Shown: positions 1 to 25,256 of the stretch, in pieces
Numbering within the stretch: position 1 is the first letter of the stretch
How the letters are laid out: every line of letters begins with the position of its first letter
From: a virus
Reading direction: 5' to 3' (one strand)
Length of the DNA stretch: 25,256 nucleotides
IMG/VR virus record: IMGVR_UViG_3300033150_001437
Location: 1 to 25,256 of that record
Notes under the pieces: generated by a model
Databases searched by the model: none
The model's input: the letters and a program-made list of their open reading frames with translations, nothing else
Told to the model about the DNA's origin: nothing
Program-made: the position numbers and the translations under genes

Positions 1-1286
1 CTAGCTTCTGGATTTAAAGCGGGTCGAGGTGGCTTATCCTGCGGTATCCTTGGATCTACCAAATCTCGAAACCGAAGTGCCAGATTCAACTCGGTCGAAA
101 CTATCCCTCCAGAATACATCGTTGAAAACGGAACCGGAATTCTTGAATCCACGCAAGCCTTAATGGCATCATCGTTGGTGAAAAACCTGTGAAGCGAGCG
201 GACATTTAAACCGACCACATCTCGAATAGCACCTTCCAAATCTCTATCGAAATCCGACTTATACTCTATTGGAACTGCTACCACCTTACCCTTCTTCTTG
301 TACACCTCCAACTCCTTATCATCCCTTATTTGATGCGGTTTTGACCAGGCGTCACCAACAAAAACATAAAACTTCTTACCCGAAAACCTAGAAGCTGGCT
401 TAGTTTCCCACGTAGAGTGAGAAATGACCATCGTATAAGGATCATTCTCAGCTATTATCTTATCCAAAAAATCATCTGGATATTTAGCTGACGAATTTAA
501 AATTAACATCCCCGGAATTCTGCCTTTCTTCTGGAACCGAGACTTCATTCGCCGCCAAACAGCATCGTGAAGTTTCTTAGCTTGATCCCACTCCCTCTCC
601 GCTGGATTTCGAATCTTCTTGCTACCAACCACAACCGGGAAGAAATTAGCTTCCTCAATAACACCGCCAAAAAGATTTTCTCCCAACGGAGCCAGCTCAG
701 ACGACGAACCCGGCACAAAAGAAATGAACCGCTGCGGCCAATACAACGCCAGCTTCAAATCCTGAGAACGAGGAAAATACTTCCGAAACCATGGTGACCC
801 GTCCATCATATCTCTTAATGTTGCAAAAAACACACGACGAGCATGCGTAGCAGATACGGACAAATTCATGAATGAAATATGAGACGCTGGAGACAAACCA
901 TAATACCCCTGAGGATCTCTCAAACAACCAAGCTCATAAAGAATCCGATTCATACACAACGCGGAAAGAAACGTCTTGCCCCACCCTATTGATCCAGACA
1001 ACACCACCCGAAGCGGTCTGGGATTGGCCTCCATTATCCGTAAAAAATCGCTTCTTACCATTGGCCAAACATTATTACCAACATGGCCAAAATACTCTGG
1101 ATCTCTCAGCCATCTCGTACAACTCACGGGTTCATGAATGTACTTCTCCTTAAGATACATGGAAGGTACGATGAACTTTTTTTCGCCTGTCTTTGCGGCT
1201 AAAGATACAAGAAACCTATGTATTTCGAGCGGAGAAATTCCTAGCTCCCTCTCTGCCTCTTGAAACAAAGAGGTATCCAACTGCAT
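1..1286 (-). CDS. terL: Phage terminase large subunit, partial (C-terminus off window)
   Basis: This is the motor of the DNA packaging machine, which pumps phage DNA into the prohead using ATP and cuts it with a C-terminal RNase H-like nuclease. About 428 residues are visible from the ATG at 1286. A Walker A motif, GSIGWGKT, sits at residues 98-105. A Walker B motif, VIEEAN, at 209-214 has the acidic pair expected for the ATPase. The segment with DAWSKPHQ after residue 300 is the probable link towards the nuclease domain, which runs past coordinate 1. The start overlaps the stop of the radical SAM gene as TAATG, so the two are translationally coupled. The fold assignment comes from the motifs and their spacing plus the nearby small-terminase candidate. 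The alternative, another P-loop ATPase, is unlikely. Confidence 0.88.
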   Translation of the reverse strand, partial: MQLDTSLFQEAERELGISPLEIHRFLVSLAAKTGEKKFIVPSMYLKEKYIHEPVSCTRWLRDPEYFGHVGNNVWPMVRSDFLRIMEANPRPLRVVLSGSIGWGKTFLSALCMNRILYELGCLRDPQGYYGLSPASHISFMNLSVSATHARRVFFATLRDMMDGSPWFRKYFPRSQDLKLALYWPQRFISFVPGSSSELAPLGENLFGGVIEEANFFPVVVGSKKIRNPAEREWDQAKKLHDAVWRRMKSRFQKKGRIPGMLILNSSAKYPDDFLDKIIAENDPYTMVISHSTWETKPASRFSGKKFYVFVGDAWSKPHQIRDDKELEVYKKKGKVVAVPIEYKSDFDRDLEGAIRDVVGLNVRSLHRFFTNDDAIKACVDSRIPVPFSTMYSGGIVSTELNLALRFRDLVDPRIPQDKPPRPALNPEA

Positions 1287-2683
1287 TATTTCTCCTTTAT
1301 CATCTTGGCTTTGATTCTACGATAAAACTCCAACTCCGCCTGTGGATTACCGTCGTTCGGTAAAACGAACTTCTTCTTCACCGTTTCGCAAGCTTTCGCA
1401 TAAGGCATGACCATTGGAAAATCCTTTTCGAAGTTGCCCCTATAAACATCCTCCAAACCATGCTTAAAAATAAACTCTCTCCACTCATCCAAACTCTTTC
1501 TCCAGAACTTCCTGGACTCCATGACTATCCTTGCTTGCTCCAACGTAGATCTGCGCAAGATACAGAACGTATGTTCCTGCGCCGCTCGCATAACAGGAAA
1601 CGAACGAAATCTTCTATTCTTTCCGGCCACCTTGCAGAAAATCTCATCGCGGTTAATATCACACTCATTCATCAAATCGTGATTTTCCATCGGAGTGTAA
1701 GGTGTTGGATCTAAATGCGTAAACTTCATAACTACCCGAGGATAACGGTCAATGTCTGCTGGAAGCTCTTCGACAAACGCATCCACATCGAACGGCTGAT
1801 GCACTATCAGAAACAATTCCCAATCTATCTTCAACCGTTTGGTTATTGCCAAAACTGACCTAATCTCTTCCGGTTCGATTGGCTTGCGATACCAAAGCCT
1901 ACGCTGCGGGGTCAACCCCTCAATTCCTATATGAAGAAACTTTGACTTAGCATACTTATGCGGAGCCTGAAGAAAGCGTTTCACCGACACCGACTGAGCC
2001 GCTGAACAATCGAGAGTCGCAAACTCTCCCGTGTCATTCCCAACGAAATAAATACTCCGACCTCGATCTGCCAACGCTCGAAGAGGTGCCAACCTTTTTG
2101 GAGGAACCGTCTGATACTTATTCGCCCACGAAGTAAAACAGAACGAACACTTATTACGACACCCGCGACCCACCAAAAAATAATACATCTTCTTTGAAAC
2201 CTGCACCGCTGGGATTTCATGCCATGGAATCTCGTAGCTTGGATAAGTTGGTTTGCCCAACTTTCCGCGATAAGTTAAATAGGATTGCTCCTTACACCAC
2301 TCGATCAGTCCTTCCACTCCCTTATCTGTCGGAAAATTCTTCATAAAATGATACCCTTCGCCTGCGCAAACAAAATCCGCAAAATTCAAAATGTATGCCG
2401 GTGTGAATCCTTCTATTCCGCCCGCTATAATCAGCGTCTTCGGAAACTGTTCTCTTAACTTTGCCAACTTATAAACATCACCCGGAGAGTACAACGTGTA
2501 AAAAATGACGTTAAAATCCTTGGAATGGTCGGTTCTAAGACCCTTCTTGGCTAAATAATAACGGAACAGTCCCACCACATAGCCAGACAGCATATTCCTC
2601 TGCGAAGACGTATGCCAGATCCTTAACGGTTCTGGCGTCTTCTTTACTGCTGGCGCTTCTTTGACAATACCTTCTTTCGCCAT
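1286..2683 (-). CDS. Radical SAM protein with cobalamin-binding-like N-terminal region
   Basis: A 465-residue protein. The radical SAM motif CxxxCxxC is visible as GCRNKCSFC with Cys175, Cys179 and Cys182, the ligands of the 4Fe-4S cluster that cleaves S-adenosylmethionine. The preceding 110 residues (AGGIEG and CAGEG at about 87-110) resemble the Rossmann-like cobalamin-binding or degenerate B12-binding region of the B12-radical SAM group, but I see no DxHxxG cobalamin-ligand motif. The middle part (HIGIEGLTPQ, VHQPFDVDAF) fits a TIM barrel. It overlaps the end of the ParB-like gene upstream by 40 nt and is coupled to terL by TAATG. Substrate and reaction are unknown: modification of a nucleobase, tRNA or protein are all possible. 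Radical SAM assignment is firm; function is not. Confidence 0.85.
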   Translation of the reverse strand: MAKEGIVKEAPAVKKTPEPLRIWHTSSQRNMLSGYVVGLFRYYLAKKGLRTDHSKDFNVIFYTLYSPGDVYKLAKLREQFPKTLIIAGGIEGFTPAYILNFADFVCAGEGYHFMKNFPTDKGVEGLIEWCKEQSYLTYRGKLGKPTYPSYEIPWHEIPAVQVSKKMYYFLVGRGCRNKCSFCFTSWANKYQTVPPKRLAPLRALADRGRSIYFVGNDTGEFATLDCSAAQSVSVKRFLQAPHKYAKSKFLHIGIEGLTPQRRLWYRKPIEPEEIRSVLAITKRLKIDWELFLIVHQPFDVDAFVEELPADIDRYPRVVMKFTHLDPTPYTPMENHDLMNECDINRDEIFCKVAGKNRRFRSFPVMRAAQEHTFCILRRSTLEQARIVMESRKFWRKSLDEWREFIFKHGLEDVYRGNFEKDFPMVMPYAKACETVKKKFVLPNDGNPQAELEFYRRIKAKMIKEK

Positions 2684-3582
2684 TCCTCATACTCCTTCTG
2701 TTTTGCGACCCGCTGAGATTCTTTCATTTCCTGCCAATAAGCCATAAACTCTTCTGACCCGGGTAACTTTAAGTTGGAGGGTGGCCCGACCTCCTCCGTC
2801 AGAACCTCTATCAGATACTTGGCTATCCACTCACCCGCCAACTCCCGTTCCGAACGATTCGATCCGAACCGTTTAGAAAGCGATGACACTATCTTATCTA
2901 TAACTTCCCTCTGAACAACGCCTCCAAAACTTCCAAACGATACCACTATCAGATCCGCACCGATGGGAACATATGTCTTGCCATCGGATTCTCGATACTC
3001 TGCCTCTGGTGAAAGAGGTGCGGAATCTTCTGCCTCATCCACATCTTCCACCACCTGCTCCAACGATATCGGACTCTCAATATCCACCGCTAGCATACCC
3101 ATATCCAGCTCGTTAACGTGTGGCTTTATAAGCTTGGCTACCTCAAGAGTGTCGTAGAATCCGAACGACTGATTATCTAACAGCGAAATCTCTATCTTCT
3201 CCGCATACGATCTAGGTGTCACAACACAGACTTCCACCATCTCATCATCGGAATAACCCAAAATCTCTTTCATCGCGCGATACCGCATATTCCCACCACC
3301 TACAACATACTTACCTTTCTCTCTTTCCTTAGGCCATACCGTCAACGTCTTAAATAGTCCATACTTCTCTATACTTCTTGCTAACGCTTGCAATTTCTCC
3401 GGTGTGATAATTCTTGGATTCACATCCCACATCTCGATATCACCAAATCTAACAGTCTTAAACTCCGGTGGATGCTTTGTTGCTGCAAGTCTTTGAGTGT
3501 GATCCATAGACTCTATAACCACCTCACCAACCTGCATCTTGCCCTTCTTCTTCGGCTTAACCTTTTTAACTCTTCGTGGCAT
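2644..3582 (-). CDS. ParB-like protein, tandem paralogue A
   Basis: A 312-residue protein with a ParB/Srx-type N-terminal domain. It shows VRFGDIEMWDVNPR (NPR at 55-57), a helix resembling QALARSIEKYGLFKTL, and GGGNMRYRA at 95-103, which sits where ParB proteins have the GGHRR nucleotide-binding motif. EIEISLLDNQSFG-like sequence follows at about 130-140. The basic N-terminus (MPRRVKKVKPKKKGK) suggests nucleic acid contact. The C-terminal half (about 205-285) is not a typical ParB DNA-binding HTH but is shared with the neighbouring paralogue. It overlaps that gene by 17 nt. Known ParB-like folds are CTPases, nucleases or DNA-methylase partners; which applies here cannot be told. Its position just upstream of terL suggests a role linked to packaging or DNA marking. 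Confidence 0.8.
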   Translation of the reverse strand: MPRRVKKVKPKKKGKMQVGEVVIESMDHTQRLAATKHPPEFKTVRFGDIEMWDVNPRIITPEKLQALARSIEKYGLFKTLTVWPKEREKGKYVVGGGNMRYRAMKEILGYSDDEMVEVCVVTPRSYAEKIEISLLDNQSFGFYDTLEVAKLIKPHVNELDMGMLAVDIESPISLEQVVEDVDEAEDSAPLSPEAEYRESDGKTYVPIGADLIVVSFGSFGGVVQREVIDKIVSSLSKRFGSNRSERELAGEWIAKYLIEVLTEEVGPPSNLKLPGSEEFMAYWQEMKESQRVAKQKEYEEWRKKVLSKKRQQ

Positions 3583-4288
3583 TTTCTTCCTCGCTTTCTA
3601 ACTTTTCAAGAATCCTCTGCGACGCCCAAAGAACTCCTTCACGCATTGCCTGCCTGGTATTTCCATACTTTCGATGAAGCAGCTCTGCGACCGCATCAGT
3701 ATACACCGCTGAAATGGTGCAAATGTAATGACCCAAGCCTATCACTCCTAAATAACCCGTAACGGGATAACGGCAATGGGGGCCCTCGTTCTCGGATGCG
3801 TGAGGTACGATTGGCAGCTCTTCCATCTCCTCTATCGCGCCATAATCAAAAGCTATGGTTTCCAGCAACATCGGAGGTGAAACGGAAAAAGAAATCATAT
3901 CCATGTCAATCTGATCCGCATACGGTCGAACAAGATTGGCAACCTCAAGCTCATTATACAGCCCGAAAGCCTGATTGTCTAAAATAGAAAGCTCTATCTT
4001 TTCCGCTTCCGTCTCTGGAAAATTTAAAGAAATGTAGATAGGTTTACCCCTCGGCCACTTCAGAACATCCTTCAATACCCTATACCTCATATTCCCGCCA
4101 CCCGTTACAATCTTATCACCTTCTTTCCAACACGTAAGATTCTGAAACATCCCATACTTAGCTACACTATTTGCCAGCTGCCGCAGTTTGGTTGGATCAA
4201 TCTTTCTAGGATTCTTCTCCCACTCATGAATCTCTCCGAACGGAACCGCCTTAAATTGAGGTGGCTTCCGCTTCTTTTTCTGTGCCAT
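3566..4288 (-). CDS. ParB-like protein, tandem paralogue B
   Basis: A 240-residue protein closely similar in layout to the gene just downstream. It has VPFGEIHEWEKNPR (NPR at 26-28), LANSVAKYGMFQNLT, GGGNMRYR at 63-70, KIELSILDNQAFGLYNELEVANL at about 95-115, and a C-terminal half with KYGNTRQAMREG and ILEKLESEE that parallels the RFGSNRSERELAG and EVLTEE stretch of its neighbour. The two look like a full-length tandem duplication that has since diverged. The ATG at 4288 has a perfect AGGAGG at 4294-4299 five bases upstream. It is the first gene after a 130 bp non-coding stretch with repeats, so it probably begins the transcript that includes the radical SAM gene and terL. Biochemical activity is unknown. 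Confidence 0.8.
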   Translation of the reverse strand: MAQKKKRKPPQFKAVPFGEIHEWEKNPRKIDPTKLRQLANSVAKYGMFQNLTCWKEGDKIVTGGGNMRYRVLKDVLKWPRGKPIYISLNFPETEAEKIELSILDNQAFGLYNELEVANLVRPYADQIDMDMISFSVSPPMLLETIAFDYGAIEEMEELPIVPHASENEGPHCRYPVTGYLGVIGLGHYICTISAVYTDAVAELLHRKYGNTRQAMREGVLWASQRILEKLESEEENATKS

Positions 4289-4303
4289 ACAATCCTCCTT
4301 ACA

Positions 4304-4332
4304 ATTGTATTTCTAGGAGAATAAATCTCCAA
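4304..4332 (-). promoter_or_regulatory. Candidate promoter before the ParB/radical SAM/terL genes
   Basis: Read on the minus strand, TTGGAG (4327-4332) and TACAAT (4304-4309) are separated by 17 bases, a sigma70-like spacing. The -10 box is good and the -35 box is fair. Against it, the predicted start point falls inside or just before the AGGAGG ribosome binding site, leaving almost no leader. It may instead be a chance match in an AT-rich operator region. Confidence 0.35.
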
Positions 4333-4350
4333 TTTTATTGGTTTCTCCAA
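4316..4350 (-). repeat. Overlapping inverted and direct repeats upstream of the ParB pair
   Basis: On the plus strand TCTCCAA occurs twice (4326-4332 and 4344-4350), 18 bases apart. GGAGA at 4316-4320 pairs with TCTCC at 4326-4330 around a 5-base loop, and CCAAT at 4329-4333 pairs with ATTGG at 4337-4341. The repeats overlap the candidate -35 box and look like an operator. They have no T run on the expected side and so do not look like a terminator. The rest of the 130 bp gap (4289-4418) is AT-rich without other recognisable signals. Confidence 0.4.
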
Positions 4351-4418
4351 CAACTAAAATGAAAATACCGCAAATAACTTTATTTTAAAAATCCTCTGAC
4401 CGGTTCATTTGCTATTTT

Positions 4419-4616
4419 TCAATCCTCCTCCTGACAGTTGGGACACAACCATTTTCCTTCAATGTTTTTCCATCTATAATGTTTTTCGGCTATCTTAATT
4501 ATGATTTTTTTATCTTCATCTGCTATGGATGATAATGATAGGTTTTCGTTTTCCCCAAGCATACATAAACATTCATCGCAACTCATCACATAAAATAGTC
4601 TTTTTTGAATTCCCAT
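4419..4616 (-). CDS. Small zinc-ribbon protein, paralogue of the 24240-24428 gene
   Basis: A 65-residue protein with two CxxC pairs, CDEC near residues 13-16 and CPNC near 58-61, spaced as in a zinc ribbon. It begins MGIQK and ends with NIEGKWLCPNC. The protein at 24240-24428 begins MGIKK and ends DVEGKFYCPDC, so the two belong to one family at opposite ends of this window. The function is unknown; such proteins bind zinc and often nucleic acid or protein partners. It follows the 4618-4959 gene at once and is the last gene before the 4289-4418 gap. Confidence 0.75.
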   Translation of the reverse strand: MGIQKRLFYVMSCDECLCMLGENENLSLSSIADEDKKIIIKIAEKHYRWKNIEGKWLCPNCQEED

Positions 4617-4617
4617 C

Positions 4618-4959
4618 TCAATCCTTCTTCGATTCTACCTCAAAAGAACAACTATTGTCTGGTGCAGTCTTTTCTGAATCATCATGCCGGAAATAAGAAC
4701 CACGTCCGAAAACCTTCCTCAACTGCCAAACCACAAACGACAACACAACACGAAAAACACAACTCCAATTTATACGGTTCATCGTCTCCACACTCTCCGG
4801 AGCGTACAGCTTTGCCAAACCATACATCATCCTAATTAACGGAATTCGCATATACCACCTATAATATTCAAGCGGATGATAACCCAACCCGTAAAGCTGA
4901 TGCGCCACCTTGGAACAATCTAGATCTCGACCGTTAGGATTTGACAAGAAAAATCTCAT
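4618..4959 (-). CDS. Hypothetical protein with hydrophobic segment
   Basis: A 113-residue protein I do not recognise. The N-terminal half is rich in Tyr, Leu and Arg (HQLYGLGYHPLEYYRWYMRI), and a hydrophobic stretch INWSCVFRVVLSFVVWQL at about 68-85 could be one membrane segment or a buried helix. The C-terminus is polar and acidic. The ATG overlaps the stop of the upstream gene as ATGA, and AAGGA precedes it, so it belongs to the small-terminase transcript. Confidence 0.6.
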   Translation of the reverse strand: MRFFLSNPNGRDLDCSKVAHQLYGLGYHPLEYYRWYMRIPLIRMMYGLAKLYAPESVETMNRINWSCVFRVVLSFVVWQLRKVFGRGSYFRHDDSEKTAPDNSCSFEVESKKD

Positions 4960-5132
4960 TCCTTATTGTCCTTCTTCCCATTTTTAATCTTTTTAACATA
5001 AGAGAAAACCTCCAACCCACATTCTCCACACAATTCCAACGATATTCTTCCTGAACCAGGTATTTCAGAAACGAAGAGATAAGTTGGACATTTAATCCTT
5101 TTTTTACAGAGATCACATAACGTTATTTTCAT
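4956..5132 (-). CDS. Small zinc-ribbon protein (58 residues)
   Basis: A 58-residue gene shorter than a usual ORF cut-off. It starts MKITLCDLCKKRIKCP and contains LCGECG near residues 35-39, giving two CxxC pairs plus an extra Cys15, a four-Cys zinc-binding layout. Both ends are ATGA overlaps: its ATG overlaps the stop of the small-terminase candidate at 5129 and its TGA overlaps the ATG at 4959. GGAGAT lies just upstream. The alternative frame over the same bases (MISVKKGLN) has no Cys pattern and worse junctions. The role is unknown. Confidence 0.75.
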   Translation of the reverse strand: MKITLCDLCKKRIKCPTYLFVSEIPGSGRISLELCGECGLEVFSYVKKIKNGKKDNKE

Positions 5133-5851
5133 TTTTCATCTCCATTACCGCTATCGGCTAACGCTTCGGCGGCGTGTTTGCGCAACCACTCCATTATCCT
5201 ATCAACTTTTTCGACTTCATCCTCCGTCAACTTAGTGTCCAACGGTCTAGTCTCGGGTAACTGCTCCAGAACCCGAGCCAAATAAAGGTCTAACTCTATA
5301 CACTCTTTTGCCTCTTTGAAATTTCTTATCTCAACTCCCGTCTCCATCAGCTCTGCTCTTAGCCTTCTTATCTCTGCATTCATCTCCGCTATCCTTGCTG
5401 GATCTGGTTCCCGAGAAGCTGCCTCTTCAAGCCTGCTAATCTGAGTCAACAACCTAACCGTCTTCTGCACTCGACGTGAAAAAGCGACCAACCCCTGCTG
5501 CAACATTCCACGATAACCTACTACGTTCCTGGTGGACTGAATTATCTTCTCCCTCATCTGCTCTTCGCGCTTCTGTCTTTCCTCCATCTCTTTGCGTTTA
5601 ACCCAATCCTTCCAATTCTCCTTCTTCGCCCACCTTTTTATCTTGGTATAGAACGACTCGAACTTCGGATCATCTTCAGAACGATTAGGATACAGCTGAG
5701 AGAACCTTATTGCTGCGGTTTCACGAAGAGTTCTACTTTCACCTAAATAGTAATATATTTCAAAACTCTCGGAATGGTTAGGATATTCGGAATCCAAAAC
5801 GTCCGTATCGTCCGCTTTCTTATTAATTTGAGTTTCTTTTGCCACCAACAA
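5129..5851 (-). CDS. Putative terminase small subunit
   Basis: A 240-residue protein. Residues about 28-80 (IYYYLGESRTLRETAAIRF, then a segment ending WAKKENWKDWVKRKEMEERQ) match the layout of phage small terminases: an HTH that recognises packaging DNA followed by a Trp-rich ENWKDW-type turn. A long charged helix follows (about 80-200), as in small terminases that oligomerise by coiled coil. Location before the large-terminase genes supports the call. The first possible codon is TTG at 5851; a second TTG and a GTG at 5845 follow directly. An in-frame TGA lies just upstream and there is no clear Shine-Dalgarno site. A promoter places the likely RNA 5' end almost on these codons, so translation may be leaderless. 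Confidence 0.65.
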   Translation of the reverse strand: MLVAKETQINKKADDTDVLDSEYPNHSESFEIYYYLGESRTLRETAAIRFSQLYPNRSEDDPKFESFYTKIKRWAKKENWKDWVKRKEMEERQKREEQMREKIIQSTRNVVGYRGMLQQGLVAFSRRVQKTVRLLTQISRLEEAASREPDPARIAEMNAEIRRLRAELMETGVEIRNFKEAKECIELDLYLARVLEQLPETRPLDTKLTEDEVEKVDRIMEWLRKHAAEALADSGNGDEK

Positions 5852-5853
5852 AA

Positions 5854-5882
5854 AAGATACTCATTTATAGCTTAAAAGTCAA
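5854..5882 (-). promoter_or_regulatory. Sigma70-like promoter for the small-terminase transcript
   Basis: On the minus strand TTGACT (5877-5882) and TATCTT (5854-5859) are separated by exactly 17 bases. This is the best promoter match I found in the window. It sits in a 141 bp non-coding gap after the JAB gene. The expected start of transcription, about 5846-5848, coincides with the TTG/GTG start codons of the next gene. Confidence 0.6.
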
Positions 5883-5945
5883 GTGGAAAATGAAAAAAAG
5901 AACAAAAGGCGACAATTTTAAGGAAGAAAAAGTAATACTCGACTA

Positions 5946-5966
5946 CCGATCAACGAAACTGATCGG
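5946..5966 (-). repeat. Perfect inverted repeat, operator or weak terminator
   Basis: CCGATCA (5946-5952) and TGATCGG (5960-5966) form a perfect 7 bp stem with a 7-base loop, 27 bases after the stop of the JAB gene and about 64 bases before the promoter -35 box. No T run directly follows on the minus strand, so a classical terminator is not well supported. A protein-binding operator or an RNA processing hairpin are alternatives. Confidence 0.5.
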
Positions 5967-5992
5967 AACGGAAAGACGAACAAAAGTAACAA

Positions 5993-7360
5993 TTAGTCAT
6001 TGGGAACGAAAAGAGGACAAACGCCTTTGGGTTTCCGAACTCCTTTTAAACACTGCGACGATTCCCCCAAATAAAATCGGCAATTTGCACATATGTCTTC
6101 GTCTGCTGGGACGAAATCGGGGCAAGCTTCTGGACCCGCTAGAATCTCCTCGTTACAGTACGAGCAAAAAGCCTTCTCGGCTCCACTTTCCATCGTCACT
6201 ACTTTAAAATACTGACAATCTGGACAGCGAGAAGACTCAGTAGTCGGAACAAAAAGCTTACAACTCCTCCGAAGAAGCGATAGATTACGCGCTGGAAACG
6301 ACTCAGAACAAGCGAACTCGCCGTTGTCTATCACCAAATGTTTACAACGCAAACAGACACACGTCTCAGAATCCTCCAACTCTTCTACGCCATTTTCCTC
6401 ATCCTGCCGCTTAAACTCCGAACACGGACAAGAAGCTTCTATAACACCCCCCTGAAGTGAACATCGCGCGATCTCATTACCATTTAAATCCTCTGCCACG
6501 CTAAAATAAACACAATCAGCAGGACGCTTCGCCGTTTTGGCTGGAATAAACCGGCCGCACTTAGTCCAAAGGCGAGGAAGAGTACGACCGGGAAAGGACT
6601 CGTCGCAAAAAAATTTGCCTTTATCAATCAGCAAATGACCGCACTCCAAACAACCACCCAATCTAGAGGGAGAGTCGTTCGGAACGGAAATAGTATGAAT
6701 GGTCGTACCTGGAAGAAAGGACTGACGACCGTAATAAGGACGCGTGACTTCCTCCTTAACTTTCTCTGAAATCTCTTTACGATACCGTTCCTTCTCCTTC
6801 GCCGTTAATGAATCCGCTACCACCACATTAAAAGAATCAAAAGTCACCCTAGCTGGAAAAAAGATAGATGGAAGGCCACATGACTTCTGTAGATCGGATC
6901 CTAAAGATGACAAATAACTCAAATCGACATCCATTCTCGCTTTCATCGAACCGTCCACGCACATAACCACACTAACCAACCACCCGGTGGAGCGGGCTAA
7001 CTTTGCTATCGTGTCAGTGTCAATGGAGGACCAAAAGGTTCCCATCGAAACATGAGAATGTATCCAACATTTTAAAGCCTCTGGATTCTTATGAGAACTC
7101 AAAAAAGCGGCCACGGACGCCATATCGAATGACGCTGAACCGAATGACACCTTCTGATCCAACAGATGAACCTGCTTAATAACGAACCGAGAAGCCTCTG
7201 CGTCTAGCTTGACCTCTCCCAAAAACTGAACCTCGTTTGGGTCGCACTCACGAGCGATGAACAGCAACTTATCATAAACCTTTCTTGGAAAAAAGACTGA
7301 CCATTCTGCTAATTCATCCCCAAACATGACATTATTGCTAACCTTTTTTACACCCTTCAT
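5993..7360 (-). CDS. JAB/JAMM-family isopeptidase with repeated Cys-rich zinc modules
   Basis: A 455-residue protein. Residues 20-150 carry a JAMM zinc-metalloprotease domain. Glu43 lies in NEVQFLGE, and HSHVSMGTFWSSID gives His101, His103, Ser111 and Asp114, an exact HxHx7Sx2D signature. The family removes ubiquitin-like tags by cutting isopeptide bonds. Residues 237-455 are Cys-rich: CLECGHLLIDKGKF-C-DESFPGR (237-258) recurs as CLRCKHLVIDNGEF-C-SESFPAR (336-357), each followed by a further Cys set with a DC-x-YF start (282 and 381). A final CANC...C...C unit ends the protein. These are probable zinc knuckles for substrate or DNA binding. GAGGTG precedes the ATG. It begins 2 bases after the E1 gene and is the last gene of the cassette. 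Confidence 0.88.
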   Translation of the reverse strand: MKGVKKVSNNVMFGDELAEWSVFFPRKVYDKLLFIARECDPNEVQFLGEVKLDAEASRFVIKQVHLLDQKVSFGSASFDMASVAAFLSSHKNPEALKCWIHSHVSMGTFWSSIDTDTIAKLARSTGWLVSVVMCVDGSMKARMDVDLSYLSSLGSDLQKSCGLPSIFFPARVTFDSFNVVVADSLTAKEKERYRKEISEKVKEEVTRPYYGRQSFLPGTTIHTISVPNDSPSRLGGCLECGHLLIDKGKFFCDESFPGRTLPRLWTKCGRFIPAKTAKRPADCVYFSVAEDLNGNEIARCSLQGGVIEASCPCSEFKRQDEENGVEELEDSETCVCLRCKHLVIDNGEFACSESFPARNLSLLRRSCKLFVPTTESSRCPDCQYFKVVTMESGAEKAFCSYCNEEILAGPEACPDFVPADEDICANCRFYLGESSQCLKGVRKPKGVCPLFVPND

Positions 7361-7362
7361 TT

Positions 7363-8046
7363 TTACACCTCAAACTTAACGATAGTCAGATCCGCCATAC
7401 TAATGGCGGTGTCCCGAACGACCTCGTCGTTCTTCAAATAGCGACGGACTATATTCGTCACGACGGATGCGACCATAAAGCCGACATCGATTATGGATCT
7501 GGCTGTACAAGACTGCTCCGACCCTTCTGCGTTAGAGAAAAGATTCTTTTCATACCACTTATGGTGCATCGCATCGTTGATAGGTCGAATAGCTAAAATC
7601 CGAATGGTCTCTCCGCCGATCCTACCATCAATATAAAGCGGAACGAAAATGTTCTTCTTAACGTGTTCCCAGATTTCCTTGCGGCCGGCGTGTTCATGTT
7701 CTTCATCTTTTCCCATGCTGTCAACTGCCGCTATCACAATACCGTTCAAAACATCATCGGTTGACCAAAACCGATTCATAGCCTCCACTTTAGTACCTGT
7801 CAACTCCTCAATTATGTCCGCGAGCGCCTCAACCTTTGACCTTCCTACGTCAGACAACTTGAAAAACTGATTGGGAACGTTGTGCTCTTCAACTACATCG
7901 CCATCCCAAACGGTTATCCTCGCCAGCCCCAACTTTGCCAACGCAATTGCAGTAAAAGAACCAATGCCGCCCGCTCCTATAACATGAACGTTAACATCTT
8001 CATAATCTAAAGGATTGAAAATATCAACCTGTCTGCGAAACTCCAT
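7363..8046 (-). CDS. E1-like (ThiF/MoeB superfamily) Ubl-activating enzyme
   Basis: A 227-residue adenylating enzyme. HVIGAGGIGS near residues 21-30 is the nucleotide-binding Rossmann loop. VWDGD near 46-50 supplies the ribose-binding acid, and EEHNVPNQFF with SKVEAL matches the region after it. AAVDSMGKD near 106-114 is the second acidic motif. SEQSCTARSI places Cys180 where E1-like proteins carry the catalytic thioester cysteine. Such enzymes adenylate the C-terminal glycine of a Ubl and pass it to E2. I chose the ATG at 8046, which has GGAGG six bases upstream, over the GTG one codon earlier. It overlaps the end of the E2 gene by 23 bases, so the two are translationally coupled. It has only a single catalytic domain and no extra Ubl-fold domain. 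Confidence 0.87.
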   Translation of the reverse strand: MEFRRQVDIFNPLDYEDVNVHVIGAGGIGSFTAIALAKLGLARITVWDGDVVEEHNVPNQFFKLSDVGRSKVEALADIIEELTGTKVEAMNRFWSTDDVLNGIVIAAVDSMGKDEEHEHAGRKEIWEHVKKNIFVPLYIDGRIGGETIRILAIRPINDAMHHKWYEKNLFSNAEGSEQSCTARSIIDVGFMVASVVTNIVRRYLKNDEVVRDTAISMADLTIVKFEV

Positions 8047-9448
8047 CACTTTCCTCCTTTATAGGTTTAACGCCCCATCGCTCCGCCAGGCTCTCGACTG
8101 ACGTGAAGCGATCATCATCGTTATAAGAATTCAAGAAATTCCAAATGACCTGAATTAACACCGTCCAATTCCAATCCGCCCACAACTTATACACCCCTTC
8201 CTTAATATCGCCCCAACAAACACTTTCACCACTATCTGTCACATGAGGATGCGTATAACTTGTATTCTGATGGTCTAAATTAACAAGATGAATATCTGCG
8301 GTTGAGGAAGATGAAAGAGAAATGCAGATCCGAAACCGACCGAGAGGATAAATCATCCCATTGTATCGAATCCTAGCCTCTGTTGTATCAAATTCCAACC
8401 AAGAATTGCAAAACCCAATTCGTTCGATAAACGGAAAAGACGCTATTTCCTGTAACTGAGTCTCGACATCCTTACGAATGACCGCTCTGCGATCCGCAGT
8501 TGCCTTAGCCAACGCTTCCTTCTCCTTAGATATTGCTGCTGAAATAGAAATCATCGAATGTATCGTCTTGTCTACCTCCCTTTTTATTCCATTTAAGGGC
8601 GGAATCTGTGCAATGAAACTGTCGACTCCGGCCTGAAAGGCTTGCTCATACGAATCTGGAGAGCCTGCGAAAAGCTCCGCTATTCTTCGAAACTGTCTGG
8701 CGCGTTGTCGTTTTTCCTGCGGATCATCGACCTTCTCTGATTTTAGCTTATTCAGCTCATCCAACACAAACTTAGCGGAAAAATAGGCGGACACTGCCAT
8801 TTTGAACTCTTTCTGTTTCTCATCAAAAGCGGCTGCCAAAACCGAAATCTTATCCCTCAACCCCCGCTCTATTCGACCGGACTGTGAAATCAACCTATCC
8901 GTAACTGCGTCGACCACCCTTGGTTCCACACTTGTAATCAAAATGCGCTGACGAGCCTGCTCCTCCGCCTTTCTCAATTTTTCCATCCTATTTGATTGAG
9001 CTGCGGAACGAACGTTGGGAACCGAAACTGACCGCAACCTACCATGCTCATCCACTCGCAGCTCTGTCTGAACTTCTTCTGGTTCGAGTATCGGGTACCT
9101 ACGAAAAGCTGCCTGAATCCGTCGTTGAACTTCACTAACCTCAATCCGCATCTCATCCAATACTGCCTGAACCCTATTTAAAGTCTCGGATGACAATCGA
9201 GTCTCTGAACCGGTATCTTCCGTAACTGATTGACCTTGAATCTGATGCCACTGCCAACCTTTCTCCTGACAAATATCTCTTATAATATTAAAAGACTCAG
9301 GATGAACACAAATATTGCCATCCTGATCCACGAATCCCAAAAAAGAACGATTACGAACTGATGCTAAGACGGTGGAGGCAGGAACAACTTCGCCACCCGC
9401 TGTCTTAACGACCCCCACCGCCCAAGAAGCATCAAGAAGGAACCGCAT
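8024..9448 (-). CDS. E2-like (UBC-fold) conjugating enzyme with long N-terminal extension
   Basis: A 474-residue protein. The last 130 residues carry an E2-like motif: YTHPHV at 398-403 stands for the family HPN turn, and SGESVCWGDI contains Cys411, the candidate thioester cysteine, followed by tryptophans in YKLWADWNWTVLIQVIW like the W after the active site of E2s. The first 75 residues form a small unknown domain (LLDASWAVGVVK, GFVDQDGNICVHPESF). Residues about 85-330 are mostly charged helix, probably coiled coil. Ordinary E2s are about 150 residues, so about 340 residues here are extra and may bind substrate or replace an E3. It starts 3 bases after the Ubl stop and overlaps the E1 gene. 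The E2 call rests on the Cys motif and the E1/Ubl/JAB neighbours. Confidence 0.8.
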   Translation of the reverse strand: MRFLLDASWAVGVVKTAGGEVVPASTVLASVRNRSFLGFVDQDGNICVHPESFNIIRDICQEKGWQWHQIQGQSVTEDTGSETRLSSETLNRVQAVLDEMRIEVSEVQRRIQAAFRRYPILEPEEVQTELRVDEHGRLRSVSVPNVRSAAQSNRMEKLRKAEEQARQRILITSVEPRVVDAVTDRLISQSGRIERGLRDKISVLAAAFDEKQKEFKMAVSAYFSAKFVLDELNKLKSEKVDDPQEKRQRARQFRRIAELFAGSPDSYEQAFQAGVDSFIAQIPPLNGIKREVDKTIHSMISISAAISKEKEALAKATADRRAVIRKDVETQLQEIASFPFIERIGFCNSWLEFDTTEARIRYNGMIYPLGRFRICISLSSSSTADIHLVNLDHQNTSYTHPHVTDSGESVCWGDIKEGVYKLWADWNWTVLIQVIWNFLNSYNDDDRFTSVESLAERWGVKPIKEESDGVSQTG

Positions 9449-9451
9449 CCT

Positions 9452-9685
9452 TCACCCCGCTACAATAGAATCGACTAAAACCAAACCGTCTCCGGGTTTA
9501 ACTATCGCTGCTTCATCGACCTGCTGACCGTTAAGGAAATACTGCTCTGCTCCACCCTCCAAAATGCCGCGCTCGATTAAAGTCTGAATAGACACTCCTT
9601 CCGGTTCCTCAATCACGACGGTTTTAGGTGGACGGCCTAAATGTAGAACCCTTATGCCTTCATTCGCTATCGCATTTTCTGACAT
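9452..9685 (-). CDS. Ubiquitin-like beta-grasp protein (ThiS/MoaD type)
   Basis: A 77-residue protein with the ThiS/MoaD/Ubl pattern. Strands RVLHLGR and KTVVIEE come first, then a helix VSIQTLIERG and the turn YFLNGQQVD like the fvNG.xv segment of ThiS, then VKPGDGLVLVDSIVAG. The chain ends in Ala-Gly with the stop codon directly after, so the terminal glycine is ready for adenylation without proteolytic processing. AAGGAGG lies at 9692-9698, six bases before the ATG. It is the first gene of the Ubl-E2-E1-JAB block. In function it would be the tag that E1 and E2 attach to lysines of targets. A sulfur-carrier role is possible but unlikely given the E2 gene. Confidence 0.87.
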   Translation of the reverse strand: MSENAIANEGIRVLHLGRPPKTVVIEEPEGVSIQTLIERGILEGGAEQYFLNGQQVDEAAIVKPGDGLVLVDSIVAG

Positions 9686-9714
9686 TTAAAACCTCCTTAT
9701 TAAAATCTCACTAT

Positions 9715-10005
9715 CTATATTGTCACATTCTCTAAATTTTCACAGCTCTTAATAGACTCATAAAGTTTCTGTGCGTCGTCCTCCAACATCTGTTTACCAT
9801 ATCTAAGAATCAACTCCTTCTGCGTCTCCGCAAAAGACGAACCCTTCTCGGCGTCCCAGTACTCTAAAACTCGCTCCATACCTATCGTCATGGCTACCAC
9901 TAAAGGCTCGAGATCGGCTTCAAACTTCGAATCTGCCACCCTAAGCTGTTGAGTTAGCTGGTAAAGAAGCATTCGAAAGTAAACCGCTTTTTCGTAAAAA
10001 TTCAT
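9715..10005 (-). CDS. Hypothetical helical protein upstream of the Ubl gene
   Basis: A 96-residue, mainly helical, acidic protein (MNFYEKAVYFRMLLYQLTQQ at the start, then YWDAEKGSSFAETQKELILR). I recognise no family. I chose the ATG at 10005, with GAGGAG at 10016-10021, over the TTG at 10023. It overlaps the end of the 9941-10549 gene by 65 bases in another frame. The spacing of about 30 bases to the Ubl gene places it in the same transcript, so it could be a helper or a target of the conjugation system. This is inference only. Confidence 0.6.
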   Translation of the reverse strand: MNFYEKAVYFRMLLYQLTQQLRVADSKFEADLEPLVVAMTIGMERVLEYWDAEKGSSFAETQKELILRYGKQMLEDDAQKLYESIKSCENLENVTI

Positions 10006-10549
10006 CGACTTTACTCTCCTCAAACATTAAAGTTGGTGGAGTCTTATGTATGACACGCCGAAGATACGATTTAAACTCTAAAAAATCTGAGTCGGTTCTA
10101 ACTTCGAAAAGTTTTCTGCCGACCACCCTCGAAACCGCTCCGAACATTGAACAGTAAAGATAGCTGTCTGCGCCTACCAACGCATTTGAAGACGGTCTTA
10201 CCATTCTGAAATACAACATAGGACAGCTTTTGCAGTCCAACCCATGACTCATACAAAACCCACACCACGGATCTGATGATGGAAAAAAGAAAAGACTGAA
10301 AAAGGAATGAACAAACCGGCGACCGTTGACTGTCTTGATTCTGCACGCTCTATTTAGAACTAACCAGCGAATAGAATCCAGCCACAACGCTGCATCATAC
10401 GCACGACGTGGATCTCCGGGATACAGCACTAGCGCATCTACTGCTGCACCATACGCTTTCAGAAAAACATCAAAACAAACATCATTAAGATGAACCGAAA
10501 AAACTTCCGCCGCAGCCGCAACATTTACCAACGACTCATCCAATACCAT
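9941..10549 (-). CDS. Hypothetical protein with internal Cys cluster
   Basis: A 202-residue protein of unknown family. A Cys cluster CGFCMSHGLDCKSC in the middle (about 98-111) has the spacing of a zinc or iron-sulfur site. The rest is mixed hydrophobic and charged (VCFDVFLKAYGAAVDALVLY; YLYCSMFGAVSRVVGRKLFE). The 3' end overlaps the next gene by 65 bases, more than elsewhere in this window. TGACAATTAA and GGTGGAGG precede the ATG. Its place between a ParB-like gene and the Ubl cassette suggests common expression. Confidence 0.6.
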   Translation of the reverse strand: MVLDESLVNVAAAAEVFSVHLNDVCFDVFLKAYGAAVDALVLYPGDPRRAYDAALWLDSIRWLVLNRACRIKTVNGRRFVHSFFSLFFFPSSDPWCGFCMSHGLDCKSCPMLYFRMVRPSSNALVGADSYLYCSMFGAVSRVVGRKLFEVRTDSDFLEFKSYLRRVIHKTPPTLMFEESKVDEFLRKSGLLSNASLPANSTA

Positions 10550-10566
10550 TTCTTACCTCCACCTTC

Positions 10567-10576
10567 TTAATTGTCA
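10567..10576 (-). repeat. TGACAATTAA motif, copy 1
   Basis: TGACAATTAA on the minus strand, followed by GAAGGTGGAGG, sits 17 bases before the ATG of the 9941-10549 gene. The same ten bases recur at 17766-17775 and 22588-22597, all on the coding strand and close to start codons. Confidence 0.5.
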
Positions 10577-10590
10577 CGGAGCTAAAATCT

Positions 10591-11232
10591 TCACTTCTTC
10601 GTTTTTATTTCGAAATTGGATCCCTCATACTTCATACAAAGACTCAAAAAATCTGCCTCCAAAGATTGGCGTTGTGTTTCCAGAACCGACATAGGACACG
10701 TGAAGACCACCTCACAGCGGCGGTGGTCGTCGTTCGATGTGGATGCAGGCTGCGGCACATGCGGCGCCTCGAAAACGTCGCTATCCGCCTCTCTCCACCT
10801 TAAAAGATCTTCCAAATATGCTGGATCCCAACCGACCAAATACTCCTTCTGTTGTGATGTGGCTTCCAAGTACCAATTAATCAACTCATCATAATCCCAA
10901 GAGGCTTCCTCGGCTATCCTGCCTTCCGAAAGAATATAAGTCATGTACTCTTCCGCGCTAAGATTAACTCGAACGCATTTAATCTTATCAAGATTTAAAA
11001 CTTTCGCCGCTTCCAACCGACAATATCCGCCCAAAAGAGTATTATCTGCTGAAACTATACACGGATCCACGAACCCATAACGTCGAATTGACTCGACCAT
11101 ATGATCAACCTGGTCTTTGGGATGAATTTTTGGATTTCTCAGCAATTTAAGATCCTTTATAGAAATCCATTCTATTTCATTAAAATGTTCACGCAACTGC
11201 TCCTCCAATCTGTTTGATAGTTGAAACTCCAT
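10591..11232 (-). CDS. ParB-like protein, divergent third copy
   Basis: A 213-residue protein with a ParB N-terminal-type domain: WISIKDLKLLRNPK (NPK at 33-35), VESIRRYGFVDPCIV, and GGYCRLEAAKVLNLDKIKCV at 68-87 with YCR where ParB has HRR. LSAEEYMTYIL and EEASWDYDELINWYLE follow, as in the short ParB-like domains often fused to or found beside phage DNA methylases. It differs clearly from the tandem pair at 2644-4288, which share GGGNMRYR. It overlaps the SbcC-like gene by 44 bases. Whether it acts as a DNA-binding CTPase, a nuclease or a modification cofactor cannot be said. Confidence 0.75.
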   Translation of the reverse strand: MEFQLSNRLEEQLREHFNEIEWISIKDLKLLRNPKIHPKDQVDHMVESIRRYGFVDPCIVSADNTLLGGYCRLEAAKVLNLDKIKCVRVNLSAEEYMTYILSEGRIAEEASWDYDELINWYLEATSQQKEYLVGWDPAYLEDLLRWREADSDVFEAPHVPQPASTSNDDHRRCEVVFTCPMSVLETQRQSLEADFLSLCMKYEGSNFEIKTKK

Positions 11233-13015
11233 CCTTGCTCTTAAACACCCTTATCTCACCGTCGAAATCACCGATTAGAAAATTATGCGAAATAACATAC
11301 ACACCCCGCTCCTCTGCCCTGCTCTTTAACAAACTCAAAAGCCGCTCTGAACCAGAATCATCTAAATTCTCAAACACCTCGTCGAAAATTTGAATGTTCG
11401 TATCCACTCCGGTCTGATACGAAATTAAATCATGAAGAGCGAGAAGAACGATAACATCTATCTTGCGTTTCTCGCCGCCTGAGCTTTGTGAATACTCCAC
11501 GCCGGACAAAGAAGACGTTTCGACCACAAACCGTTCTCTTGTCTCTCCCGATGAGACGGTCGTATAATTCTTAAACTCAATCCGAACCTCTCCATCCACG
11601 AGAAACTGCGAGTAATTCTCGGATGCCTGATTAAGAAACGGCAACACATTCTCCAAAACCAGCGTCCTGATTCCACGATTTGAAAACCCCACCAGCCAAA
11701 AATCTAATCCTTCGATTACTGAATCTATAACCGAAAGGCGATGGTTAATCTTCGCTTCTTTCGCTTTCAAATCATCTATCAACCTATCAATCTCCGCCTG
11801 CTCCTTCTTCTTTTCTTCCACCCTTCTTTTCTCTGCCTTCATATCTGTTAGAAGCTGCGCTTCCTCGACTTCAAGACTTCGAACCTTCTTATCTAACTTC
11901 CTCTTAATTTCTCTAAAGGCACGCAACTTTTCCTCGACCCTTCCAAACGATGCCTGAGACTCCACCAACTCGTTCTCTTTAATTCGTATCTCCTCCTCCA
12001 ACGCTCCTTGACCGGCTAGCAAAGATTCCAGACGAGACTCTGACGTTTTTCTTACTTCAACTGCCGTCTCGGAATCTATAACACGCTTACAGACCGCACA
12101 AGGCTTACCTACTACCTTTTTCCATTGCGCCAACTCTTCACGAAGATTATTTATCTCTTTTTGATTAGCCCTTAACTTAGCCGCTATCGAAGAACACTCC
12201 GCCTTTAACGCCGCTACGAATCCGGATCTTTCAAAAACCTCCGCCTCAATCTTCTCCATGGCATCTTCGACTTCCTCAACCTTTTTCTTCAAATTGGACA
12301 ACTCCTTTCGAACTCTCTCTAACTCCTTCTTATGATTAGAATGCGACGGTGACTTGTTAAAAAGATTTTTTCGTCGAGCCTCCAACGCTTCAATATCACT
12401 CCTTAAATGATAAAGTTCCAACTCCAACGATGACTTTTCCGTTAAATACTCCTTCTTAGTCTCGAATGCCCTCTGCCTGCAATCAGCCACCCATCCGAGT
12501 GCCAAAATTTCATCGAACACCTTCTTTTTCTCCGCATCGGTTGCCTGAACAAATCTTGACGGCAACCCCTGACCGTAACAAACGGCATTCTTAAAAATAT
12601 CGAATGAAAACCCCAACTCGCTCACTATTCTAGCGTTTGTTTCTACCTGTTTTGAACCGGTGAGATCCACGTCTCTGGTTATATTACGAAACTCCACCGA
12701 ATTTTCGCGGACAGGATGATTTCTAGTTCGATAAACCTGAAACTCTTCCTCGCCTTTCTGAAAAATAACCGATACCTCACAATAATCCGCTCCTCTGCGA
12801 ATCACCGAATCCGGCGACACTCCTCTAAGAGTCTTACCGAACAGCGCGAAGACCAGACACTCCGCTATCGAAGACTTTCCCGCTCCATTAGAAGACGCTA
12901 TCGCACTCTCCACTTCGCCCAAAATCAAATACAACCCTTTATCATTAAACTTAAAATCGAGCCGCTCGAACGACATAAAATTCTTCGCTTCGACCTTCAA
13001 AAACCTAACTTTCAT
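11189..13015 (-). CDS. sbcC: SbcC/Rad50-like recombination ATPase (T4 gp46 type)
   Basis: A 608-residue SMC-like ATPase that works with the Mre11/SbcD nuclease in resecting double-strand ends and fuelling recombination-dependent replication. Walker A SNGAGKSS lies at 42-49. Long coiled-coil arms (about 185-430) meet at a zinc hook CAVC (306-309). The ABC signature SSGGEK is at 511-516 and Walker B IQIFDEVFENLD at 541-552, followed by SHNFL with the switch His577. The length matches phage gp46 proteins, shorter than cellular SbcC. It overlaps the SbcD gene by 11 bases, as usual for this pair. Confidence 0.92.
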   Translation of the reverse strand: MKVRFLKVEAKNFMSFERLDFKFNDKGLYLILGEVESAIASSNGAGKSSIAECLVFALFGKTLRGVSPDSVIRRGADYCEVSVIFQKGEEEFQVYRTRNHPVRENSVEFRNITRDVDLTGSKQVETNARIVSELGFSFDIFKNAVCYGQGLPSRFVQATDAEKKKVFDEILALGWVADCRQRAFETKKEYLTEKSSLELELYHLRSDIEALEARRKNLFNKSPSHSNHKKELERVRKELSNLKKKVEEVEDAMEKIEAEVFERSGFVAALKAECSSIAAKLRANQKEINNLREELAQWKKVVGKPCAVCKRVIDSETAVEVRKTSESRLESLLAGQGALEEEIRIKENELVESQASFGRVEEKLRAFREIKRKLDKKVRSLEVEEAQLLTDMKAEKRRVEEKKKEQAEIDRLIDDLKAKEAKINHRLSVIDSVIEGLDFWLVGFSNRGIRTLVLENVLPFLNQASENYSQFLVDGEVRIEFKNYTTVSSGETRERFVVETSSLSGVEYSQSSGGEKRKIDVIVLLALHDLISYQTGVDTNIQIFDEVFENLDDSGSERLLSLLKSRAEERGVYVISHNFLIGDFDGEIRVFKSKDGVSTIKQIGGAVA

Positions 13016-14117
13016 CCCAGATCTCCTCCAACGCCTTCCTCTCGATCTCCGTTAACGCCAACCTAGATGTGGACTCGAACAACACCTGGCCCGTCCTGGA
13101 AAACTTAACCCGATCCTCCTCGTGATCCACCGTCCGCTTAACGTACTTATCAATCAGCTCTTTTGGACTATCGAGTAAAAACAAAGAAGACGGATCAACA
13201 TTCACTTCCTTTGCCGATTTAGCCACTACGAACCGCACATTCTCCGGCATTTCTGCTGGAAGCGCATCTGGAAAAATGCGATAATAATCTTTATCATTAA
13301 ACTCTACCTCATCTGCCCGATCCCTAACAGTGATGAAAGCTGGATGTTTAAAATAAACTCTGGAAACCTTATGAGCCACACTTCTAACTCCTTCCACCTC
13401 CACAACACGAAGATCCACCCTCCACGCACTACCACCACCGCATTCATCTCCAAAATTATGAGGAATTGCCGCTCCAGGGATAAGAACGTTGTTCATCAAA
13501 AAAGGCATATGGTAATGTCCGACCACCGAAAACGCGAAATTTGCCATCAGAAAATGCGGATCGAACCCATTCTTAATCCAGAACGGCAATCCAAATTCCT
13601 CGCCTTTAACATTGCCATGTGCAACCAGAACGAACGGAGCGTCGAACTCGACATTTTTCATGCTTTCCTCCAACCACTCCTGCACCAAAGCGTCCTCTCT
13701 ATACGGAAGACAGAAAAACCCCCACGTCTCACCCTGTGAATCTTTCAACTTTACAACTTCATCCAAAAAGAAGCGTCTATTCTCCGTTTTGAAATCGCCA
13801 ACAAGCTCCCTAAAAGCTGAAAGAGCCGAATAACCAGACCTGGTTAAATCATGATTGCCCGAACAAGCTATGAACGGCTTCTTCAACTTCGCCAATATCT
13901 CCTTCGCTCTAGCCAACGAAACAACGTCGACTTTCCCTCTCTCTTCAAAAAAATCTCCTGAAAAAACTAAACAGTCAACTGAAGGATGATTTGCTAACTC
14001 GACGATCCTTTCCAACCGGCGCAATATCTCCAACCGTCTAGAATTATCTCCCTCTTTAAACGTGGCGAACATCCTAAAAGGATGAACGTGTAAATCAGAA
14101 AAAACAACGATCCTCAT
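13005..14117 (-). CDS. sbcD: SbcD/Mre11-like nuclease (T4 gp47 type)
   Basis: A 370-residue metallophosphoesterase nuclease partner of the SbcC-like protein. Metal-binding motifs appear in order: SDLHVH (Asp8, His10), SGDFFE (Asp55), SGNHD (Asn88, His89, Asp90), VAHGNVKG, and VVGHYHMPF near residue 196, which completes the two-metal site. The C-terminal third forms a capping and partner-binding region. The ATG overlaps the stop of the RuvC-like gene as ATGA, and its own end overlaps sbcC. The pair would process ends for RecA-driven strand invasion. Confidence 0.93.
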   Translation of the reverse strand: MRIVVFSDLHVHPFRMFATFKEGDNSRRLEILRRLERIVELANHPSVDCLVFSGDFFEERGKVDVVSLARAKEILAKLKKPFIACSGNHDLTRSGYSALSAFRELVGDFKTENRRFFLDEVVKLKDSQGETWGFFCLPYREDALVQEWLEESMKNVEFDAPFVLVAHGNVKGEEFGLPFWIKNGFDPHFLMANFAFSVVGHYHMPFLMNNVLIPGAAIPHNFGDECGGGSAWRVDLRVVEVEGVRSVAHKVSRVYFKHPAFITVRDRADEVEFNDKDYYRIFPDALPAEMPENVRFVVAKSAKEVNVDPSSLFLLDSPKELIDKYVKRTVDHEEDRVKFSRTGQVLFESTSRLALTEIERKALEEIWDES

Positions 14118-14599
14118 CCGTACCTCTCCTCTGCCATCTTCAAAAGAAAAAGAGCATCCGCCTCGTTGTGATTTTCTATTTTTCGGCGGAACTCTTTTTT
14201 TGCTGCTTGAAGAATCTCGACCTTAGACACATTTCCCTTCCCGACAACGAACTTTTTCAACTCCGACGGAGTGACTGCAAAATAATTCACACCCATCCGG
14301 TCACATTCTTCCAAGACTCGTGTCGACATACCGTACAACACCTCATAGGCTGGCCCACTTTTTAGCTCATAAGGCTTCTCATAGACAACGAGTGAAACCT
14401 TTTTCTTTTTCAAAAAATCCAAAAACCAAACGCGAAAATTAAGAAAAATCATCCCTCTAGAATCGCCTCGCCGCAGCGAAAAATCCTCAACTCCGCTTTC
14501 TCTGGTCTTGCCGTCTGAAAAAGCCCAACCTGTTTGCAGACCCAGATCAAGAGCGAGAATTCTAGTCCGACTCCTTCTCTTCTTCCGTTGCGGAACCAT
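14114..14599 (-). CDS. ruvC: RuvC-like Holliday junction resolvase
   Basis: A 161-residue RNase H-fold protein. ILALDLGLQTGWA (Asp18) is the first catalytic strand, VVYEKPYELKSG holds the second acid, and HNEADALFLLKMAEE near the end gives the last acidic pair. TPSELKKFVVGKGNVSK is the typical RuvC middle segment. Such enzymes cut four-way junctions made in recombination, which is needed before packaging branched phage DNA. The ATG at 14599 has AGGAGG upstream and overlaps the end of recA by 38 bases. Another RNase H-fold nuclease is possible, but the order of motifs fits RuvC best. Confidence 0.85.
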   Translation of the reverse strand: MVPQRKKRRSRTRILALDLGLQTGWAFSDGKTRESGVEDFSLRRGDSRGMIFLNFRVWFLDFLKKKKVSLVVYEKPYELKSGPAYEVLYGMSTRVLEECDRMGVNYFAVTPSELKKFVVGKGNVSKVEILQAAKKEFRRKIENHNEADALFLLKMAEERYG

Positions 14600-15587
14600 A
14601 TTCCGATCCTCCTTCCGCTGTTAGATAAAACGACTTCTTATACGCCTCCATCATGGCATCGCCACATTCTTCCCAAACCTTTAAAAACTCCCTAGAAGTA
14701 AACCGTCTATCGCCGAACTGATAACTCCGAGAAGTTGGCCGTGTTATTATCTCCTCGTCGACCAAAAAATTCAGCAATCCGCTATGACGAGGAATGCCTC
14801 TGTTGAAAAATATCTCGAACGCGGCCTTCCGGTAAGGAATCCCTATCTTGCTCTTAGTTACCTCAAGCTCTCCTTTCACCCCAACCACACGATTACCGCT
14901 TTTCAATCTTCCCTTCTTCCGCAACACGACACGAAGCCCCGCATAATACTTAGGAGCCTTGCCGCCCGCTGTGTGTGTCTTTTCTCCAAACATTACGCCT
15001 ATCTTATCCCGCAGTTGATTTACGAACACCACTGCGACCCTTGTGTCGGCTATCAAATTTGTGAGGCGACGAAGACATTTCGAGATAGCTCGTGCACGAA
15101 GAGCGACCGCGGGACGAATCAGGTCCATTGACTTCTCCTCGTACGCTATGCTGGCCTCCAACGAATCCTTAACATAAAGAATGGGAACGTCACGAAAAGA
15201 ATCCGACTCCCTCGCCTTGCGGCAAAACTTCTCCATATGGCTAAAGCCTTCTTCGAGAGAATCTGCTACGAAATAAATCAGTTTATTCAAATCTATCCCC
15301 AACACTTTGGCCCACCTAACGTCGAACGCCCGCTCCGAATCGTCCAACACCGCTATTCCACCCTGCAGCTGACACTCCTTGATAGACTGATACATAACAA
15401 GGCTCTTGCCGCTCTGCCACTCCCCTGAAATTTCTGAAATTCTAGACTCCGGCCATCCGCCGCCCATTGCCAAATCAAAGGCGACGACTCCCGTCGAAAT
15501 ACAGCGGATCTCCTCCTCTGCCCCTGAAAGATCAATTACGGAGAATTCACTACGAAGACGTTCCAAATCATCTTCAAAACTAGCCAT
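14562..15587 (-). CDS. recA: RecA/UvsX-family recombinase
   Basis: A 341-residue strand-exchange ATPase. STGVVAFDLAMGGGWPESRI is the pattern before the P-loop, GEWQSGKS is Walker A at residues 55-62, and IAVLDDSERAFD matches the RecA segment with the catalytic acid. VAVVFVNQLRDKIGVMFG and HTAGGKAPKYYAGLRVVL match the L1/L2 DNA-binding region. Its acidic tail (GSATEEEKESD) resembles cellular RecA. The ATG overlaps the stop of the ssDNA-binding protein gene as TAATG, coupling the two products that act together on single-stranded DNA. Confidence 0.93.
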   Translation of the reverse strand: MASFEDDLERLRSEFSVIDLSGAEEEIRCISTGVVAFDLAMGGGWPESRISEISGEWQSGKSLVMYQSIKECQLQGGIAVLDDSERAFDVRWAKVLGIDLNKLIYFVADSLEEGFSHMEKFCRKARESDSFRDVPILYVKDSLEASIAYEEKSMDLIRPAVALRARAISKCLRRLTNLIADTRVAVVFVNQLRDKIGVMFGEKTHTAGGKAPKYYAGLRVVLRKKGRLKSGNRVVGVKGELEVTKSKIGIPYRKAAFEIFFNRGIPRHSGLLNFLVDEEIITRPTSRSYQFGDRRFTSREFLKVWEECGDAMMEAYKKSFYLTAEGGSEYGSATEEEKESD

Positions 15588-16378
15588 TAGCGTTCCGCCT
15601 CTCTCTTCAACTGCTCGATTCTAGACTTGCGAGACACCGACGGTATCGTAATAACGCCTGTTTCTTCTACGGTCTCCGCATTCCACTCCGAATCGTCTCC
15701 GATCTCATCCTCCGGTTCTTCCTCTTCTTCAACAAAATCTTCGCCTTCCAACATAGCTTTCATTTCTCCTTCGGACGGAACTTGATAAGGCTCGAACTCG
15801 TCGAGATTAATCGCTTGATTCATCACCGCAGGATCTACTGCTGAAGGATGCGCCGCAGGACGAATGGAATATCGCGTGTCAAACCTGCCTTCCCCTGTAC
15901 GATTAACCTTAATATGACGACCGGTTTTAAGATCGTCAATTTCGCCATACTCCTCGTCGAGAAAAAGAACCAGCAGCGTATTGAACATCGTAATTCCGAC
16001 ATCCCATACCTGGACGCCCTTATCCAGCTCATTAATATCTAGAATGTTCATCGCGAACCGCTCTTTCGCTGAAAGATCCCTCGCCAGCTCCTTATCTTCC
16101 TTTCGACCGGAGCGTCTCAACTGCTCTACAAAATTACAGATGGGACAATTGGCATCCGCTCCCAACATTTTCCGACAAACCACGTGGTTGCGATCTTCGC
16201 CCACTCCAAAATGTTTCAGCACCTTCTTGAAAAACACCCTGTTTGGATCTCCTGACCAATGCGGAAGAATACGAATGACATTCTCTCCGACCTTCGGTCG
16301 CCAAAAAGACGTAGATTGACGACTCGTAAGATCTGTCAGTCTTTTGTGTTCTTCCTCCAAAAGTTCTCTTTTACTCAT
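15587..16378 (-). CDS. gp32-like single-stranded DNA-binding protein
   Basis: A 263-residue protein with the phage gp32-like core: FWRPKVGENVIRILPHW near residues 25-41 is the characteristic first strand pair, and Cys68, Cys78 and Cys81 (CPIC) with a nearby His form the zinc site. The tail at about 212-238 is very acidic (EDFVEEEEEPEDEIGDD), like the protein-interaction tails of SSBs, followed by a short basic end. It would coat replication and recombination intermediates and load RecA/UvsX. AGGAGG lies just before the ATG at 16378. A 50 bp gap upstream shows no clear promoter. Confidence 0.82.
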   Translation of the reverse strand: MSKRELLEEEHKRLTDLTSRQSTSFWRPKVGENVIRILPHWSGDPNRVFFKKVLKHFGVGEDRNHVVCRKMLGADANCPICNFVEQLRRSGRKEDKELARDLSAKERFAMNILDINELDKGVQVWDVGITMFNTLLVLFLDEEYGEIDDLKTGRHIKVNRTGEGRFDTRYSIRPAAHPSAVDPAVMNQAINLDEFEPYQVPSEGEMKAMLEGEDFVEEEEEPEDEIGDDSEWNAETVEETGVITIPSVSRKSRIEQLKREAER

Positions 16379-16428
16379 AATACCTCCTAAAACCTAAAAT
16401 TTTAAACCTCTAAAAGGATTTACATTCA

Positions 16429-16614
16429 TCAATTTGACGTCCATACTTCCTCTGGATCTAATTTTTTTGACGCGACCAAATAAGCATCTATGCTTGAAAG
16501 TAATGCGGCGGATGCTCCCGATTTTTTCAATCGCTCTCTAATCTTCACCGCTTCTTCCTTAGACACATCCCTAAAAAGAATATCGATTAACGCAAACTCT
16601 AAAAAATCATTCAT
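16429..16614 (-). CDS. Small acidic/helical hypothetical protein
   Basis: A 61-residue protein from the ATG at 16614 (MNDFLEFALIDILFRD), with GAGGTGGAAG upstream; a TTG at 16629 is a poorer start. It is helical and mixed in charge, with no motif I know (VSKEEAVKIRERLKKSG is a likely helix). It overlaps the gene before it by 8 bases and is the last gene before the ssDNA-binding protein. Confidence 0.6.
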   Translation of the reverse strand: MNDFLEFALIDILFRDVSKEEAVKIRERLKKSGASAALLSSIDAYLVASKKLDPEEVWTSN

Positions 16615-16780
16615 CTTCCACCTCCACAACCCGCATTAATTCTCTAAAATTCTCATCCATCATTGGACAGTTTTCGTCAAACTCTTCGAGTTTTACAACC
16701 CTAGTCAAATGAAAAAACTCGCAAATACCTTCCTCATCATCCAAAGGCTGACAATGTTCGCAATCCCTGCACTTCTTCAT
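16607..16780 (-). CDS. Small Cys-rich protein (57 residues)
   Basis: A 57-residue gene beginning MKKCRDCEHCQPLDDEEGIC and continuing with a fifth Cys in ENCPMM. The CxxCxxC...C...CP spacing suggests a zinc knuckle of the kind repeated in the JAB protein and other small proteins here. AGGAGG lies just upstream and the ATG overlaps the endonuclease IV-like stop as TAATG. Function unknown; confidence comes from the junctions and the Cys pattern. Confidence 0.75.
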   Translation of the reverse strand: MKKCRDCEHCQPLDDEEGICEFFHLTRVVKLEEFDENCPMMDENFRELMRVVEVEDE

Positions 16781-17592
16781 TACTCCTCCTTTAAAATCCC
16801 AATCATTCTAATCGCATCGAAAAAAGGATTATGCGTTTCACAAATAAGCGTCACGTCCAGATCTCTTCTTTTCAACTCCTTAGCTAACGGCTCGAAAAAC
16901 GAATCCTCGAACGCAACGTGCCGCCTTTCGCCCGCCTTAGTAAACTCGATGCCTGAAAAATGACAATGCAACTTACCACCTGACACCCCCTCAACCTTAT
17001 CCAGAACCTCTGAAAAATCTATCTTGCCCAAATTCCTCGCATATATATGAGCGAAATCGACACAAAACCCAATACCCAGATCCTCCGCTAGCCGAACCAA
17101 ACTTTCCACACTACCCCACTGCGCCAGTCTGCCAGCCGTTTCTGGTGCAAGTTTTATCCCATTCCACCCTTTACCATTTATCTCTTCCAAAACTCGCAAC
17201 AGCGACGCTCTCACGACCTCATAGACAACATTTTCATCTCTGCCATGATTAAAAGCTGGATGGAAAACGACATATTCCGCTCCTAACCTATGCGCCATTG
17301 CGCACGATTGAACCAATCGCCGAATGGATGCTTCGATTTTACTTTCTGTTAAAGACGCGAAATTTATCCAAAAAGGAGCATGAACACTAACCTTAATCCC
17401 CACATCTTCTGCCGCTTCGCCAATTATTTCCGCTTTCTGCTCGGACATTTTTATGCCATACACAAACTCAATCTCCACCGCTTCGATTCCTACATCTGCC
17501 AACACCCTAAGAGCGACCGTATCAGGAAGCGACGCGCCTGCCTGTGTCTTAACGGCGGGAAGTCCGGCTACGCCCACTCTAATTTTTCCCAT
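16780..17592 (-). CDS. Endonuclease IV-like / AP endonuclease family 2 TIM-barrel protein
   Basis: A 270-residue TIM barrel. SVHAPFWINFA, VVFHPAFNHG, KLAPETAGR, VDFAHIYAR, HCHFSGIEF and ICETHNPF place His, Glu and Asp residues at the strand ends, as in the three-zinc site of endonuclease IV (Nfo), which nicks DNA at abasic sites. Fellow members of the fold include sugar isomerases, but LAPETAG with the later HCHFSGIEF fits Nfo better. The placement beside RecA and SSB genes supports DNA repair. GGAGGAAG precedes the ATG, which overlaps the gene before by 14 bases. Confidence 0.75.
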   Translation of the reverse strand: MGKIRVGVAGLPAVKTQAGASLPDTVALRVLADVGIEAVEIEFVYGIKMSEQKAEIIGEAAEDVGIKVSVHAPFWINFASLTESKIEASIRRLVQSCAMAHRLGAEYVVFHPAFNHGRDENVVYEVVRASLLRVLEEINGKGWNGIKLAPETAGRLAQWGSVESLVRLAEDLGIGFCVDFAHIYARNLGKIDFSEVLDKVEGVSGGKLHCHFSGIEFTKAGERRHVAFEDSFFEPLAKELKRRDLDVTLICETHNPFFDAIRMIGILKEE

Positions 17593-17992
17593 CTTCCTCC
17601 ATCCTCTGCTGCAACTCCTGCTGTTTCGCCCCGATTAAAATTTGAAGCTGATTAATTTTCTGTTTAACTTCGGATAGCCGAGCGGCTGCCAACTCCTGAT
17701 CCACAAACTGCGCCAACGTATTTAGAAACCCAAAAAACTCTCTCATTTTTTCACCTCGACATCTTTTAATTGTCATTCCTTCGAAATTTTCACGACGAAC
17801 TGCAGACCCTAAACGACGAGAAGAGCTGGATGAATCCCCAAAGAGAAATTTTGAGCTGGCCAACCTCTTGTCCAGCGTCTCATACTTTGATTGAAGATTT
17901 CGAACATCCTGATTAATTCGTCCTACTATTATTCCCAGAACAAGAAACAACACGAACGTAATAAACCAGCTAACGGACAACGCTTCATTCAT
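17579..17992 (-). CDS. Membrane-anchored coiled-coil protein, possible internal start
   Basis: A 137-residue protein from the ATG at 17992, preceded by AAAGGAAAAG. Residues 7-26 (VSWFITFVLFLVLGIIVGRI) form one membrane segment, then a polar stretch with SSSSS and a helical tail rich in Gln and Leu. An internal ATG at 17747 with GAGGTGA upstream could give a separate 55-residue soluble product (MREFFGFLNTLAQ). TGACAATTAA lies before that internal site. A longer start at 18097 is less likely. No known family; a spanin- or holin-like role is possible but unproven. Confidence 0.6.
   Translation of the reverse strand: MNEALSVSWFITFVLFLVLGIIVGRINQDVRNLQSKYETLDKRLASSKFLFGDSSSSSRRLGSAVRRENFEGMTIKRCRGEKMREFFGFLNTLAQFVDQELAAARLSEVKQKINQLQILIGAKQQELQQRMEEDGKN
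17766..17775 (-). repeat. TGACAATTAA motif, copy 2
   Basis: The ten-base motif TGACAATTAA on the minus strand lies inside the 17579-17992 reading frame and 19 bases before an internal ATG (17747) that has its own GAGGTGA site. Confidence 0.4.
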
Positions 17993-18137
17993 CTGACTTT
18001 TCCTTTTGAAGAAGTCGAATGGCCTCGTGTAACTCTTTCGTGATCTCATTAAAACCTGGCTCATGACCAGAAACGGCGGACAATAACTCAAGTTCAATTA
18101 TCTTCGCTCTTAAAATTTCTATTGCTCGCTCGAACAT
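17985..18137 (-). CDS. Small helical protein (50 residues)
   Basis: A 50-residue gene beginning MFERAIEILRAKIIELELLS and ending LHEAIRLLQKEKSDE, amphipathic and probably a helical hairpin around SGHEPGF. GGAAGGAA lies upstream of the ATG at 18137. The TGA overlaps the next start by 8 bases. It also overlaps the HTH gene's end. Function unknown. Confidence 0.65.
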   Translation of the reverse strand: MFERAIEILRAKIIELELLSAVSGHEPGFNEITKELHEAIRLLQKEKSDE

Positions 18138-18304
18138 TTCTTATTCCTTCCCCGCAAACCCTTCTCTCTCATATACACCTTCCACACCCCGTTAGTTGAC
18201 ATTCTAAACCTTCGAGCTATATCAGAAAACGTTAACCCATATTCATCACGCAACTCAACTATCTTCTTATTTCTATACCGAGTAAAACCCTTATTGGCCT
18301 TCAT
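18119..18304 (-). CDS. Small helix-turn-helix DNA-binding protein
   Basis: A 61-residue protein from the ATG at 18304 (GGAGG just upstream). KKIVELRDEYGLTFSDIARRFRMSTNGVWKVY is a clear helix-turn-helix of the sigma-70 region 4/resolvase-like type. The ends are very basic (MKANKGFTRYRNKK and GLRGRNKK). It likely binds DNA, perhaps as a regulator of phage genes. The length allows only the HTH. An alternative start at 18337 is poorer. Confidence 0.75.
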   Translation of the reverse strand: MKANKGFTRYRNKKIVELRDEYGLTFSDIARRFRMSTNGVWKVYMREKGLRGRNKKCSSEQ

Positions 18305-18494
18305 CTTCTTCCTCCGAATACCAGCTGTCCACAACACTAACCAAAAAGCCTTTCAAATCTTCGATGTTCGAACACAGCCGACCCTGAGGTGGTGAGGGGG
18401 GAGAAAAAGCCTCGACTCTAACGAAAAGCCCATTATCGGCCAATTGAATTTGAACTCCCAAATCAAGTGGACCATAAAACTTTTTAGTCTCCAT
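18291..18494 (-). CDS. Hypothetical 67-residue protein
   Basis: I do not recognise this 67-residue protein. It has a Pro-rich turn (FSPPSPPQGRLCSNIEDL) and an acidic end (YSEEEDEGQ). It overlaps both neighbours by 11-14 bases, in keeping with the rest of the operon. Codon use and junctions support a real gene. Confidence 0.6.
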   Translation of the reverse strand: METKKFYGPLDLGVQIQLADNGLFVRVEAFSPPSPPQGRLCSNIEDLKGFLVSVVDSWYSEEEDEGQ

Positions 18495-18636
18495 CGCTGA
18501 CCCTCTCTATCATTATACATTGCGTTTTCTTATAATGTGGCTCGAACTTCCGATGAAGCCGCCTGATCTCGATGAAAAAAAAGGTCAAAAGAAGCCCCAC
18601 CAAAACCCAAAAACATAACCAAGACCGATTTCTCAT
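18484..18636 (-). CDS. Small single-span membrane protein
   Basis: A 50-residue gene with a basic start (MRNRS), one hydrophobic segment WLCFWVLVGLLLTFFFI, then a basic tail (EIRRLHRKFEPHYKK), so the C-terminus probably stays in the cytoplasm or forms a short exposed tail. AAAGGAGAG precedes the ATG. It overlaps the next gene by 11 bases. Phage inner-membrane or lysis-regulating function is possible; no family recognised. Confidence 0.65.
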   Translation of the reverse strand: MRNRSWLCFWVLVGLLLTFFFIEIRRLHRKFEPHYKKTQCIMIERVSDGD

Positions 18637-18663
18637 TTTTTCTCTCCTTTTTATTTTCTTGCA

Positions 18664-19350
18664 TTATAAATCGTTCCTCTCTATAGATATCCCTAAGTGA
18701 TTATCTGAACTGCAATTATTTTTACTATGTTCTTCAGCCACCTTCCCTTTGCTGTCGTAATAACCGATACATATCGTGTCATGTATAAAAGGCCACGACG
18801 GAAAAGGAATATGAAGAGTATTCGCATCTTCCTCTATACGAAAATTATCAAAAAATTCATGCGGAGCGCAACATCCATCCTCTAATTCGCCAATATAAAT
18901 TATGGTCTTTGTCCACCTCTCGCAAATTTCACAAATTTCCTGGTCATTATAGGGTGGCCAGGAAATGAGTAAAATATCTCTATCATGATATTTCTCAACG
19001 GCCTGAATACCCCCTAATTTTTCTATTGGAAAAACGAGTTTCGCCTCTTTATGCTGAGCCGCCTCCCAAGCTCCACTATCTGTGGCGACTATGTCACAAC
19101 CATGAATAGTTAACGCCTTTGCCAACCATCCTGCCCCAGCCATAACCTCAAGAACTCTTCTACTACCTATCCAATCTACAAGAAACTTCGTCCAGTGCAA
19201 ATCTACAATCGCCCACATGCCTTTTGCTATACATTCGCGGCGAGCATCGAAAATCTCGGTATCATAATAACGTGATGGAGGAATACATAGAGGAAAAGAG
19301 GGAACTTCTCCTCGATCAACAAACTTTAAAAATTCTTTAATAATAATCAT
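18664..19350 (-). CDS. SAM-dependent methyltransferase-like protein
   Basis: A 228-residue protein. VLEVMAGAGWLAKAL (66-80) is the glycine-rich SAM-binding loop with Glu68, DIVATDSGAW holds the ribose acid Asp91, and ILLISWPPYND at 126-136 sits at motif IV, where amino-methyltransferases carry NPPY or DPPY. This suggests methyl transfer to an exocyclic amine, possibly DNA adenine, but the SWPPY form and absence of a target domain leave the substrate open. GGAG lies before the ATG. It is a stand-alone gene without an obvious restriction partner. Confidence 0.65.
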   Translation of the reverse strand: MIIIKEFLKFVDRGEVPSFPLCIPPSRYYDTEIFDARRECIAKGMWAIVDLHWTKFLVDWIGSRRVLEVMAGAGWLAKALTIHGCDIVATDSGAWEAAQHKEAKLVFPIEKLGGIQAVEKYHDRDILLISWPPYNDQEICEICERWTKTIIYIGELEDGCCAPHEFFDNFRIEEDANTLHIPFPSWPFIHDTICIGYYDSKGKVAEEHSKNNCSSDNHLGISIERNDL

Positions 19351-19377
19351 TCTTCTCCACTCCTAATTGACTCTTTT

Positions 19378-20010
19378 CTAGTTGCCACTCCTTATGAAGT
19401 CCTTGTATTCTTCGTCCATATAGGAGACGACCGCTTCCACCTCACGCCCAAGAGTGACCGCTCTAATAGTGGTAAGTAGGCTATGGAAAACTGTCTCTCG
19501 AACATCATTCTTAAGTACAAACTTATACTCCTTGGTGGCTTCCTGAAAAATATAGCCGACACCAAGCTCATCTAAGGATTGTTGAATTTTCTCTTTTACT
19601 TCGAATACTTCAGACCTGGAAACATCGTCACTATGAGGAATAAGAGAGATTGAAATATCTTTTCTTACTTTTTCTTTTTTCCGTTTCTGGTGCTTCTCTG
19701 GCAAAAGACTCTTCAAAAACTCCAGCTCCCTTTGAGCAAGCTCTTTACATTTGGAACACCTAACCACAAATCCTTCTTCTTCTGTTGTATAAAGATGATA
19801 GCTTTGATGATTTCGCCATTCAATATATGGAGTCCCTCCACAACCATGCTCTCCGGTCTTGATATAAACAGGACAATCAACGCATTCATCTTCCGCAAAC
19901 ATTTCACATAATGCACAGTTCTCGCCTCCTCTATCCTCTCCTTCTCCACTAACTACCTTTTCCCATTTTTTAATTGATTCCTTTAAAGCCTTTAATGTTT
20001 TTTTATTCAT
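19378..20010 (-). CDS. Cys-rich phage protein of unknown function
   Basis: A 210-residue protein from the ATG at 20010, chosen for GAGGA six bases upstream; an ATG at 20028 overlaps the previous stop as ATGA and is the alternative. Residues 30-62 read NCALCEMFAEDECVDCPVYI with GCGGTPY after, and RCSKC follows near 84-88, giving a double zinc-ribbon module known from many phage proteins of unknown role. The C-terminal half (SEVFEVKEKIQQSLDELG, then a strand and helix) looks like a separate alpha/beta domain. Confidence 0.65.
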   Translation of the reverse strand: MNKKTLKALKESIKKWEKVVSGEGEDRGGENCALCEMFAEDECVDCPVYIKTGEHGCGGTPYIEWRNHQSYHLYTTEEEGFVVRCSKCKELAQRELEFLKSLLPEKHQKRKKEKVRKDISISLIPHSDDVSRSEVFEVKEKIQQSLDELGVGYIFQEATKEYKFVLKNDVRETVFHSLLTTIRAVTLGREVEAVVSYMDEEYKDFIRSGN

Positions 20011-20024
20011 TTTTCGTCCTCTTA

Positions 20025-20234
20025 TCATGAATTAGAAGAGCCATCAGGATTTAAAGCACCAATGGCCTGAGAAGTGATAACGAAAGCCTCGCCTCGTCGC
20101 ACCTTCTTTCTCGCTTCCTCAAGCGATAAGAGACCCATCATCACTCCGCTGTACCAGAATTGAACCTGCTCTGTTATTAAGCGGGACGGATCTCGTTGCT
20201 CGGAGATCGGATAGTATTTTATCGTTCCTCTCAT
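20025..20234 (-). CDS. Small hypothetical protein
   Basis: A 69-residue protein from the ATG at 20234, with GGAGG eight bases upstream. It begins MRGTIKYYPISEQRDPSRLI. LLSLEEARKKVRRGEAFVIT is a likely helix. No family recognised. A longer start at 20279 lacks a ribosome binding site. Confidence 0.55.
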   Translation of the reverse strand: MRGTIKYYPISEQRDPSRLITEQVQFWYSGVMMGLLSLEEARKKVRRGEAFVITSQAIGALNPDGSSNS

Positions 20235-20283
20235 TTCTCTTTCCTCCTCTTTATCGGATCCAACGCTTCCAGCAAACACAACG

Positions 20284-20478
20284 CTACTTCCCTTCTTTCA
20301 AAACATCCAAACAAATGCCATACAAAAAAAGAGTGATAATGACTCTCAAATTGAACAACTTAAACGTGATCTGTTTTGATTTAACTCTTCTACTATCCAC
20401 ATTCAACGACAAAATGAACAAGACCCATTTATCCTCGTAACCTTGCCAATGATTGTAGAAAAACGGCCAAACAATCAT
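20284..20478 (-). CDS. Small hydrophobic protein beside the lytic transglycosylase
   Basis: A 64-residue protein with aromatic N-terminus (MIVWPFFYNHWQGYEDKWVL) and a hydrophobic segment LRVIITLFLYGICLDVL near the C-terminus. AAGGAG lies six bases before the ATG. It follows the transglycosylase by 10 bases. It could be a small membrane partner in lysis, but this is only from position and hydrophobicity. Confidence 0.55.
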   Translation of the reverse strand: MIVWPFFYNHWQGYEDKWVLFILSLNVDSRRVKSKQITFKLFNLRVIITLFLYGICLDVLKEGK

Positions 20479-20488
20479 CCTTTACTCC

Positions 20489-21169
20489 TTAAAGTCCTTT
20501 TTCTCTCCACTTATCGGAAAGCTCCAAGACACCCTTGCCATACTCGAGTGTCGGTAAAGGCGCGGATTTCCTAGTCAAAAGAATATGGGTGGCGCGAACT
20601 CCCCAATAATATGACGTCAACACGACCATCCAGCTATCCACTCCTTCGGCCAGCCAATACCTGCGAAGCCTTATCAATTCCGCTATGCCAACCTTAACAT
20701 TAACAATAGGATCCAACAAAAGATCCGTGGTCGCTCGCTGATAACCCATCTCTCTAAGATGCTGCTCCGCTGTTGTCGGAAGCACCTGCGTTAACCCGTA
20801 TGCGTTTGCCGAAGAGATTGCGCGTGGATTAAAAGCTGACTCCCGTTCCATCAGACCAAATACAAGTGCGGGGGTCAAACCCAGTTCCTCGTGTAAATGA
20901 CATTGTTCTAAAATAACACGACTTATCTCGACAATTTCCCTAGAAGAAAGATTATCGGCTGCCACATCTGACAGCGCCTTCACTACCAAGAAATAACGAC
21001 CGACTTGAGGACTCTGTTTCTCTAATGAGAGCAATCTAACTTCCTGATCCTTCATTCTAAGCGATAACATAGATACTGCCGACTGCAACCGAAAAAGCGT
21101 CGTGATCGCCAAGACGACTACCGCTAGGAAAATCAACACTAACACTACAAAACCCAATCGTTTCTTCAT
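20489..21169 (-). CDS. Membrane-anchored lytic transglycosylase (SLT family)
   Basis: A 226-residue enzyme that cuts peptidoglycan between MurNAc and GlcNAc. Residues 4-28 (LGFVVLVLIFLAVVVLAITTL) are a signal anchor. The SLT domain starts near residue 95: MERESAFNPRAISSANAYG holds catalytic Glu110, GLTQVLPTTA is the following motif, and LLLDPIVNVKVGIAEL and LTSYYWG complete the fold. No lipobox Cys is seen, so it is probably kept in the inner membrane with its enzyme domain in the periplasm. Its ATG overlaps the stop of a small membrane protein gene as ATGA. It may be an endolysin or act in virion DNA entry. Confidence 0.88.
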   Translation of the reverse strand: MKKRLGFVVLVLIFLAVVVLAITTLFRLQSAVSMLSLRMKDQEVRLLSLEKQSPQVGRYFLVVKALSDVAADNLSSREIVEISRVILEQCHLHEELGLTPALVFGLMERESAFNPRAISSANAYGLTQVLPTTAEQHLREMGYQRATTDLLLDPIVNVKVGIAELIRLRRYWLAEGVDSWMVVLTSYYWGVRATHILLTRKSAPLPTLEYGKGVLELSDKWREKGL

Positions 21170-21324
21170 TCTTTCCCTCCTCTCAATTTTCTCACCCTAT
21201 CATAAAGAGAAAACAACCCGTGAAGTCGTTCCAGCAAATTGGCTGTTTTCTTTCGACAACTATAAACCCTAAACGTCTGAAGCAAAAACAACACGAAAAA
21301 AATTACCGTTAAAGCCTTAAACAT
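21166..21324 (-). CDS. Small single-span membrane protein before the transglycosylase
   Basis: A 52-residue gene beginning MFKALTVIFFVLFLLQTFRV, one membrane segment with a basic tail (SCRKKTANLLERL, VRKLRGGKE). Its TGA overlaps the start of the lytic transglycosylase (ATGA), so both are made together. A holin or lysis accessory role is suggested by this coupling but not by any motif. Confidence 0.65.
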   Translation of the reverse strand: MFKALTVIFFVLFLLQTFRVYSCRKKTANLLERLHGLFSLYDRVRKLRGGKE

Positions 21325-21487
21325 CCTTCGCCCTCTCGACTATCTTTCTAATCTCTGAAAGCGTCTCTATCTCCCGATTCATACGTTCCACAAGAGAAGC
21401 CTCGGCTGTTCGGTGGAGTGACCGTACAGCCTGACGGCAACTCTCAATGTAATCATCCAAAAGAGCTAACATTTCAATTTTTTCCAT
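21317..21487 (-). CDS. Small helical protein (56 residues)
   Basis: A 56-residue coiled-coil-like protein from the ATG at 21487, with GGAGG nine bases upstream, beginning MEKIEMLALLDDYIESCRQA. It overlaps the exonuclease gene's end and the next gene by 8 bases. The longer reading from 21721 is an overlap of the exonuclease and is rejected. Function unknown. Confidence 0.6.
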   Translation of the reverse strand: MEKIEMLALLDDYIESCRQAVRSLHRTAEASLVERMNREIETLSEIRKIVERAKDV

Positions 21488-22382
21488 TAACCAACGCCTC
21501 CAACAATGCTTTTCTCTCGAAAAAATCCTTGAACGGCGACATAAACTCGGCGAACCGTTCAAGATAATAATTGAACCCGTATTGTCGCAACACCGCATAG
21601 GCTTCTGAACACCACAGCTTAAACGACCGATAAGAATTGCAAGACATCTTAATTTCCGACATCGGAACATCCAGAAACTCTGACAGACGCCGATATAGAA
21701 AAATTTTCTCTTTCTCCTCATTGAACCGAGCTAACGCCCTCTCCTCATACCGATCAGACGGAACCGCTCCAGAATTTAAATGCTTAATTATGAACCGTGC
21801 GCCGCGATCTCCCACGCCCCGAAGACCCGGTATACCATCGTGACCGCCGACTATGGCTTTCCAAAGTGGATAATCTGACGGAGCGATGCCATACTCTTCG
21901 ACCACAACCTGCTCAGTATAGATCTTACCTTTGGTCGGACTGAAAAGAGCGACCCCATCAGAGAGAAGTTGAAAATAATCCCTATCAGTTGAAACGATAA
22001 CCACTACTCCTTCTGAACGATTCGCCAACGTGGCGATAACATCATCTGCCTCCCTCCCTTGAGCGTAAGCCTGTGGAATGCAAAGACTGAAAAGGACTCT
22101 CTTAAGCTGCTTTCTCTGCTTCCAATACTCTTTCATTTTCTCTTCGTCTATCTCTCTGCGAGGCTTCTTATAATCTGGAAACAGATCCAACCGGCGACTA
22201 TCGTGACCATCGTCCCAAACAAAAACGACCTCTGCCGGAGAGAACTTCCTCATATAATGAATTAACTGCCTAAGCGCCATAAAAATAACTTCCGTGCGAG
22301 CGCCTTTATACGACAACTCCGCCAAATTATAACTACGAAGACCTAAATTGTTGGCGTCTACCAAAAGGACATTACCCCTCAT
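21474..22382 (-). CDS. 5'-3' exonuclease / flap endonuclease family
   Basis: A 302-residue nuclease of the PIN/FEN family, like the N-terminal domain of DNA polymerase I and T5/T4 RNase H proteins. LLVDANNLGLRS gives the first Asp, VVFVWDDGHDSRRLDLFP the second set, GREADDVIATLA and VSTDRDYFQLL the acidic cluster, and GGHDGIPGLRGVGDRGA the helix-three-turn-helix that grips DNA. It would remove RNA primers and flaps in phage replication. The ATG at 22382 has GGGGTGG upstream; an earlier start at 22421 adds a hydrophobic stretch that does not fit. Confidence 0.9.
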   Translation of the reverse strand: MRGNVLLVDANNLGLRSYNLAELSYKGARTEVIFMALRQLIHYMRKFSPAEVVFVWDDGHDSRRLDLFPDYKKPRREIDEEKMKEYWKQRKQLKRVLFSLCIPQAYAQGREADDVIATLANRSEGVVVIVSTDRDYFQLLSDGVALFSPTKGKIYTEQVVVEEYGIAPSDYPLWKAIVGGHDGIPGLRGVGDRGARFIIKHLNSGAVPSDRYEERALARFNEEKEKIFLYRRLSEFLDVPMSEIKMSCNSYRSFKLWCSEAYAVLRQYGFNYYLERFAEFMSPFKDFFERKALLEALVNGKN

Positions 22383-22578
22383 AATCCACCCCAAGATGAA
22401 TAAAAACAGAAACGACTTCATCGCAAAACCGACTATCGGAGACTTGACTGCAATAACGCGAAGACCATGGACAAGGATCTCCGTGCCTCGACGTTAGATA
22501 CGGACACTTGCCGCGTTCAATTCGCTCCATTTTTCTCAACCAATAACTAACCATATCCTCGTATCTTGCGAACTGCAT
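22372..22578 (-). CDS. Small Cys-rich protein
   Basis: A 68-residue protein with Cys in GKCPYLTSRHGDPCPWSSRYC and RFCDEVV, a four-Cys set of possible zinc-binding or disulfide type. The ATG at 22578 follows TGACAATTAAGAGGGTGGA directly. It overlaps the exonuclease start by 11 bases. No family recognised. Confidence 0.6.
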   Translation of the reverse strand: MQFARYEDMVSYWLRKMERIERGKCPYLTSRHGDPCPWSSRYCSQVSDSRFCDEVVSVFIHLGVDYEG

Positions 22579-22587
22579 TCCACCCTC

Positions 22588-22597
22588 TTAATTGTCA
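22588..22597 (-). repeat. TGACAATTAA motif, copy 3
   Basis: TGACAATTAA on the minus strand starts at the TGA stop of the 22595-22774 gene and continues as GAGGGTGGA to the ATG at 22578. With the 10567 copy it shares 18 of 19 bases, including the ribosome binding site. Confidence 0.5.
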
Positions 22598-22774
22598 GTC
22601 GGTCTCTTTTTTCACAAACCGATGTTCGTGATCGGATTTTTCGACTTCCGGATACCCGGCGAACCAAACCTTCAACCCGCACACCTCACACACCCAAAGA
22701 GCTGGCTCCTCAATAAGAACGTCTTCTTCTTCGGGTATATGGTCAGACTGCAAGCCATAATGAACTTTGCCCAT
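22595..22774 (-). CDS. Small zinc-finger-like protein (59 residues)
   Basis: A 59-residue gene with an acidic N-terminal half (HIPEEEDVLIEEP), then WVCEVCG at 28-33 and SDHEHRF near 48-53, giving a C2H2-like set of ligands. AGGAGG precedes the ATG at 22774 by six bases. It sits 2 bases after the UvsY-like candidate. Role unknown. Confidence 0.7.
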   Translation of the reverse strand: MGKVHYGLQSDHIPEEEDVLIEEPALWVCEVCGLKVWFAGYPEVEKSDHEHRFVKKETD

Positions 22775-22776
22775 TT

Positions 22777-23268
22777 TTACCTCCTTCTTCTTCTATCTTC
22801 CAGCTCCCGTGTCTTCTCATAGACACTAAGCTCGGTGGAGCTGTACTCCTCTCGAAGATTGGCTGCCAATGACATAAGCATTTGCGTCCGCTGTGAAAAC
22901 GCCTCCTTGATAGCGTAAAGATGATCGAGTTTCAGTCGAACACTTACAAGTTCATTTTGTAGTTGTTGTGTTTTCGGATCTAAGTGAATTTTAGCCTGCA
23001 ACGTCGCCTCCGTTTCCTTTTTACCTGTCCGCTCGCTTTCCCGTCTAAGATACGTATAAAGCTGGGACGTATACCGCTCAAGCTCCAACTTCTTCTGCTC
23101 AACTATCGCTTTTGCCATAGCAACCATCTTCGACCAGAACACATATCGTGACGGTTGTGTTCTTAACATTTCATTAATCCTAGCTTCGTCGATTGTCAAA
23201 TCTTCAAAATAATTACCACGATAAGTCTCTGACCCAAACCTAATAGTTATAATACCATCATCACTCAT
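22777..23268 (-). CDS. UvsY-like recombination mediator candidate
   Basis: A 163-residue, largely helical protein. After a beta-rich N-terminus (ITIRFGSETYRGNYF) it has long helices: FWSKMVAMAKAIVEQKKLEL, YTSQLYTYLRRESERTGKKE, EATLQAKIHLDP and a run ending FSQRTQMLMSLAANLREEYSS. This layout resembles the UvsY-type mediators that load RecA/UvsX on SSB-coated DNA. The presence of RecA, gp32-like and gp46/47-like genes in the same block makes a mediator expected. I see no decisive motif. Its ATG overlaps the previous stop. Confidence 0.5.
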   Translation of the reverse strand: MSDDGIITIRFGSETYRGNYFEDLTIDEARINEMLRTQPSRYVFWSKMVAMAKAIVEQKKLELERYTSQLYTYLRRESERTGKKETEATLQAKIHLDPKTQQLQNELVSVRLKLDHLYAIKEAFSQRTQMLMSLAANLREEYSSTELSVYEKTRELEDRRRRR

Positions 23269-23536
23269 TGGCTAACCTCTTTCTAACATGCTCCTTTATT
23301 TTCTTTTTCGGCATGGGTTTAGCGGCTTCCTTTACGACCTCTGAGGAAACCATAAGAAGTTCATACCCGTTGGCTGTAAACATCCGAGACACCGGTGAAA
23401 AGACGGCGCAGAACCAACGAGAAAAAGGATAAAAATCTTCTTTTGGATATTTCTTCAGAATCCACCATTCCCACTCACCATTGGAAGAGATCCATATCTC
23501 GTATGGATCATCTATTGGTCTCGCTTTTCTCTTCAT
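23261..23536 (-). CDS. Small phage protein with Trp-rich domain
   Basis: A 91-residue protein. IDDPYEIWISSNGEWEWWIL and ARWFC-like SRWFCAVFSP are segments I have seen in small phage proteins of unknown function that start with a DPY motif and a Trp-rich strand. A basic tail MPKKKIKEHVRKR ends it. The ATG follows directly on the stop of the previous gene (TAAATG). Function not known. Confidence 0.65.
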   Translation of the reverse strand: MKRKARPIDDPYEIWISSNGEWEWWILKKYPKEDFYPFSRWFCAVFSPVSRMFTANGYELLMVSSEVVKEAAKPMPKKKIKEHVRKRLANE

Positions 23537-23932
23537 TTAAGCCTCCTCAGCATTATCCGTACCCTTTTTGAACGTTAATAATTCCTTTGTCAGATCCCTA
23601 ATTTTCACGATCAAAGGCGGATCGTTGACAAAAATATCCTCGGGGTAAGTTTGACACCACCATTGGCAAATATCCCAAAGACTTGCTCTCTCTCCATTTT
23701 CTAGAAAAAGCTGTATCCCTTCTTCCCTCCTCATTGGTTCAAAATACACGCAACCAAAATCTCCGTTAACAATAATACTTGCTGAAGCATCCACATCAAT
23801 GCCTACCGAATCGATTTGGTTGAAAAAGTTGCAATAATACCAGCCTTCAATACGTTCATGTACATCGCCGAGCCACTTACAATCCGCACATCTACATGAA
23901 CCGAACCTCCTTAATTTTTTCGCATCACTCAT
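23537..23932 (-). CDS. Cys-rich hypothetical protein
   Basis: A 131-residue protein with CRCADCKWLGD at the start and YYCNFF then GCVYFEP near residues 30-65. This CxxC...C...C..F.P layout is the same kind of unit as the modules in the JAB protein tail. The C-terminal half (ASLWDICQWWCQTYPEDIFV and VKIRDLTKELL) is helical. AGGAGG lies before the ATG. Role unknown. Confidence 0.65.
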   Translation of the reverse strand: MSDAKKLRRFGSCRCADCKWLGDVHERIEGWYYCNFFNQIDSVGIDVDASASIIVNGDFGCVYFEPMRREEGIQLFLENGERASLWDICQWWCQTYPEDIFVNDPPLIVKIRDLTKELLTFKKGTDNAEEA

Positions 23933-24006
23933 CCTTCGCCTCCTCTAACCTCCACATCAAAGCTTCCGCATTCCTCACAGAACACTTGTATCTTTCTTTC
24001 TTCCAT
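23929..24006 (-). CDS. Tiny CxxC protein (25 residues)
   Basis: A 25-residue reading frame, MEERKIQVFCEECGSFDVEV and a short Gly-rich end, with GGAAGG five bases before the ATG and an ATGA overlap into the next gene. The CEECG pair would be half of a zinc ribbon. Short length keeps confidence modest. Confidence 0.45.
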   Translation of the reverse strand: MEERKIQVFCEECGSFDVEVRGGEG

Positions 24007-24008
24007 TG

Positions 24009-24170
24009 CTACCTTCCTAAAACTGAGTTAAGAAAAACCACCGTGACGGCTAAGACACAGACTCCAAACACAATCCTATGTATTAGCCTGTCCTCGATCC
24101 CGTCCCAGACCAACATCCACCCACCAAGAATGGATGCTAGAGATAATAAACATAAAAACACCTTTACCAT
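24009..24170 (-). CDS. Small two-span membrane protein
   Basis: A 53-residue gene with two hydrophobic segments (VFLCLLSLASILGGWMLV and VFGVCVLAVTVVFLNSV) joined by a charged loop WDGIEDRLIHR. GGGAGG lies before the ATG at 24170. It looks like a small inner-membrane protein, perhaps of holin type by topology only. Confidence 0.6.
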   Translation of the reverse strand: MVKVFLCLLSLASILGGWMLVWDGIEDRLIHRIVFGVCVLAVTVVFLNSVLGR

Positions 24171-24239
24171 TTTACTAGTCCTCCCTTCGTCCCTAGAAAC
24201 ACAAGAAGAATATTGGCTTCAAACTTTTTCTTCTCATGG

Positions 24240-24428
24240 TTACTCACTCCTACAATCAGGGCAATAAAATTTGCCCTCGACATCACTCCAGCCCGCCTTT
24301 TTCGCTTCGTCCAATAAACTTGTAACCTTCTCCGTTATCACGGGCAATTGCAATCGATGACCTGTAACTAAATAGCTACCACAGAGATCACAAACCAGGA
24401 AAAATAGTGTGGTCTTCTTTATGCCCAT
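24240..24428 (-). CDS. Small zinc-ribbon protein, paralogue of the 4419-4616 gene
   Basis: A 62-residue protein from the ATG at 24428, seven bases after AGGAGG; the ATG two codons earlier is too close to that site. CDLCG near the start and CPDC near the end make a zinc ribbon, with DVEGKFYCPDC matching NIEGKWLCPNC in the 4419-4616 gene. Function unknown. Confidence 0.7.
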   Translation of the reverse strand: MGIKKTTLFFLVCDLCGSYLVTGHRLQLPVITEKVTSLLDEAKKAGWSDVEGKFYCPDCRSE

Positions 24429-24468
24429 TCTCATACCTCCTTCAATATAAATAAGTCATGATTCCTCT

Positions 24469-24843
24469 CTAGCTAAAATCTCTATAAGTGAATTCATAGC
24501 CTTCGGCGTCTTTCCATACCCTAACCCGCTCCCTAACCCACTCCCAATTGGCTCCAAGAAAATGACTTTTTAACTCTCTGTTCCCTTTAGTTTTTTCTAG
24601 TTTTTTCATAAAATTTTCTTTTTTTATTTCTTTGCCATACTCATCAAAAATCTTAACTTCGACAAAAGGATTATTTAAAAATCTATGCAAATCTTCAAAC
24701 GATTTAATCTCCACGCCATCTTCTTCTAGCTGATAAGCCTGAAACAACGGTTTCCATCCGAAACTAACCTTACAAATATGCAACTCATCATACCGTCCGC
24801 ATTGCGGACAAATATTATACCGGGCATAATAGTTAGTTCCCAT
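24469..24843 (-). CDS. MGTNYY-type small phage protein
   Basis: A 124-residue protein from the ATG at 24843, with GGAGG seven bases upstream. It opens MGTNYYARYNICPQCGRYDE and continues HICKVSFGWKPLFQAY, the hallmark start of a family widespread in phages and of unknown function. CPQC and C41-like ICK give a metal-site look. A longer start at 24894 is a poorer reading. Confidence 0.75.
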   Translation of the reverse strand: MGTNYYARYNICPQCGRYDELHICKVSFGWKPLFQAYQLEEDGVEIKSFEDLHRFLNNPFVEVKIFDEYGKEIKKENFMKKLEKTKGNRELKSHFLGANWEWVRERVRVWKDAEGYEFTYRDFS

Positions 24844-25021
24844 TATTTTCCCTCCTTTTCTGGAACCCTCCGCAAAGAAATTTCCCATTTCCAAGCCAAA
24901 GTTTCCTCATCTTCGCGACTCTCCTGACACCAATTCGCCCATCAATGCCTTTTTCTTGCCAAGCTGGTGAAAGGAACCAAGCTAGCAAACTTTCTTTCAT
25001 GTTTTTCACATATTCAGTCAT
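24833..25021 (-). CDS. Small hypothetical protein
   Basis: A 62-residue basic protein (MTEYVKNMKESLLAWFLSPA; VRRVAKMRKLW). GAGGGA lies before the ATG, which follows the previous stop directly. It overlaps the MGTNYY-type gene by 11 bases. No motif recognised. Confidence 0.5.
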   Translation of the reverse strand: MTEYVKNMKESLLAWFLSPAWQEKGIDGRIGVRRVAKMRKLWLGNGKFLCGGFQKRRENNGN

Positions 25022-25256
25022 TTATCCCTCTTTCCTCAATTCAAAAAGCACTTTATCCACGGTAAGAACAAAGCCTCTATCAAATTTAACCCTGTAACTT
25101 TTCTTGAAAATTTTCAAAATTTCTCCCCATCCATAAAGAGGGCAAAAGATTCTGGATCCAACTTGAACTTCCTTATCTAGCTTCTCTCTTTTTTCTTCTC
25201 TTGCTCTTTCAGCATCGCCCTTAACTCGGCTTCCGTAAATCCGGATATTTTCAGCT
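25022..25256 (-). CDS. Partial hypothetical protein at window edge
   Basis: An open frame runs from the window edge to the TAA at 25022. Its last 48 residues (VQVGSRIFCPLYGWGEILKI and VKFDRGFVLTVDKVLFELR) look like a small beta-barrel domain. No ATG is visible in the window. The first part overlaps the end of another gene, so the true start may lie within 25150-25180 or outside. Unknown function. Confidence 0.5.
   Translation of the reverse strand, partial: AENIRIYGSRVKGDAERAREEKREKLDKEVQVGSRIFCPLYGWGEILKIFKKSYRVKFDRGFVLTVDKVLFELRKEG
25177..25256 (-). CDS. C-terminal end of an upstream gene
   Basis: The frame ends at a TAG at 25177 and reads LKISGFTEAELRAMLKEQEK before a basic end. This resembles the C-terminus of phage proteins that carry an FTEAELRAML-type helix, and it overlaps the 25022-25256 frame. 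Only 25-26 residues are visible, so no function can be given. Confidence 0.4.
   Translation of the reverse strand, partial: LKISGFTEAELRAMLKEQEKKKERS

Follow-up and report, generated by a model that had tools for sequence, protein, structure and literature searches.

The closest described counterparts of the locus analyzed here are phage proteins in which a ParB N-terminal domain is fused to an N6-N4 DNA methyltransferase (phrog_498), as in Terrisporobacter phage TPDSL_ph1 and probably in the "DNA methylase" of Psychrobacter phage pOW20-A. These fusions carry the same ParB-like domain as the cassette described below, and the pOW20-A gene also occupies the same position, shortly before the gene of the terminase large subunit (terL), whereas the catalyst of the cassette is a separate radical SAM (rSAM) protein of the B12 type and not a fused Rossmann methyltransferase. 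In the 7-deazaguanine modification (Dpd) systems, formed by DpdA and the ParB-like ATPase DpdB, the latter is said to drive base insertion (PMC12839542), and the combination of a ParB-like ATPase with a DNA-modifying enzyme is the one that we propose for the cassette. However, no DpdA-like gene was found in the window-type virus sequences examined, and the chemistry of the cassette would be radical. MgmA is a B12-dependent rSAM glutamine C-methylase that acts on a protein, MCR, according to PMC11796369. It resembles the rSAM protein in combining a Rossmann domain with an rSAM barrel over approximately 340 residues, but the protein studied here is viral, paired with ParB, and 14% identical to MgmA in the structure alignment, and no MCR gene was seen; nor does a curated MgmA family stand among the profile matches listed. 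The methylthiotransferases MiaB, RimO, and MtaB also have the two-domain layout and the barrel in common with it (Z approximately 16), but its homologs conserve only the three rSAM cysteines, and its score with the methylthiotransferase family is 13.3 against a cut-off of 251. Similar length and fold are found in an "Fe-S oxidoreductase" of the uncultured phage Siphoviridae sp. ctdcr45 (A0A8S5QA32, 404 aa, E 2.9e-10 in BFVD), a protein known from its database name alone. A literature search, mostly of papers outside subscription, found no publication on a ParB-rSAM cassette.

The window, that is, the whole stretch of DNA analyzed, fills an entire 25,256-base virus record in IMG/VR and is likely a fragment. 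Nearly all its genes lie on the minus strand, and in the order of transcription the probable terminase small subunit gene (terS) is followed by two small ORFs, ParB2, ParB1, the rSAM gene, and terL, which continues past the window end (Table 1). The 465-residue CxxxCxxC protein announced in the preliminary description is indeed encoded there, on the strand that the description had left unstated, and both junctions that it reported are present: the rSAM stop and the terL start have one base in common in the TAATG at 1288-1284, and the rSAM start overlaps ParB1 by 40 nt. ParB1 in turn overlaps ParB2 by 17 nt. Because overlaps are frequent in the window (12 of 29 neighboring pairs, in a list of 30 genes compiled by eye from ORF calls), the overlap with terL gives no reason to assume a packaging role. 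One-base overlaps occur in 2 of the 29 listed pairs, rSAM/terL and RecA/gp32, and rSAM and terL each have a Shine-Dalgarno-like sequence of their own. The identification of terL, also made earlier, draws its strength from conservation in the relatives, its profile match being weak. The complete TerL protein has 670 aa in the near-identical record G001 (99.2-99.5% DNA identity to the window), where a QueD-like gene, a probable portal gene, and head genes lie downstream of terL.

Table 1. Coordinates of the cassette, its protein domains, and the neighboring terminase genes in the window.
Feature	Position	Strand	Basis or description
Radical SAM (rSAM) protein, 465 aa	1286..2683	-	N-terminal B12-type Rossmann domain, rSAM barrel, and helical C-terminus
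CxxxCxxC codons of rSAM, residues 175-182	2138..2161	-	translation; cysteines in 39/39 aligned homologs
B12-type Rossmann domain of rSAM, approximately residues 18-150	2234..2632	-	model, structure alignment; limits estimated
rSAM partial barrel, approximately residues 151-381	1541..2233	-	model, structure alignment; limits estimated
ParB1, partner of rSAM; 312-aa protein of the ParB/Srx fold with a GGxxR box	2644..3582	-	PHROG ParB matches to 6.5e-11; model
ParB2, another ParB-like protein (240 aa) with 36% identity to ParB1	3566..4288	-	PHROG; comparison with relatives
terL, cut by the window end	3..1286	-	phrog_2 3.4e-4 (weak); conserved, with gene order kept, in 7 related records
terS, probable small subunit of the terminase, located upstream of the cassette	5129..5851	-	phrog_6299 3.6e-8; conserved in relatives

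The CxxxCxxC motif of the window protein reads C175-R-N-K-C179-S-F-C182, and its cysteines are conserved not only in the aligned homologs but also in 11 of 11 further ones. The score of the protein with Pfam Radical_SAM (22.4 bits) is below the cut-off of 29.5, which its sibling L008 exceeds (30.9 bits), and another sibling, L016, is over the cut-off of Radical_SAM_N2 (37.6 versus 29). NCBIfam matches of the window protein are far under their cut-offs, with no housekeeping family claiming it, and PHROGs gave no match for it or for 10 relatives, in agreement with the earlier view that the gene does not belong to general metabolism. In an AlphaFold model built from 25 sequences (pLDDT 85.9, pTM 0.85), the best fold match is MgmA (PDB 9ccb; Foldseek 3.4e-13), which in VIA aligns with residues 21-387 (Z 20.7, 338 residues, 3.6 Å rmsd) and is also the best PDB profile match, a partial one (1.7e-5). 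The next VIA Z scores belong to AprD4 (17.0), MiaB (16.6), RimO (16.4), CysS (15.6), OxsB (15.5), and TsrM (15.3). The N-terminal cobalamin-type Rossmann domain aligns from approximately residue 18-21 with MgmA, TsrM, OxsB, and CysS, and the partial TIM barrel is reflected in top Foldseek and VIA rows that are nearly all rSAM enzymes; viperins rank further down among the fold matches, and their alignments span the barrel only (Z approximately 8). Because the model matches these seven proteins, the window protein is, at the level of the predicted fold, an rSAM enzyme built from two domains in the manner of the cobalamin-type members, and the B12-like N-terminal region proposed previously gains support at that level. 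AprD4 is not known to need B12 and has the same layout, so the fold alone cannot decide on cobalamin, which the window enzyme probably uses.

Columns conserved to at least 85% in the 39 homologs are G88, G89, D103, G108, G174, C175, K178, C179, F181, C182, W186, G253, R262, K267, T330, and P331. They include the invariant GG (88-89) and G108 of the Rossmann domain; the conserved Lys is replaced in 3 of the 11 further loci. As for cysteines of a second cluster, no Cys column besides C175/C179/C182 reaches 85% in the 39 homologs, which speaks against a methylthiotransferase, and a DxHxxG motif was not evident by eye in the rSAM protein. The rSAM proteins are basic (pI 8.6-9.6 in all 14 computed), a range taken by itself and not relative to other rSAM proteins.

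Single-sequence searches with the window rSAM gave no match among phage records, one match in viral contigs, which is the same virus, and no rSAM protein in the PDB; the relatives were reached only via terL and then via alignments. The terL search yielded 7 further records, which by our own count represent five distinct viruses, with terL identities of approximately 61-69% over the aligned parts and 49.5% over a 103-residue piece of G006. In 4 of the 5 viruses the rSAM gene has a ParB-like gene on one side and terL on the other, and the rSAM proteins of these four are 52, 46, 27, and 23% identical to that of the window. Two cassette types were distinguished, type A in the window, G004/G005, and G006, and type B in G002 and G003, each rSAM type being paired with its own ParB type. 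G003 is close to the window virus in the portal (81%), several head proteins (75-90%), and TerL (65%), yet differs in the cassette (rSAM 27%, ParB approximately 23%, E approximately 1e-3), whereas the more distant G006, with 49% identity in the portal, retains 52% in rSAM and 46% in ParB. Since the close virus differs in both genes and the distant one keeps both, ParB and rSAM are exchanged as a unit, that is, swapped jointly between close viruses.

The fifth virus, represented by G007 and G008, is a sister virus without the cassette. In G007, approximately 2.9 kb of repetitive sequence with no recognized genes separates terS from terL, and terL is followed by a 7-deazaguanine set (QueD, QueE, PRT-FolE, QueC, GAT-QueC, and a DpdA-like gene matching phrog_887 at 1.7e-14) as well as AdoMet decarboxylase and methyltransferase-like genes. 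Pfam TGT was matched in none of the 9 records, which are fragments, and the same search missed the DpdA-like gene of G007 that PHROG found; BLAST with this DpdA gave no match beyond G007 among these fragmentary records, in a list that leaves out the G008 rows. This one case of apparent replacement of the cassette by a DNA modification set fits a DNA-directed function but proves nothing.

Scanning viral contigs more widely with an alignment yielded 42 loci, 37 of them distinct once duplicates (L037, L043, L048, L054, and L065) were removed. A ParB-like gene lies within 3 genes of rSAM in 35 of the 37, and in most it overlaps the rSAM start or directly adjoins it; in L062 two small ORFs separate the two, and in L047, L051, and L055 the ParB assignment comes only from a custom profile built from other neighbors. 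terL is found within approximately 2.2 kb of rSAM in 34 of the 37. The exceptions are L060, whose contig stops just past rSAM, and L064 and L068, which form a clade of their own and have neither ParB nor a nearby terL: in L068 rSAM is coupled instead to a PAPS-reductase-like gene, and in L064 it follows a RecD-like helicase gene. Order also varies, with ParB after rSAM in L038 and terL before the pair in L074. phrog_2 was matched in 25 of the 37 records, although not beside rSAM in L060 and L068, and most misses are other terminase families (terL in L049 and L069 was assigned by BLAST to a neighbor's terL); the terminases beside rSAM come from the unrelated phrog_2-type, GpA, and TerL_ATPase families and a weakly matching fourth group.

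Two additional scans with other query alignments added 11 new contigs, in which ParB and terL were called by the profiles of the first set. Their rSAM proteins share 32-79% identity with the most similar of the earlier ones. ParB precedes rSAM in 10 of these contigs and terL follows it in all 11, the terL match being weak (1.7e-5) in L130, whose contig starts at rSAM and has no upstream sequence. The linkage to ParB and terL recurs across rSAM proteins down to approximately 20% identity. Related viruses that carry the gene far from terL had been named beforehand as the finding that would refute the proposed coupling; with terL nearby in 34 of 37 and in 11 of 11 loci, the scans did not refute it. 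A scan of bacterial genomes gave 4 matches, two with a prophage-like ParB-rSAM-terS-terL order (L076, with one more gene inside it, and L077) and two in an unrelated cellular context (L078 and L079); a further search through 391 genomes from the same class as L076 matched the L076 genome alone. The rSAM family is nearly absent from sequenced phages.

The constant partner of rSAM is the ParB-like gene and not terL, because ParB stays adjacent even where terS or other genes part rSAM from terL, and because the pair is swapped while terL stays. The distance correlation between rSAM and ParB is modest (r 0.36, n 32). The model of ParB1 matches ParB/Noc/KorB (Foldseek 5e-7) and has the ParB/Noc/KorB/sulfiredoxin fold, a CTP-binding kind of fold, and 26 of 29 genes adjoining rSAM match phrog_498, the family of ParB-N and DNA methyltransferase. 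A search with the ParB domain of L063 gave matches in 388 phage records, and 28 of the 60 matches listed are annotated as methyltransferase or methylase. In six such ParB proteins Pfam recognized ParB_N with N6_N4_Mtase (4 of 6), PAPS_reduct (1 of 6), and ParB_N with DUF4417 (1 of 6); three of the four ParB_N and N6_N4_Mtase genes are followed by a cytosine-C5 methylase gene, which in the fourth case comes two genes further along. terL is within approximately 1.5 kb of the ParB-domain gene in pOW20-A, a Methanoculleus virus, and IPP52, and is annotated downstream in only 5 of the 10 annotated ParB regions fetched. Since this ParB domain is found fused to methylases, often just before terL, the position taken by rSAM is one where ParB together with a DNA-modifying enzyme is common. 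ParB also precedes the terminase with no modifying enzyme between them in Vibrio phage R19R and Rhodobacter phage RcKvothe (2 of the 10 regions) and, according to a table in PMC10434257, in Psychrobacter phage Y8A, and for this reason ParB itself may serve packaging.

The explanation that we favor, giving it about an even chance, is that ParB and rSAM form a two-gene module that covalently modifies the phage's own DNA, possibly in connection with packaging or restriction escape. Both genes stand directly before those of the terminase. The ParB-like protein, whose ParB/Srx fold is of the CTP/ATP-binding kind, would act as the DNA-binding or DNA-presenting component and as the gate of the reaction, and the rSAM protein would use a [4Fe-4S] cluster and SAM, probably with cobalamin, on an unreactive C-H of a DNA base, most simply methylating it before packaging. 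The mark would shield the phage genome against host nucleases and may also tag DNA for the terminase. In the preliminary description, DNA modification had appeared merely as an LC-MS check, and tight coupling to terL was taken to suggest a role in DNA packaging or virion modification; the linkage is conserved, but the overlap does not argue for packaging and the constant partner is ParB, and DNA modification is the better supported reading. ParB-DNA methylase fusions are common in phages, and a set with a B12-type rSAM protein in place of the methylase points to DNA chemistry of uncultured phages that has so far gone unreported; should DNA prove to be the substrate, the chemistry would be new. 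A broader proposal, possible but held with some doubt, is that a B12-type rSAM protein and a ParB-family nucleotide switch constitute a new class of DNA-modifying enzyme that acts directly on the bases of phage DNA and installs a carbon-linked modification for protection or packaging rather than repair. For the ParB partner, the rSAM set suggests a general role that can be tested, namely to load a modifying enzyme onto DNA or to gate it there.

Modification of a protein and a function in packaging are both retained beside DNA modification because the nearest fold acts on a protein and ParB also occurs without an enzyme. As MgmA modifies a glutamine of MCR, rSAM might modify a phage protein (terminase, portal, or capsid), with the terminase as the likely target and ParB as an adaptor, and the identity of the nearest solved fold and best PDB profile match as well as the adjoining terL gene speak for this. 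We nevertheless consider it rather unlikely: one rSAM family stands beside unrelated terminases, a dedicated substrate should co-vary with the enzyme but terL and the head genes stay similar when ParB and rSAM are replaced between close viruses, and the distance correlation of rSAM with TerL (0.34) is under that with ParB (0.55; n 18). Alternatively, ParB could act with the terminase in packaging or genome processing, as a CTP-dependent clamp or a nickase at pac/cos, with rSAM altering or regulating it and any DNA modification confined to the packaging site, for which Dam methylation of phage P1 pac is a precedent. ParB-like genes that precede the terminase without a partner enzyme and the position of rSAM beside terL in 45 of 48 loci (both sets pooled) are consistent with such a module, which we judge unlikely given that many phages, some with no terminase annotated nearby, have this ParB domain in fusion with a DNA methylase, and that in the sister virus G007 terS and terL occur without the cassette.

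It is distinctly improbable that the genes form a phage-borne pair for defense or superinfection exclusion, or an enzyme of the nucleotide pool that combines viperin-like NTP chemistry with a CTP-binding ParB. The relative L070 matches the candidate defense model PDC-M51A (2.7e-7) and ParB1 matches PD-Lambda-5_A (5.7e-4, PADLOC), and the ParB fold and the viperins in the fold list are compatible with nucleotide chemistry; against this, PADLOC gave no match at 0.01 for the window rSAM and none for 4 of 5 relatives scanned, and the rSAM protein has a B12-type domain, to which the viperin matches do not extend. The strict coupling of the pair to the slot before the terminase is also not known from mobile defense islands. 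That the gene is a passenger, an auxiliary gene of housekeeping metabolism or a chance neighbor, is hardly credible: the one-base overlap seen elsewhere in the window would allow it, but the ParB/terL linkage is repeated in distant rSAM proteins and in the 11 further contigs, and no housekeeping family was matched.

A QueD/PTPS-like gene lies downstream of terL in 7 of 7 related records and had suggested a queuosine-type or 7-deazaguanine pathway for rSAM. This link was dropped because, judged by eye, G001, G003, and G004/G005 lack the catalytic Cys that precedes HGH, and no other gene of the pathway was found beside the cassette. Separately, and given no weight in the reading favored here, G002 contains a 59-aa ORF between rSAM and terL, with no Pfam match and weak phage matches (best E 0.3, some annotated as adenine methyltransferase); it begins MKYKTIVADPPW, a start that resembles an MT-A70 methylase.

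Consecutive genes in the window encode a JAB-like protein, a ThiF/E1-like protein, a candidate E2 of 474 aa and a ubiquitin/MoaD-like product of 77 aa that ends in ...VAG, and they possibly constitute a ubiquitin-like conjugation cluster; the ThiF/E1-like protein matches the PADLOC defence model E1-E2 (1.5e-13). The same gene row is present in the related viruses G002 and G007, and also in G006, but there without the small ubiquitin/MoaD-like ORF. The G006 terL carries intein-like inserts at its Walker A motif and close to its C-terminus, both of which begin with C and end with HN.

The 59-aa ORF that lies between the radical SAM gene and terL in G002 may be an MT-A70 methylase remnant. L076:7175-7717, in a bacterial genome, resembles by eye the PLD-like gene of L039. 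The QueD/PTPS-like gene was found in all 7 related records; in several, the catalytic Cys preceding HGH is missing, as judged by eye. The G007 repeats are apparently non-coding. The 7-deazaguanine set of G007 and G008 comprises a DpdA-like gene, two QueC-like genes and a PRT-FolE fusion, and the same region contains S-adenosylmethionine decarboxylase, methyltransferase-like genes, a SPASM-like radical SAM gene and two ParB-like genes. This gene content as a whole could possibly direct synthesis of a hypermodified deazaguanine.

Features in the window and in related virus records (G numbers) or loci (L numbers)
Feature	Location	Strand	Context	Basis
JAB-like, ThiF/E1-like, E2 candidate, ubiquitin/MoaD-like ORF	window 5993-9685	-	consecutive	PADLOC match, E1-like member
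terL with two intein-like inserts	L022:9196-12369		G006	sequence features
59-aa ORF, starts MKYKTIVADPPW...	L062:9319-9498		G002, radical SAM-terL interval	
PLD-like gene	L039:2482-3015		radical SAM-terL interval	PLDc_2, 1.9e-6
Glycosyltransferase-like, sulfatase-like, SPASM-like radical SAM cluster	L015:309-10987		G002	
Glycosyltransferase-like, sulfatase-like, SPASM-like radical SAM cluster	L031:6168-13275		G005	
QueD/PTPS-like gene	L004:5246-5599, and counterparts in relatives		downstream of terL	
Repetitive stretch, ~2.9 kb	L026:17300-20000		G007, terS-terL interval	
7-deazaguanine set	L026:3466-14122		G007; also in G008

Follow-up and report, generated by a model that had tools for sequence, protein, structure and literature searches.

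Why would a phage carry a full set of genes for ubiquitin-like (Ubl) protein conjugation, and which proteins would be modified by it? The question is raised by a 25,256-nt viral contig from IMG/VR (IMGVR_UViG_3300033150_001437; this whole stretch is termed the window below), in which a preliminary description had recognised a complete and tightly coupled Ubl, E2, E1 and JAB cassette. The analysis points, with a probability of roughly 0.7, to a complete and reversible Ubl conjugation pathway that is owned by the phage and would likely regulate proteins at replicating or recombining DNA.

A tight four-gene operon

The cassette occupies positions 5993-9685 of the window and forms one tight operon on the minus strand, transcribed in the order Ubl-E2-E1-JAB. 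It encodes a Ubl modifier of 77 aa (9452..9685), an E2-like conjugating enzyme of 474 aa (8024..9448), an E1-like adenylyltransferase of the ThiF family of 228 aa with a GTG start (7363..8049) and a JAB/JAMM metallopeptidase of 455 aa (5993..7360). The tight coupling described previously was borne out: the Ubl and E2 genes are separated by 3 nt, the E2 and E1 genes overlap by 26 nt (a gap of -26), and only 2 nt lie between E1 and JAB. Strong ribosome-binding sites were present at the Ubl start (AAGGAGGT) and at the E1 start. Two further minus-strand reading frames, called by ORF and spacing only, lie upstream: one of 102 aa (9715..10023), which begins 29 nt ahead of the Ubl start and is possibly cotranscribed with the cassette, and one of 202 aa (9941..10549) with a small Cys cluster (CGFCMSHGLDCKSC) and no Pfam or PHROG match below 0.1.

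The same locus was found at 99.4% DNA identity in a second IMG/VR record, where all four genes are intact. Comparison of the three enzyme genes between the two records gave 18 synonymous and 10 non-synonymous codon changes, and this ratio suggests that these genes are under constraint.

Identification of the E1-like enzyme and the JAB peptidase

Profile and structure searches had been proposed in the preliminary description. The E1 matched Pfam ThiF (PF00899) at 2.1e-17, with 63.5 bits against a curated cut-off of 28.1, and is thus a member of that family; it also matched phrog_15670 at 3.5e-25. Pfam recognises neither the E2 nor the Ubl, so the reading of these two proteins needed testing, and they and the JAB were searched for with family profiles from whose building the window was left out, each run against the 164 ORFs of the window.

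The candidate thioester residue of the E1, named earlier as Cys180 counted from an ATG, is Cys181 from the GTG start. It was found in 46/46 phage E1s, which had been collected without selection for it, and the conserved thioester Cys that marks the E1 superfamily is therefore present. The other positions invariant in this set were G25, G27, D49, D51, N57, Q61, K72, D110 and R123. In the usual N-x-x-R-Q motif of E1s, Asn replaces Arg in the window protein. The defence-system search tool PADLOC gave a match only to the ThiF domain of E1-E2 fusions and left the E2, Ubl and JAB unmatched.

The JAB carries the exact HxHx7SxxD motif reported earlier, as HSHx7SxxD at residues 101-114, within a catalytic domain spanning residues 20-143 (H101, H103, S111, D114). 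Its C terminus consists of an array of about five Cys-rich modules, with 22 Cys after residue 220. Pfam Prok-JAB scored it at 16.6 bits, below the 25-bit cut-off; a profile of 45 other JABs found it at 1.2e-19, the next ORF being at 1.4, and weak similarity to Rpn11 and AMSH was seen. The HxHx7SxxD motif within a JAB domain assigns the protein to the JAB/JAMM (MPN+) family, the alignment at the upstream catalytic Glu being only 61%; the motif is common to all 46 JABs by construction, since the relatives were collected with it.

Identification of the E2-like protein and the Ubl modifier

The E2-like protein has an N terminus modelled with low confidence, a long coiled coil (residues ~192-336) and a C-terminal UBC-like domain (~340-460), with an active-site region of the form H400-P401-H402...C411-W-G. 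It has no meaningful match in Pfam or NCBIfam, and was found by a profile of 17 other phage E2s at 4e-14 (next ORF 0.5). Cys411, the candidate catalytic residue proposed earlier, is invariant in 19 E2s. Only P401, G413 and N443 share this invariance, and H402 and D446 come close to it; the other E2s in this set are 12-27% identical to the E2 domain of the window. When the family profile was compared with the PDB, the best 60 matches listed were all eukaryotic E2s or E2 fusions, with a best E-value of ~6e-5, and the phage segment HPHvsseGeaClG was matched to HPNinsnGsiClD with the catalytic Cys aligned. At the level of sequence profiles, this relation to known E2s places the protein in the E2/UBC superfamily. 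The AlphaFold model reached a pLDDT of ~90 over much of residues 320-450, where a helix, strands, the active-site loop and further helices are predicted. Foldseek with the full-length model returned coiled-coil matches only and no E2, because the coiled coil dominated the search.

The Ubl was found by its leave-window-out profile at 7.8e-7 (next ORF 0.5), with no meaningful match in Pfam or NCBIfam. AlphaFold2, run with 23 phage Ubls, predicted a single beta-grasp domain (beta-beta-alpha-beta-beta-beta, pLDDT 82), and a Foldseek search matched the model to MoaD, TtuB, ubiquitin and NEDD8 with a probability of 1.00. The protein ends in Gly, as had been noted earlier: its C terminus is ...DSIVAG, with Gly77 as the final residue and no maturation extension, and a C-terminal Gly is conserved in at least 90% of the phage Ubls. 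With a beta-grasp fold and a C-terminal Gly, the protein belongs among the Ubl modifiers of this type.

Proposed conjugation pathway

In Ubl conjugation the modifier is adenylated, carried as a thioester first on the E1 and then on the E2, and finally joined to a lysine. By analogy, the phage E1 would adenylate the C-terminal Gly77 of the Ubl, which would then become thioester-linked to Cys181 of the E1, be passed from there to Cys411 of the E2, and be attached by the E2 to a lysine of the target. The direction given here to each step is read from the residues. The coiled coil and N-terminal part of the E2 would probably recruit the target. The JAB would remove the Ubl again, its Cys-rich array probably aiding the binding of conjugates; because the Ubl already ends in Gly, the peptidase would in this phage be needed for removal and not for maturation.

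Four independent family assignments within one operon support a conjugation pathway, and the invariance of E2 Cys411 and E1 Cys181 across very diverged relatives lends it further support. Against it stand the failure of the full-length E2 model to match any E2 in Foldseek, the Asn in place of the E1 motif Arg, and the fact that no E3 was seen. That the cassette carries out Ubl conjugation as such is considered very probable. An alternative is sulfur carriage, in which a Ubl thiocarboxylate like those of ThiS, MoaD and TtuB would serve as sulfur donor for a nucleotide, tRNA or cofactor while the E2-like protein did some other job. The window E1 is nearest to ThiF-type families, the structural matches of the Ubl include MoaD and TtuB, and E. 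coli ThiS was itself detected by the phage Ubl profile. Against this, sulfur carriage could do without an E2, yet the set is everywhere joined by an E2 whose HPH...C active site aligns with that of eukaryotic E2s, and no sulfurtransferase or rhodanese was recognised among the scanned genes of the window, which is a genome fragment. Because of the E2, sulfur carriage is considered improbable, and conjugation is preferred.

Comparison with known systems

The set and order of the genes had been said to match the bacterial Bil operons. BilABCD is defined by the order Ubl-E2-DUB-E1, a CEHH motif in BilB, a two-domain BilD and a tandem BilA (PMC11354881). As in Bil, a Ubl ending in Gly, an E2, a JAB-type DUB and an E1 are encoded by four adjacent genes. 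The window order is Ubl-E2-E1-JAB and not A-B-C-D; the E2 has an upstream HPH and lacks CEHH (Cys, Glu+6, His+8, His+13), E417 being present while V419 and A424 replace the His residues; the E1, with 228 aa and one ThiF domain, does not have the BilD layout of one inactive and one active adenylation domain together with a Cys domain; and a single 77-aa Ubl stands in place of the two Ubl domains of BilA. The window system also differs in occurring in phages. Many phage relatives do have the Bil gene order, from which the window departs, and the enzymes of these relatives are of the phage type.

The overlap with PRTRC that had been suggested was not upheld either. The PRTRC or type 6d system (Iyer et al. 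2006) resembles the window in its compact operon of Ubl, E2, JAB and E1 and in having ParB-family genes nearby, a ParB-like gene also lying upstream of the window cassette, and it represents the nearest cellular E1 group, found on plasmids. However, the window E1 scored 45.9 bits with PRTRC_ThiF (TIGR03736) against a cut-off of 144.75, the ParB-like neighbour scored 18.2 with the PRTRC ParB model against a cut-off of 278.6, and no PRTRC model was reported for the window JAB, E2 or Ubl. PRTRC B and A were in turn unrecognised by the phage E2 and JAB profiles, and the phage E1 profile gave 145-275 bits for phage E1s, 96-104 for PRTRC and 63-70 for ThiF/MoeB. Type 6d E2s are described as being without an upstream His (PMC1779556). 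The Cap2/Cap3 module of type II CBASS has an E2-E1 fusion next to a CD-NTase, whereas in the window the two proteins come from separate genes, and no nucleotidyltransferase that could represent a CD-NTase was recognised among the scanned window neighbours. Membership of Bil, PRTRC and CBASS was thus rejected, their defining features having been tested and found to fail.

Eukaryotic E2s (UBE2D2, UBE2N, UBE2A) share the active-site signature HP[HN]...G..C with the phage protein, which differs from them in its fusion to a long coiled coil, in HPH instead of HPN and CxG instead of CLD, and in very low overall identity.

Related cassettes in other phages

A tblastn search of 50,697 phage records with the window E1 found relatives at ~27-34% identity in Flavobacterium Fpv, crAss-like and Xanthomonas/Erwinia jumbo phages, while the window E2 found none in the same records; two diverged phage E2s likewise gave no match in named phage records. 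In crAss001 (gp76, gp77) and the Flavobacterium Fpv phages, clear E1 and JAB homologues are adjacent and lie by UDG/primase genes; these E1s are ~28-33% identical to that of the window, and their E2 and Ubl, in contrast, are divergent or unrecognised by the profiles. In Xanthomonas PhiXhv-12 and Erwinia Ep032, a Ubl-like ORF ending in GG, an E2 and an E1 stand in a row, the E2 with HPH...CLG (profile E = 2e-6). These phages differ from the window in that the E2 has 892 aa and the Ubl was unrecognised by the phage Ubl profile, and no JAB was found within 6 kb.

When IMG/VR was scanned with the window E1 or E2 as a single protein, only the near-identical record came up. An alignment of six E1 sequences proved too diverged to serve in a pattern search. 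One of two E1 sequences, run against IMG/VR, yielded 56 loci, and the four parts of the cassette recurred among the reading frames of these loci; the same two-sequence alignment gave eight loci in genome contigs, of which three were cassettes carried by MAG contigs. E1 matches in Bartonella and Erysipelotrichaceae (L068-L071) were set aside as lacking a recognisable cassette. A systematic profile scan then gave complete Ubl, E2, JAB and E1 sets at 23 further loci with distinct E1s (21 IMG/VR contigs and two contigs in bacterial MAGs, nearly all from uncultivated phages), with E-values that are inflated, since many of these loci had themselves gone into the profiles. Since similar sets occur in more than 20 other viral fragments, the cassette is probably a viral tool that tags proteins during infection and not a stray bacterial defence.

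Five architectures were distinguished. The first has a single Ubl in the order Ubl-E2-JAB-E1 (L011, L012, L014-L016, L020, L042, L067); the second, on contigs of up to 208 kb, has two E2s, JAB, E1 and a tandem di-Ubl with domains ending in KGN (L024, L027, L033, L039, L041 and others); the third has two E2s and a tandem Ubl with domains ending in KGG and EGGQ (L031); and in the fourth the Ubl is found elsewhere in the set (L044, L030). The fifth (L058, L062, L064) has the order of the window, Ubl, divergent E2-like protein (HYH...CWG), E1 and JAB, so that this order is not unique to the window. Its E2-like protein aligned to the E2 family by hhalign at E = 7e-4 with a probability of only 26%, and the Ubls of L062 and L064 end in VAG, as does that of the window. 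In the tandem-Ubl relatives a conserved Gly ends each domain and a JAB gene is adjacent, which suggests that these Ubls are processed.

The distribution bears on whether the phage recently acquired, as accessory cargo, a bacterial defence or plasmid module of the Bil or PRTRC type. The Ubl-E2-JAB-E1 order of Bil and PRTRC in many relatives would fit such an origin, as would the position of PRTRC, a plasmid system, as nearest cellular E1 group. In an E1 tree of 63 rows, however, PRTRC stood apart (100/99) and the window fell within a virus-type group of 46 rows (87/83), where its position close to L010 and L031, on a long branch, is weakly supported. In addition, the defining features of both systems fail, and the E2 family has almost no members in ~1,190 bacterial genomes of three phyla: the E2 profile gave one clear match, in a MAG known beforehand, along with three weak matches in 1,187 genomes of phyla picked by convenience, one of them represented mostly by small genomes. 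One of the weak matches was an E2 resembling that of PRTRC, with a ThiF gene next to it. Recent acquisition from bacteria is therefore considered very improbable.

Genomic neighbourhood and possible targets

The cassette lies between phage recombination and packaging genes, as had been described. Upstream on the minus strand (11189..16378), PHROGs and Pfam identified SbcC, SbcD, a RuvC-like resolvase, a UvsX/RecA recombinase and a gp32-like SSB; downstream, 141 nt from JAB, lies a terminase small subunit gene (5129..5851, minus strand; phrog_6299, 3.6e-8), and a large terminase is found near the cassette (3.4e-4). By their sequence assignments, these genes support a phage setting.

In relatives, the commonest families among 102 neighbouring proteins from 16 loci were DNA helicases. 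The module adjoins primase, UDG, resolvase and exonuclease genes in crAss001 and cr106_1, UDG in Fpv3, and ligase and topoisomerase in PhiXhv-12. An SNF2 helicase was present in 13/17 phage records, and in 11/17 it lay within ~8 kb of the E1 on the same strand, counts that ignore kinship among phages which are partly kin and represent about four lineages by E1. The records carrying SNF2 measure 43-208 kb and each have one or two such genes, and the exceptions in distance were L020 and L031 (~32-33 kb from E1). Two points count against this evidence: replication genes occupy much of a large phage genome, and several loci are related, so that the neighbourhood signal partly reflects shared ancestry.

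The conserved neighbours favour DNA replication or recombination over the virion tagging, superinfection exclusion and counter-defence that had been put forward for the cassette, and they do not prove any one choice. Most likely, the pathway would regulate proteins of the phage or its host where phage DNA is being replicated or recombined; taken by itself, this DNA-metabolism role is given somewhat less than an even chance.

The same chemistry could instead be directed at virion, packaging or assembly proteins, either in maturation or, by analogy with Bil, in blocking the assembly of competitor phages. The terminase genes near JAB would fit such targets, and so would Bil, which is known to interfere with phage assembly, as Hor et al. 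reportedly found in 2024. Relatives, though, share replication and helicase genes as common neighbours and not packaging genes, and assembly targets are considered unlikely. A little less likely again is counter-defence, in which the phage would tag or untag host immune proteins, or the JAB would strip host Ubls off phage proteins. Bacteria do use Ubl conjugation against phages, and for Borgs, which have multicopy JAMM proteases, a deSAMPylase counter-defence has been proposed (PMC12660748). For removal the JAB alone would suffice, yet the full forward pathway has been kept across diverged phages.

Returning to DNA metabolism, the recurrent SNF2 helicase neighbours, together with RecA and SbcCD, lead to a more specific proposal, offered tentatively: a virus-specific Ubl lineage, whose E2 active sites are nearer to eukaryotic ones than to those of Bil or PRTRC, may modify proteins at sites of phage replication and recombination, as a phage counterpart of the control of DNA-damage tolerance by ubiquitin in eukaryotes.

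Relation to earlier work

Within the open-access literature searched, no description of E1-E2-Ubl-JAB sets encoded by phages came to light. In a 2021 survey of jumbo phages, ubiquitin comes up solely in connection with eukaryotic viruses and in the title of a reference, and a 2021 survey of crAss-like phages has no mention of ThiF or ubiquitin. The authors of the jumbo-phage survey are the group that defined the prokaryotic ubiquitin systems. Ubl/JAB pairs of the phage tail TAPI type were described in 2006. Complete bacterial Ubl pathways have so far been discussed as host defences (Bil, CBASS) or as plasmid modules (PRTRC), and what is seen here seems to be a whole viral branch of Ubl systems, the already-known kind being the bacterial pathways. 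A large and diverse phage-owned set turns the question round, to what the virus tags. The HPH...C E2s are linked by sequence profiles directly to eukaryotic E2s and bear on the origin of ubiquitin, and the cassettes make minimal E1-E2-Ubl-DUB systems available for biochemistry. Related modules are at hand in isolated phages (crAss001, Fpv). In the crAss-like and Fpv genomes, these genes are annotated as 'thiamine biosynthesis' and 'metalloprotease', or as hypothetical.

Tandem Ubls and neighbouring genes in related loci

Among the loci recovered by the E1 searches, a tandem di-Ubl together with two E2 genes was found in L031, in which the domains end in KGG and EGGQ, and in L021, L024, L026, L027, L033, L039 and L041, in which the domain ends are mostly KGN. 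These tandem proteins are putative viral di-ubiquitin-like precursors. Upstream of the E2 genes in L022, L024 and L027 lies a SNF2 helicase and then a small VRR-NUC-like endonuclease, phrog_93 (VRR-NUC-like endonuclease) being matched in three neighbours. The pair is reminiscent of eukaryotic HLTF/Rad5 and FAN1, which act together with ubiquitin.

Modules in isolated phages

The isolated Xanthomonas jumbo phage PhiXhv-12 carries a module (L007, 2736-6612) comprising a Ubl-like ORF with a C-terminal GG, an E2-like protein of 892 amino acids and an E1, annotated as hypothetical or thiamine biosynthesis genes. A JAB peptidase was sought within 6 kb of this module and none was found. In crAss001 (gp79-gp76; L004, 2238-6648), gp77 is a JAB peptidase and gp76 is an E1 with an additional N-terminal region. 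By eye, gp78 (HSH...C) and gp79 look like a divergent E2 and a divergent Ubl, respectively; profile searches confirmed neither assignment.

Features of the window proteins

Alignment of the E1 proteins showed that residues 56-61 of the window E1 read HNVPNQ, with Asn replacing the Arg of the usual N-x-x-R-Q motif, and inspection by eye placed Asn or Gly at this position in several phage E1s. The window JAB ends in a Cys-rich array (5993-6690; residues about 225-455) of about five tandem modules with the pattern CxxC...C...CxxF(V/I)P. Elsewhere, the Cys pattern of ORF 23537-23932 seems loosely to resemble these modules.

Three ParB-N-domain proteins (2644-3582, 3566-4288 and 10591-11232) are encoded close to the terminase genes and the cassette, and the two adjacent ones are seemingly paralogues. 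A divergent radical SAM protein (1286-2683; 22.4 bits, under the Pfam cut-off), for which the PHROG search returned no match, is flanked by the large terminase gene on one side and ParB-like genes on the other. Two further cassettes also have radical SAM proteins nearby.
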